From Loxodes magnus (Eukaryota > Ciliophora > Karyorelictea > Loxodida > Loxodidae), in assembly GCA_946699065.1 (NCBI GenBank), contig CAMPDV010001995.1:23594-87593 (forward strand): a DNA stretch of 64,000 bases, in the 5' to 3' direction. A program made the translations under genes and the position numbers. The notes under the pieces are model-generated. The model ran no database searches, was not told where the DNA came from, and was given only the letters and a program-made list of their open reading frames with translations. Below are positions 1-64,000 of this stretch, piece by piece. Positions within the stretch are counted from its first letter, which is position 1. Every line of letters begins with the position of its first letter.

Positions 1-700
1 TTATCATTTTTCACTCATAAGTGCATTATTAAATACAGTCATTGGGATAACCTTTGGGTATACCAGTCAAGTTCTCTTCGTAGAAAGAAAAACAAAATGC
101 TTAAAACTTCTAAGATTTATCAGAGCAAACTTATTAGCAGGAGAAGACAAAAAAACTTAACTTCTGAGCAGAAATCTAATACATAATATAAAGACTATTA
201 TTAAACGGAAAGACTAATTAAAGCAAAAGAAATAGCAAACTTGAAGGTTGCCTGCTAAGTAACGTCCAGAATTAAACTTTTCCTTAGTAATAGCAAGGAG
301 TGCCTATTTAAAGAAGTGATATTACAAGCTATAAATTAGATCCTATGCACATTAAAATAAGATATAAAATAAAGTGCAGATTTAGTAACAATCACCACAC
401 AATTTACCAGCAGCTTAGAGAAAAAATTATGAATATTAAATTAAAGATTGTCTAAAAATCCAGAAAAAGGCCTTTATAAACTAAATAATTTAAGTTTTAG
501 CCAAAGAAAGTAAACTAAGAAAAGCACGAATTAAAAATACTGAATTAAGAACATACAAGCTGCAAATAACATTTCTAGAGCAAAAAATTATAGAAAAAAG
601 TATAAGCTTTGAATTTACCTTGATAACCCAAATAATCTATATCAGAAAGTTCAAAATTTTATCTTTTAACTCCATCAATAAGATTAGAGATAGTTTAAAA
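1..700 (+). pseudogene. X-family gene fragment (C-terminal half), copy 0
   Basis: Read with TAA/TAG as Gln, the plus strand matches the C-terminal half of the X copy at 30.3-32.0 kb. Shared stretches include DYYQTERLIKA (here) against NDQTENLIKT, DLVTITTQFTSSLEKK against DLVKVILQFARNLEKD, and D/T-NPNNL. The match starts at the window edge, so the 5' half is outside. Beyond about 690 the similarity fades. I do not recognise the domain. It is basic and Lys/Asn/Gln-rich with no signal peptide visible in this part. Whether it is a live gene or a relic cannot be told from this fragment; the uneven conservation suggests a relic. Confidence 0.45.
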
Positions 701-2640
701 AGCATAGAAGCAAATTAAAAGTATTAAATTTGACTATTAGTAAAACTATGCTTAAAACTAAGAAAATCTTAATAAGGTATTTATTTTGATTGGTTGTGCC
801 AAACAAAATTTAAGTTGATAAAATTCTTCCAGAAGCATAAGACATTCTATTAAGAACTTTAAGCGATTAATAGAAGTATGTAAAATTCAGTATAATCAAT
901 ATCTTTATACACAGCAGAAATTATAGTCCTACTTAACTAAATACAAAAATTAAAGCTGAAAGCATTAATAAATTTTTATAAAGAGTTCTGAAAAAGAAAT
1001 CTAATAAGCTAAGTCTTTTATATATAATTAAATCAGGCAAATAACCTAAACATTATACAAGGAATATCAATCTTTTAAAACTTCTCTTTCAAAATAGATG
1101 CCTAATTGTTATAAGTTTTCACTATATATGAATCAATAACTTAATTACTTTTCTATAAATATTAGCTTTCTCATTTTTACTTGGTTTGAAGGAAGATTAT
1201 TTATACAAATCTCCTTCATTTAATAAAGAGTAGTAACTAAGCATCATTAAGCTGTTTAGAAGATATAAGAATTATAAAAATTAATGTTTGCAGTTGAATC
1301 ATAAAGTTATGGATAAATCACTACTTAAGTATATCTTTATAAAAAGAGCTCTTCATAGTATTAGTATTACCAAAACTAAAATAAAGACAGTTTAATCCAA
1401 TATATGCTCATCCATAATAGATATCACTTGTGATATTATTATATTGCAGAGCTTAAGAAAATAAAAAGTCTTAATAGGCTTAGAAGGAATGAAATATGTA
1501 TATAGAGTAATTAGTTTACTACTATTTTCATCACTGTATCTTCTAAAAACCTTAATAAAATAATTATTTTTTACTTTAAATTCTATCTCACTGATTTTAA
1601 TTAAACATTACGAGACTTTTTGTCTTATATCATTTCCTAGTCTAAACCAGTATAACTGGTTGCGAGGAAGATACCTATTCCGGATGTCAAGCTGGTTTAA
1701 ACTAAGATGAACTTAATGATAGTGAGAAAGTTTTAGTAACTTAACTAAAAGTATATTAAAGACATACTAGTAATGTTTCTATTTGAAGATGATATATTTA
1801 AATAGTTGTATTGGTTTGATTATTCTTATATTTGGATAATATTGATTACACTGTTAAAAAGTGTAAATGTAAAACTAGAATCTCAAATATCTTACCTATT
1901 ATATACAAGTGATAGCATTTTAGAATAGAAGTTTAATCATCTATCATTATAACTTAAATATGTTATTAGCTTAGAATTATGATGTACAGTAGTTTTAATG
2001 TTTTATATGCTTTATTTATAGTTAATTAGGTTTTCATTTAGTTACAACTTAATCTTTTATTTATGACTTCAAATATCATTAGTCAGTATAATCGTACTTA
2101 TTATTGTAGATTATTTATCCTAGTGTAACTTCTTGGTATATCCATAAACATAAGAGAAAACATATAATATAGTTCCAAATTAACCGCAGTTACTACATTT
2201 TTTCACTAATATACAGCAACTTTATTTATCAACTCAGATAGTGGCTTTTCAAATGCTAAATCCTTTAGCTTTAGACTACCCTCAAATTACAATCTCTTAT
2301 CCCATTATTCGAAGACCTTTTTAATGTAGATGAGGATTTGCAATAAATAAAATCCTTCGTTTTGGACTAAAATTTAATTTCTGATATTTCACTAAGAATT
2401 TTTAAAGCATTATGTGACAAAAAAAACAAGAAGCTTCATTTTTAAATCTAGAGATGATAAGAGATAAAACTTTAAAATGCTTAATAGAAGGAGCTAATTA
2501 TACTAAGAAACACTTTACTCATAACATTCCCCACTTTTCTATATTTATATACAAAAAACATTCCCAGAAGTACAAGAGTGCTCTATAGTGTTAACTTCAA
2601 TGCTTTTAAATAAATCTTTGTTAACCATACTTAGAAAAAA
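700..2640. other. AT-rich stretch, no assignable gene
   Basis: Reassigned stop codons keep every frame open here. I found no conserved motif, RNA gene or repeat that lets me choose a strand or frame. The plus strand may link the X fragment at the window start to the Z copy at 2.64 kb, but that is only positional inference. Confidence 0.3.
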
Positions 2641-3150
2641 AATAGGAGAGAACCCTTAAATCGTTAAAGAAATCGACAGATGGGTAGTATAAAATAAAAA
2701 ATATCTTGTTATCATTAAAATTACTCTAAATTACTGAAACTCTAAGATTATCATAAATTTTGCTAAAGAAGGGGAACTTAAGTAGTTACTTTGACTTTCA
2801 ATTCCAGAATTATAAGATCATTTGCCCTCTGGGATTAAATTTTGAGGATAGCTGAAGAATGTCTTTTTACTAGTGGCAGAGTATCAGTAAAAATCAATTG
2901 ATATTTAGTATTAAGAAAATGCTCTGGTGTAGTAAAATGTATTCTTGATATTGGTATTTTTGTAAATAGAGGAATAATCAATGTAGATAATGCTGTTAAA
3001 TTCATAAACTATGGAGCAAAAACATTATAGTTTTGTTCTTTAGTTTAAAATTAGGACTTTTCAACAGTGATCTATGACAAGTTTATGAGCATATATTTAT
3101 CTTTTGAATTACAAATATCTTTTTGAGAAGGAAAGGTTAAAATGATAATA
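2640..3150 (+). pseudogene. Z-family gene copy 1
   Basis: The plus-strand reading is clearly related to the region at 22,560-23,440. Both contain QVVTLT-x-N-(S/T)-RIIR-x-F-x-LWD-(Q/K)-ILR, then DI-x-IFV-x-R, then a (V/L)-(K/E)-FINYG-(A/V)-K-(T/A)-LQ block followed by NQDFSTV. The conserved residues fall in the same frame in both copies, which fixes strand and frame. Function is unknown and I recognise no named domain. Copy 1 is shorter and stops matching after about 3,150. Copy 2 has one or two indels relative to it. Confidence 0.45.
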
Positions 3151-3700
3151 ATTTTAAATTAAGCAATATAAAAAAGAAAAAAACAATAAACTTAATAAAA
3201 TAAGTAAATGCTTATCTATAACAGATTATAAAACTAGTATGAAGATTTATTAGTAAAACTGAATTTGACTCTTAAATAATAAGAAAAATTAGAGAAATCA
3301 GTAAAGAGCTATAAATTTTTAAGAAGCATAGTAGGAATAAAAGCTAGTTATGAAATATAATTTAGTAAAAAATTGAAGAGCAACAAAATAATAATAGTTT
3401 TGGAGTATAAAATTAGATATAATCTCAAATAGGAAGTAATTGAAAGATTTAAAATAAACTCTAAGAAAATTAGGAGAGATTGAAGGATTAAGAAAGACAT
3501 ATGATTTTATACTCAAATAAAGAAAGGAGAATAAAATTTCATTCAAACGAGAGTAATGGATTCTTTGTTAAAATATGACTAAATAAGTTTTCTATAAGAT
3601 AATAGATTTAGTAAGAAAATGAAAAAAAGGTAGAACAATAAATTAAAATTTAGTTATTGAGCAATTGTAAATAGTTTAAGCTAAATAATGCTGAATAAAC
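3150..3700. other. AT-rich stretch between Z copy 1 and X copy a
   Basis: A short standard-code ORF on the minus strand (3,319-3,546) reads as Phe/Tyr/Ile-rich low-complexity sequence and has no support. I see no other gene, RNA or repeat. Confidence 0.3.
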
Positions 3701-5310
3701 GAATTCGAATGAGAGGTAACCAAGAATAGAAGAAAATAAACTAAAGAGATAGTTCTAGATCTAGGATGAACGTGAGTATTTATCTAGTGAGATTATTTAG
3801 GTTATCTCAAGAGTTTCCAGTGTAAATATTTTCTTGCATTTTTGTTCTAGATTGGTATTCTACAATCAGTATTTTCTGAGTTCAGTATTTTAATGTAGGA
3901 TTTTCTTGATTCGTCTTTGACTGAGAGGCCTAGTTTGAGAAACCTTACTTTGCTTATAAAGTTCGTTTTCTGAATTTGCAATCTATTTTTTAATATTAAT
4001 ATCGGTAAATTATTTTCTTAAATGCAAGTAAATTACGTGACAATTGGTGGAAAAATTGCTCTTGACCTTGAAACTAAATTTTATATCAGTCTAAGCAATA
4101 GAACATAGTTTTCACATCTTTAAATTAATACTGCTCATCATTTTTTGATCTTTCTACTATATGAGAAAGTTTAATCTTGTTGAGTTGTATTAAGCAGGCA
4201 AGAAAGAAATTTAATATTTCTTTTTATTCTTAATTAGTCTTTTTGTTTAACCATAGTCTCTATATATTATGATATAAGTTTGATACTCAGTACTTAAATA
4301 ATTTTTGCAACTGCTAAGAATCTAAAATGAATCTTGATCTACATATTTGAATTCTTTCTAGAGGCTGCAGATGAAATTTGTAATGCTTCATAAGAAAGCA
4401 TGTTATTAAATTTCTGGTTCTACTTAAGCTGCTTTAGAGTAAGTTACTTTTAAATTAGAAAATTATCTTTCTTTAGATTTTAGCAGATCTGCTATTAATT
4501 AATTTGAAGGACATCTTCCATCAATAAAATAAGTAATATACTTTATTCCATTCCTTTTATATCACTAATCAACGAAATTATGTTTTTATCATATTGCTTT
4601 ATTTAGTCTTATTCTTATTCTAACTTCTATCTTCTTAAATATCACTACCTAGGCCTGAAGAATGTACCTTTGTTGCGTATCATGTAAATCACACTATTTA
4701 CATCTAAGTTATTCTAGTGAGGAATGGATAAAACATTAACTACATTAGAATAGCTTTGCTAACATTTCCATTTTCTAATTTCGTAGTATAACTAGCTGGT
4801 AAAAACGAATATGATATTGATAAGCTATTCCAGCTTTATTGCTTTTCCCACTTCTTAGATACAATGAAGGACTGAACATATATATTTCTCTTTTAAAAAA
4901 GAATATCTTTGGAATTTAAGAAAGGAAACTCTAGAAACTTAAAATAAGAATATGTTTCTTTAGTTGTACTCTTGAGAAAAATCGCCTGAAAAAGGACAAG
5001 CTAAGAAAGCTCTATAATCCGTATAATCTTTGATAATATCCTAAGCATATATAGCTTTAGAATTATCTGCTTAAATAAGGCAAGCTTCTCTATAGCTTTT
5101 ATATATTTATTTTAGTTAAGCTATTTAAAATAATAAATAAGTTATTTACTTTGGAAAACTTATCTTTCATAAGAAAAACTTTATCTTTATATGTTCATTA
5201 ACTATCTATGATAGCTTAGAGTGATAGTAAGTGATATTTTCTTGAGATTAGAAAAGAAAATTAGTTATAATGATCTTTTATAAATTCTTGCACTTATAAA
5301 TGTATAGATT
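3700..5310 (-). pseudogene. X-family gene, copy a
   Basis: The minus strand carries the X-family core (YSYFKFLEFP and downstream residues at about 4.9 kb) and the more C-terminal block TEYQTYII...GQTKRLIKN near 4.25 kb. These match copies at 30.3 kb (YSYFKFLKT; NDQTENLIKT) and 24.1 kb (YSYFKFLEFP). Codon comparison of copies a and c shows mostly third-position changes in this frame (TTC/TTT, TGA/TAA at a Trp/Gln position), which supports it. Several indels are needed to link the blocks, so I call it degenerate. Function is unknown; the better copy d has a hydrophobic, probably membrane-spanning, segment near its N terminus. Confidence 0.5.
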
Positions 5311-5595
5311 TAGCTAATATAATGTAGAATAATTAGAGTTTGATTTAATGCTTATAGACTGTATTATTATTATGCTTATAGAGAAATACTATTTTTTATT
5401 TAATTTAATAGTTGAATATCAATCATTAACTCTAGATACTTTCCTTTTATTTAACTAATTTAATAAAGAACTACTAAATTTAAACTTTAGTGCATATATA
5501 GGTAATTAGGAGTATCCATTAACTAGTTAATAAGCAAATAATTAATTTAGATAGAAATTATCCCTATAAGCTAAGACTCTAACTTTAGGTTTTAA

Positions 5596-7344
5596 ATGTA
5601 ACTTAATTAATATAATACCTTTATCAACTCCTAAAATAAACAGCATTTCAAGGACATTTTTGAAAAGCTTCTTTCCTTCTTGAAATTTGACTAAGAAACT
5701 CTTGTGTTTTATAATGGTAGATAGTAAATAAAACCTACTTAGTTCCTGTTTATAACTGCAGGTGAGATAATTATAAGTGAGGAGAAAAGTTCATCAGTGA
5801 TAGATTAAGTGGCTTTAGAAAATATTTAGGAATTAAGCTCTAAAGTCTCTTCCTCAATAATAACAAATAACTTAAAGAAGTTACTATCTTATGAGTTCTT
5901 AGACGAACAGGATAAATTTCAATCTTAAAGAATTGTAGGTGAAAAGGAATCCCGTAGTCTTAAAAAAGAAACTTAATCCTCTTCAGCTGAGCTATCTAGA
6001 GTACTTTATAAAGGATAATATATTTAAAAAAGAATAGAGAGCTTAAGTAGTCTAGTAAAAAGGATTATAAATTGATGGTAAAAACGAGCAACAGAAGTTT
6101 GCAAGGAGGAGAATAAAGAATAGACAAGCCAATTAAAAGAAAAAACTTTTAAATGAAAGTAAAGTTTCATAGATTTTAGCATTAACTATTTAAACTAATT
6201 TGCCAATAATTTTGAAGCAGAGAATAGCGAGGTATTTTACATTGCTAAAAAGGTGAAGATAGAACAAAGAATTAAGTAGAAGAAAACTTAATCAAAAGCT
6301 AAAAATTAAAAATCAGGAAAGTTAAAGATTAAAAAGAAACTTTCTAGTCAATTAGCATAATAAGAAAAGTTAACAGCATTCTATATGAAAGCTTTCTATC
6401 AACAGATGTACTTGAGGAGATAAGAAGTGATGAAAGAATAATTTAAAAGACACAAAGTTAGTATACTGAGAGCTAAGTAATATAAAATTAATTTTAAGTA
6501 GATCAGTCTTAGAAAGGTTTTAGCTAGCATATAAAGCAAAATAATTTACTTTAGACTTAATAGAGAGAAAATTAATGTTACCAGAAAGGTTATAATACTT
6601 AGAACAAGTATAAGAAGAGATAAAAATTTAAGAATATGATAAAGTAAAGAAGCTTCAGAAAAAAATGAGGATAAAGAAAAGTCTAAAAACACTGAAAATA
6701 ATGTTGGTAGGGAAAGAAATGAAGACATAAAAAGAATGAAGATTGGGAAAAATCTGAATGAAAGCAATGCAAGTATTTAAGCTCAAAACTAGAATTCATT
6801 GCAATTCATCGAAGTATAAAATAGTTAAGATGAAGTTTTAGACTAAGACGAGTTATAAGTTTCAATTAGTAAAAAACCTTGTACGATCAAAATAAATACC
6901 CTAGATTTGCTTAGCACAAATGGAGTTCTAATTTATATGAAAAATAAAGAAACAGACATAAGATAATCAATCTTCTTTTAGAACTCAAAGGAAAAGATCA
7001 GTATGGATAGAAGTGAGCTAATCAATAAATTCCTCTACAACATAGAATTTTCAGATTAGCAGATAGATTTTATGAAATACAACAGTCATCTTATTTATAA
7101 GAATTCTCACAAGATAAACGACAAAAGCCTGAAGTTCCTAGTATATATCAGAAGCATTTATATAAGATCAATCAGTAAAAAATTCTGATAGTAACACTGT
7201 ATGAATAAGATCTTATGCTATATTTACAAAGAGCTTACGAAGGTAGTGGACAAAGCTAGAAGAATATTTACGACTACGCAGTAAGAATGCTAGAGTATAC
7301 AGAAATATTCGACTATAAAGGAATGCCTCTGCTACGGTCCATGA
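5596..7344 (+). CDS. Hypothetical basic, Lys/Glu/Gln-rich protein (582 aa)
   Basis: One continuous frame runs from ATG at 5,596 to TGA at 7,342-7,344 when TAA/TAG are read as Gln and internal TGA as Trp. The composition is protein-like, with acidic runs (VLDQDELQ, YEFLDEQDKF), mixed charged helices in the middle and a Cys-containing C terminus ending ECLCYGP. No domain is recognised and there is no signal peptide. The stop lies 345 bp from the probable end of the next, convergent, minus-strand coding region. No paralogue in this window confirms the frame, so another frame cannot be excluded. The short minus-strand ORF inside it (6,546-6,767) is a shadow. Confidence 0.45.
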
Positions 7345-7688
7345 GCTGATATTTTTTAACAAGTTATGTTAATTTATTATTTACACATCTTAAATTAAAA
7401 TAAGATACAGCATTTTTTAAATTGAAGCTAGCTTATTAAATTCTACTAATTAGTCTCTTTAATTCTAAGCATAATTAATTATTCAGATATATCTTAAATT
7501 AATAAAATGAGGTTTCAAATCTAATTTAAATAAGAAGATAGTAGTAGTAATAATTAATAAATAAGATATACATTTTAAGTAATTAAGTGCTTTACTCTAT
7601 AATTTTATTTTTATTTTAAGTTCTCAATAAGATTTAATGTTAAGATACAAGGATAGGTTTAAATAGATCATATCATTTAACTATAAAA

Positions 7689-9570
7689 TCAATTAAAATT
7701 AGTATAAATATAAATGCTTGAGTAAACCAAGTCTCTTTTAGTGTTGTTACTTAAAAGAGTAGCTTTTAGAATTACTCCCTCAATCATATGTCTTAGTAGG
7801 GCTAAAGGATGGCTTTTAGATGTTTTCCGTTCTGATTAGTGATTTCTATTTTTTCTTTTCCAAGATATTTTTATCATAGCTTTGCATCTTTTTTCGATTC
7901 TACTACATTAATATAAACGAGAGAGTGTCTTCATATTCTATTTGGAGTACTTCAAGATTTAAGATCAATCAAAATAATTTTTTCATACTTACGCTTCAAA
8001 GAAAAATTTCAGCCAATCTTAGCGTAATATTTTTGCTACTGCTATGAAATAACTCTTTTCCGTCTTCTTTAGAGCTAGATCGAATAATAAATATCAATTC
8101 TAACACTGGATTTTAATACTGATAGTCTTTAATCCCTATACTATAATTGTATTCCTCAATTTAATTAGTAGCTGACCTATTCTTCTAATCTTTCCTTCTC
8201 TTAGATTACCTTTTCAATCCCAAAACTCTTTTCTTTGCTTAGAATTGTATTATCTTCTTAGCTGAAAATTCAGTATTTCACTCTTCAAAAAATTGAAGCT
8301 TAAATTTTCGTTCTTAGTTCCAACCCTTCAATCTAAGGGATATTTGAAAGCAAAAGAGTGCTAGAAAAACTTGTTTTAACTTACTTAATGGATTCTTTGC
8401 CTTCTGTGCTCTTAATGACAACCTCAAGTATTTTTTTCAATTATTATACTTATATATTAGCCTTATTATTTCAGTTTGTATATCTAAATTTACTTATAAA
8501 GCATTTATTTACTGTTATAATTGAGAAAAGATAGAGTTAAGATGCTAGATTAGACTTATTATTTTATTGGGTATCAAGTAGAACTTCGATAGCAACACTT
8601 CTTGTTGTATATGATCAGGATCTCTTTTCTAACCTACGTGTGATCGACAAGAGAGTAGCTAATTAGCTTGCACTGATTGAGATTCCTTGACAAAAGGCTT
8701 GAATACTCCAGCCAAAATTTTCCAGGTGGATTTTTCTCGAGTATTTCAGCTTAATCTAAGTAGCTATTTCTCAACGCATTTAACCTGATGCTGAACAAAA
8801 AAATTGTTAATAAAAAAGAAATTAGACTGTCAGGCTTGCTGCTAAGACTCTATTCAGGAATAAAAAAAGGAAAGATAGTTAAAGCTCTCTAGAAAATACT
8901 TTAAAATAGAGCAGCTTGCTCAACTTAATTGTAGAAAAGAAATAAAACCCTGTATGCTACAAAGCGACAGTAACTAGAAATCTAGTTTTTATATTACAAA
9001 GTTGAATTTAGTCAAACCCTCAAAGCTCTCTTCTGTTATCTAATAAAGATTTTTGCATGATTAAGATAAAATCATTTCATGTTTTAGCTCAGCTAAGTAG
9101 ATTGAGATATACGATCTAACCTCCCATTTATGTGCTTGATTTCCTTTCTGCTTAAGTTTTTTCGACTTTTTCGCTCCATGTCTCGTTAATTTTCTTCATT
9201 AGCTATAAAATTTATAAGGCCTAAGTCTAGTCAAATTTGCTCAAAACAAAATACAAAGCAGAAACTCTTTTAATGAAGATTGTCTTTCAATCTCCAACTA
9301 ATAACTACTTCTACCATATGGTAATTTATGTCTCTCCAATATCGTTGCTAACGAGTAACTAGACAACTTATTCTATAAGATAAATGATAAGCTTACTAAT
9401 AGTCTATAAGGCAGTCAAAGCAAAGGCTTTACTAGAGTCATAATATCTCTCTCTTTCTTTAAATTGCTCTTTATTAGCTTAAAGTCTTTTGATCTTCTAA
9501 ACTGAGGAGATTGCTGATGATCTTTTAGGGTTTTTAGAGTTATGATTAGAAGAATGAAACTTACATCTAT
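7689..9570 (-). CDS. Probable coding region, minus strand, frame unresolved
   Basis: Purine bias and protein-like translations place a gene on the minus strand. One frame runs unbroken from an ATG at 9,566 to a TGA at 7,691-7,689 (625 aa). A second frame starting at an ATG at 9,199 gives a more natural N-terminal part (rich in E, G and D). The two frames differ on either side of a run of seven A (T on the coding strand) at 8,862-8,868, where a sequencing or real indel could switch frames. No family is recognised. I report the region rather than a definite protein. The gene would be convergent with the one ending at 7,344. Confidence 0.35.
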
Positions 9571-10220
9571 TATTTCATTGTATCTAAGTAATTAATCTCA
9601 TTATCCTGCTGTTTCTTCCTTAATAAAATTGAAACATTAAGTATACAAGAAAAACAATCTGCGGTCAAAATAAGCCTTAAAGATAGTAACAGTAGCTTGT
9701 TAAAATCTTAGATTAACAACTACTTAAAACTAAAGAATGGCAGCTAAGAATCAAAACACTTCTATATTAACCTTTAATAAGCGTTATCGATGATATTAGC
9801 ACTAGCTTTAAAAATAAAGCATTTTTAAATATAATTAAATATAGAGAATAAGGTATTATAGAAGCAGCCTAAACTAGCTTAAGGGTATTTAATAGCTTTT
9901 ATAACTTAAGGGACTTTATTTAATTAAATATATAGGTCAAACAGAAGCTATGGAAAATAAGTAATATTAGCATATAAAATATGAAAATAACATGCTGTAT
10001 TGATGATAAATTTTAAATGTTAAAGAGTGTTTTGAAAAGCTATAGGGAGTAAGAATGTACATCTTAAGGGTTGTATCTATAAGCAAAAATTACTTTGCTT
10101 GCTTTATAAATATAAGCAAACTTAGAGGCATTTCATTTGGTATTTAGATTAAGTTTTGAGAGGTGAGTTAAGAAATATAAGTATTTACTTTAGATAATTT
10201 TGAAGAAGCGAAGAGTTAAT
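9570..10220. other. AT-rich spacer before the satellite
   Basis: No gene, RNA or clear repeat was recognised. The last part grades into degenerate satellite units. Confidence 0.3.
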
Positions 10221-10224
10221 CTTG

Positions 10225-13200
10225 TTATAAAATTAAGTCTGAATAATGAAACTAGCAAAAGAATTAATGCTTGAAAGCTTAATCTCTAGACAGAACTAGT
10301 TCTAGAGTAGAGTTTGAACTATTTTAAAAAAAAAGCTGAAAAATGAAACTAGCTAAAGAAATGAAAGGCTTGGAAAGTAAAAAAAAAGGAAAAAGACTGC
10401 TCTTCTTAAGAACTTGATCTAGTACTGATAACAAGTCTGAGTAATGATATTAGATAAGAAATGAGACTTAAAAGTTAAGCCTAAGAAAAAACTTAGTCCA
10501 AATGTAAAGTTTGAACTAGTTCTAAAAATAAAGATAGAATATCGAAAAAAGCCATATATGAAAGCTTGAAAGTTAAACGTGGCGGTAAAACTCGTTCTAA
10601 TTGTAGTTTAATCGCGTTCTATAAATGAGTCGAAATAGCAAGCTAGCAAAAGACTTGATCCTTGAAAGTTTAGCCTTGAGACAAAATTTAGTTCTACTTC
10701 AGAACTTTATCTAGTTTTAAAAATTAGGACTGAGTAGGGAAACAAGAAAAATATTTAATCCTTGAAACCTTTACTTAAATGAAAACCTCGTTCTACTGTA
10801 AAGCTTTATCTAATTCTAAAAGTTAGGTCTGAGTATCTAAATTAGGAGAAAATCTAAGGCTTTTAAGTGCATTCTAAAGAAAAAAATCAGTTTACTTTAA
10901 AGCTTGATTCTGTTATAAAAATAAGTAGAGTTACTAGCAAAAGAATTAAACCTTGAAGGTTAAACCTAAGGAAAATCTTCGTTCTAATGTAAAACTTGAT
11001 CCAGTTCTAGAATAAGACTGAGAAAAGAAACAAGCAGATTAAATAAAAAGGATTGAAATTTAAGCATGGAGGTAAAACCGAGATCTGCTTGAAAGCTTGA
11101 TCTAGTTCTATAAATAAGTCTGACTATCGATAATAGACGATATATAAAGGCTTGAAAGTAAAACTTTTCTTTGACAACTTGAGAACTTGAAATTAAGTCT
11201 GAATATCGAAAAGAGCCTAATCGTGGAGACTTAAAAGTTAAACCTTGAATTAAAACTGCGCTCTACTAAAGAACTTGATTTATTTCCTAAATCCAAAGTC
11301 TGAGTATAGAAAATAGATGTTGAAATATGGCTTGAAAGAAAACTTTGAGATAAAACTAAGATTCGTTTGAAATTTTGATCTAGTCCTGAAAATAAGTCTG
11401 AGCATAAATATCAAAAAATCAAAAAAGACCTAAATCTTGAAGTTCAACTAGTTCAACTTAAGAACTTGATTTAGTCCTGGAACTAAGTTGGAAAAAATAA
11501 GTCTATCAGTAAAAAGAATTTAAAATTAAACTTTAAAGTAAAGCTCAGTATAACTATATCTTAGAAGCAAGCTCTGAAAGAAAGTCCGAATATAGAAACT
11601 AGTCGGAAATCTCAAAGGTTTTGAAGTAGAAAATTAAAGTATAACGAAGATTGAAAGTGAAATAGTTCTAAAAGCAAGTTTAAGTATCGAGAAAAGCCAA
11701 AATTTAAAAAGCTGAACCTTGAATTATCCTCAAATTAATAAAAAGATTTATCTAGTTATAAAATCAAGTCTGAGAATAAATAAAGCTAAAAAAATAAAAA
11801 ATGAAAGAAGAACTTTGAGTTAAGATTCCGTTATAATTGAGATCTCATATTAAGTCAGAGTTACGATAAAGCTGAAGAACTTAAATACTTAAAGCTGAAC
11901 TTTGAGCTTAGATTCCGTTATAGTTTAGAGTCAATCTCTTAAAATAAGTCTGAGAAGCGATAAGTCGGAAGTACTTAAAGAAGGAATGAAGAAAATTGAT
12001 TTTAAACTTAGTTGAACTTGTGAACTTTGTCTTGTTATCAAAACAAATCCGAGAAACGATAAAGCGGAAATACAAAAAACTTGGAGTAGAACTACGAGTT
12101 AAGTCTCCGTCCTACTTAGGAGCTTATTCTATCTATCATATAAGTCTTATTAGAAATAAAGCTGAAGAATTTAAAAGACTGTTAGAAGAATTTTAAGTTT
12201 AGAATACTAAAAACTTAATAGCTCGTTTCTTGTTTCTAAAATCAAATCTGAAAAGCGAAAAAACTGGAGAACTTAAAGAATGATAGATAAATTTCGGCTT
12301 TTAACTTCGATGAAGTTTAGGAACTCTGTCTTGTTAACTAAATAAAACTGTAAAGCGATAAATTCAAAATAATTAAATATTTAAAAATGAACTAAGAATC
12401 AAGTCTCGGTTCTGATTTTGAGCTCTGTTCTAGATCGCATATAAAGTCTGTGAAACAATAGATATGAAGTACTTAAAGACTTGGAGTAGAACAATAAGTC
12501 AAATCTCGGTTCTTTTCTCTGTTTGTCTATTATATCGATTCTGAGAAATTTAGTATCTGAAGAATTTACTGACTTAAAAATGAACCTTGAATTTAGATTC
12601 CGTTATACTTGACAGCTCTGTTATAGATTACATAAAAAGTCTTATAAGCGGTAAACTTTAAGTATAGCAGGAATGAAAGAAGATTTAGGTTTTTAACTTC
12701 GATGAACTTGAGAGTTCTGTTCTAGATCACATTTAAGGTCGAGAAGCTATAAATTTAAGTACTTAAAGACTTGGAGTAGAACAAGGAGTAAAGTATCGGT
12801 TTACCTCGAGAGCTCTGTTATAGATAACATGAGAATTCTTAGATTCAATAAAGCTGAAGTGTTTAGAGACTTGGAGTAGAATTAAGAAACAAGTCTCAAT
12901 TTATAGTCGTGACTCTGCTCAAGGCCAAATAGCATTTCTTAGAAGTTACAAATCTGAAGTAATTAAACACTTGCAGAAGAAAAAGAAGTAAAGATAGTTT
13001 CAACTCAAGAGATCTTTATAGTTCTCAAGTCAAATCATAGAAGCGATAAAGGGAAAGCAATTTAAGATTTGGAGTAGAACAAGTAGTCAAGTCTCAATTT
13101 AAGTTGAAAATTCTTTTCTAGATAACATAATAAGTCTAAGAATCAATAAATCTGAAGTTTATTAAGATTTGGAGTAGAATTAAGAAACAAGTCTCGGCTA

Positions 13201-15830
13201 TTGTCAAGAACCCCGTTTTAGATCACATGTTTAGTCTGAAAAGTCATAATATATGTACTTTTAGAATGTTAGAAGAGCTTCTGTTTTTATTTTAGATGAA
13301 CCTTAGAACTCAGTTCTTGATAACGTATCAATCCTTGAAAGCTTAAAAAAGAAATAATCAAAGGATAAGAGTTGAATTTTGAAGTTAGAACCTTTAACCT
13401 TGTGAGCTCTGATCCTATCACATAAATGTCTGAGAATTCGAAAGAGTTAAATACTTAGAGATTTGAAGTTGAACTACGAATCGAGTATCCGTTCTACTTG
13501 AGAGCTCTGCTCGATTATCATAATAAGTCAGAGAAGCCATGAGACTGAAGTACTTAAAGCTTTGAATTCGAACTAGTAGTTAATTTTCCGTTTTACTCGA
13601 GAGCTCTGTTTATCTATCATATCGATTCTGAGAAATTTAGTATCTGAAGAACTTACAGAATTAAAATTTAACTTTGAGTTAAGAATTCGTGATACTTGAC
13701 ATCTCTTTAGATAACATATAAAGTCTTAGAAATCATAAATCTGAAGTATCTAAAGAATGAAAGAAGAATTTAAATATTCAACTTCGATGAACTTGAGAGT
13801 TCTGTTCAGATCACATTTAAGGTCGAGAAAGCTTTAAAATTAAATACCTAAAGAATATGAGTATAACAAGAAGTCAAAACTCGATTTAAGTAAAGAGTTC
13901 TGTTCCTGATAACGTAATAAGTCTTAGAGACAAAATTATATAGTAATTTGAGACTTGGAGATTAGATAAGTTACAAGTCTTGGTTATAATCGTGACTCTG
14001 CTCAAGTCCAAAAAGCAGTTCTTTAAGATAAAAATCTGAAAGAATTAAAACTAGGAGTAGTACGAGGATCTAGACTAGCTTCTACTCGAGAACTATTTAT
14101 AGTTCTCAATTTTAATCTTAGAAGAGATAAAGCGGAAGTACTTTAAGAAAAGGAGTAGAAAAAGGAGTTAATTATCGATTTAAGAGTTTTGTTCCAGTTA
14201 AAGCTATAAATATTAGAAAAAAAAATTATGAAGTAATTTAAGACTTGGATATAGATAAGTTACAAGTACGTGACTCTGTTTGTAATAAAATTGCAGTTCT
14301 TAGAAGTTCAAAACTTAAGTACTTAAAGAATTGACGAAGAACAAGTAGCAGAGTTCTATCGAGAGCTATTTGTAGTACTAAATTCAATTCTGAACGCGAT
14401 AATGCGAAAGTACTTTAAGACAAGGAGTAAAAAAGGAGTCAAGTATCGATTTAAGTTGAGAGTTTTGCTCCAGATAACATGACAAGTCTGAAAAAAACAA
14501 ATAAGAAGTAATCTTAAACTTGGAGAAAATAATCAACAAATTTCGGGCAAGTCTAGAGCTTTTATCGTAATCAAATTGCAGGTCTTAGAAGTTCAAAACT
14601 GAAGCACTTAAAGAATTGATGAAGAACAAGAATCATAGTACTGTTTCTATCAAGAGCTATTTAAAGTTCTTAAATAAAAACCTAGAAGCGATAATGCGGA
14701 ATTCAAAAAAATCATGAGTATAACAAGAAGTCAAAACTCGATTTAAGTTGAGAGTTCTGTTCCTGATAACATGACAAATCTGAGATTTAACAATTCGGAA
14801 GTAATTTAAGTCTATGAGATAGATAAGAAAGAAGTTTCGGACAATGTCGAGAGCTTAGCACTTAATCGAATTGCAGTTCTTTAAGATAAAAATTTCAAAT
14901 GCTTAAAGACTTGGAGTTGTATGAGGTATCAAGACTTGCTTATACTTGAGATCTATTTATAGTCTCAAATAATATCTTAGAATCGATAACGCGGAAATAC
15001 TTTGAGACTTGCAATAGAAAAAGGAGTTAAGTTTCGATTTTAGTTTAGAGCTCGTATCTAGATGACATGGCAGTTCTTAGAAGTTTTAAAGCTTAAAACT
15101 TACAAGCTTAAAAATTAACTTTAATTTAGATTCCGTTAAACTCGATAGCTTGTTATCGATTAATATAAAGTCTTAGAAACCATAAATCTGAAATAATTTA
15201 AGAATGAAAGAAGTATTTCGGTTTTTTAACTTCGATGAACTTGAGAGTTCTGTTCTAGATCACATTTAAGGTCGAGAAGGCTTGTAACATTAAGTACTAA
15301 AAGAATATTAGTGTAGCAAGGAGTCAAGACTCGGCTCTACTCGAGAGCTCTGTTCAAGATCAAATGAAAATTCTTAGAAACAATAAATCTGTCGTAATTT
15401 AAGACTTTGAGTCGAACTGGAAGTTAAGATTCCGTTTTTCTTAAGAACTAAGTTCTTTTTCTCAAAATTAGTCATAGAAGCGAAAAAGCGGAAGTACTTG
15501 TTTACTTAATTTTTGCTTCGTTCTAAACCATTATACTTGAGTTCTCATAGAAATATTGATAAGCGATAAAGCTAGTTTTCGTATCGTGGAAACTTGAACT
15601 TAAAGAAATGAAAGAATTATAATTGTAGCTCTTAACTATTTCTCAAAATAAGATTGAGTCTCGATTAAACTGAAGAACTTAAGAGTATGAAATAAAGCTT
15701 AGAGTTAAGAAAATTCTTTTCGTGAGTTCACTTCAATTTCTCAGAAAAAGACTGAGTCGCGATAAAGATAAAAAATTAATCGATGGAAAGTAAGATCGAG
15801 TTGTATAGTCATGTTTTAGCACTAATAGAA
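10225..15830. repeat. Degenerate tandem satellite, ~98-bp unit
   Basis: The phrase AAGTCTGAG, usually followed by a (A/G)CGATAAAGC-like or ATGAAACTAGC-like stretch, recurs about every 96-101 bp for 5.6 kb. Measured spacings at the left end are 97, 101, 97, 96 and 101 bp. Spacings that are not multiples of three argue against a repeated protein. The consensus drifts along the block: the left part has GATCTAGTTCTAAAA and AAACTAGC; the right part has CTTGGAGTAGAAC, GAGAGCTCTGTTCTAGATC and (A/G)CGATAAAGC. Some right-hand units contain imperfect inverted repeats (GTAGAAC...GTTCTAC type, GAGTC-AA-GACTC near 15.32 kb). I see no coding potential. A short plus-strand ORF at 11,996-12,196 lies inside it and is not credible. 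Confidence 0.8.
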
Positions 15831-15839
15831 TCGTTATGT

Positions 15840-16700
15840 TTTCCATTATTAGCAAAGCAAATCCCTTTTTAGTGGGAGATATTCTTATCTTTGAATCAAT
15901 TTAAATTCCCTTGTCTCAGCAATCATTAGGTTCAACAAATTTTCCTTCATTTTCTAAATTTAACCCTTTATATTAGTAGGCAGTTACATCACTAGGATTT
16001 TTCTATATTGCTTTGCTATTACACTCAATAGAATCATCATTTTTATCTAATTTTTATAACACCTTTTTGTCTTTCTACTACTAAGAAAAAAACTTAAGTT
16101 TTCAGAGTAGTATTCAGCAGGCAAATTTTTAGTTTGCTTTTTCTTTTACTTAGTTTTTCTACGTAGCATTAGTCTCCAAATTGTGATATAAGTTTTTACT
16201 CAGAAGTTAAGGAATTTTCGTAAGCTTCTCTTTGTAATAAATTGTTTCTACTAAATTTTCTCAAGTTTTAAGCGAAGTTTTGTCAGCTTTGTGTTTTAAC
16301 AACATAACTATATTCTAAAGAAAATAGTTTAGCGCAATATCTCTATTTACTACTAAAAACTAATGAAAGATACCTATTATAGACCTGGCAGCATATTAAA
16401 TTAAAAAGCTTCTTTTGAGCATATTAATGTAAAGTATGATACAAAAGTTGGTGTTGTATTTACTTATTTTTCAGTTTATTACTATAGCTATTTTACTAAG
16501 ATAAATACATATTCTCCGTAATTTTCAGAAAGCCTTGCATCTATAATCTTAAAAAGAAATTCTATAAACAAAACTTTTAAGTAATGATGCTTTATTCCAT
16601 TCCTTTTATCCCTGAATAGTAAAATTAGGTTTCCATAGTATTGCTCGTTATTAGTCTTATTGCTATTATAATTCTCTTTTCTTTAATATCACTACATCGT
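15840..16700 (-). pseudogene. X-family copy b joined to a degenerate TPR
   Basis: Nucleotide similarity to X copy a is clear around 16,590-16,700 (TTTATTCCATTCCTTTTAT is shared with 4.54 kb) and again around 16.1-16.2 kb. On the minus strand at about 16.08-15.93 kb the reading contains SKAIQKNPSDVTAYQYKGL and DCWDKGIQIDSK, which is a tetratricopeptide-repeat pattern. It lies directly downstream of TPR-pseudokinase gene A on the same strand, the arrangement also seen after genes B and C. Fragmentary conservation suggests a relic. The end near 15.84 kb abuts the satellite. Confidence 0.4.
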
Positions 16701-17151
16701 CTTTAGGAGTGTATATTTCCTACTATAAATAAAGCAACTACTGCTTAATCTGAATAATATAGATAAATTTTGTTTGATGGAACATAGAGCTTTATGTAAA
16801 CTAAGTTTAAGCAGTAAAGGATGTTTTAATTTTATTAAATTGGTAAATAAAAATACTCCTTTAAGTTTATAACCAACTATTTTATATATAATAGACAATT
16901 ATATAAGTCTTTTCTTACTATTTTCAAATACCTTAACTACTTTCTTTTGCTTATAAAATAATAACTCTAATTTATCTTCTTTCTATCTAATTATGTCTCA
17001 ACCTCTTCATTTATTTATCTATTTTATAAAGTTACTATAGAATATTTATTTCAATAAAGTTACAAATACTATAAATATAGAAACTTAAATTAGTTTATTA
17101 ACTTTCATAAAGAACTTATAAAATTATATCGTTTATATAAAGTTTCTCCCT

Positions 17152-19533
17152 TCAACTCTTCTTCTCATCCATCTTACTCATTTTTAAACTTTCAAACTTG
17201 AATTCTTATGAGTCTTCCTCTAATAAAAAAACTTAACCTTAACTTTATTATTTTATACTTTATTCTTACTTCATTTTTTTAGTTTGACCCTACTAACTTA
17301 TATCTCCATCTTATCTTTATGGATTTCACTTTTATTTTAATCTTTCTATCTAATTTATAAAATAATCTATATCAGGTCTAATGTTCTGGTCGAAAGCTAA
17401 GCATCTGTAAAATAGATCAGTTAATTCAGGTTCTTATAGTATTTCGTTTGAAAACCTAGGAATCATTTTATTAATATAAACTATTTATTTTAGTTATTCT
17501 TATTCATTTATATTTGGATAAACCATTTCTTCATTGAATATCTCTATTCCAATACAACCTAAAGATCAGATATCACTTTTCATAGTCACATTTCTTTCAA
17601 ATTATTCAGGAGCCATTCATTGATGTAATCCTCTTTATTCTATTGTTGTTAACCAATGAGTAGAATCGAATAATCCTAAAATAACTATTTTGGGTTAATA
17701 TTTCTTATCTAGTAGAATATTTAGAGATTTTAGTTCTTTATGTATTAAGTTTCTAGAGTGAATAGCCTTTAGACCTTCTGCTATTTAACTAAGTAAATTA
17801 AGTTTCTAGTAATATCTTAAAGGAGATCCTATTTTACTTTCTTTGAATAGCTACTTAGTCTAAGTTTATTAGAATAAACTACCAAATCACTAAAAATCTG
17901 TTAAGAGGCATAAATTGTAACTTCCTTGTTCTTAAGTATCAATAGCAACTCCTGTAAGTCTTTAAACTCTTAAGCTGTTTATTAATAGAAGTTCTTTACA
18001 CTCGAAATAGAACTAATCTAATAAAATATGAAGATCAGTATTTTAGTGAAATACTTTAAGAGCATAAGTAGACCCATCAATAGTAATAAGATAGACAATT
18101 CCATATTAATCTTTAGCTAGTACTTAGTAGTCATCTAGAAATTATATATTAGGAATTAAGATTCTATAGTTCAATATTCTAATTTTAGAATTATTATCAT
18201 AACCACCACCATTTTAATATAAAAGCTGTCATATATGATCTATAGTAATGGAACTCTATTATTAAACATCTAAAGAAACAATATCTATTTAGGGAATTTT
18301 AAACTAGGGGTCTAATTTGTTGGCTTCAATAAAACATTAGAGAGATTCAATAGTTTTATTTAAAGCTTACAAAGATAAACCTTTGTAGTAATAAGCTACT
18401 GCACAGTTTGAATTAAGCTAAATTACTATGTTAAGACACTAGATTGCTTCAGAAAAATTACTTAGCTAATAAAGTGAATAAGCTTTATGTTAGTAAAATT
18501 CTGGAAGAATAGAATTTAGCTGAATAGCTTTGTCAAAACTTTAAATCGCTTCTTAGTTTTTCCCTAACTTTTCCAATGCCGATCCTTTGTTACCATGTAC
18601 AGTTGCATTATTAGGGTCTAGTTTAAGAGCTACATTATAGCTCTAAATCGCTTCTTAGTATTTCCCTAACTTTTCCAATGTCAATCCTTTGTTATTATGT
18701 GCAGCTGCATTATTAGGGTCTAGTTTAAGAGCTACATTATAGCTCTAAATCGCTTCTTAGTATTTCCCTAACTTTTCCAATGCCGATCCTTTGTTATTAT
18801 GTACAAGTGCACTATTAGGGTCTAGTTTAAGAGCTACATCATAGCTCTAAATCGCTTCTTAGTATTTCCCTAACTTTTTCAATGACAATCCTTTGTTACC
18901 ATGTACAGTTGCATCATTAGGGTCTAGTTTAAGAGCTACATCATAGCTCTAAATAGCTTCTTAGTATTTCCCTAACTTTTCCAATGCTGATCCTTTGTTA
19001 TTATGTACAGTTGCATTATTAGGGTCTAGTTTAAGAGCTACATCATAGCTCTAAATCGCTTCTTAGTATTTCCCTAACTTTTTCAATGACAATCCTTTGT
19101 TACCATGTACAGTTGCATCATTAGGGTCTAGTTTAAGAGCTACATTATAGCTCTAAATAGCTTCTTAGTATTTCCCTAACTTTTCCAATGCCAATCCTTT
19201 GCTATTATGTACAAGTGCACTATTAGGGTCTAGTTTAAGAGCTACATCATAGCTCTAAATAGCTTCTTAGTATTTCCCTAACTATTCCAATACCAATCCT
19301 TTGTTACCATGTGCAGTTGCATCATTAGGGTCTAGTTTAAGAGCTAAATCATAGCTCTAAATAGCTTCTTAGTATTTCCCTAACTTTTCCAATGTAAATC
19401 CTTTGTTATTATATACAGCTGCATAATTAGGATCTAATATTAAAGCTATATTGAAATACTCAATAGCTTAAAGATAATTTCCCTCTTTGAATAATTAGAG
19501 TCCTTTTCGATTATACTAAGTTGCTTGTGACAT
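17152..19533 (-). CDS. TPR-array pseudokinase A (793 aa)
   Basis: ATG at 19,533 and TGA at 17,154-17,152 are in one unbroken frame of 794 codons. After a short start (MSQATQYNRKGL) come about a dozen 34-residue tetratricopeptide repeats of the form LGKYxEAIQSYDLALKLDPN. A C-terminal protein-kinase fold follows. It keeps HKELKSLN, MAPEQF and SDI-W-SLGC, with Trp encoded by TGA. The catalytic loop HRD is HKE, and the DFG position reads ILG, so two acidic catalytic residues are missing. The family is therefore likely to bind ligand or partner proteins rather than phosphorylate; this is inference. The end (DEKKS-stop) matches paralogues C and D. The TPR array would serve as a protein-interaction scaffold. 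An X-family remnant lies just downstream. Confidence 0.9.
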
Positions 19534-20118
19534 ATTTATAAATGTTAATAGAATGATAATAAGATTTAAGATTTAATATTTAATAATAATTTAATATTGT
19601 TTGATGAAATAATAATAAGGAAGATAGTTACTTTTATGATGTTAATTTCTAAAATAAAGTAGTTAATTTATTAATTAAATATTAGCATTTAGTTAATACT
19701 TTAACTAAAAGTTAGTTAGTTAATTCTATATATAATAGTTATTATTAGTAGCTATTAAGACTATTTAGTTAAGATTATTTATTTATTAATTAGTGTTTAT
19801 TATTTATATTTGTTAGTAGTAAATAGATATTTAGTTATAATGCTTACTAGATGCTTATTGTTTAAATAACTAAGTAGGATAATATTAATGCTAGTATCTT
19901 TTATATTTAGTGTAAATAAACATTTATTTAAATAATTCTAGATGCTTTATCCATATCCAATAAATAGAAATCAATTTATATTTCATTTTTAGATCTCTAT
20001 GATAGATTTCTTTAATTATTTATGCTTTTGCTATTTAAGCAAGAACTTTATGTGATTATATAAAACATTATATTCTATCCTATATTCTTTTTGGATGCAG
20101 AAGACTATCTATTACTAT
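19534..20118. other. Spacer between genes A and Y
   Basis: Very AT-rich, with many TTAG/TTAA runs. It contains the probable shared upstream region of gene A and the downstream region of gene Y. No gene or RNA was recognised. Confidence 0.35.
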
Positions 20119-21201
20119 TCAAGTGCAGAAAGAAGTTCTAAAATTTTAAAAAGATATCTCAAAGAATACTGAAAAAATATAATAAACTAACCCTTTTTAT
20201 TTAACTTATAATAATGTTTCACTTTAATAAAAGAGTTTTTGTATGAAGCTTCTTATTTACTTCAGATACTACATTTATATAAGTTTAAGTTTATTAATGT
20301 CAGCCTTCTCTTCTCATTTGGTTTCTTATATCTTCTTACTTTTCATCATCGCTTCTAAAGCTTTCTTTTTATTCTACCTATAGCTCTACCTAATTCGATG
20401 TGCTTTATCTAAATATTAATTCTTTTACTATGCAGATTCCAGTGAAAACTTTTAATCCGAAGGTATTTTTCTGATTATTGATTAGAAGTAAAGTATTAGT
20501 TTAAGTAGATAGTTGTATGTTATTAGTCTTAACTAATTTCTACCAGGAAATTTATCAGAAAAATGTCTAAGTAAGTTCCAAATAGTAGACACATTTGAAG
20601 ATATGTCTAAAAGTGACTTTTTCTTCACTAATATAGGGATAACTTTTCATAAGATAATGCTGCAAATGTAAATAATTTGAAAACTATAATAATGAATTAG
20701 CAACTTAAGTTTGAGATAAATGCTTTTCTATATTTTTTGCTAAATTTAGTGTGGCTTATTTCTGGAAATTTCTAAAATCCTTCAAGTTAATCTCTGAATA
20801 TCTATAAGATGTGTATGTCTCTATAGCGTAAAATTGCTTCTTAATAAAACTAATTTCTTAGTTATTCTTCTATAAAGTTCTCAATAGAAAGTAAGTTGGA
20901 AATCATTATTAGATCCTCATAGTTTTTTCCATAGAACTAAAGCGTCTTCTTTACTTACTAAAGTATAAAGATTTTAAGTTCAAATTGCCTTCAAATAATT
21001 TTCTTATTCAGATTCTGGATAATTCATAGATTCTTTCCGTATTTTAAACTAGAAATGGAAAAAGCTTTTTATCATAATGTTTTTAAATGGTATTCATTTC
21101 AAGTCTATGTAGCAGGATTCATTAAAAGCATAGATAGAGACTGTAAAGCCTTTCTTTTCAATGTATGCATGCTTTTGTTTATTTTTTCTTTCATACTACA
21201 T
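20119..21201 (-). CDS. Gene Y, hypothetical protein (360 aa)
   Basis: A single frame runs from ATG at 21,201 to TGA at 20,121-20,119. The N-terminal third includes MNYPESEQENYLKAIW and LVSKEDALVLWKKLW. The middle is hydrophobic (several Ile/Leu/Tyr-rich stretches, possibly membrane-associated), and the C-terminal part is charged (KALEAMMKSKKI ... INKLKL). A second copy at 53.3-53.83 kb shares the N-terminal and C-terminal parts in the same frame (KTLEEMMKCKKI, INKLKL) but lacks about 400 bp of the middle, which supports strand and frame. No domain is recognised. The plus-strand ORF at 21,055-21,282 is antisense to its 5' part and is a shadow. It is transcribed in the same direction as gene A. 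Confidence 0.55.
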
Positions 21202-21734
21202 ATTCCTTTCATTGCAGTTCAAGAAACTTCCTCATCTCTATATTCAGACTTAAGTAATGTAAAAATACGAAAAAGCATTTAATAGATTTGGAGAGTACAC
21301 TACTATAATGACTCAGGTATAAATACATTTCTTAATCGATTCCAAATAGATTTGAATCCTCTGTTAATTGTAATAGTTAAATGCAATAAATATAATAAAA
21401 TTAAGCAAATATAATGGTAACTAAAGTGAAGTTTACTAAATATTAGGAGTAGCTACCAGATTGAAAACTGAATTTGGTCATTATAAGTGGAGTGAAGAGC
21501 TCTAATAGATGCCATATAATAAATACCATAAAAAGCCTATTAGAAAAAAGGGAGCTGGGACATCAAAAAAAGGTTTCTAATTTAGTTGCTAGCATATCTT
21601 AAATAGCTCTACTTATAAATAACTAGGATTGTAATTTATCTCCTCATTTCATTTAATTATTTCCTATTACACTTCTATTTACTTTACCTTTTACTTATAA
21701 ATTGACATAGCTTTTGAACTGAAGGAAGAAAGCC

Positions 21735-22560
21735 AAGCCTTAAGTCGAAATATGATTTTTTTAAAGAACTTGATTTAGCTCTAAAACTAAGTCTGAGAAA
21801 TGAAACTAGCTAATAAAAATAGAGACGCGAAAGACTAATATTTAGTTAAAATGTTTGCCTTTAAGAATTTGATCTAATTCAAAAAAGAGCCTGAATAATA
21901 AAACTAGCTTTTGAAATGACAGACGCGAAAAACTAAGTTTAAGTCAAACATTTTTTTAAGAGCTTGATCTAGCTCTAAAACTGAGTCTGAGTGAGAAAAC
22001 CTATAATAAAACGAGTGACTTGAGAAAATAAATTTAAGTCAAATTTTTACCTTTAAGAGCTTGATCTAGCTCTAAAACTAGGTCTGAATAATGAAATTTA
22101 TGAATAAATGAGAGATGATAAAGATTAACTCAAATTTGTAACTTGTATCTTTAAGAGTTTTATCTAACTCAAAGAAGACTATAAGTACTTAAATGCTCTG
22201 AACTGAGGGGTTTGAAAGTTAAACATGAAATAAAAAAAATGTTCATTTAAGAGATTGATCGAGCCTTAAAAATTAATCTAAGTAATGAAATAAGTTGCTG
22301 TAGCTAAAGAATTGAAAGTTAAACAAGAAGTAAAAAATTGTTTATTTAAGAGCTTTAACGAACTTAAAAAAAATTGAGTAATTAAATCTGCTGATGAAAT
22401 GAGAGTTTTTAAAGCTAAGCAGAAAGTAAACACTTGTTTGCTTACTATGTTTAATCTAGTTCTAAAAAATTAGTCCGAGAAATGAAACTAGCTGTTTTAA
22501 ATAAAGAGAAAACTAAACCTTAATTTGAAACTCGTTTATTTGAAGAGCTTGTTTATCTTG
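21735..22560. repeat. Second block of the ~98-bp satellite
   Basis: Units with AAGTCTGAG(A/T)AATGAAA, (T)AGCTAATAAAAT and AAGAGCTTGATCTAGCTC recur about every 95-105 bp. The consensus is the same family as the left half of the 10.2-15.8 kb block (ATGAAACTAGC, TTGATCTAG). About eight units are visible. The block directly abuts the Z copy, which suggests that satellite and Z moved or expanded together. Confidence 0.7.
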
Positions 22561-23440
22561 AATTCTGCTAAAGAAGGAGAAGCTTAAGTAGTTACTTTAA
22601 CTTAAAATACCAGGATTATAAGACCTTTTACTCTCTGGGATAAAATTTTGCGGAGTTGGAGAAGAAAATCGTTATGCTAGTGGCAGTGTATAAGAAAAAT
22701 ATTGAGACCTTTGACATTAAGAAAAGGCTCTGATGTAGTAAATGTATTCCTGATATTTATATTTTTGTAAGCAGAAAAGTATTCACTGGAGATAATGCTC
22801 TTGAATTCATAAATTATGGAGTAAAAGCATTATAGATTTGTTCTTCCGATTAAAATTAGGATTTTTCAACGGTGCTCTATGATCTTAAAAAAGTATTTGG
22901 CACATATTTATCTTTTTATTAAAAGCATCTTGTTGAGAAGGGATGTAATGGTTGGTTCCCTCCAGCAGATTTGAATAAAATTTAAAGTTTTAAATCTTAT
23001 GAGGAAAATAAAGAAGTTCCCAAGATGACTGATTTGGCAGGTTCTAAATTAAATATATATCTCCTATCTAAAAAATGAATAAAGGATAATTTAAAGTTCC
23101 AATAATCAACAGTGATAAATGCTTTAAATGTGGAAGATGTTACCTTATTACCTAGATTCTGGGTATCAGTCAATAAACTTTAAAATTTAAAAGTTTTACT
23201 GAAATATTCTAAAAAGAATGTACAAGATGCTTCTAAGCTAAGCTGTATGTCCACAAAAAATAAAATTGAGTTGGTTCGAAAAACATTGCCATATAAGGCA
23301 TATAGGGAAGCAGAAGTTGGTTCTGATTATTGAAAATAAGATTTATAGAGATATCCTTCTTGGAAGAAAAATGAAGACTTACAGTTAAATCTTAGTATTT
23401 TGATATTAAATAAGCATGGCTACTTGTTATTTAAGATAAC
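22560..23440 (+). CDS. Z-family gene copy 2 (frameshifted)
   Basis: The plus strand encodes a protein-like sequence with normal D/E/G/P content. It contains QVVTLTQNTRIIRPFTLWDK, then GDNALEFINYGVKALQ, then a longer C-terminal part not seen in copy 1 (for example KEVPKMTDLAGSKLN, NALNVEDVTLLPRFWVS, EVGSDYW). Between LWDKILR and the next conserved block the frame changes once or twice, so this copy is probably inactive or carries assembly indels. Start and stop are not defined. Function is unknown. It lies in the same relative position to an X copy (23.9-24.4 kb) as Z copy 1 does to X copy a. Confidence 0.5.
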
Positions 23441-23884
23441 ATTTTGATAATATTAGCTTCTTAATTTAAGCATAAGCTATTAAGGAATTAAATATATGAA
23501 TTAAAAGTAGGTAAATTATTGTTTAGGCATATAAAAATAAAGATTGCTTTTAAAATTAAAATTTAATAAAATCTAAATAAATTAGGCGGGAAATAAATGT
23601 TAATAGTTTTGGTTCAAAAATTAGATAGATATAACTTATATTAATTATTGAAATAATAGAGATAATTAAATATATAGCTTTTATATATAGTGGTATAAAG
23701 AAAATAATCAGCTTAGTTGTATTGAATGTAATAATTCTTAAGTCTTTTAAATTAAGTTTATATCTTATAAAAGTTAAAGATTTCTTAAAATCTGATTGAT
23801 ATAAATGTTATACTTATTTATTCCTTTGATTAATTGCACTTCAATATTTAAACTTTAATTTTTCCATTATAACTACCTTAGAAA

Positions 23885-24430
23885 ACTTTGCTAATATTTC
23901 CATTTTCTAATTTCTTAGAACTACTAGCTAGTCAAATTTAGCTATAGTTCAGTTATTCCAGCTTTATCTCTTTTTCCGCTCTTAAATACAATGAAGGGCT
24001 GAGCATATTTCTCTTTCAGAAAGGAATATCTTTAAAATTGAAGAGAGGAAACTCTAGGAACTTAAAATAAGAATATGCTTCTTTTTTTATAATCTTAAGA
24101 GCAATCACTGTAAAAGGGCAAACTAAGAAAGCTCTGTAATCCATATAATATTTGGTAATATCCTAAGCATATATAGCTTCCAAATTTGACTTTTAAATAA
24201 GGCAAGCTTCTCTATAGCTTTTATATCTTTATTCTTGTTAAGCTCTTTAAAATGATAAATAAGTTATTTACTTTGGAAAACTTATCTTTCATAAGAAAAG
24301 TCTTATTTTTTATTATTTCATTAACTATCTATGAAAGCTTAGAGTGATAGCAAGTGATACTTTCTTGAGATTCTAAAAGAAAATTTCCTATAATGATCTT
24401 TTATCGAGTCTTGCACTTATAAATGTAGAG
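23885..24430 (-). pseudogene. X-family copy c, truncated
   Basis: This stretch is similar over its whole length to 4,735-5,300, with many shared phrases such as CCTAAGCATATATAGCTT, TAAGGCAAGCTTCTCTATAG and TTTACTTTGGAAAACTTATC. The minus-strand translation holds the X core (KKEAYSYFKFLEFPL, NFKDIPFWKRN). It ends abruptly at about 24,430 where the LINE-like element begins, so the insertion probably cut it. Confidence 0.55.
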
Positions 24431-24439
24431 ATTTGCCTA

Positions 24440-26230
24440 ATTTTAGTGCCTGCTCCCCGAGATTATTCAATATAATAATAAATTAACTACTGAATGAACT
24501 AAAGGAAAAAAGTTGGGATTACAATATAGACTGAAACGGAACAGGGAACAGAAGCAAGATATGTAGGTGCCCTAGTATATGCTGATGATATTGTAGCATT
24601 AGTTCATCCAGATTAACTAGAAGATATGACTGATGTACTATAATAATAATCATAACGCTATAATTTATAAATTGTGGACAAAACAAAATAAATGATATGA
24701 AATGATAATGCATGACAAAATTAAGAGATAATCACAATAAATGGAATAGTAATAGAGAAAGTGAAGGAATTTATTTTTTGCACCATTGGATACAAGAAAA
24801 CATTTCATATTCAAAACACCTGGAATCAACAATCTAAGAATGCCAGAAAACCCAAGCATGAATCTTAAGCAAATTAACAATTTAGAAAGGAATCACTCCA
24901 TATAACGCATCTATAATAATAAAATCCTATATAGATCAAATATTTGGTTATGGAAGCGAATGTATTCCATTCATAGAGGAAGCTATAGGAAACATTTCCC
25001 TAAATAAATTGGAAGTCATGCAGCCTAGATCGTTAAGAGCTGTAATAGATGGACCTTTCTGCGCATAAAACGAAATCCTGGAGAATGAACTGCAATTCCT
25101 GAAACTACAATACTATATTTTATAACGCATGTTAATGTTCAGAAGAAAATTGCTTCTAAACTAAGAATCAACATTAGATGAATGATTATGTCAATTAGCA
25201 AAGAGGAATAACTATATATTTGAAACATACTCAAGGAAGGTAATGGAGGCACTTCAGCTCAACGATGAAATAATAATACATGATAACTGAAAAAAAGCAG
25301 ATGGAAAAATATTGTTAAAAAAAGCGATTAAGTTCCATAATGATACAAACTCCATTACACAAATGTAGAATATGATCACCTGCTAAAAATATAGAAGTGA
25401 ATGAATGGAACAATTCATACAAGGAGTACCAAACTTTCTAATATTCAACAAACACAGAAAACAGGAAATATGCTACTTATTTAGACTACGGACCAAATGT
25501 AATGGAGCAGCATAAGCAATGAAAGAAAGAAATCTAATAGAGAGTGAAGCATGTTAATTCTGCAATTATAGAAAGGAAGATGAGATCCATATAATAGAAG
25601 ATTGCAGATAATGCAAAGAAGAAAGAGAATAGCTAATAGAAAATCTCGCAAACGTAAATATCAGTAATAACTAATAAAAATAAGCCTTCCTGGACCTCAA
25701 ACTTGAAGAAATAGTATGAGGAAATTACAAATTCGAAAATTTGATAATAACTCTAAAGTAAATAAAAGAAAATAAATAGATTGTTACATTAAAAATGTTC
25801 TGAAAGATATATTAGAGAAAAGAAAACTGGGCTATATTTAAAAAATTCTTCCTTATTAAAAAAAAATTGGTAAAACTACAGAGCAGATTCCAACGAGCAT
25901 ACTTGAATTTATAATCGGTTATCAAGAGGAAAAAAAATAAAAACTTGATTTAACAGCTTTATAACAATTCTAAGAAAATGAGGAAAGGAACTTGAGATAC
26001 ACTAAGAAAAGACTAACAGATAGCTTAACTATCTAAAGACAAATGAAAGAGTTAGAAAAGTAATAGATAGAGAATAGAATTCTATTGTTTTAAACAGACC
26101 TAATGATGGAGATTGACTCTAATACTTCAGATCAGGACATAATGAATCTATTGGAATAAGAATTAGAACAAATGGGAGGATTCTGGCACATAAATAAATT
26201 AATAGATTAATTTGATTTAATTAAGTTGTT
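24440..26230 (+). mobile_element. LINE-like non-LTR retrotransposon, 5'-truncated, RT C-terminal half
   Basis: The plus-strand reading contains the reverse-transcriptase active site ALVYADDIVALV at about 24,570-24,605. The expected post-RT segment follows (NGIVIEKVKEFIF, then HWIQENISYSKHLESTI). A C-terminal Cys/His motif of LINE type is also present (C-QF-C ... H ... C, about 25,552-25,615). A frame change occurs in a T run at about 24,774-24,779; on either side the homology is clear, so it is a single indel. Everything upstream of the RT palm is missing, typical of 5'-truncated insertion. No clear poly-A tail or target-site duplication was identified. The two short minus-strand ORFs (24,519-24,880) are shadows. 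Confidence 0.75.
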
Positions 26231-26558
26231 CTGAATTTAGTTTTGCGATATCATAAAGAACAATGAATGCACTTAATATAATAAAAATGAAAGTGATAAT
26301 AAAAGTGAGATGGGTTTAAGCATATAGTTAGTATTGTAATTTAAAATAGCTTATTGCAATATAAAAGAATAAGCTATTAATTTATTAAAAAGCTTTCTTT
26401 AGTTAAATATTTTAATAAATGTATGGAAATAATTAGATTAAACTAAAATTACAAAGAAAACTAAGATACTTCTTTAAATCCTTTTCTTATAAACAAGAAA
26501 TTAGATTAAATAAATTAACAATCTATAAATTAAATTATTATAAGATACCATTTTCAAA

Positions 26559-29456
26559 ATGTCAGAAGCTTCTTAGTACATTTAATAAGGAATCTAATTA
26601 GTTAAATAAGCAAATTATCAAGAAGCATTTTAATATTTTAATATTGCTGTCATATTAGATCCTAATAATGCAGCTGCATATTATAATAAAGGATTCACAT
26701 TGGGAATATTAGGAAAACACAATGAAGCAATTCAGAACTTTGATTTAAGCCTAAAGTGTAATCCTAAGTATGTAGATGCACTTTATAATAAAGGAGTTGC
26801 ACTGGAAATCTTAGGAAAACACAATGAAGCAGTTCAGAGCTTTGATTTAGCTATTAAACTTGATCCTAGCAATGCAGATGCATATCAACATAAAGGAGTC
26901 GCATTGGGAATATTAGGAAAGCATAATGAAGCAATTCAGAACTTTGATTTAGCTATTAAACTTGATCCTAATAATGCAGATGCATATCAACATAAAGGAG
27001 TCGCATTGGAAAAATTAGGAAAATTCAATGAAGCAGTTCAGAGCTTTGATTTAGCTATTAAACTTGATCCTAACAATGCAACTGCACATTACAGTAAAGG
27101 AGTCACACTAGAAAAACTAGGAAAATTTAATGAAGCAATTAAAAACTATGATTTAGCCCTAAAGTGTGATCCTAATAATGTAGCCGCACATTATAATAAA
27201 GGAGTTGTTCTGTAAGAACTAGGAAAAAATAATGAAGCAAATCAGAGCTATGATTTAACTATTAAACTTAATCCAAGCAATGCAGCTGCACATTGTAATA
27301 AAGGAGTCGCATTGGAAAGATCAGGGAAGCACAATGAAGCAATTCAGAGCTATGATTTATCTCTTGAATTTGATCCTAATAATGCAGCTGCACATTATAA
27401 TAAAGGGATATCTTTAGAAAGTTTAGGAAAACATAATGAAGCAATTTAGAGCTTTAATGTAGCTCTTAAACTTAATCATAACAATGCAACTGTACATTAT
27501 AATAAAGGAATCGTATTAGAAAAACTAGGAAAAATTAATGAAGCAATTAAAAGCTATGATTTAGCCCTAAAGTGTGATCCTAATAATGTAGCTGCACATT
27601 GTAATAAAGGAGTAGCACTGAATAAATTAGGAAAATTCAATGAAGCAATTCAAAGCTTTAATACAACTCTCAAATTAGATCTAAAAAATGCAACTGCACA
27701 TTGTAATAAAGGAGTCGCACTGGAAAAATTAGGAAAATTTATTGAAGCAATTCAGAGCTATGATTTATCTCTTGAACTTGATCCTAACAATGAAGAAACG
27801 CATTATAATAAAGGGATATCTTTGGAAAGTTTAGGAAAACATGATGAAGCAATTCAGAGCTTTAATGTAGCTCTTAAACTTGAGCCTAGCCATGTGTATG
27901 CACATAATAATAAAGGAGTTGCCCTAAAAAAATTAGGAAAACTTAATGAAGCAATTTAAAGCTATGATTTAGCTCTTAAAATTGATCCTATGAGTGTATT
28001 TGCGCATTTTAATAAAGGAATCGCACTGGAAAAATTAGGAAAGCCCAATGAAGCAGTTAAAAGCTATAATTTAGCTATTTAATTCGATTCTTCTTTTTCA
28101 AAAGCGTACAAAGAGAAGGGCTTTTCTCTCTATATTCTAGGAAATTATCTTGAAGCCATCAAATACCTTAATAAAGCTATTTAACTTGATCTCAACTATG
28201 CAGAAGCATATTACGACAAAGGTCTAGTTCATAAAGCTTTAAATCAGAACCAAGAAGCACTTGAGAGTTTTATTAAAGCAAACAAATTAAATCCTTAACT
28301 GAAAATACCCTAAATAAATAATATAATTTAAGATACATTTGTAGAAAATACTATTACTCTAGATAATATTTGATTTCTTTTAAATTAAAATGGAGCAGGT
28401 TAAGATAGTAAATCTAATATAAGAATATGAAACTATAGAAATTTAGTTCCCAACAATCAGTTTCTAAATGATCTATAAGTATTAGCTAAAGATTAATACG
28501 GAACTACTTATCTAATTACTATCGATGCATCTTTTTATGCTCTTAAGATATTTAACTAATAGAGTGATTAGCAGAAACTAATAGATTAGTTCTATTTCTA
28601 ATGCAAAGAGATACTTTTAATAAACAACTTAAGAGTTTAAAGAATTTTAGGAGTCGCTATTGATACTTAAGACTAAGAAAATTACAACTTTTCCTTGTTA
28701 TTAGATTTTTAGTGCAAAGGAAGCTTGTTCTAGTAAATCTATGCGAAGTAGTTATTCAAAAGCAGTCAAAAATGACCTGATTTAAGATATTATTAAAAAC
28801 TTAATTTACTTAACTAGATAGCAGAAGGTATAAAAGCAATTCACTCTAGAAACTTAATACATAAAGAACTAAAATCTCTAAATATTCTACTAGATGAGCA
28901 ATATTAACCTAAAATAGTTATTTTAGGATTATTCGATTCTACTCATTGGCTTACAACAATAGAATAAAAAGGATTTCATTAATGAATGGCTCCTGAGCAA
29001 TTCGACAAAAATGTGACTATGAAAAGTGATATCTGATCTTTAGGTTGTATCGGAGTGGAAATATTCAATGAAGAATTACTTTATCCAAATATAAATGAAT
29101 AAGAATAACTAAAATAAATAGTCTATATTAATAAAATGATTCCTATGTTTTCAAACGAAATATTATAAGAGCCTGAATTAACTGATCTATTCTACAGATG
29201 TCTAGCTTATGACTAAAATATAAGACCAGATATAGATAGCTTTATAAGTTAGATAGAAAGATTAAAGCAAAAGTGAAATCCTTAAAGTTTAGATGGAATT
29301 ATTAGTTAATAGGGCTAGAATGAAGGGATAAAGGAATAAGGTCATAAAATAAAATAACTTCCTTAAGAGTAGAAGATTACATCAGAAGGATATCAAGAAA
29401 CAAAGCTTGAGAATTTAAATATTAGTGATATTGAAGAAAGAAAAGTTGAAAAGTGA
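26559..29456 (+). CDS. TPR-array pseudokinase B (965 aa)
   Basis: ATG at 26,559 and TGA at 29,454-29,456 lie in one frame of 966 codons. Roughly residues 20-580 are about 16-17 tetratricopeptide repeats (LGKHNEAIQSFDLAIKLDPN type). Internal TAG/TAA occur where neighbouring repeats have CAG/CAA. Residues about 610-900 form a kinase fold. The VAIK-type Lys is kept (FYALKIF). The catalytic loop is HKELKSLN (His 768), with Glu in place of the catalytic Asp. The DFG site is ILG (Gly 790). MAPEQF and SDI-W-SLG are intact, with Trp809 and Trp826 encoded by TGA. It is likely a pseudokinase on a TPR scaffold. A conserved Q-rich tail ends ERKVEK-stop. An X-family gene follows about 0.8 kb downstream. 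Confidence 0.92.
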
Positions 29457-29720
29457 AACTTTTTATAGATGATTTTATATAATTTTAAGCTAGTTATAAA
29501 AAAATTTATTAAAGAACTAAAGCTTCTATACTTTAAAATATTAATAGCTTTAGTTAAATAAGTGTTTTTCTATTCAAAAATGTTTGGATATTAATAAAAG
29601 ATTAGCTACTTTATAAACTAAATTTAATATTTAAGAATATTAGTAACTATTCTATATTTTAACTTACATTATTATCTTACCTTTTATAGGTTATCTTAAC
29701 TTTATTATTATTAATATAAT

Positions 29721-30210
29721 ATGGTTGATGACTAATGTCAGCTTGACTTCTAAGCTAGCCATTATGAATAAGGTGTACACATCCAAGGAGATAAGCCAAA
29801 TTTATTTATGTTTCTTGCTAGATTAAAAGTTTGATTGATGATATGTTACCTCCTAGATCTGGATAAAATTTTCTGCTGCTTCATGTCGTATAACAAGGCA
29901 GAAGATAAAATGGAAGATGCAACACAAAGAGGAGGAATCTAATTTTGGTTTTTTATAACTGGAATCTAATTTAAGAAATTATTTTTTCATTTCAATAAAG
30001 CCAAGAATTATGATTACATAAGACTTTCTATTTGGAGGAAATGAAGCGCTTCCTGATTGAATCAAGGCATCAAAACTGAGGCAAGAAATATTAAAGAATA
30101 CATGGGAAATTATTTCTAAATTCAGAGAACACTAATATCTATTTTAAAAATAATTCGTGACTAACCAATTAAAGGTGATATCACGATTATTAATTAATTT
30201 ATTTATTTAA
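29721..30210 (+). CDS. Possible small gene between B and X copy d
   Basis: From ATG at 29,721 a plus-strand frame gives a natural-looking protein of about 150 residues (MVDDQCQLDFQASHYEQG ... NIKEYMGNYFQIQ). It then runs into low-complexity AT sequence without a nearby in-frame TGA. The missing stop means the true end may be reached through an intron or that the frame is wrong. No family is recognised. Confidence 0.3.
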
Positions 30211-30271
30211 CTTTATCTTTTAATTAAAGCATATCAAATCATTATTTTCTATTTATTTAAAATGAAAACAT

Positions 30272-32020
30272 ATGTATCAATCAATTGAAATAGATAAAGA
30301 CCATTAATATTTAGATCAATTATATTAGATTCCAAGCTCAGCTTAGCCTTAAGATATGCTTTATGCCTATTAATTTAATGCATATACCGTAATTTTATTT
30401 CTAGTCATTTAGTTGCATTTATTTAGGAGACTAATTATTAATTTTACTAAGATTGTGGTTTAATTAATTTAAGTCCTAAGCTTAGTTATATTAACAGATT
30501 AGAGGAAATATTTATAAGTTTTAGGAGATTAAAATTATTAATCACATATCTTTGAATATGTAGAAAAGAATTAATACTGCCTTATTAGTTTGTACATTCA
30601 AATGGTTGTTCAGAAGAGAAAAAGTGAAATAGTATACTCTTATTTTAAGTTTCTAAAGACTTCTCTCTTAAATTTTATGGATAATTCGTTCAGAGAATGT
30701 ATGCTTAATTTTTCAGTTCTTCATTACATCTAGAAGTGAAAAAATTGATATAGCTTGAATGATTTAACAATTTAAAGCTCAATTTAACACGTTACTGTTA
30801 CTATATAAAAGTAGAAAATAGAGATAAGAACTAGGTTATTTCAAGGGATTTTATTGTTTTTCTAGTTCTTATGAGTAAATTTTGATGTAAATGATATAAA
30901 TGATTCGGTAAGAAATAAATAGTATACGTTCTTAATGATTATGTAGAGGTATTTAAGAAGATAGAAATTGATATGGTTATAAGAATAAACAAAAGGCAAT
31001 TAAATGTGGTTTAATTTTATTTTTCAACAAATAAAAAGGAATTAAAAAAGCCTTATTAGTTTTAATTTATTATGACAGCTGTCTTTAAACTAACTAATAA
31101 TACTTTTTGAAGACTACAAAGAATTAAATATTTTTAAATAAAGAAGCAATATTTATTCATTGTGAAGCAGGTTTGGATAAACCTGGAACTTTAATAGAGT
31201 GTTTATCTTTAAAAACTACAAATTTCCTCAGAAGCTTTTATAGCATGAATCAAATATGCAAATAAGATTTATTTTAGAATCATAGCAGTATATTTAGTCA
31301 TAACATAAGCTTATTATTAAATAGATTTGAATAAATTAGTTTATTTTAACTATTAGTCAAACTCTAACTTCATTTCTCAATTTTAGCTTAAGCAAAAAGC
31401 AGATAGATTTCATCTTAAAGCATGAATGAATCTAGAAGAGAGAAATTATGCCAGGAAAAGATTACGAAAATGCTTTAACTTCTGAATATAAATTATTATC
31501 ACTATATGGAAATAATGATTAGACAGAAAATCTAATTAAAACTATAAAGAAATAGCTATTTTCAAACTTTTCTGATAAATAAACTTATAAATTTAGTTTT
31601 TACACAACAACAGCAAGATAAAGGGACGTGAGAGGTGCTAGTTTAATTTATTGTATATACTACAAGCTATAATTAAGACCGATATCTACATGAAGATCAG
31701 CTACAAAATCAAAAACAGATTTAGTAAAAGTCATCTTATAATTTGCTAGAAACTTAGAGAAAGATTCATTATTATTAAAGTCAAAAGCAAAGCTATTTAA
31801 ATTAGAACTTTAAGCCGAAAGCGATAAATTAAGAAAATCCTGGAATAAGAATGCTAAACTAAGAAATATCAGCTATAGAATACTAATCTAGAAGCAAGAA
31901 AAGTAAAATTGTTTGAAAGCATCTTGAACAAACCCAAATAACCTCATTTAGTATAAAGAATTAGATTTATTATTTTCATAAGCAAAGTTAAAATTTTAGT
32001 AATATAATTCACAAAGGAAA
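30272..32020 (+). CDS. X-family gene, copy d (best preserved)
   Basis: From ATG at 30,272 (MYQSIEIDKDHQYLDQLYQ) one plus-strand frame can be followed to about 32.0 kb. A hydrophobic stretch near residue 50 (AYTVILFLVIQLHLF) could be a membrane segment. The family core YSYFKFLKT lies at about 30.64 kb and the C-terminal block (NDQTENLIKT ... NPNNLIQ) at 31.5-31.95 kb. The same frame is conserved in copies 0, a, c and e. Function is unknown. It follows pseudokinase B on the same strand, as copies b and e follow A and C. In-frame TGA codons are read as Trp, and a true stop before the G gene at 32,027 was not identified, so a fusion with G is formally possible. Confidence 0.5.
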
Positions 32021-32026
32021 GAAAAA

Positions 32027-32880
32027 ATGGTAGAAGGTTTCAAAAAGGGCTTCTATACCACCTCTTCTTTAGCCAAAAAAGAAGAGAAGAAGCAGGAAAC
32101 CATTTCTTAGCAGTCTTCTTTTTCATAATCCTAACTTTTTCTTACTTAATAACCTGGAAATTAACAAGAGTAACGAAAGCAAGACCTAAAGACAATCCAT
32201 ATGGAAACTCCAACCTCAAATGAGAAACTAAGGAAGCAGATGAAGTCTGCTTTACATCAGAAGGTATCGGAGTTCAACCTTCTGGCCAAATGAGCATGGA
32301 ATAGCTCATAAAAGTGGAAATAAACCTACAGGAAGAGGTTAAAAGGCTTCGTAAGGAGAACACGAAGTTGACAGAGCAGATCTCTCATGGAATTTAAGAT
32401 ACACTTGATCTTAGAATGGCCAATTAGGAAAGGATGATTGAGGCTTTATGAAAGTATCAGCAAGAATAAAATAGTTAGACAAAATCTTAGATACAATAAT
32501 TTCAGAGCTAAAATACACAATTGGAATTTAAAATTTCAAGTCAACAACAAATGGAACAAATTGAAAAGGAACCTAACTAAAACTGCAAAATGGAGATTGA
32601 GGAAATAGGAGGAAGCAAGTCAATCGGAAGAACAGCAAGGAAGATTAGATTTTTAAAGAAATGCTACTTTTGTTGCTAACAAGGTCACTTATACAAATAG
32701 TGCAAGAAATTTTATCAATTCAAGAAAAAATACTGAATCAAGGAAAAGAAGGAAAGAGAAATGCTGTTTTGCAATTGGGAAGGAGAAATCTATAAGAGAA
32801 AATTGAATCAAGATAAACTGAGACTGATTTTAACAAGACCTATTGGAAGAAGACGACAAGGAATAAACCAAATGGAGTGA
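32027..32880 (+). pseudogene. G gene copy 1: gag-like zinc-knuckle protein, one frameshift
   Basis: The copy starts MVEGFKKGFYTTSSLAKKEE and ends with TGA at 32,878-32,880. In order it has a Gln/Ser-rich N terminus, a coiled-coil-like segment (LQEEVKRLRKENTKLTEQIS) and a CCHC zinc knuckle CYFCCQQGHLYKQC (CX2CX4HX4C). A Cys then precedes GEIYKRK. The frame changes once at about 32,279: copy 2 has CCTTCTGG where this copy has CTTCTGG, a one-base loss. Differences from copy 2 are largely at third codon positions, which supports the frame. Gag-like nucleic-acid binding, as in a retroelement ORF1, is an inference from architecture; no protease, RT or integrase is joined to it. Confidence 0.7.
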
Positions 32881-33044
32881 GATAAAACTTATAAACTTAT
32901 TTTAAGCGACAGTTATGAAATCTACTGCTAAACAATATTAAATAAATATAATTCACAAAGCATGAGAACAGCTTAAAATTACTAAGGATAGCTAATAGTA
33001 AAATTTTGTTTTCGACTAAGTAAGGTTTTAAGAAGATATTTATT

Positions 33045-33443
33045 ATGACTAGCTGTAAGAGTAAAGCTCAGATTAAAAATTTCTTTTATAAGCCTAAAAA
33101 TGTTTGGCAGAGTACTTTGTGTGGCTAATAGAAATATAAAGTACAGCCTAGTTGATAACTTTATAAGATCGAAGTAGAAATAATAGTCATACTTAAGTAT
33201 ACACGAGTATTCATCTTGAAATTTTTTAAGAAGCTATTCTAAAGATTCCTGAAAAGTAAATTCAATGAACTAAATCTATATGAATAAATCAATCAGCAAA
33301 ATAGACTAACTATTATAAAAAGGAGTATCATCCCTTCAAGACTCGCCTATCAAAATATTAGTAAATTTATACAAGAATAGCTAATTATGAATCAATAATC
33401 ATTATTTTTCCTAAATATTAGAGGAATGGAACAAGCAGAATGA
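33045..33443 (+). CDS. Hypothetical small protein (132 aa)
   Basis: A plus-strand frame from ATG at 33,045 to TGA at 33,441-33,443 reads MTSCKSKAQIKNFFYKPKN and ends FFLNIRGMEQAE. It is basic, without recognised domain or signal peptide. No paralogue supports the frame, so it is tentative. Confidence 0.3.
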
Positions 33444-34853
33444 TTTGCAGATAATCTTCATATTATAAGGAGTAATTAAATAAGTTACAATAAAATATTA
33501 ATAGAAATATAATTCACGAAGATAAACTTCAATGATATTCGAAAGAAATATTAATCACTTAGCTTTAGGTTATCTTTTAGTACTTTATATAAGCATTAAT
33601 TGTATTTAAAAGTTATCTATAAGTTTAAAAAGATATATTTATATATAATAAGCTTAGCTAGATTTTTAGTAAAGGCTTATAATTACACTAAAGTAATTCT
33701 AAATTTAAGTTTATATTTTCTATTATAGGTAAATATTTAAATGTTAAACTTAGTTATATAAATATAAATGTTTCAGCACTCAACAGTATCTGCAAAGCTA
33801 CTTAGATCTTTTAAAATAAGTTTATTTAAGGTTATAAAAATAAAGCTGTTCTGCTAACTAATGCTTTTTAATTGTTACTTATATTTACCTCACTACATAA
33901 GCATTAGCTTATTAAAATTAGATACCATTAAATTATAAAATGATGCCTTCATAGTTTAGTTATTAATGACCTATCTAAGATTTATTTGACTCTTTGGATA
34001 GTAATTCTAATTAAGAGATTTAAAGATAATTTAGTTGAAAAACAGAGTGTAATTAGTAGTTGACTTGAAAGGTTTTTGATAGTAGTGAGACATAAGAAAG
34101 AGATGAATACTAATAAGTAATGAATAATAAGGATTCTATTAAATAAGCTAAATGAATAGTCTTTCTTAATTAAATAAATAGGTAAAAATATATTAAAAGT
34201 ATAAATATTTCTCATTATAGATTAGCTAAACCTAGCATAATAAATTAATACTAGGAACAAGATAAATATGCAGGTAAAAGTAAAGATAAGACTATAGTAC
34301 TAGAAAATTAATAATTAAATATCCTTAAATAATAGTAAACAATAAGTGCTTATAGAGTAAACAAACTATTTATAACCTTTAAATTAATGCTAAAACTTAT
34401 TTATTATTTCCTAAATATAACTATAAATAAGTATTTTCATTAGTGCAATGTGGAAATAAATAAAACATAAAAGTACCAAATTAAATTATAATTAAAACTA
34501 TTAATTTTTGCTATTTAGTTTACAACTATCAGTCTTTGTTGTTTGTATAAAATATCTTATTTAAATACAGAATTTCTATTATAATAAACAAATAAAGTAT
34601 TACTAAATTATCTAATATTACAAATAATTTAAAATTATTACTACTCCAATTATTAAAAAGAAAAGAAAGTCATGTCTTTATATAAAAAATAGATAGGCTA
34701 TAAGCATAAAACTACTTTAGATAATATTAAGAAATATAAATAGAAAATACATTTATAGCAATAAAATTGTTGTACTAAATAATTAAAGCATACAGTATAT
34801 CCTAATACATTTTAAAATACACAGAAATTTATATTTTTTAGTATTAATTAAAA
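33444..34853. other. AT-rich intergenic stretch upstream of gene C
   Basis: The stretch is dominated by A/T with many TTTA/TAAA runs. The short minus-strand ORF at 33,982-34,215 is Phe/Leu/Ile-rich low-complexity sequence and unsupported. No RNA gene or repeat was recognised. It presumably contains the promoter of gene C, but no motif can be named. Confidence 0.35.
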
Positions 34854-37800
34854 ATGCAAGAAGCTGATGAATATAATCGAAAAGGGAATTGTTTATTAAA
34901 ATTAGGAAAGTTTCTTGAAGCAAATGAATGCTTTGAAATAGCTATTGCATTAAATCCTAATAAGGCAGCTATTTATCATAATAAGGGAATAGCATTGGAA
35001 AAAATCGGTAAATATAACGAAGCTATTCAGAGTTTCGATAAAGCTCTGAACCTTGATCCTAATTAGGCAGCTGTTTATCATAATAAAGGGAAAGCGCTTG
35101 AAAAAATTGGTAAATATAACGAAGCTATTCAGAGTTTCGATAAAGCTCTGAACCTTGATCCTAATTAGGCAGCTGTTTATCATAATAAAGGGAAAGCGCT
35201 TGAAAAAATTGGTAAATATAACGAAGCTATTCAGAGTTTCGATAAAGCTCTGAATCTGGATCCTAATTAGGCAGTTGCATATCATAATAAAGGGAAAGCG
35301 CTTGAAAAAATTGGTAAATATAACGAAGCTATTCAGAGTTTCGATAAAGCTCTGAACCTTGATCCTAATTAGGCAGCTGTTTATCATAATAAAGGGAAAG
35401 CGCTTGAAAAAATTGGTAAATATAACGAAGCTATTCAGAGTTTCGATAAAGCTCTGAATCTGGATCTTAATAAGGCAGCTGTTTATTATAATAAAGGACA
35501 AGTACTTGAAAAGCTTGGGAAATATAACGAAGCTATTCAGAGTTTCGATAAGGCTCTGAATCTGGATCCTAATTAGGCAGTTGCATATCATAATAAAGGG
35601 AAAGCGCTTGAAAAAATTGGTAAATATAACGAAGCTATTCAGAGTTTCGATAAAGCTCTGAACCTTGATCCTAATTAGGCAGCTGTTTATCATAATAAAG
35701 GGAAAGCGCTTGAAAAAATTGGTAAATATAACGAAGCTATTCAGAGTTTCGATAAAGCTCTGAATCTGGATCTTAATAAGGCAGCTGTTTATTATAATAA
35801 AGGACAAGTACTTGAAAAGCTTGGGAAATATAACGAAGCTATCTAGAGTTTCGATAAAGCTCTGAACCTTGATCCTAATTAGGCAGTTGCATATCATAAT
35901 AAAGGGAAAGCGCTTGAAAAAATTGGTAAATATAACGAAGCTATCTAGAGTTTCGATAAAGCTCTGAACCTTGATCCTAATTAGGCAGCTGTTTATCATA
36001 ATAAAGGGAAAGCGCTTGAAAAAATTGGTAAATATAACGAAGCTATTCAGAGTTTCGATAAAGCTCTGAATCTGGATCTTAATAAGGCAGCTATTTATCA
36101 TAATAAGGGAATAGCATTGGAAAAAGTTGGTAAATATAACGAAGCTATTCAGAGTTTCGATAAGGCTCTGAATCTGGATCCTAATTAGGCAGTTGCATAT
36201 CATAATAAAGGGAAAGCGCTTGAAAAAATTGGTAAATATAACGAAGCTATTCAGAGTTTCGATAAAGCTCTGAACCTTGATCCTAATTAGGCAGCTGTTT
36301 ATCATAATAAAGGGAAAGCACTTGAAAAAATTGGTAAATATAACGAAGCTATTCAGAGTTTCGATAAAGCTCTGAATCTGGATCTTAATAAGGCAGCTGT
36401 TTATTATAATAAAGGACAAGTACTTGAAAAGCTTGGGAAATATAACGAAGCTATCTAGAGTTTCGATAAAGCTCTGAACCTTGATCCTAATTAGGCAGCT
36501 ATTTATCATAATAAAGGGAAAGCGCTTGAAAAAATTGGTAAATATAACGAAGCTATCTAGAGTTTCGATAAAGCTCTGAACCTTGATCCTAATTAGGCAG
36601 CTATTTATCATAATAAAGGGAAAGCGCTTGAAAAAATTGGTAAATATAACGAAGCTATCTAGAGTTTCGATAAAGCTCTGAACCTTGATCCTAATTAGGC
36701 AGCTATTTATCATAATAAAGGGAAAGCGCTTGAAAAAATTGGTAAATATAACGAAGCTATTCAGAGTTTCGATAAAGCTCTGAATCTGGATCTTAATAAG
36801 GCAGCTGTTTATTATAATAAAGGACAAGTACTTGAAAAGCTTGGGAAATATAACGAAGCTATCTAGAGTTTCGATAAAGCTCTGAACCTTGATCCTAATT
36901 AGGCAGCTATTTATCATAATAAAGGGAAAGCGCTTGAAAAAATTGGTAAATATAACGAAGCTATCTAGAGTTTCGATAAAGCTCTGAACCTTGATCCTAA
37001 TTAGGCAGCTATTTATCATAATAAGGGAATAGCATTGGAAAAAGTTGGTAAATATAACGAAGCTATTCAGAGTTTCGATAAGGCTCTGAATCTGGATCCT
37101 AATTAGGCAGTTGCATATCATAATAAAGGGAAAGCGCTTGAAAAAATTGGTAAATATAACGAAGCTATCTAGAGTTTCGATAAAGCTCTGAATCTGGATC
37201 TTAATAAGGCAGCTATTTATCATAATAAGGGAATAGCATTGGAAAAAGTTGGTAAATATAACGAAGCTATTCAGAGTTTCGATAAGGCTCTGAACCTCGA
37301 CCCTAATTAGGCAGTTGCATATCATAATAAAGGGAAAGCGCTTGAAAAAATTGGTAAATATAACGAAGCTATCTAGAGTTTCGATAAAGCTCTGAACCTT
37401 GATCCTAATTAGGCAGCTGTTTATCATAATAAAGGGAAAGCGCTTGAAAAAATTGGTAAATATAACGAAGCTATTCAGAGTTTCGATAAAGCTCTGAACC
37501 TCGACCCTAATTAGGCAGCTATTTATCATAATAAGGGAATAGCATTGGAAAAAGTTGGTAAATATAACGAAGCTATTCAGAGTTTCGATAAGGCTCTGAA
37601 TCTGGATCCTAATTATGGCAGTTGCATATCATAATAAAGGGAAAGCGCTTGAAAAAATTGGTAAATATAACGAAGCTATTCAGAGTTTCGATAAAGCTCT
37701 GAATCTGGATCTTAATAAGGCAGCTGTTTATTATAATAAAGGACAAGTACTTGAAAAGCTTGGGAAATATAACGAAGCTATCTAGAATTTTGATAAAGCT

Positions 37801-40800
37801 CTGAACCTCGACCCTAATTAGGCAGTTGCATATCATAATAAAGGGAAAGCGCTTGAAAAAATTGGTAAATATAACGAAGCTATCTAGAGTTTCGATAAAG
37901 CTCTGAACCTTGATCCTAATTAGGCAGTTGCATATCATAATAAAGGGAAAGCGCTTGAAAAAATTGGTAAATATAACGAAGCTATCTAGAGTTTCGATAA
38001 AGCTCTGAACCTTGATCCTAATTAGGCAGCTATTTATCATAATAAAGGGAAAGCACTGGAAAAAATTGGTAAATATAACGAAGCTATCTAGAGTTTCGAT
38101 AAAGCTCTGAACCTTGATCCTAATTAGGCAGCTATTTATCATAATAAGGGAATAGCATTGGAAAAAGTTGGTAAATATAACGAAGCTATTCAGAGTTTCG
38201 ATAAGGCTCTGAATCTGGATCCTAATTAGGCAACTGTTTATTATAACAAAGGACAAGTTCTGGAAAAACTAGGTAAATATAACGAAGCTATCTAGAGTTT
38301 CGATAAAGCTCTGAACCTTGATCCTAATTAGGCAGCTGTTTATCATAATAAAGGAATAGCATTGGAAAAAGTTGGTAAATATAACGAAGCTATTCAGAGT
38401 TTCGATAAAGCTCTGAACCTTGATCCTAATTAGGCAGCTGTTTATCATAATAAAGGGAAAGCGCTTGAAAAAATTGGTAAATATAACGAAGCTATTCAGA
38501 GTTTCGATAAAGCTCTGAATCTGGATCTTAATAAGGCAGCTGTTTATTATAGTAAAGGACAAGTACTTGAAAAGCTTGGGAAATATAACGAAGCTATTCA
38601 GAGTTTCGATAAAGCTCTGAACCTTGATCCTAATTAGGCAGCTGTTTATCATAATAAAGGGAAAGCGCTTGAAAAAATTGGTAAATATAACGAAGCTATT
38701 CAGAGTTTCGATAAAGCTCTGAATCTGGATCTTAATAAGGCAGCTGTTTATTATAATAAAGGACAAGTACTTGAAAAGCTTGGGAAATATAACGAAGCTA
38801 TCTAGAGTTTCGATAAAGCTCTGAACCTTGATCCTAATTAGGCAGCTATTTATCATAATAAAGGGAAAGCGCTTGAAAAAATTGGTAAATATAACGAAGC
38901 TATCTAGAGTTTCGATAAAGCTCTGAACCTTGATCCTAATTAGGCAGTTGCATATCATAATAAAGGGAAAGCGCTTGAAAAAATTGGTAAATATAACGAA
39001 GCTATTCAGAGTTTCGATAAAGCTCTGAACCTTGATCCTAATTAGGCAGCTGTTTATCATAATAAAGGGAAAGCGCTTGAAAAAATTGGTAAATATAACG
39101 AAGCTATTCAGAGTTTCGATAAAGCTCTGAATCTGGATCTTAATAAGGCAGCTGTTTATTATAGTAAAGGACAAGTACTTGAAAAGCTTGGGAAATATAA
39201 CGAAGCTATCTAGAATTTTGATAAAGCTCTGAACCTCGACCCTAATTAGGCAACTGTTTATTATAACAAAGGACAAGTTCTGGAAAAACTAGGTAAATAT
39301 AACGAAGCTATCTAGAGTTTCGATAAAGCTCTGAACCTTGATCCTAATTAGGCAGCTGTTTATCATAATAAGGGAATAGCATTGGAAAAAATTGGTAAAT
39401 ATAACGAAGCTATTCAGAGTTATGATAAAGCTCTTTAACTCGCTCCAAGTTTTTCAGAAAATCATATTAATAAAGGAAAAGCGCTGGAAAAACTAGACAA
39501 ATATAGCGAAGCTATCTAAAGTTATGATATAACACTTAAACTTGGTTCTACTGATTCAAAATCCTCAGATTTTTCTCTCTCTAAGCAAGGAAAACATCTC
39601 GAATCTATCTAGTGCATTAATAAAACTATCTAGCTTGATCCTTAGTTTATGGAAGTATAATAACAAAAAGGTCTAGAGCAACAATCTTACAATCAGAATA
39701 AAGAAGCACTTGATTGCTTTAATTAAGCACTTTAATTTAATAAAAATGTAGAAATTCCCTAAGCTAGAGATATTATTTTACCTGCCTAAGTAAAAAATAA
39801 AATAGGTATAGAAGATATTTGACAATTCTTGATATAAAATGGTGGTAGTATAGATAGCTAATCTCAATTAAGAATATGAAACTACAAAGATTTAGTTCCT
39901 AATAGTAAATTTCTAAATACTTTATAAGTATTAGCTAAGGATTAATTTGGAACTATCTATTTTATTTCTATCAATAGATCTAATTATGCACTTAAAGTAT
40001 TTACCTAATAAAGTGATCAGCAGAAACTAATAGATTAGTTCTATTTAGAATGCTAAGAACTTTTATATATAAGCAATTAAAGAGTTTAAAGACTAGTAGG
40101 AGTTGCTATTGATACTTAAGAGTAATTAAATTACTAATTTTGTATTTTACTAGACTTTTAGTGTAATTGAACTTTATTCTAAATAATCCAGACAAAGTAG
40201 TTATTTAAAGATAGTTAAAAACAATCTGCTACAAGATATTATTACAAACTTAATTTACTTAGCTAAATAGCAGAAGCTTTAAAGGTACTTCACTCTAGAA
40301 ACTTAATACATAAAGAACTAAAATCTCTAAATATTCTATTAGATAATGAAGACTCCCCAAAGATACTAATTTTTGGATTATTCGATAATAATAACTGATT
40401 AACAAATATCGAATAAAGAGGATTACATTAGTGGATGGCACCCGAGCAGTTTGAAAAGAAAATTACCTAAAAGAGTGATATCTGATCTTTAGGTTGTATC
40501 GGAGTGGAAATATTCAATGAAGAATTACTCTATCCAAATATAAATGAATAAGAATAACTAAAATAAATAGTCTATATTAATAAAATGATTCCTATGTTTT
40601 CAAACGAAATACTATAAGAATCTGAATTAACTGATCTATTCTACAGATGTCTAGCTTATGACTAGAACATAAGACCAGATATAGATAGCTTTATAAGTTA
40701 GATAGAAAGATTAAAACAAAAGTGAAATCCTTAAAGGTTAGATAGAGATATAAGTTAGTAGTGATATAATAAAGGGATATAGGAAGAAATTGATCATAGC

Positions 40801-40905
40801 AAGTAATATTAAAAGCAAGATTAGACGAGCAGATAAGAAGTAGGAATGCTAGAGTCAAAATTTGAGAATTAGAAGTTAAGTGAAAGTAAAGAGAAGAAGA
40901 GTTGA
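34854..40905 (+). CDS. TPR-array pseudokinase C, ~44 near-identical repeats, one frameshift
   Basis: ATG at 34,854 (MQEADEYNRKGNCLLKLGKF) opens an array of about 44 tetratricopeptide repeats of exactly 102 bp up to about 39.45 kb (LEKIGKYNEAIQSFDKALNL). Many are near-identical. Equivalent Gln codons alternate between CAG and TAG (GCTATTCAG versus GCTATCTAG), direct evidence that TAG is Gln. At about 37,615 one extra T (AATTATGGCAG instead of AATTAGGCAG) shifts the frame by +1. The rest, including the kinase domain (HKELKSLN, IFG at the DFG site, MAPEQF, SDI-W-SLG) and the end KEKKS-TGA at 40,903-40,905, is in the shifted frame. It is either a recently broken gene or an assembly error. Long minus-strand ORFs across the array are shadows. 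Confidence 0.88.
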
Positions 40906-41249
40906 AGAGTGAAACTTTTTGAATATTATAATATAAAATTATAAATTATTTAAAAATATTTCATTAACAAGCAAAAGCTAATTATATTCAAATTGCTACT
41001 TTACTTTGCGTAAAATCTGTCATTTCGACTAAGCAAGAATTAATTATAAAGTTAAGATTCAATAATAAGTAATTCATAGTTACTTTATCTACCAATTTAA
41101 TATCTCATTTTAATAAAAAATATCTCTATAAAGCTATATATTTTATCTCACTCCATCATCTTCCCTTTATTAGTTTAAAATTATTTAATGATTAATAATC
41201 CTGAAATAAATAGTATTATTACATTATTTTCTATTTATTTAAACTAGGG

Positions 41250-42010
41250 AAAATGGAATCAATCTATAGAAATGCCAAAAGGTAGTTCTTACTTTAGATC
41301 ATTGTACTGGATTTAAAACTCAGCTTAGCTTACAGGTGTGGCTATAGTTATTAACTCAATATTGATAATCTAGTTCTAGTTTTTATTTCTAGCCTCTTCA
41401 TTATAATCATTTAGAACTTGCTTTTAACTCTTTTACTACGATTTAGATCCACTGAATTTAAGTCTTTGATTAGGTATATTAAAGCTTTGAGGATAAACTT
41501 TAGAAGTTTCAAAGAAGGGAAACTTATCATCTCATCTTTGAATTCATAAAAGTTAATTAGCTTTACCTTCTTATTTGCGCTTTTCAGATGATTGCTCTAA
41601 AGAGAAAAATTAAAGAAGCATAATCTTATTTTAAGTTACTAAAGCCTTTTTTTTAATTTTCGAGATGTTTCGTTCAGAGAATACGCTTATAATTGCCAGT
41701 CCTTCATTCTATTTAAGGAGTGGAAAAAGCGACATAACTTGAGTGATTTAACTATACTAAACATGAGTTTACTAGCTATCTATTAAAAAAAGTAGAAAAT
41801 GGAAATATGAATAAAGTTATTAAAAGATAGTTAATGGTTTTTACCTATTTTTATGATACAAGTTTCTAAGTAAATAGTATAAATTATTTGATAAAGAGTG
41901 AATAATCTAGACATATAAAGATAGGGTAGTGAAATAAGAGATATTATGATACTAAGATTATTGGGAAGTGATATGAAGTGAATCTTATTTTACTTTTCAA
42001 CAAATTAAAG
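41250..42010 (+). pseudogene. X-family copy e
   Basis: About 350 bp downstream of gene C the plus strand resembles X copy d. The shared blocks are IFEFIKVNQLYLLICAFQ (against IFEYVEKNQYCLISLYIQ in d), then the core EAQSYFKLLKP. The N-terminal part needs at least one frame change to follow copy d, and the similarity stops near 42.0 kb, where a minus-strand gene ends. It is probably a truncated relic. It repeats the order pseudokinase then X seen after genes A and B. Confidence 0.45.
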
Positions 42011-42025
42011 AAAATAGATTAAACA

Positions 42026-43432
42026 TCATTACTTTTGTAACGTTGCTGGCGATTTTTCTTTAGATTAAATAGCATAACATAATAGATTATATGGCTTACA
42101 TTTATTTGTTTTATTATGTATCAAAGAGTTTAGTGTTAGATGAAAATGTTCACCTCAAACTTGCTAAAATCTTCACTGTCATAAGTCTTTATAATTTTAA
42201 GATTTTTTAATGATTTTTTTCCGTTAGGTCAAATCCCAATCACTTTTTATTTAATTATTTAACTGTTTATTAAATATAAGGAGTTTCTTTGTTAAATTTG
42301 AGTATTTTTCTATCAAATAACCTTCACTTGTCCAGTATATTTTAAATATATCTGATCATTATTTTTCTATTATTCTCTTTTATTTTTATTAAAATTGGTA
42401 ACAACTGTAATTTAGGCTCTTTCATCTTTCAATACCAGTATATCATTATTTTTTATACTTATGCTCTTTGTTTGAGGTTATTACTTTATATCCATTGAAT
42501 CTTTGAATTACTAGTACTGCTCTTGTTATCAGTTTTTGGAATTATTAATTTCCTATATGATCTAATCTGTTTATGTAATTTTTCCTTTAATTTGATACAG
42601 TTACTTTTTTATAGTTAATTCCTATCGTAATATAGAGATTACAGATTTAAAAAATTCACTATTGTTTGTTAGTTCTTAGGTAAAGATATTTTACTAAATC
42701 CTACTAAGAGTTATGAGGTATTGCTGGAAAGTTCCGCCACTTCTTATCTGCCATTTTATATATAATAATAATGAATTATAGTGATTCCATCTATCAATAA
42801 TGTTAATCGCTGTTTTAAAGTTTAAAGTTTTGTCAAATATTATTCCACTTCCAGTCTTCTTCTTTGAATATATATCTTCAATGCTTCGTTAACTCTTTTT
42901 AATAAAAAGTATCAATCGAGTTCGATTACAAACATATTCAAATTTATTCTTTATTAAGCAAATGCGATTGTCTTCAAAATTTTATTCTCTATGTACATAT
43001 CCTTTCGGTATAGTAAACCTTCTGGAGTGTAGTATAGATTACTTATGGATTTCATAATTTAAAGCCTTCAATTTTTTATTTTTATTACAATATTCTGCAA
43101 TATCTTAAAATCTGACCATTTTACCTGCAATACCAACATTACTTTTTATTCTTTACTATTTTTGCTGGTTGAAGATTTGGTTCCACATCTATGAAGTGAT
43201 TTATTATTATATTTTTTAGAAATAAGCTTTCAGTCAATTCAGCTAATTGATTGAATTTGGATTCTATTTCTTCAGTTCTCAGATTGACTGGTTGGAAATT
43301 TTCATTTTTTAGTATTTATATGTCAGAGGTATGCGATTTTTCCTTCAAGCTCTTATATTTCTTAAAAGTTTTAAATTCTCCTATTGCATAACTTTGAGTT
43401 TTATAAGTCTAACTTCGAGAGTCTTGCGCCAT
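42026..43432 (-). CDS. Zinc-knuckle-like protein related to G (468 aa)
   Basis: One minus-strand frame runs from ATG at 43,432 (MAQDSRSQTYKTQSYAIGEF) to TGA at 42,028-42,026. A helical segment (LRTEEIESKFNQLAELTESLF) precedes CWYCRQNGQILRYC, which has the spacing of a CCHC knuckle but Gln where the His should be. The same order is found in G copies (helix, KPxIVK-type lead-in, knuckle). The C-terminal half (for example MADKKWRNFPAIPHNS, YWTSEGYLIEKYSNLTKK) has no match in G copies and no recognised domain. The missing His suggests weak or no zinc binding. The frame is supported by start, stop and knuckle; other frames are also protein-like in the middle. Confidence 0.45.
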
Positions 43433-43729
43433 AAGATATCAATACTTGGATTCAAAATTTCTATATTTTAGATTCGATTATGATGTACCCAAATCTGTAA
43501 TCTTAGCTCTAATATTATTATCCAGCAATATTTTAGTATTTCACATATCGCTAGAAATTTTATCTTCAAATGAATGCAATCTGAATAGATATCTAAACTT
43601 AGATTTATTCAACACTCATCTACTTTGATAACTGGAACTCTTCTTTATGTAATAATTTAAATAAATAAATAAATTTGATTATAGAGCGCGTAGCACTCTC
43701 ATTGGAGGCAGCTCTTTAAAAAAAAATGT

Positions 43730-43850
43730 TTCATACTGACAAGAATGTTTATTACTGATAAAATTATCAGATACTGATAAACCTTGTTCAATACTGGTAT
43801 AATTATTCAGTACTGATAAAAATGTTCAATACTGATATAATTTTAGAATA
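43730..43850. repeat. ATACTGATA short tandem repeat
   Basis: The phrase (A/T)ACTGATA(A/T) recurs about six times at roughly 20-25 bp spacing (for example near 43,750, 43,772, 43,815 and 43,836). It sits immediately upstream of the structured repeat pair and could be its regulatory region or a simple repeat. Confidence 0.55.
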
Positions 43851-43886
43851 CTCGTAATCTTTAATACTTGCTGGAGGTCCAAGGAC

Positions 43887-44165
43887 ATGGCAGGATTGTG
43901 TCTCATTGCATCACCAAAGCAGAGGACGACATGTGTCAATTATGGGTACTTAAATTCCCCACCTCTGATGAAGCTCGCAATATTATTTATTTTTCGCTCC
44001 AGAATTAAAAATAAACGAAGCCAAGCCAGTGTCGAAGGTCTAAGAATCTTATGTCTCGAGGCCAAACCAAAGCAGAGGAAGACATAAAGTCGATTTTTGG
44101 TACTTAACTTCCCCAACCTCTGATGAAGATGACCTTGTTGTTCACCTTCGAACAACAATGGCGGT
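43887..44165 (+). ncRNA. Two tandem structured repeats, candidate ncRNA pair
   Basis: Two units of about 135-150 bp are GC-richer than everything around them. Each has CCAAAGCAGAGGA, then a pyrimidine stretch (TTCCCC), then CCTCTGATGAAG, so CAGAGG can pair with CCTCTG (43,920-43,925 with 43,962-43,967; 44,073-44,078 with 44,117-44,122). Each then ends in a perfect 9-bp hairpin of different sequence: TTTATTTTT/AAAAATAAA (43,986-44,015) and TTGTTGTTC/GAACAACAA (44,135-44,158). Unit 2 also has TTATGTCT/AGACATAA (44,049-44,087). Same architecture with different stems suggests a selected RNA fold, but the strand is a guess. The short ORFs on both strands here are incidental. No known RNA family is recognised. 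Confidence 0.5.
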
Positions 44166-44169
44166 TTTA

Positions 44170-45020
44170 AAAAATATATAATATTTTATGATATGTACTT
44201 TATAATCAGCTTTAAAGATCAATGCCAATATCTATAAAAATTTCTTATTTTGGATGCTTCATTTTTATATCGAAATTATCCTCTACCTCTCCTGTTTTCA
44301 GTACATGTAATAATGCTTTATCTACATAACTATAATATCGGTATTCAATTCTTCTTTCTACATCTAACTTATTTTAAAATTATGTTCTATCTATCAATTG
44401 TTCTTCTTATTACTATAACTATCTATTTGGCTAAGACACTTTTACTATCTAGTGCTAATTAAAAGGTATTTACGACTAATAATTTATATGTATCTATCTT
44501 AAATTATCATTTAGACTTTTTATTATTCCTAAAAGAGCTTACTTCTAGTCTTAATCCTAGCATAGCTTACAATATCTACTTCTAAATAAGTTCTAATCTT
44601 TTCACATTAAAAATCCTTATTTTTATACCTAAACTCTAAGATATAAGCATCACCTTTATCTATATAAATCTTCTTAATCTAGAACTAATTTAAATTAGCT
44701 AGCAAAATAGCTTGGCATTATGAAAATCTATTGAAATAAGAAAATAAAATACAAGAATTGAGGAAGTAGAATGATTTTTAAACTAACGCTAAAGATTATT
44801 ATACAAGCCTATAATTCCTATTATATACTAAAGCCTTAAAATATTAACTATTAGTGCTACATATCATTGATTCCATTCTAATAGACTAAATAAGCATATA
44901 TTTGTAGTGATTTAGATAAAGGACTATTTCTGTGTAACTAATAGTCTTCTTAAGCTTATGCTTAGAAGCTTAAATATAGATTCATTTAGTTAAATTCATT
45001 TTTATGCCATTTTTATTATA
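44170..45020. other. AT-rich stretch upstream of the RING-Ubl gene
   Basis: The plus-strand ORF at 44,250-44,462 is hydrophobic low-complexity sequence without support. No RNA or repeat was recognised. The minus-strand ORF at 45,071-45,259 is antisense to the RING domain and is a shadow. Confidence 0.35.
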
Positions 45021-45026
45021 ACCAAT

Positions 45027-45605
45027 ATGGGGCTTTCTTAAAGCTGTTCCAAATGCTTATGTCGTTTCGACTATTCAATAACCATTTCTCTGACCCTTCC
45101 TTGTGGACATCGAGTATGCCAAAAATGTGTTCTAGAAGAATACTTAAGAGACGGTTCAAACCAGTGTCCAAATAGAAAGTGTGAAAAAGGTGATTTCAAT
45201 GAAGGTAAAAGTTCAAAAGATGAGTAAGACCAATAAAGTAAAAAGGAAAGAGAATACAATTAGCTTAATCTTGAAGAAACTAAAAAGGAGATAACCTTAT
45301 AAAAAGAGGGAAAAGGAATAAAAGTTTAGATTTACACTTAAAATAAAGAAGAAATTAACTTAATAGTAGAGGAAGGAGAAACTATTGAATAACTGAAATA
45401 AAAAATAGAATAAGCAGAAGGAATCGATGCTGATTTTTATGAACTCTATTGATAAAAAGAAAAGTTAGTTAGATGGCTAAGTCTAAATTAAATGGAGGAT
45501 TGAGGAGAAGTTTAGTTAGAGCTAAGGATGAATGATTGTAGCAATATAATTGATAGGAAGTAAGATTAAATACAGATGGTAAAAAGTAAAGCTAGAAAGT
45601 AATGA
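45027..45605 (+). CDS. RING finger - ubiquitin-like domain protein (192 aa)
   Basis: ATG at 45,027 and TGA at 45,603-45,605 bound a 192-residue frame. Residues 7-52 form a RING-type zinc finger: C7-x2-C10, then LPCGH with C26 and H28, C31-x2-C34, and QC-PNRK-C (C47, C52). A charged linker follows. Residues about 97-167 resemble ubiquitin: IKVQIYTQNKEEINLIVEEG, then ETIEQLKQKIEQAEGIDADF, then a QLELRM strand, matching the beta-grasp pattern. The architecture suggests an E3 ubiquitin ligase or related adaptor in the ubiquitin pathway; that is inference from domains. The last 20-odd codons overlap the beginning of the GT...AG array, so the true C terminus may differ. The printed stop lies inside the third intron-like unit, and if a possible 19-nt intron at 45,538-45,556 is spliced the frame meets TGA right after the ubiquitin-like domain. 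Confidence 0.85.
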
Positions 45606-47930
45606 ATAAAATAAACAGTTTTTAATAAAATGAAAGCAATGTTGAGTAATTAATGCTAGAATAGAACGTATAAGATAATCTATAATTAGAAAGTAATAAA
45701 TAATCTAAATAGGAGAAAGTAAAAAATGTAAACAATAGGTTAAAAGGAATTTACGCAAAGTTAAGAATAAAATATAGGAGGTAATTTTTAAAAAAGTATG
45801 TAACATATTAATAAAAGTGAGTAAAGGTTTAAGTTAGAAAGTATTAAAATTGAATTTTTAGAATGTAAAATTATAAAAATAGATTGTAAAAGGTATCTAA
45901 ATAAAGGAAGTAAAACATAAAATTAGAATGTAAAATATAAAGAAGATTGTAAGGAAATAAATAAAGGCGGTAATCTATCAAATTAGAAAGTAAATTACTT
46001 AGAATTAGCAAGTAACATTTACAAACAAAGAAGGTAAGAAATGAAAATAAGAGGGCATAGTACTTAATATAGAATGTAAGATATTTGAAATTTTGATAGT
46101 TGGTAAGATATTTGAAATACTTATAGAATGTAAGATATTTGAAATACTTATAGGGGGTAAGATATTGAAAATATTGATAGAAGGTAAGACATTGAAAATA
46201 TTTATAGAAGGTAATATTTAAATATGAATAGGATGTAGAATTTTGAATATTTATAGAATGTAAGATATTGCAAATACTTATAGTGTGTAATTGATTTAAA
46301 TACTTATAGTGTGTAATTGATTTAAATGATTAAAGTGAGTAAGGTATATTAAATCTTTTAGGGAGTATTATAATTTAAATGATTAAAGAGCGTAAGAGCT
46401 GATGAATACTTATAGGTAGTAATATATCTTAAGTGATTAAAGGAAGTAAGATATATTAAATATTTATAGATGGCTAGAAGTTTAAATATTTATAGATTGT
46501 AAGATATTAGAGACATTTATAGGGGGTAAGATATTAGAATGATTTATAGAATGTAAGATATTTTAAAAGTTTATAGGGGGTAGGAACTTTTAAATATTTA
46601 TAGTGTGTAAAATATTTGAACACTTTAAGATGGTAAGAATTGATAATTACTTACAGTGTGTAATTTATTTGAAATATTGATAGACAGTAAGGTATAAAGA
46701 TTTATAGCGAGTATGTAATTATTTATAGGGGGTAAATATTTGAATGATTTAAAGACTGTAAGATATTGAAAATAATGATAGTGAGTAATAGGTTTTAAAT
46801 ATTTATAGTAAGTAAGCTATAAACATTTATAGTGAGCAAGATTCTTTTAATATTTATAGAATGTAAAGCATTTTAAATATATAGTGAGTAATATTCTATA
46901 TCAAAGAATGTGACTATTTTAATATTTTAGGCTGTAAGGTATTTTGAATATTTATAGACTGTAAAGTATTTAACTTTTTTATAGATTGTAAGATATTTAA
47001 ATAATTAAAGAGAGTAAGGCATTTTAAATAACGTATAGAATGTAGGGTTATATAAATATTTATAGATGGTTAGATATTTAAATGTTTATAGAATGTAAGC
47101 TATTTAAATATGAATAGTGAGTAATATTCTACACTTAAAGATGGCTAGAAGTTTCATTATTTATAGATTGTAAGCTATTTTAGATATTTTTAGAAGGTAA
47201 GATATTTTAATATTTATAGAAGGTAAGATATTTTAAGTCTTTATAGAAGGTAAAGCTTTACATATATTTATAGTGAGTAAGATATTTTATATATCATTAG
47301 TGAGTAATATTTTTTGAATATTTATAGTGAGTAAAATATTTAAAATATTTATAGAAGGTAAGATATTTTAAATATTATAGAAGGTAAAACTTTACATATA
47401 TTTATAGTGAGTAAGATATTTTAAATATTATAGAGCGTGAGATATTTTAAATATTTATAGAATGTAAGGTAATTTAAATATTTATAGGTGGTAAAATTAA
47501 TTTTATTTGTATAGCTTGTAATAAATTAATTATAGCTCGTATTCAAATATTATTTTAGTTGGTATCTTTTATTATTAATTGCTGGTATAAAATACCTCAG
47601 ATGTAATTTTTTACTCTAGGTATCATTTTTACTTTTGATTGAACGAATAAATAATTTGATGGTTTTATTTTAATTAAGGTTGTATTTATTTATATGAGTG
47701 TATTTTCTCAATTTTAGTCAGTAAGTATACTTATGTAGAATGTTATCTATTTAATACTTATAGGGGGTAATTCTTTATTTTAAAGAAAGTAAGTAGCTCA
47801 TTTTAGGTAATTATTTATTAGAGAATGTCATTTGTAATTATTTATATGAACAGATTTTTACGCTAGCCTGTTATTTATCTAATTATAGCATGTAAAATTA
47901 TTACCTAAGTGAGTTTTTATATTTAGAGTG
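45560..47930 (+). other. Array of ~80 intron-like GT...AG segments separated by 3-nt exons
   Basis: From 45,560 the sequence can be cut almost without remainder into segments that start GT (usually GTAAG or GTAA; a few GC) and end AG (usually TATAG or TAAAG). Each is 16-25 nt long and each is separated from the next by exactly three bases. I count about 78 well-formed units to 47,560 and several less regular ones to about 47,930. Units in the first 460 bp are 16-21 nt and varied; from about 46,075 they are mostly 23-24 nt and alike (GTAAGATATT...TTTATAG). Spacer triplets vary widely (AAT, AAG, GGG, TGT, TGA, ATG, ATT, GAA, AAA). Irregular spots lie at about 45,619-45,640 and 45,716-45,780. 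Intron identity is inferred from ends, size and the fixed 3-nt spacing; no transcript evidence is available here. Confidence 0.75.
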
Positions 47931-48700
47931 TAATTTTTTATTAAAGCTGAGATTGAGAAAACAATTAACTCTTTTAAAAGTTTATCTTAAATCACTCTTT
48001 TTTCATTTACTATTTAGATATCTTTTGCTAGTTTAGAGTTACTAAACTTATTAGTGACTATTTCTTAGTCCTTTAGCAGATAATTTCTTAAACTTTTTGA
48101 ATGTAGAAATTTAGATTTGATTAGCACTAAACATTTTAAAATGATTACTTCTTTTATTCTTATTAGACTTACTATTGCTTTTCTACCAGATTTCTTTATA
48201 ATTTGTCTTTCATTCTCTAAATACTTTTAGATACTTAATTTTAATATTATGGCAATCCTTAAAGTATCCCTAGTTTTATTAATGGAAAGATAGTTTATTA
48301 TAGTATGATTTCCTCTATTAATGGTTTACTAAATATTGTATTGCTGTATTAAATATAAAGCATAGTAAAATGACTCAGTATCTAGTATATGAAAATAGAA
48401 TAAGCATTATAGTAAATAAATAAGATGAAGATAAATGCTAGTAGATTAAAAGTATCTACTTGGTTAATCTAATCCATACATAGTTTTAAATAATTACTTT
48501 CCTCTAACCAAATTTAGAATCAAGTACTTATTTGCTTCACTATTCTTTAAAGTATACTTTAAAGTATAATCTTTACAATTTAATCCATAAGAGCTACCAT
48601 CTTGTTGCTGCTTTAGAATTAACATTTTAAAAGTCATTATCAAAGAATAGAAAATAGAAAACCTTTATTAGTTAAATGGGATAAACATGCAATTAATATA
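47930..48700. other. Spacer between the array and the LINE
   Basis: AT-rich sequence without a recognised gene. It probably includes the 3' end of the minus-strand LINE. Confidence 0.3.
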
Positions 48701-51700
48701 TTCTCAAAATATTTCATTTCTATTCCAAATATTTCCTACTAAACTAGTAATTAATGCAATAACTTCAAACTTTAAATCAACTCTTAGTTTACCAAATTAT
48801 ACTTAACTTATGAATGCTTTTAATCAGTTTAGCTTAATATCACATCTATCAAATTATTATTTTATTAGAACTAACGCTTTTGTATCTTAACTATTGGTTT
48901 TTTTATATCTCTATAATCAGAGTATAAATAATGCATTGTTTAAGAGAGTTTATCTTTCTCCTAGTATTCTAATTTTTATGTATGTTTAATTCAAAATCTT
49001 AATAAAATTTTACCATATTTCATATAAGTAATAAAAATGCTTGACAATTTTCTTCTCAATAATCTTTATTCAATCTCCTTTAATCACTTAATCTGCTCTA
49101 TAACCAAATTGCTCCAACAGCTTTTCCATTTGTTCGTCACTTTGCTATCAAATTTAAATTCTTCTACGAAGCAACTTCAAATGATAATACTTAATTCTTA
49201 AACCAATTTATTAAAGTTATCTTCGGGTAGGGAAGTTATGATTGATGTAATTTGGTTGTAAGAAAAATTTTAAGTAAATCATAATTAATGAAATCTTTAA
49301 ATTCTTAGATTAGATCTTGCATATCTTCAGATTAAGAAATATGTTAAATATGTTTTATTCCCATACAAATGCAAAATTTCAGAGTGCTATATTTATTAGT
49401 TTCTTTATTTTAAATCATTCTAAAAGCTATAACTAAGTATCCTTAATTTTTAAATTGACACTATTTCTCTAATCATTGTCTGTTTAGTATATTGAAAGTA
49501 TAAAATGGAAACTTCTGTTAATCAACGCTATTATCTTGATCTTCAGAATATTTCGAAAGCTGGTATTGCACTCATCTTCCCATATTATCTTAATATAATT
49601 TTTATTCTATTTTATTTCAAATTTTGCTTAGATATCATTTGCTGTTACTAGCATCTTAAAGGTTTATTTGAAAGAGTTAAGTCAATAATTTTAAATTCTT
49701 TAAATAACTAAAATTATCGTTCTTTGTCTTGTTAAAGAGAAATGCTACATCAGAGTTAAGATAAGTTAAAGCCTATTTGTAAAGTATTTTATGTATAATT
49801 TTAAATAACTCATTGTAATTTAATATTCAAAGAGTAACCAATTAAAGTCAATAAAACAAGATTTATTAAAAGTAGAATTAGGACTTTTTAAAGCATAACT
49901 TGCTACTTTTATTTAGCCTATGATTATATCATATTTTATTTTTTATACTACGAAAAATAGCCCAAGAAATTACTTCTGGCCCATACTCTGATTTCGGTAG
50001 TATAAATATTCGTAAAATGTATTTAAAGTTCTAAGGTTTAATAATTTAATATTTAGATAACTTTTAAATAAATCTATTCACACAATTTTTGTACTTCATT
50101 GCAACTTCTTAACAATGAGCTTTATAGTTTTCATTTCATTAATAGCATTTCCTTATAGTTGACTTTCTTGATACTTAAATTTACTAATTATTTAGCTTTA
50201 TAATGAAGTCTGAATTTTCATGTTTTTAAAGCTTACTTCTAAAGAAGATAAATTATCATTTTTCATTATTATTACTCAATTTAACTAAAAATACTTCAAA
50301 TGAGGTCTAAAGAATAAATTCATATTATCTTCATCAGACAGTAAAAATAAGTCATCTGCCCTGCTTTGGAAACAAATAAACATCCATAAATTTTAAAGTC
50401 AAGTTGTTTTTAATAAGTCTCCAAATATCTGATTAAAATGCCATAAAAAATAAAGACCATAATTAGATCATACGACTTTTTTGCAAAATTTTCTTGCTAT
50501 ATCTCAAATTTCTCGATAATATTTCCTCAAAAAAAATGTAACCCTAGATTAGAATAAATGATTAGAGACAATTCATTATAAATAGCTATAACTTAAGTGT
50601 CCAAATTGTAAATCCCTTCTAATAGTATCGAATCCTTGCTGTGTAGGTTGTTTAATCTTAGACTTGTAAATGTAACCATAAATTCTTTAAGTGATTATTT
50701 TTCAAATACTTTTAGGATAAAATTTATAAGAGCGATAAACCTAAAATTTTTTCATTTACTCTTTAATCTTTTTTTGATAAATGGAAAGATTCTACTTGTT
50801 TGAGTTTGTTTAGTATTGTATGTTTTCAGCAATAAATCTCATAAGTAATTTATAAATTTCATTATTAGCATTTTTATTACTTCGACTTTGATGTCATCTA
50901 GTCCAAACCAAAGTTATTTTAACAGATTTTACACTAACTTACCAAGTAGTTAAAGAGTAGACATTTACTTTCTTTTATTACTCTTATTCTTTTCCTTTAT
51001 CCTTTTTTCTATTGCTCTAATTAGTAATACTTTAAAAATATATTTGAAGGTATTTAGTTTTTTATTAATCTGTAGTTACTAAATTTTTATTACATTTAAA
51101 TATCTTTAACCAATTTCTCATTTTAATATTCTAACTCTATATCTGTTCTGTTTATTTTACCTTGCTCATCCTTTTTTACTATCCTTTCTGAATTTACTCT
51201 TAGATCTATTTAAGCTATAGTTTTTAATTTGCTTTTATTTCACTTTCAAAGAATTCCTTGCCGTTTTCATAAAAATTTGGCTTAATTGTCACAGTATGAT
51301 TATCATAAGAAGAAGTTACAGTCACATTTTTCAATGTACTTTATTACGATTTCCTTTACTATACTTAATCAATCTTAATTGTAATAAATATCTGATAGCT
51401 TACTTATATTTTTATTTAAGATCTAAAAATTTGTAAAGAGCCTTCTAAAAAAAATAAATTAGCATTATCTGCTTAAATAAATATATCCTAACTTTTAATC
51501 TTACATTTTTATTTCTATTCAGAAGGATATTTATCAGTACTCTTCTAATAATCCCCTCAATTAATGCTTTTAGTAGTGTTTATAGAATTTTTTATCTTTT
51601 AGCATCATTTTCCGGTAACTTATCGACCAAATATAAGATATCTAGTTAAGTTTTTTAGATGATATCATATTGTTTCTCTTAGACTTAGTAAAAGTATTCT

Positions 51701-52950
51701 AGTTGAAAGTAGTTCCCTTTCTCTTGTAAATTCTTTTTATTTTATAATATTTAGATAAGTTAAAAGCTTTAATTAATTGTTGTTAATCTTCCTCTGTCTA
51801 CTATCTCTTTGCCTTTTTGGACTAAAACAAGAATTATAATTAGTAAATTTGAGATAAAAATCCCTTTGCATATACGTCCTTTATATAACTATAAGTCTCT
51901 TTGATTTCATTAATTAATAATCCTAATTGCAACAATCAACAGCTATATCATACCAACTATTCCTTTGAAAATAATGCTTTTAGTCTATTCTAATCATTTT
52001 GATTAGAGTTTATTACAATTATACATAAACATACTTAATTTTATTTCAAATATTCCTTTGAAAATTAATTATCCATTATTCTTCCATGAATATTCCTAAG
52101 TCACTTCTCTTTACTATGATAAAGCTTTGTCATTTAGATTCATAATTTTCTATCTATATTTTTTTCTATATTTTGTATTTTTCGCTGTTTTTAAAAAAGT
52201 GTTGTAAGAATTTCCAGTGATTGCCTGTTTTCTTGTTTAATAAATATTTATTTCAGTCTCTTCTGCTTTCACTTCAAATTTCCATTTACATTACTTCAGT
52301 TTCCTTTTTCTTTAGTATTTGGAAAATCTGAGGTATTCTTCTTATAGATTTATTCTCTCATTTATTTCAACCAAACAACGGCTCTTGTCATTTGAGAATT
52401 GAAGAGTGTATCTATCTGACGCCCTTAAGATTTATTTGTTGATTCTTCTTGCTAATTTTTCTTCTCGATCTTTTCTATAAGTTTCTTATTCACATGTTTC
52501 AGCTTTTATGCTTCTTTAAAGATTGAAAATCAATAGGGTAAACTGAGTAACCAGGTTGATAAATTCAAAATCGAAGAAACGTTTTCTGCTACCTAACGAT
52601 TTATTGTTACTTACTTGCTAACTCTATTCAAAGTTTTAGAATTTTGATCTGCCTCATATCAAGCTTTAAGAGTTATTAAGGCTGAATTTATTAAGAAGAT
52701 TATTGCAATTGGAAGACGTGATAGGAAGAATTGACACTCTATGGTTCCTTCAACTTTAGGAAGGTATTAATAAGAGTTGAAACTGTCTACTAATTTATTT
52801 AATTTAAGATTATTAGTGTAAAATCTCTTTTCTAGTTTTTGGTTCTTCTCTATTCTACTCTTCACCTTCGCTTCTCTCGCATTTTTGCTATTCTTGTTCC
52901 TTCAATATTTGGATTAGATTTCATTGATTTGATAGAAAATAATTATAATG
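48700..52950 (-). mobile_element. LINE-type retrotransposon ORF, minus strand
   Basis: The minus strand encodes a long protein with reverse-transcriptase hallmarks. At about 50.36 kb there is ADDLFLLSDEDN (the YADD active-site box with Arg before ADD). Shortly upstream, LYFLWHFNQIFGDLLKTT resembles the LSPLLFN...DLL motif. Further upstream lies a finger-type segment (IIT-QRIYGYIYKSKIKQPTQ; about 50.7-50.8 kb). The frame of the ADD box continues to at least 48.9 kb (QMEKLLEQFGYRADQVIKGD at about 49.13 kb). The upstream part to about 52.9 kb may be the endonuclease region, but I see a frame change somewhere between 51.95 and 50.9 kb and no clear start codon. The active-site box differs from the element at 24.4 kb, so two LINE types are present. 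Confidence 0.65.
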
Positions 52951-53280
52951 TTGAAATATTAAAATTAATTAAAAAAATTATATTATAGGACACGTACCAC
53001 TACAAAACGCGCAGAATACTAATTAAAATTTTTTAAAGTTTAAAAATTTCTTTATAACATTTTTCTCCAGTGCTAGCAATCCCTTGAAAATTCAAGTCTT
53101 CGATAGAGCCAGTATCGGAGTGCAGCCTTAGCAAACTTTATTATCTTTTATCGTACAACATAACATTACCTGATACCTCAATTTTGTCTAGCTTGACTCC
53201 TGCCTAAATTCTTGCTCATTTCCTTCACATGGGATACTTCCTGGTTTCAGAGTTTTAAATCAATCACATTGGAAGGATCA
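52950..53280. other. Slightly GC-richer spacer
   Basis: The stretch includes GGACACGTACC, AAACGCGCAG and CAGTATCGGAGTGCAG, which stand out from the AT-rich background. No gene, tRNA or known RNA was recognised. Confidence 0.3.
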
Positions 53281-53284
53281 CTTC

Positions 53285-53835
53285 TCTATCTAAATTATAT
53301 AATTTAATAATTAACTTTAATAAAGGAGTTATTGTATGAAGCTTCTGATTTAATTCATTTACTTCATTTTATACAAGTTTAAGTTTATTAATAGCAAACT
53401 TCTCTTTTCATTTGGTTTCTTAAAATCTTCTTACATTTCATCATCTCCTCTAAAGTTTTCATTTTGCTCAACCTAAGGCTCTGTTTAATTAATGTGATTT
53501 TTTAAATAATAATATTCTCTTTTTACTTACTAAAAGTAAAAAGATTATTTATTCCAATTTCATTCAAAGAATTTCCTATATAAAATTCTGTATAATTCAT
53601 AGCTTCTTTCCTTATTTTAAAGTAGAAACGGAAAAAACGTTTTACCAAAATACGTTCAAATAGAAGTCAGTTGAAGTCTATGTAACTAGACTCACTAAAA
53701 ACGGAGATAGGCAACTATAAAATCTTTCTAGCCATTGTTCACTTACTCTTGTTTATTTTTTCTTCAACTCTACATTTTACTTTATTAGAAACAAAGAGAG
53801 GACTTAGTTTATTTAAAGAATACTATTAAATTAAA
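53285..53835 (-). pseudogene. Gene Y copy 2, internally deleted
   Basis: The stretch is homologous to 20,210-21,290, including 5' flanking sequence (TTGTTTATTTTTTCTT is shared at both loci) and both ends of the coding region, but about 400 bp of the middle are missing. The start ATGTAG and the later in-frame ATGAATTAT (53,600) are kept. Translation shows MNYTEFYIGNSLNE and KTLEEMMKCKKI in the frame of gene Y, with frame changes in between. It is a degraded duplicate. Confidence 0.6.
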
Positions 53836-55080
53836 GTAGAAAGTAAATAAATAAAGTGCATTTATATTTGAAGAAGATTATCAAATATATTGGATATTAA
53901 TTTAAATAAAATTCTTTTAGTAATAATATTTAAGTAATAAGAGAGATTAAACAGTATCATATGTTTATCTAGAAGTCTCAATTTATAGTTAAGATATACA
54001 AAATGCAAAATGAAATATATCCCAAGAAATAGCTTAAATATAATTATTTATTTTTACTTTAAGTTTTATTATATTAAATGCATTTGTTTTTCTTTAGGAC
54101 TGAAATGTAAATATAGAGACTTTTTACTTAATCAATAAATTAAGTTTGAATAAATTTATTATAAACTGATAGAACAAAATGACACTAGTTATTGTAATAG
54201 TATTTTACTTTTGTTCTTTATTAAATAATGGATTTGTAATTTTAAGTATTATATATAGAAAGCTATTAGTAGCTTTACTATCTTTTAGAATATAAAAAAT
54301 TTACTAAATGTTTAAAGAAAATAATTAAGCTTTTAAACAGATTTATATAAATGTATAGATACATCTATATTAATAGATAAGTAAGAATATAAAATCTATA
54401 CTTTCTAATTATACATCAGCTAGAGATAAAAAAATAAGCATTTGTTTATTTAAATATCTTATATTTGATAAATTGTGAAGAGATATTATAAATAACATCC
54501 TTTTTTAGAATAACCTTTAGAATTAATTGTATCAAATATCTTACTAATACTTGAACAACTGGTTATTATTATATTTTAAGTAAAATAAATAGCACTTCTT
54601 TATTATTAAGCATCTTATCACTATTTTATTATTACTTTTTACTAATATTAAATAGAAACAAATTTGATTTTATTTTAGTTTCTGTACTAATTAAAATAAT
54701 TTCCTTTATGATTATTAAAACTAAAGGATTAGTATAATTACTTTATTACAACATTAATACTTTCTATTTACTTATTAGTATACTTATAAAGTAAGCTTTA
54801 CTACTAGTACCTCTTATTTACAAAATAGGTAAAGATCTTTAATTTTTTAGAAAGCTAGACTAAGATTATCTAAACTTAAAACTATAAACAATCTCTAGAG
54901 AATTTAAGAAACAAGATAGAAAAAGCAAATTGGAAACTTATAAAAGAGTAAAATAGTAGAAAAATAAAGAAATAAATAAGCATAAATAAATTAATTAATT
55001 TTAACTATAAGGGTTAGGGTCATCTTTAATTAGAGGAAATGTTTCCTCAAATTAAAGGACAATAAAGTTTTTATATTCAT
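53835..55080. other. AT-rich stretch without assignable features
   Basis: Long A/T-dominated sequence; no frame, motif or repeat stands out. Confidence 0.35.
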
Positions 55081-55082
55081 AC

Positions 55083-55860
55083 TCAATTGTACATGTCTTC
55101 ATCTGAATCAATTTCAAACTGAGATAATTCTTCTTTCTCTTCAATAAGCTCATAGAATTGTTCTTCCATCTTCTTGTAATTTTTCTCCAGCTCTCTAACA
55201 AATTCTAAGGTCATTGTTGTCCTTTTAAAGCTATTTATTCTGTTACTGCTAATTACCAAGATCCTGTTTTGATTAGTGTCACAATTGAATCATCTAAATA
55301 TCAACTTCTTTCTGTAAATACCTCCAAAGTAGTTACAATATAGCCTCCTCGATGTTCCAATTATTTACAATGCTGCTCAAGCACTCTTCTTCACTTCGGA
55401 CATTACCTCCAAAAATGTCCAGCCTTTTGACAACAATAGCAACGTTTTATTAAGGGCTTGAATTAAATTTTTATTCTGTTTACATTTTTCAATTTCCATC
55501 TTTTCTTATTAAAGTTAGTTTTTTTTGATTGGTAATCGAATTTCTTCTTTAATTTTCTATTGATTTGCTTCAAGGTTTATTTCTAATAGTTCAAATTAGG
55601 AAGTTAAGGCTTCAATTTAAAACTAAACTTTACTTACCAAGTCTTGATCTTCCTTTTTTCTATCTTACACAAAGAAGCCGAAGATTCAAGTTTTCCGCCT
55701 TCAGGATCTATATTTCGGTATTCATTTTCTCAATTAATGAAATAAAGCTAAATAATGTCTTGCTCGTGGGGCTTCTCAAGCTTTTTCAGTTTGCTAGAAA
55801 TTTCGTATTTCCCAATCCTTAAAAGGAGTAGATTTATCTTTTTTGAATTCTTGGTTCTTA
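55083..55860 (-). pseudogene. G gene copy 3, frameshifted
   Basis: The minus strand has a coiled-coil-like segment at about 55.75 kb (LKKLEKPHEQDII, aligned to VKKLCKENTKLTEL in copy 2), then MEIEKC. It then has KPLIKRCYCCQKAGHFWRQC with an intact CCHC knuckle (CX2CX4HX4C) at about 55.41 kb. A CNYFGGIYRKK block matches CxxxGEIYKRK of copy 1. The C terminus is acidic (EEKEELSQFEIDSDEDMYN, then TGA at 55,085-55,083). At least two frame changes separate these blocks, so it is not intact. The plus-strand ORF at 55,565-55,822 is antisense and a shadow. Confidence 0.6.
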
Positions 55861-55929
55861 TTAGTTAACTGAGATTTAAGATTGATCTTTAAGGTTAGAA
55901 TTCAAGGTTTAGATTCCCGGGTTTTTTTC

Positions 55930-56480
55930 CATTTTTTTATAAGCATAAATAATAAGAAGCTACTAAGTGCTTATTAAATAATAAAGAATTATAAATGTCA
56001 ATCAACTTAAACTCTTCATATTTATGATTTCTTAATAGATTTCTATTTAATAGAAATAAATATAAGCATACAGAGTAGCAATTCAAACTAGTAGTCATAA
56101 TTATGATATTCATTCGGTTTTTCATATATCAGTAACTTCCTAGTTTATATCACTATCATTCAATATTTCTAAAAGAATATCCTAAATGCCAAACTTCTAG
56201 ATATTAATTAAAAGTGTATATTTCACATAAGAAAATGCTACTATTAATAATACTAATCACAGTTATCAATAACTAAAGTAAAAGAAAATGAATAAGTCTT
56301 ATTAGTAAACTTTAATATGTATTATAGATAAACTATAAAAAGTAACTAGAATAACAAGAAATAGTAGCTTAATAGATACAATCACAATAATAAAAATTAA
56401 TATCTAGTTATCTTAATTTAAACTATAATGCATATATTCATATTATATCAAATCTTTATTCAAGTTATTACCTTTATTTC
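55930..56480. other. AT-rich stretch upstream of the TPR fragment
   Basis: The minus-strand ORF at 55,937-56,125 is unsupported. No other feature was seen. Confidence 0.3.
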
Positions 56481-56490
56481 TATTTATAAA

Positions 56491-56770
56491 ATGGAAGAAG
56501 TTGATTAATATAATTCAAAGGTTTTTAGTTATTTAAGAAGGAAATTACAAAGAAGCGATTGAATACTTTTATGTAGTTATAACACTAGATCCTAATCCTG
56601 CGTTTGCCTATAATAAATAAAGGAACTGCATTGGATATGTTAGACAAATGTAACGAAGCTTTATGGAACTATGATATATCTCTTCAGCTAGATCCTAATC
56701 TTGCAATTACTCATAATAGTAAAGGAAATAAATTGTAAAAATAAGGTAAATATGACGAAGCTATGGTATA
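56491..56770 (+). pseudogene. Truncated TPR gene start
   Basis: The stretch begins ATGGAAGAAGTTGATTAATA, like the starts of genes B-D (MEETYQY, MSEASQY). After one frame change it reads EGNYKEAIEYFYVVITLDPN, followed by about two tetratricopeptide repeats with a further frame change (ALDMLDKCNEALWNYDISLQ, then LDPNLAITHNSKG). The similarity ends at about 56,770 in AT-rich sequence with no kinase domain downstream. It is a relic of a fifth TPR-pseudokinase gene. Confidence 0.65.
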
Positions 56771-57449
56771 TATAATTATAAATTAATATTTAGTCTAATT
56801 AGATATATTAATCTTACTCTAAACTATATAATTAAAGAAATTATTACATTTATTTATCTTTATTTCTGATTATCTATTTTTATCATTTTAATTATCTATC
56901 TTATGCTATATCTTAATTTATTCATATCTTTAGTACATCTTTTAACAAACCTACCTCTCTTAATAGATAGACCAAAGTATTAAGAAACAAAAAAGTAATA
57001 AAATAAAATAATGCAACTTTACCAAAATATTGCTTTGGTACATTTTAATAACAGTATCTCTCTTAAGTATTTGGAAAGTTTCTAAGAAAAGTAGACTTTT
57101 TTAATATTATTATTAGCTAGCTTAAATCAAGAAGAGTCATTGCACATAGTAACAAAGATTACACTTTAGTAAGATTTGAAATACGAAGAGTCTTTAAACT
57201 GGCAGAGCAGATTCCCTTACTAAAATACGAAGTTATTTAGAATAAATTAATTGCTTGAATATTGCAATAAAGGTCGGCATTAATTATGCTGCATTTACTA
57301 TAAAAAAGGATTATCTCTTAACAATATTAGAAAATACTAAAAGTGATAGACTACTTATTATGTCTATAATGCAGTATATAAATTGGCTTTTACAAATAAT
57401 AACATAGGCAATTTAAAAAAAGATGGAAAAGATATGCAGATGCAATAAA

Positions 57450-58700
57450 TCATTTGATGTTGATTGGTTGATTGGTTAATCTAAAAAATTTTTAGCTTAT
57501 TATATTGCTTTTTTGTGGTCTTTAAAATTACTTTTTAAATATTCACATTGAAGTTTTCCTGCATTTTTTTACAACTTTAGTTTCTACTATATCCATAAAA
57601 GTGTTGCTTAGACTGGACTTAAATATTTTAAAATTTGCATAATGTTATTAGTAAATTTTTGCTAGCTAGCAGAAAAAATTTTAATTATATTCTTGCTCTT
57701 ATAGCTATTCATGATAAATATATTTTCAAATTATCCTTATTTTTAAGTATAATTCTCTAGTAGCTGTTCTTTATATTTTAATTTGTCTGTATGATTTATG
57801 AATTATATTAATTAAGCTTAAATTTTTAGATTGGAAAAATAGAACTAATCTTTACATTTTAGAATTATTTTTCTTTATTCATGAACTTTCAATCATTTTA
57901 TTTTCCTGCATATTCTTATTTTCTGCTTAAATATTCTTATTCTGACGTTTTCTTTACTTATCTTTTTTAACTAGAAATTCTAATTAAATAGCTTAAGTTA
58001 TAAAACTCTTTGGGTATTTTTATTCCTCTATTGATTCGATCTCATATACATTTTTAGGCCTTGCAAATCAGGTGTTTATGACTATTCAATTTTTTATCCA
58101 TCTTTCAATTGTTAAGTAAAACTTAAACTTTTTAAATTACAATTAGTAGAAAAGATCTAAATCTTTTACTCTTTTCAGCTTTAATATACTATAGACTTAG
58201 CTATAATTTCCTCAGAATTAAGAAATTTTAGTTTTATACTCTTTAAAAATTATCTCTGCTATTCTCTTTTAAATTAAAAAAATTGTAAGTGTGATAATTA
58301 TCTATTTTCTATTTAACTAGCAAGTTTTCCAATAAAAATAAGACTAAAACTCTCAATGATATTATTGTCAGTATATTTGAATTCATCTTAATAAGGCTTA
58401 GCTGAGAAAATTGCCATTGCTCTCGCCAAAATATGATTTAAAGTTCCATTTCTTCACTATGTATGTTTTAAATTGTTATCTGTTCAAGATGATATTGGTA
58501 AATATATTCAATGCTAATAATTAAAGTTTCTTTTTAAAGCTTGCTGGAATGATTTTTAATCTGAAAGTATATTTTAATAATTTAATACATTATTTAAAAT
58601 AAGTTTATCCTTTTAATCTATTTTTAATGATATTAATAAAGACTTAAGTTTTAAGTATAATTTTTAAATATTTTTAGTAAGAGTTATTATAATAGAGTAT
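57450..58700 (-). CDS. Probable minus-strand coding region, frame unresolved
   Basis: Purine bias on the minus strand and protein-like translations suggest a gene, but at least two frames look equally plausible. One contains HSEEMELQIIFWREQWQF and RINRGIKIPKEFYNL; another contains SSWTDNNLKHTQWRNGTLNH. There is no paralogue in the window and no recognised domain. I report the interval without a defined start or stop. Confidence 0.3.
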
Positions 58701-59219
58701 ATGCTTAATAAATTAAAGCATATATTATATCTAACTCTACAATGTAATTAATAGACTTTATTTATGTTCCTAGCTATTCTAAATATCACTAAAAATCATA
58801 AGTTTTTTCTTTGTAATAATTATTTAATTAAATTAATAGCTTTAATATTACTCATCCAAGTTATCTTTAAGATTGCTTATTTATTCATTTTTACTTGGTA
58901 AAACATAAGAAAATATTTGTAAAATTAAAAAAAATCTCTAAAAAGAACAGACAAAAATAATAAAAATAGGTAATTAGAATGTCTTATTTAAAAAATCTAA
59001 TGATATTATGGTACATTTAATTATTACAACCAATTAAACTTTAAAAAATTCAAACTTACAGACCTTGCTTAGAAGACTGATAAGATAGCCATTAAATAAA
59101 AGGCTTATAACTATATAATTTTAGTTAATAAGTATTAGATTCTCTTTATTATAAAGAAATTAATCTTATAACAATAATTAAGCTTTTATTTATAATATCT
59201 TTAAAAAAAATTCAGCAAA

Positions 59220-60155
59220 ATGGAATAAAGTTTCAGGAAAGGCTTCTATACCACCTCTTCCTAAGCCAAAAAGGAAGAGAGGAAGCAGGAAACTATCTCT
59301 TCTCTGTCTTCTTAATAATAACCTTAATCTTCTTCTTAATAAAAACCTGAAACTTAACAAGATTAACAAAAAATAACCTTAAAGACAGCCCATACGGAAA
59401 CCCCAACCTCAAATGAAAAACCGAGGAAGCAGATGAAGTTTGCTCTCCACCAGGAAGTCTCTTAATTTAATCCTTCTGGTCAGATGAGCATGGAATAGCT
59501 CATAAAAGTAGTACTAAACCTCCAGGAAGAGGTTAAAAAGCTTTGCAAGGAGAACACGAAGTTGACGGAGCTGATCTCTCATGGAATTTAAGATACACTT
59601 GATCTTAGAATGGCCAATTAGGAGAGGGAACTCGACGCTCTTTGGAATTACTAACGAGAGTAATTTAGTTAGACGAACTCCTAAGTGCAAAAGATTAAAG
59701 ACTAGAGCTTGCAGATCGAAAATATCTTACAAAGTCGGAAAAGCTTCCAAAGTTAGCAAATTCCATTGGAGTAAATTCTATCTGATAAGATGGAGATCGA
59801 GAAGAATCCTTAAGTTAAGATGAAAACTAATCAAAAACCTCGGATTGTGAAACTGTGCTACTATTGTAAAAGTAAATGGTACAAATGGAAGAACTGCGGT
59901 GAGTTTCGTAAAGTAAAAGAAATTACATGGAAAAAACAAGTCTAGCAAAGAATAAGAAAGAGCAAGAACCAGATCTGATGTAGAACAAATGGAGAAATCT
60001 ACAGATTGAAAAGTAACCTTGAACTGGAAGAATTTGGAGATAGAGTTAAAATAAAATATAGTGGGAGATGAAAGATCAGAGGAGCAAGACTCAAGAATCC
60101 TAGAACTAGAAACAAGCAAGATAAAGATAACTTTAAAACTTCTTTTTAGTGGTGA
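59220..60155 (+). CDS. G gene copy 2: intact gag-like zinc-knuckle protein (311 aa)
   Basis: One frame runs from ATG at 59,220 to TGA at 60,153-60,155 (312 codons). The N terminus MEQSFRKGFYTTSSQAKKEE and the Gln/Ser-rich segment are followed by the coiled-coil-like part (LNLQEEVKKLCKENTKLTEL) and a knuckle-like CYYCKSKWYKWKNC. The knuckle keeps three Cys in CCHC spacing but has Tyr where copies 1 and 3 have His. A Cys before TNGEIYRLK matches copy 1. In-frame TGA codons before the end are read as Trp. The copy is about 80 percent similar to copy 1 with mostly silent differences, so it was probably under selection until recently. The plus-strand ORF at 59,581-59,823 and the minus-strand ORF at 59,778-60,119 are shadows. 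Confidence 0.72.
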
Positions 60156-60722
60156 CTAATTGGCGCCACAAAACAATTCAAATAAAATTAATTTATAATC
60201 TGTTTTAATTACTCTTAAAATAAACAAACTTTGATTTATCTAAGGAATTAATGCTATATCTAATTTGATTATTGATTTATTTGTATACTTAGTTATTTTC
60301 ATACTTAGAAGATTAATAAAACTATTTTATAAAATGTAGTTATATATCTATCATTTTAGTTTCTTTCTTCTTTTAGATAACTCAAAAAATGTACACTTAA
60401 TAGTTACTTTTTTAAATAGATTTCTTAATAGAAAATCATAATAAAATTAAATTTAGTGTCTTTTATTCGGTTAGCTTATTATTAACAAGTTAAGTTATGA
60501 TTCTTTATTTTTTAACTAAAATTAAATAAATAATATCACGAAATTTTATTAAGAAAAATTAAAAGAAAACTAGTATTTATATTTGACTTTATAGTAAGTA
60601 GTTTAATAAAGCAATCATAATACATATTAAAGTAGATAATAATGAAGGTTATAATTTAATTATTTAAGATAGTAAATTATTTAATAAAATTTAATAATAT
60701 CATCTTCCAAATACTTATTTCA
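60156..60722. other. AT-rich spacer between G copy 2 and gene D
   Basis: Convergent 3' ends of G copy 2 (plus) and gene D (minus) flank it. No gene or RNA was recognised. Confidence 0.35.
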
Positions 60723-63700
60723 TCAGCTCTTCTTCTCCTTACTTTCGTTTATCTTCCAATTTGCAAAATTTATCTCTTTAAATCCTTCTGTTATAACCTT
60801 CTTCTCTAAAGCTTAGTATTGTTTGTTAATACCTTCTTCTTCCTTTATCATTTTATTATATTCCTAATAACTTATATCTCTCTCTTACTCTTTAGGATTT
60901 CACTTTTGCTTTAATCTTTCTATCTAACTCAGGAAACTATCAATATCTGGTCTTATATTCTGGTCATAGGCTAAACATCTGTAGAGTAGATCAGTTAATT
61001 CAGGTTCTTATAATATTTCGTTTGAAAACATAGGAATCATTTTGTTGATATAAACTATTTGCTTTAGTTATTCTTATTCATTTATATTAGGATAAAGTAA
61101 TCCTTCATTGAATATCTCAACTCCGATACAACCTAAAGATCAGATATCACTTTTCTTTGTCACATTCTTTTCAAATTGTTCAGGTGCCATTCACTGATGT
61201 ACGCCTTTTTATTCTAATATAGTTAATCAGTTAGTTTAATCGAATAATCCAAAAGGTACTATTTTAGGTTAGTCTTCATTATCTAATAGAATATTTATAG
61301 ATTTCATCTCTTTGTGAATCAAATTTCTGGAGTGAATTGACAATAAGCCATCTGCTATTTAACTAAGTAAATTTAGTTTTTTATAAAATCTTAAAGCAGA
61401 TCCTTTTTGATTGCTTTTGAATAGTTATTTAGTCTATATTTATTAGAATAAACTTGCTTTAAACTAAAATTCTAATAAAAGAAATAAGTTGTAATTTCCT
61501 TATTCCTAAGTATCAATAGCAACTCCCTTTAGTTATAGAATTCTTAAGTTGTTTAGTGACAGTAGCTCTTTGCATTCAAAATAGAACTGATTTATTTATA
61601 TCTAAATATTAGTCTTTTAGTTAAATATCTTAAGAGCATAATTAGATTGATCGATAGTAATAAGATAAATAATTCCGTATTAATCTTAATAAAGTTTTTA
61701 TAAGCTATTAAGAGATTAATTATCAGGAACTAATTCTTTGTAATTTCATATTCTTAGTTGAGATTAGCTATTTACACTAGCACTGCTTTAGTATAAGAAA
61801 TTTCCAATTTCTTCTATAGAAATTTCTTATTATTCTTAGATTAATTTATTAATATCTCTTATTTGAGGATTTATAGATTAGAATTTATTTAATGCGCTGT
61901 ACGAAAACATTCGAGGGCTTCTTGAATCTAATTTAAAGCTTGATGAACTAAACCTTTGTCATACCAAGCTTTTGCATATTTGGGATTAAGCTAGATAGCT
62001 TTGTTAAAACACTCGATGGCTTCAAGATAATTTCCTAGTTTATAGAGAGAAAAGCCTTTCAATTTGAAGGATTTTGCATTAGTAGAATCGATTTTAATAG
62101 CTTCGTTTAGACTTTCAATGACTTCAATATGTCTTCCTAATTTTTTAAGTACATATCCTTTACCAATATGAAAGTCTGCGTATTAGGATCTAGCTTAATA
62201 GCTATATCACAACTCTATAAAGCTTCGTTGTATTTTCCTAAATTATTTAGTGCTAATCCTCTATTATTATGAGCAAGTGCAAGCATAGGATCAAGTTTAA
62301 TAGCAATATCATAGCTATATAAAGCTTCGTTGTATTTTCCTAAATTATTTAGTGCTAATCCTCTATTATTATGAGCAAGTGCAAGCATAGGATCAAGTTT
62401 AATAGCAATATCATAGCTATATAAAGCTTCGTTGTATTTTCCTAAATTAAATAATGCAGATCCTTTATTATTATGAGCAAGTGTAAGCATAGGATCAAGC
62501 TTAATAGCTATATCACAACTCTATAAAGCTTCGTTGTATTTTCCTAAATTAAATAATGCAGATCCTTTATTATTATGAGCAAGTGTAAGCATAGGATCAA
62601 GCTTAATAGCTATATCACAACTCTATAAAGCTTCGTTGTATTTTCCTAAATTATTTAGTGCTAATCCTCTATTATTATGAGCAAGTGCAAGCATAGGATC
62701 AAGCTTAATAGCTATATCATAACTCTATAAAGCTTCGTTGTATTTTCCTAAATTATTTAGTGCTAATCCTCTATTATTATGAGCAAGTGCAAGCATAGGA
62801 TCAAGCTTAATAGCTATATCATAACTCTATAAAGCTTCGTTGTATTTTCCTAAATTAAATAATGCAGATCCTTTATTATTATGAGCAAGTGTAAGCATAG
62901 GATCAAGCTTAATAGCTATATCACAACTCTATAAAGCTTCGTTGTATTTTCCTAAATTAAATAATGCAGATCCTTTATTATTATGAGCAAGTGCAAGATT
63001 AGGATCAAGCTTAATAGCTATATCACAACTCTATAAAGCTTCGTTGTATTTTCCTAAATTAAATAATGCAGATCCTTTATTATTATGAGCAAGTGTAAGC
63101 ATAGGATCAAGCTTAATAGCTATATCACAACTCTATAAAGCTTCGTTGTATTTTCCTAAATTATTTAGTGCTAATCCTCTATTATTATGAGCAAGTGCAA
63201 GCATAGGATCAAGCTTAATAGCTATATCATAACTCTATAAAGCTTCGTTGTATTTTCCTAAATTATTTAGTGCTAATCCTCTATTATTATGAGCAAGTGC
63301 AAGCATAGGATCAAGCTTAATAGCTATATCATAACTCTATAAAGCTTCGTTGTATTTTCCTAAATTATTTAGTGCTAATCCTCTATTATTATGAGCAAGT
63401 GCAAGCATAGGATCAAGCTTAATAGCTATATCATAACTCTATAAAGCTTCGTTGTATTTTCCTAAATTAAATAATGCAGATCCTTTATTATTATGAGCAA
63501 GTGTAAGCATAGGATCAAGCTTAATAGCTATATCACAACTCTATAAAGCTTCGTTGTATTTTCCTAAATTAAATAATGCAGATCCTTTATTATTATGAGC
63601 AAGTGCAAGATTAGGATCAAGCTTAATAGCTATATCACAACTCTATAAAGCTTCGTTGTATTTTCCTAAATTTCCTAGCGCTAATCCTTTATTACTATGA

Positions 63701-63921
63701 GCAAGTGCAAACATAGGATCAAGCTTAATAGCTATATCATAACTCTATAAAGCTTCGTTGTATTTTCCTAAATTTCCTAGCGCTATTCCTTTATTACTAT
63801 GAGCAAGTGCAAGATTAGGATCGAGTATAATAGCTATATCATAATATTCGATTGCTTCTAGATAATTTCCTTCTTAATATAGTTAAGCAGCTTTTTGGCA
63901 ATATTAATAAGTTTCTTCCAT
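60723..63921 (-). CDS. TPR-array pseudokinase D, two frameshifts
   Basis: ATG at 63,921 (MEETYQYCQKAAQLYQEGNY) opens about 18-19 tetratricopeptide repeats of 102 bp (LGKYNEALYSYDIAIKLDPM type). A kinase fold follows with HKEMKSIN, PFG at the DFG site, MAPEQF and SDI-W-SLG. It ends KEKKS-TGA-TGA at 60,725. The TPR array is in one frame, the linker in a second and the kinase domain in the third. One base appears lost at about 62,180 (where DPN-T-x-ADFHIGKG would read through) and another at about 61,890. Family function as for A-C: TPR scaffold plus pseudokinase with HRD changed to HKE and no DFG Asp. Either a pseudogene or two assembly errors. Confidence 0.85.
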
Positions 63922-64000
63922 TTTAAGTATGTAGGTTACAAGTTAAATAAAGATTAGATATTGCTTGATGATAGCTATAATTTAATTTAAATAGCTAGAT

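Follow-up and report, generated by a model that had tools for sequence, protein, structure and literature searches.

A Loxodes magnus gene family whose coding sequence is probably divided into runs of three-nucleotide exons by tiny introns

According to the parts of the published accounts that deal with exon size, 1-nt exons confirmed by RNA occur in the plant genes APC11 and VPS55 (PMC8831610), and the fungal lipS genes contain two 3-nt exons (PMC5639578). At the level of introns, the passages on intron length in the Loxodes magnus genome report give a mean of 19.3 nt and a mode of 17 nt for introns identified by RNA-seq, with 93% no longer than 25 nt (Seah et al. 2024, PMC11441545), and heterotrichs, the sister group, are described as having introns of 15–16 nt (PMC11441545; for Stentor, PMC9505925). 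The same passages report that intron lengths in multiples of three are depleted in L. magnus and that UAA and UAG are sense codons, with UGA read as Trp or stop; they mention “orphan introns” with no definition in the text and contain no description of runs of 3-nt exons (PMC11441545). Introns can be created by tandem duplication, and the known cases covered in the relevant sections of the literature are single events (PMC9860276, PMC4974935).

The window analyzed here, a stretch of 64,000 nt of the L. magnus genome (positions below refer to its forward, or +, strand unless stated otherwise), contains a member of a RING/ubiquitin-like gene family of this ciliate in which, judging from the comparison of gene copies, the coding sequence is probably cut to 3-nt exons by introns of about 14–28 nt. 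The first exon (45027–45537; 511 nt from the ATG) ends in phase 1 and, translated with TAA and TAG as Gln and TGA as Trp, encodes a RING finger at approximately residues 7–49 (Pfam zf-C3HC4, PF00097, E=0.00019, above the cut-off) and a ubiquitin-like domain matched by Pfam ubiquitin (PF00240) over residues 101–142 (E=1.9e-6, also above the cut-off); the open frame of this exon runs on into the array. In the spliced model of copy L031, zf-C3HC4 scored above its cut-off and ubiquitin below (21.0 vs 25.4). To judge by these domains, the protein might act in the ubiquitin pathway in an E3-like capacity. None of the 81 candidate homologues in the protein collection reached E ≤ 1e-3, and the search of viral contigs with a 55-residue RING piece produced no match. 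Ten translations from elsewhere in the window yielded a single Pfam match (TPR). An ordinary RING gene, devoid of an array, is present in L012, where about 1.3 kb is open except for three in-frame TGAs.

The initial annotation described tandem GT...AG units with 3-nt spacers at 45560–47930, an extent that holds broadly, both ends being slightly short: the array spans 45538–47946 and is divided by 91 predicted introns; of its 90 internal exons, 84 are 3 nt long, with a longest unbroken run of 71 triplets. In a parse favouring 3-nt exons, the intron-like units are 14–27 nt long (mode 24), open with GT or GC and close with AG. Toward the edges of the array, introns are short and heterogeneous, and the middle is a near-satellite. 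The 5' conserved block (45538–46075) consists of exons e1–e23 separated by 16–23-nt introns, with the exon order found in the paralogs; it includes a 27-nt exon (45619–45645), which has the same length in 27 of the 30 parsed copies, and a 21-nt exon (45739–45759; GTTAAAAGGAATTTACGCAAA), the limits of which were placed by eye against the paralogs, the automatic parse being too short in the window (17 of the 30 copies were given a 21-nt exon by this parse). In the central variable array (46076–47514), mostly 23–24-nt introns with the consensus GTAAGATATTTTAAATATTTATAG alternate with variable triplets, forming units mostly of 26–27 nt. The 3' block (47515–47946) again has short introns; the triplets TCA, AAT, GGG and AAA and a 21-nt exon (47620–47640; GTATCATTTTTACTTTTGATT) have homologous counterparts in the paralogs. 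Immediately downstream, at 47641–47658, the window sequence starts with GA and ends with TG where most aligned paralogs have GT...AG, so the splice sites of a former intron have probably been lost in this copy; copy L030 also lacks the AG at this site in the alignment of 8 copies. The window copy is also irregular at 47699, where the parse gives a 1-nt exon and most paralogs have a triplet. The terminal exon begins at 47947–48050, a segment with homologous sequence past the last intron in the paralogs.

The spacing of the units is far from random, as indicated by spacer counts, shuffles, and reversed and genome-wide controls, which together rule out a chance origin; the tandem organization that had been noticed in the sequence is thus borne out. 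Within 45500–47960, a spacer of k=3 accounts for 87 instances of AG-N{k}-GT, compared with 11, 4, 4, 3 and 5 for k=1, 2, 4, 5 and 6 and 22 for k=0, the counts climbing back to 35 at longer spacers because the array is periodic; for the stricter TAG-N{k}-GTAA, 51 instances have k=3 and no other k below 15 has more than one. A flat-prior parse allowing exon lengths of 1–60 nt still assigned 3 nt to 42 of 59 internal exons and scored 43.2; the highest score among 20 Markov shuffles was 7.2, and reversing the sequence gave 5.0. Across 12 genes, [TA]AG and GTA[AG] are separated by 3 nt 758 times and by 1, 2, 4 or 5 nt 2, 4, 5 and 4 times; the same sequences reversed gave 79 cases for spacer 3 and 54 for spacer 4. 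The 12 models contain 1157 parsed introns (1081 GT-AG, 45 GC-AG and 31 with other donors); the parser prefers GT and nearly enforces AG, which has to be borne in mind for the conservation of AG. Nearly all introns located between 3-nt exons are 15–25 nt long (610 of 613), and 344 of the 613 have lengths in multiples of three, mostly 24 nt. In size, these units fit the published RNA-seq introns of L. magnus, as the initial annotation anticipated; both sets are tiny, although multiples of three are frequent here and depleted there, according to the intron passages of PMC11441545.

Arrays of the AG-NNN-GT type, proposed to be sought elsewhere, abound in the genome: two array patterns produced 29,072 and 31,836 matches, far above the 4 and 672 in controls, and arrays with different introns are present as well. 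Further arrays lie at C10:1010099–1010592, C16:264816–267560, C16:344673–344771 and C6:137688–137771. The consensus intron was absent, at up to 4 mismatches, from 20 random 10-kb loci, a small part of the 706 Mb, and chains of five or more introns were found in the window and in none of the 20 loci. Two-intron chains with spacer 3 numbered 48, vs 4 in reversed sequence, in 261 kb that included satellites, where several other spacers rose equally or more; with tandem repeats masked, the remaining 179 kb, again a small part of 706 Mb, contained 7 such pairs vs 4 in the control. This lack of excess argues against spacer-3 intron chains as a general genome feature.

The RING–ubiquitin-like exon exists in at least 150 copies; all 150 that were scored, of 1034 candidates, had E-values of 1.1e-47 or better. 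The copies that were read share the array design, with models of 74–164 introns, 3-nt exons accounting for 84/90, 72/77, 120/128, 65/73 and 159/163 internal exons, among others, and longest unbroken runs of 24–81. In most copies, the RING and ubiquitin-like frame is unbroken (42–60% identity to the window), the exceptions being L032, which lacks part of exon 1, and L035. Among the 30 parsed copies, exon 1 is 511 nt long in 25 and 418 and 520 nt in two, in all these cases ending in phase 1; in L047–L049 it was parsed as 488 nt owing to an extra spurious intron, and in L035, L055 and L058 its start was placed by alignment. With L035 left out, 29 copies could be anchored over 14 triplets, and the first triplets correspond one to one although intron lengths differ. 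Measured over 13 introns plus 13 triplets, the block is 275, 276 and 277 nt long in 18, 7 and 4 of these copies, that is, it takes all values modulo 3 while the spliced length is constant; therefore, an unspliced reading would shift the frame. No intronless processed copy was found in a search that was uninformative on this point.

An indirect indication of splicing comes from the 5' block, where the phase of the array, phase 1, is fixed by the upstream 511-nt exon. In 87 divergent pairs of copies, intron bodies differ at a rate of 0.348, and exon positions N1, N2 and N3 at 0.169, 0.274 and 0.061, N2 being the base that phase 1 places third in the codon; GT differs at 0.011 and AG, all but demanded by the parser, at 0.000, and intron length is unequal in 594/1131 comparisons. 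The excess BLOSUM score of this block is 1.92 in phase 1, vs 0.45 in phases 0 and 2, and the phase-1 value was matched by none of 1000 column shuffles and by 2 of 1000 exon-order shuffles. Larger sets of exon-order shuffles reached it in 17/5000 cases, and in 11/5000 with 10 divergent representatives, the corresponding phase-2 controls being 3197/5000 and 3511/5000. Synonymous share alone did not distinguish phase 1 (0.286; equalled by 239/1000 column shuffles), and among the 18 copies of the main subfamily, intron bodies are conserved at least as well as triplets (0.064 for N1 and N3, 0.090 for N2, 0.052 for the body). Because amino acids are best preserved in phase 1, in codons that require ligation of triplets, and this signal is lost on exon-order shuffling, we regard the triplets as exons of codon length that most likely are spliced and that each bridge two codons. 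Comparison of copies thus favours the original interpretation of real tiny introns and 3-nt exons within a gene, with two amendments: the exons are codon-length but not single codons, since in phase 1 the introns sit after the first codon base and each exon joins two bases of one codon to one base of the next; and the triplets, said to vary freely, do so in the centre but are conserved between gene copies at the edges.

For the long central part, the reading as codon-length exons is less certain. One 24-nt intron consensus is common to the 12 central arrays measured, and the triplets between these introns are near-random, with a diversity 1.6–14.5 times that of the intron body; in four genes, 94 copies of one intron are followed by 17 different triplets. 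Hypermutation of triplets does not account for this diversity: between the window and each of C544 and C811, 0/252 triplet sites differ, and between L036 and L038 the rate is not raised (3/270 triplet vs 6/1278 body sites). Positive selection alone leaves unexplained why N2, the third codon base, matches the diversity of the other positions in the centre, and a plain satellite with uniform drift of the unit is at odds with a spacer length that stays fixed as intron length drifts and with triplets more diverse than the body. The number of phase-1 TGAs in the central part (17 vs 22.0 +/- 3.6) shows no significant depletion. In the 3' block of six genes, phase 1 was not singled out (score 0.65, 267/1000 shuffles, vs 1.25, 33/1000, in phase 2), a result that leans against the presumed continuation of phase 1 up to the 3' end.

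It is conceivable, although we consider it unlikely, that codon-length exons are spliced together in the 5' and 3' blocks, many central 24-nt units being left in the mRNA, where they could stay because a retained 24-nt unit keeps the frame. By inspection, a retained consensus intron would leave the frame open, a point against complete splicing: the phase-1 reading, NGT AAG ATA TTT TAA ATA TTT ATA G.., contains no TGA. Furthermore, introns of exactly 24 nt (291/613) are a multiple of three in length, contrary to the published genome trend, and 21 units of C80 have neither GT nor GC as the first two intron bases. Conversely, the T of GT is retained in 0.83–1.00 of the 24-nt units in the five genes profiled, and scattered among these units are 21–23-nt introns whose retention would in most cases disrupt the frame. 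The central part is called a tandem array by TRF, the family has many copies, the copy in the window shows damage towards its 3' end, and triplets of the main subfamily are no better conserved than intron bodies, all of which would suit an intron-derived satellite in a pseudogene family or untranslated sequence, with triplets not spliced today. However, most copies keep an unbroken RING and ubiquitin-like frame (L032 and L035 excepted), exon length is held at 3 while intron length drifts, and the 5' block carries the codon signal; for the array as a whole, we find this account very improbable. An intron-derived satellite, also entertained in the initial annotation, is nonetheless probably how the centre grew and might describe an unspliced state there.

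Alternatively, the whole array or long parts of it could be taken out in a single large intron, or skipped by pairing of the first donor with a late acceptor, the inner sites then being decoys or regulatory elements. Neighbouring spliceosomes can hardly occupy introns 3 nt apart simultaneously, which favours such skipping, and it would be tolerable, since most donor–acceptor pairings should give a frame-preserving product; but the 5'-block triplets evolve as codons in the upstream phase, over the joints, which decoys do not require, leaving this scheme a small chance of being correct. Virtually no weight is left for an unspliced repeat protein on either strand, in which 27-nt units would encode a 9-residue repeat. 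A minus-strand open frame of 733 aa covers 45196–47397, but long open frames are expected because TGA is the only stop; many unit lengths are not multiples of three, and the variation of block length modulo 3 between copies speaks against both the unspliced and the antisense version.

Under the explanation that we favour, a spliceosomal intron of ~14–28 nt would follow the first base of nearly every codon beyond the domains, and the spliceosome would remove ~74–164 introns per transcript and ligate the triplets. The 5' edge of the array would encode a conserved segment (in copy L040, WGEIFEIMRKQYEQKSQNDFEKRVLKKYWKYFETRDE) and the centre a hydrophilic, fast-changing one that would expand by tandem duplication of intron-plus-triplet units; because nearly all exons are multiples of three, gain or loss of a unit would add or remove one residue with the frame kept. 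More tentatively, and with doubt predominating, one can imagine that in each gene all of the 3-nt exons, dozens to more than 100, undergo splicing and translation, and that the near-identical introns are in-register homologous spacers, recombination between which would shuffle, add and remove single residues with the frame intact. Identical introns with near-saturated triplets are what this idea predicts, although triplet mutation was not seen to be raised between close copies (0/252; 3/270). If true, it would amount to a natural machine that diversifies protein tails at single-codon resolution, a form of exon shuffling with codon-sized exons.

Should the splicing model hold, these genes would represent a new extreme of gene architecture, each having 65–159 codon-length exons, as many as 81 of them in an unbroken run, and introns that are themselves close to the lower size limit. 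They would pose the question of how sites 3 nt apart are processed serially ~100 times per transcript with no frame error, serve as a natural system in which to study the limits of exon size, the fidelity of splicing and the gain of introns, and open a route by which single residues could be added to or lost from a protein via tandem duplication with the frame unchanged. Gene prediction in karyorelict ciliates could easily overlook such genes.

Judged at the sequence level, the exon–intron pattern appears to go far past any that we found described in the literature. As far as the relevant part of their description goes, the micro-exon genes of Schistosoma resemble the array in that a variable protein family is encoded by numerous small exons that preserve the frame. 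Schistosoma micro-exons, at 6–36 nt, are longer than those of the array, and their introns are ordinary; we know of no identical tandem introns in these genes. Heterotrichs have ordinary exon lengths, unlike the array. Their introns share the extreme shortness of those in the L. magnus array, in the terms given in the intron passages of PMC11441545. The microexons described in the cited sections on plants and fungi are, at 1–3 nt, as small as those here, but occur one or two per gene and do not form runs (PMC8831610, PMC5639578). Introners, as characterized in the pertinent sections of PMC9860276 and PMC4974935, come as many near-identical introns, as in the central arrays, but are spread through many genes, whereas the array introns lie in tandem within one family, at about one per codon.

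The initial annotation had described a tandem series of intron-like units separated by 3-nt exons, and this observation is real, given that spacer counts, a parse with a flat exon-length prior compared with shuffled sequence, and a parse favouring 3-nt exons all agree. On the forward strand of positions 45500–47960, the pattern AG-NNN-GT occurs 87 times, and spacers of 1, 2, 4, 5 and 6 nt occur 11, 4, 4, 3 and 5 times, respectively; the stricter ends TAG...GTAA are found 51 times at a spacer of 3 nt and at most once at every other spacer below 15 nt. With the flat prior, 3 nt was chosen for 42 of the 59 exons of the window array, and the parse scored 43.2 vs no more than 7.2 among 20 Markov shuffles. 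The parse favouring 3-nt exons yields 91 introns and 90 exons, 84 of these being 3 nt long, and the longest unbroken chain of such exons comprises 71. The edges of the array (45538–46075 and 47515–47946, + strand) consist of short introns unlike one another, and the middle (46076–47514, + strand) is a near-satellite with units mostly of 26–27 nt.

Directly upstream of the array lies exon 1 (45027–45537, + strand), an open frame of 511 nt encoding a RING finger and a ubiquitin-like domain (RING-UBL). It contains 13 TAA/TAG and 2 TGA codons, as expected for the L. magnus code, in which UAA and UAG are sense codons and UGA is Trp or stop (PMC11441545). One base remains after the last complete codon, which places the first intron in phase 1 (after the first codon base); later introns keep this phase for as long as exon lengths are divisible by three. 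Alignment of paralogs and the parse show that one intron of this copy (47641–47658, + strand) has probably lost its splice sites, and the parse also includes a 1-nt exon (47699, + strand); for these reasons, the window copy may be damaged.

The search of 705,730,643 bases in 7843 contigs detected at least 150 copies of the RING-UBL exon, each with E of 1.1e-47 or better (the best 150 of 1034 candidates). A 16-nt DNA word from the RING finger, with up to 2 mismatches, occurs 562 times in the genome vs 361 for the reversed word, and all of the approximately 100 matches listed were exact. With TAA, TAG and TGA scored as mismatches, 17 of the 150 exon copies, the window included, are 89–91% identical to the window sequence, and the remaining ones 51–56%. 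Arrays were read in 14 copies beyond the window (C10, C4, L029–L033, C80, L035–L038, C544 and C811), of which C544 and C811 are near-identical relatives of the window copy, the sequences of L036–L038 start inside the gene, exon 1 is incomplete in L032 (418 nt), and only its second half was matched by L035; in addition, the 5' parts of 19 further copies (L040–L058) were read. All these copies, along with the window copy, contain 3-nt exons between tiny introns. The gene models include 74–164 introns per gene, with 3-nt exons ranging from 65 of 73 to 159 of 163 and longest unbroken runs of 24–81. On single contigs (C156, C505, C1057, C279, C473 and others), copies are about 17–160 kb apart, and some share a coordinate across contigs, such as 5577 on C1878, C2250 and C3628, a pattern suggestive of redundant contigs or large segmental repeats. 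In one copy (L034 with L039, C80:683001–689500), the first two intron bases of 21 units are neither GT nor GC; among those listed, a GAAAG donor follows the triplet AAA in 6 of 6, as if duplication had spread them.

Taken together, comparison of these sequences indicates that the arrays most likely represent a real gene design, in which long runs of codon-length exons would be spliced and joined; the comparative support is good at the 5' edge, with the centre and the 3' end less well supported. The 5' block was parsed beyond the ubiquitin-like domain in 30 copies, 29 of which were anchored over 14 triplets (L035 was dropped). The exon order is 3 triplets, a 27-nt exon, 3 triplets, a 21-nt exon and 15 triplets (for example, GAG TGT TGA AAA AAT ATT GGA AAT ATT TTG AAA CAA GAG ATG AAT). 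Of the 30 copies, 27 had the 27-nt exon in the automatic parse, 17 had the 21-nt exon and 16 had both; where copies lacking one were inspected, either the parse took other boundaries or the site was lost. Taken over 13 introns with their 13 triplets, the genomic length is 275, 276 and 277 nt in 18, 7 and 4 copies, respectively, so that unspliced reading would shift the frame among copies; the spliced length is constant. Across 87 divergent pairs (intron bodies at least 25% different), the difference rate is 0.348 in intron bodies and 0.169, 0.274 and 0.061 at the first, second and third triplet bases; it is 0.011 at GT and 0.000 at AG, the latter mostly reflecting the parser's requirement for AG. 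Intron length is unequal in 594 of the 1131 comparisons from these pairs. The freest exon position, the second triplet base, corresponds in phase 1 to the third base of a codon. In the main subfamily (18 copies), the triplets are no more conserved than the intron bodies.

Phase-1 codons straddle an exon joint, with their first base in one triplet and the other two in the following one, and thus exist only after ligation. The coding score, that is, amino acid preservation beyond chance, across 22 distinct 5' blocks was 1.92 in phase 1, matched by none of 1000 column shuffles, and 0.45 in each of phases 0 and 2. Shuffling only the exon order leaves all triplets and the relatedness among copies intact; the phase-1 score was matched in 2 of 1000 and 17 of 5000 such trials, and in 11 of 5000 when ten divergent representatives were used. 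For the control in phase 2, the corresponding numbers were 3197 and 3511 of 5000. One intron-split Trp codon, for example, reads TGG, TGA and TAA in 19, 9 and 1 of the 29 copies, respectively. The share of synonymous changes is also highest in phase 1 (0.286), yet 239 of 1000 column shuffles match it. The 3' block (six copies) scores 0.65 in phase 1 (267 of 1000 shuffles) vs 1.25 in phase 2 (33 of 1000), and accordingly, phase 1 is without confirmation there.

The 12 central arrays measured, including that of the window and the almost identical L036 and L037, share one intron consensus, GTAAGATATTTTAAATATTTATAG. Triplet diversity is 0.56–0.69 in each, near saturation, and intron-body diversity is 0.04–0.42; 94 units from four genes with an identical intron contain 17 different triplets. 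Simple tandem duplication would predict equal likeness of triplets and introns, unlike what is observed. Three candidate explanations are that selection holds the intron sequence while the triplets are free, that conversion or copying renews the introns and spares the triplets, or that one intron was repeatedly inserted into pre-existing coding sequence. Between close copies, there was no sign of faster triplet change. The peptide encoded by the triplet runs in phase 1, which include some edge exons, is hydrophilic, and similarly so with shuffled triplet order; TGA depletion in the central array was not significant. A search for processed copies was empty, which is uninformative either way.

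Genome-wide, two array patterns produced 29,072 and 31,836 matches vs 4 and 672 in reversed controls. Among the matches listed for the second pattern, some arrays carry very different introns. Matches that look like arrays with 3-nt exons include C10:1010099–1010592, with introns GTAAACACTAATTCTTAG and the triplet AGA, unlike the 24-nt consensus, as well as C16:264816–267560 (− strand), C16:344673–344771, C6:137688–137771 (− strand) and C15:608508–608597 (− strand). Intron pairs spaced by 3 nt were not in excess across 179 kb of ordinary sequence, and none of 20 random loci contained the consensus intron when up to 4 mismatches were allowed. Another locus (L012, 5316–6600) contains an ordinary RING gene without an array, about 1.3 kb open but for three in-frame TGAs, the downstream part of which resembles Kelch repeats by eye. 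Four 10-kb stretches (L021, L022, L023 and L025, from C400, C600, C800 and C1400) consist entirely of 123-nt tandem repeats whose translation resembles WD40 repeats by eye, and these contigs (110–294 kb) may be giant coding-like satellites; L024, L026 and L027 (C1000, C2000 and C3000) consist entirely of tandem repeats with units of 80, 300 and 93 nt. The window itself includes arrays of 102-nt units at 18542–19448, 26658–28079 (within a frame, 26310–28373, encoding TPR repeats according to Pfam), 34954–39434 (about 44 copies) and 62184–63844.

Of the 706 Mb L. magnus macronuclear assembly, 231 Mb are tandem repeats (PMC11441545). The same source names "orphan introns", and no description of 3-nt exons was found in the part of it that was available. 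Introns of L. magnus have a mean length of 19.3 nt and a mode of 17 nt, and multiples of three are depleted among them (PMC11441545); the introns between 3-nt exons show the opposite trend, with lengths that are multiples of three in 344 of 613. Runs of 3-nt exons were not found described among the titles and abstract openings listed from the open-licence literature. The closest cases found there are single 1-nt microexons in plants (PMC8831610) and fungal genes with two 3-nt exons (PMC5639578).
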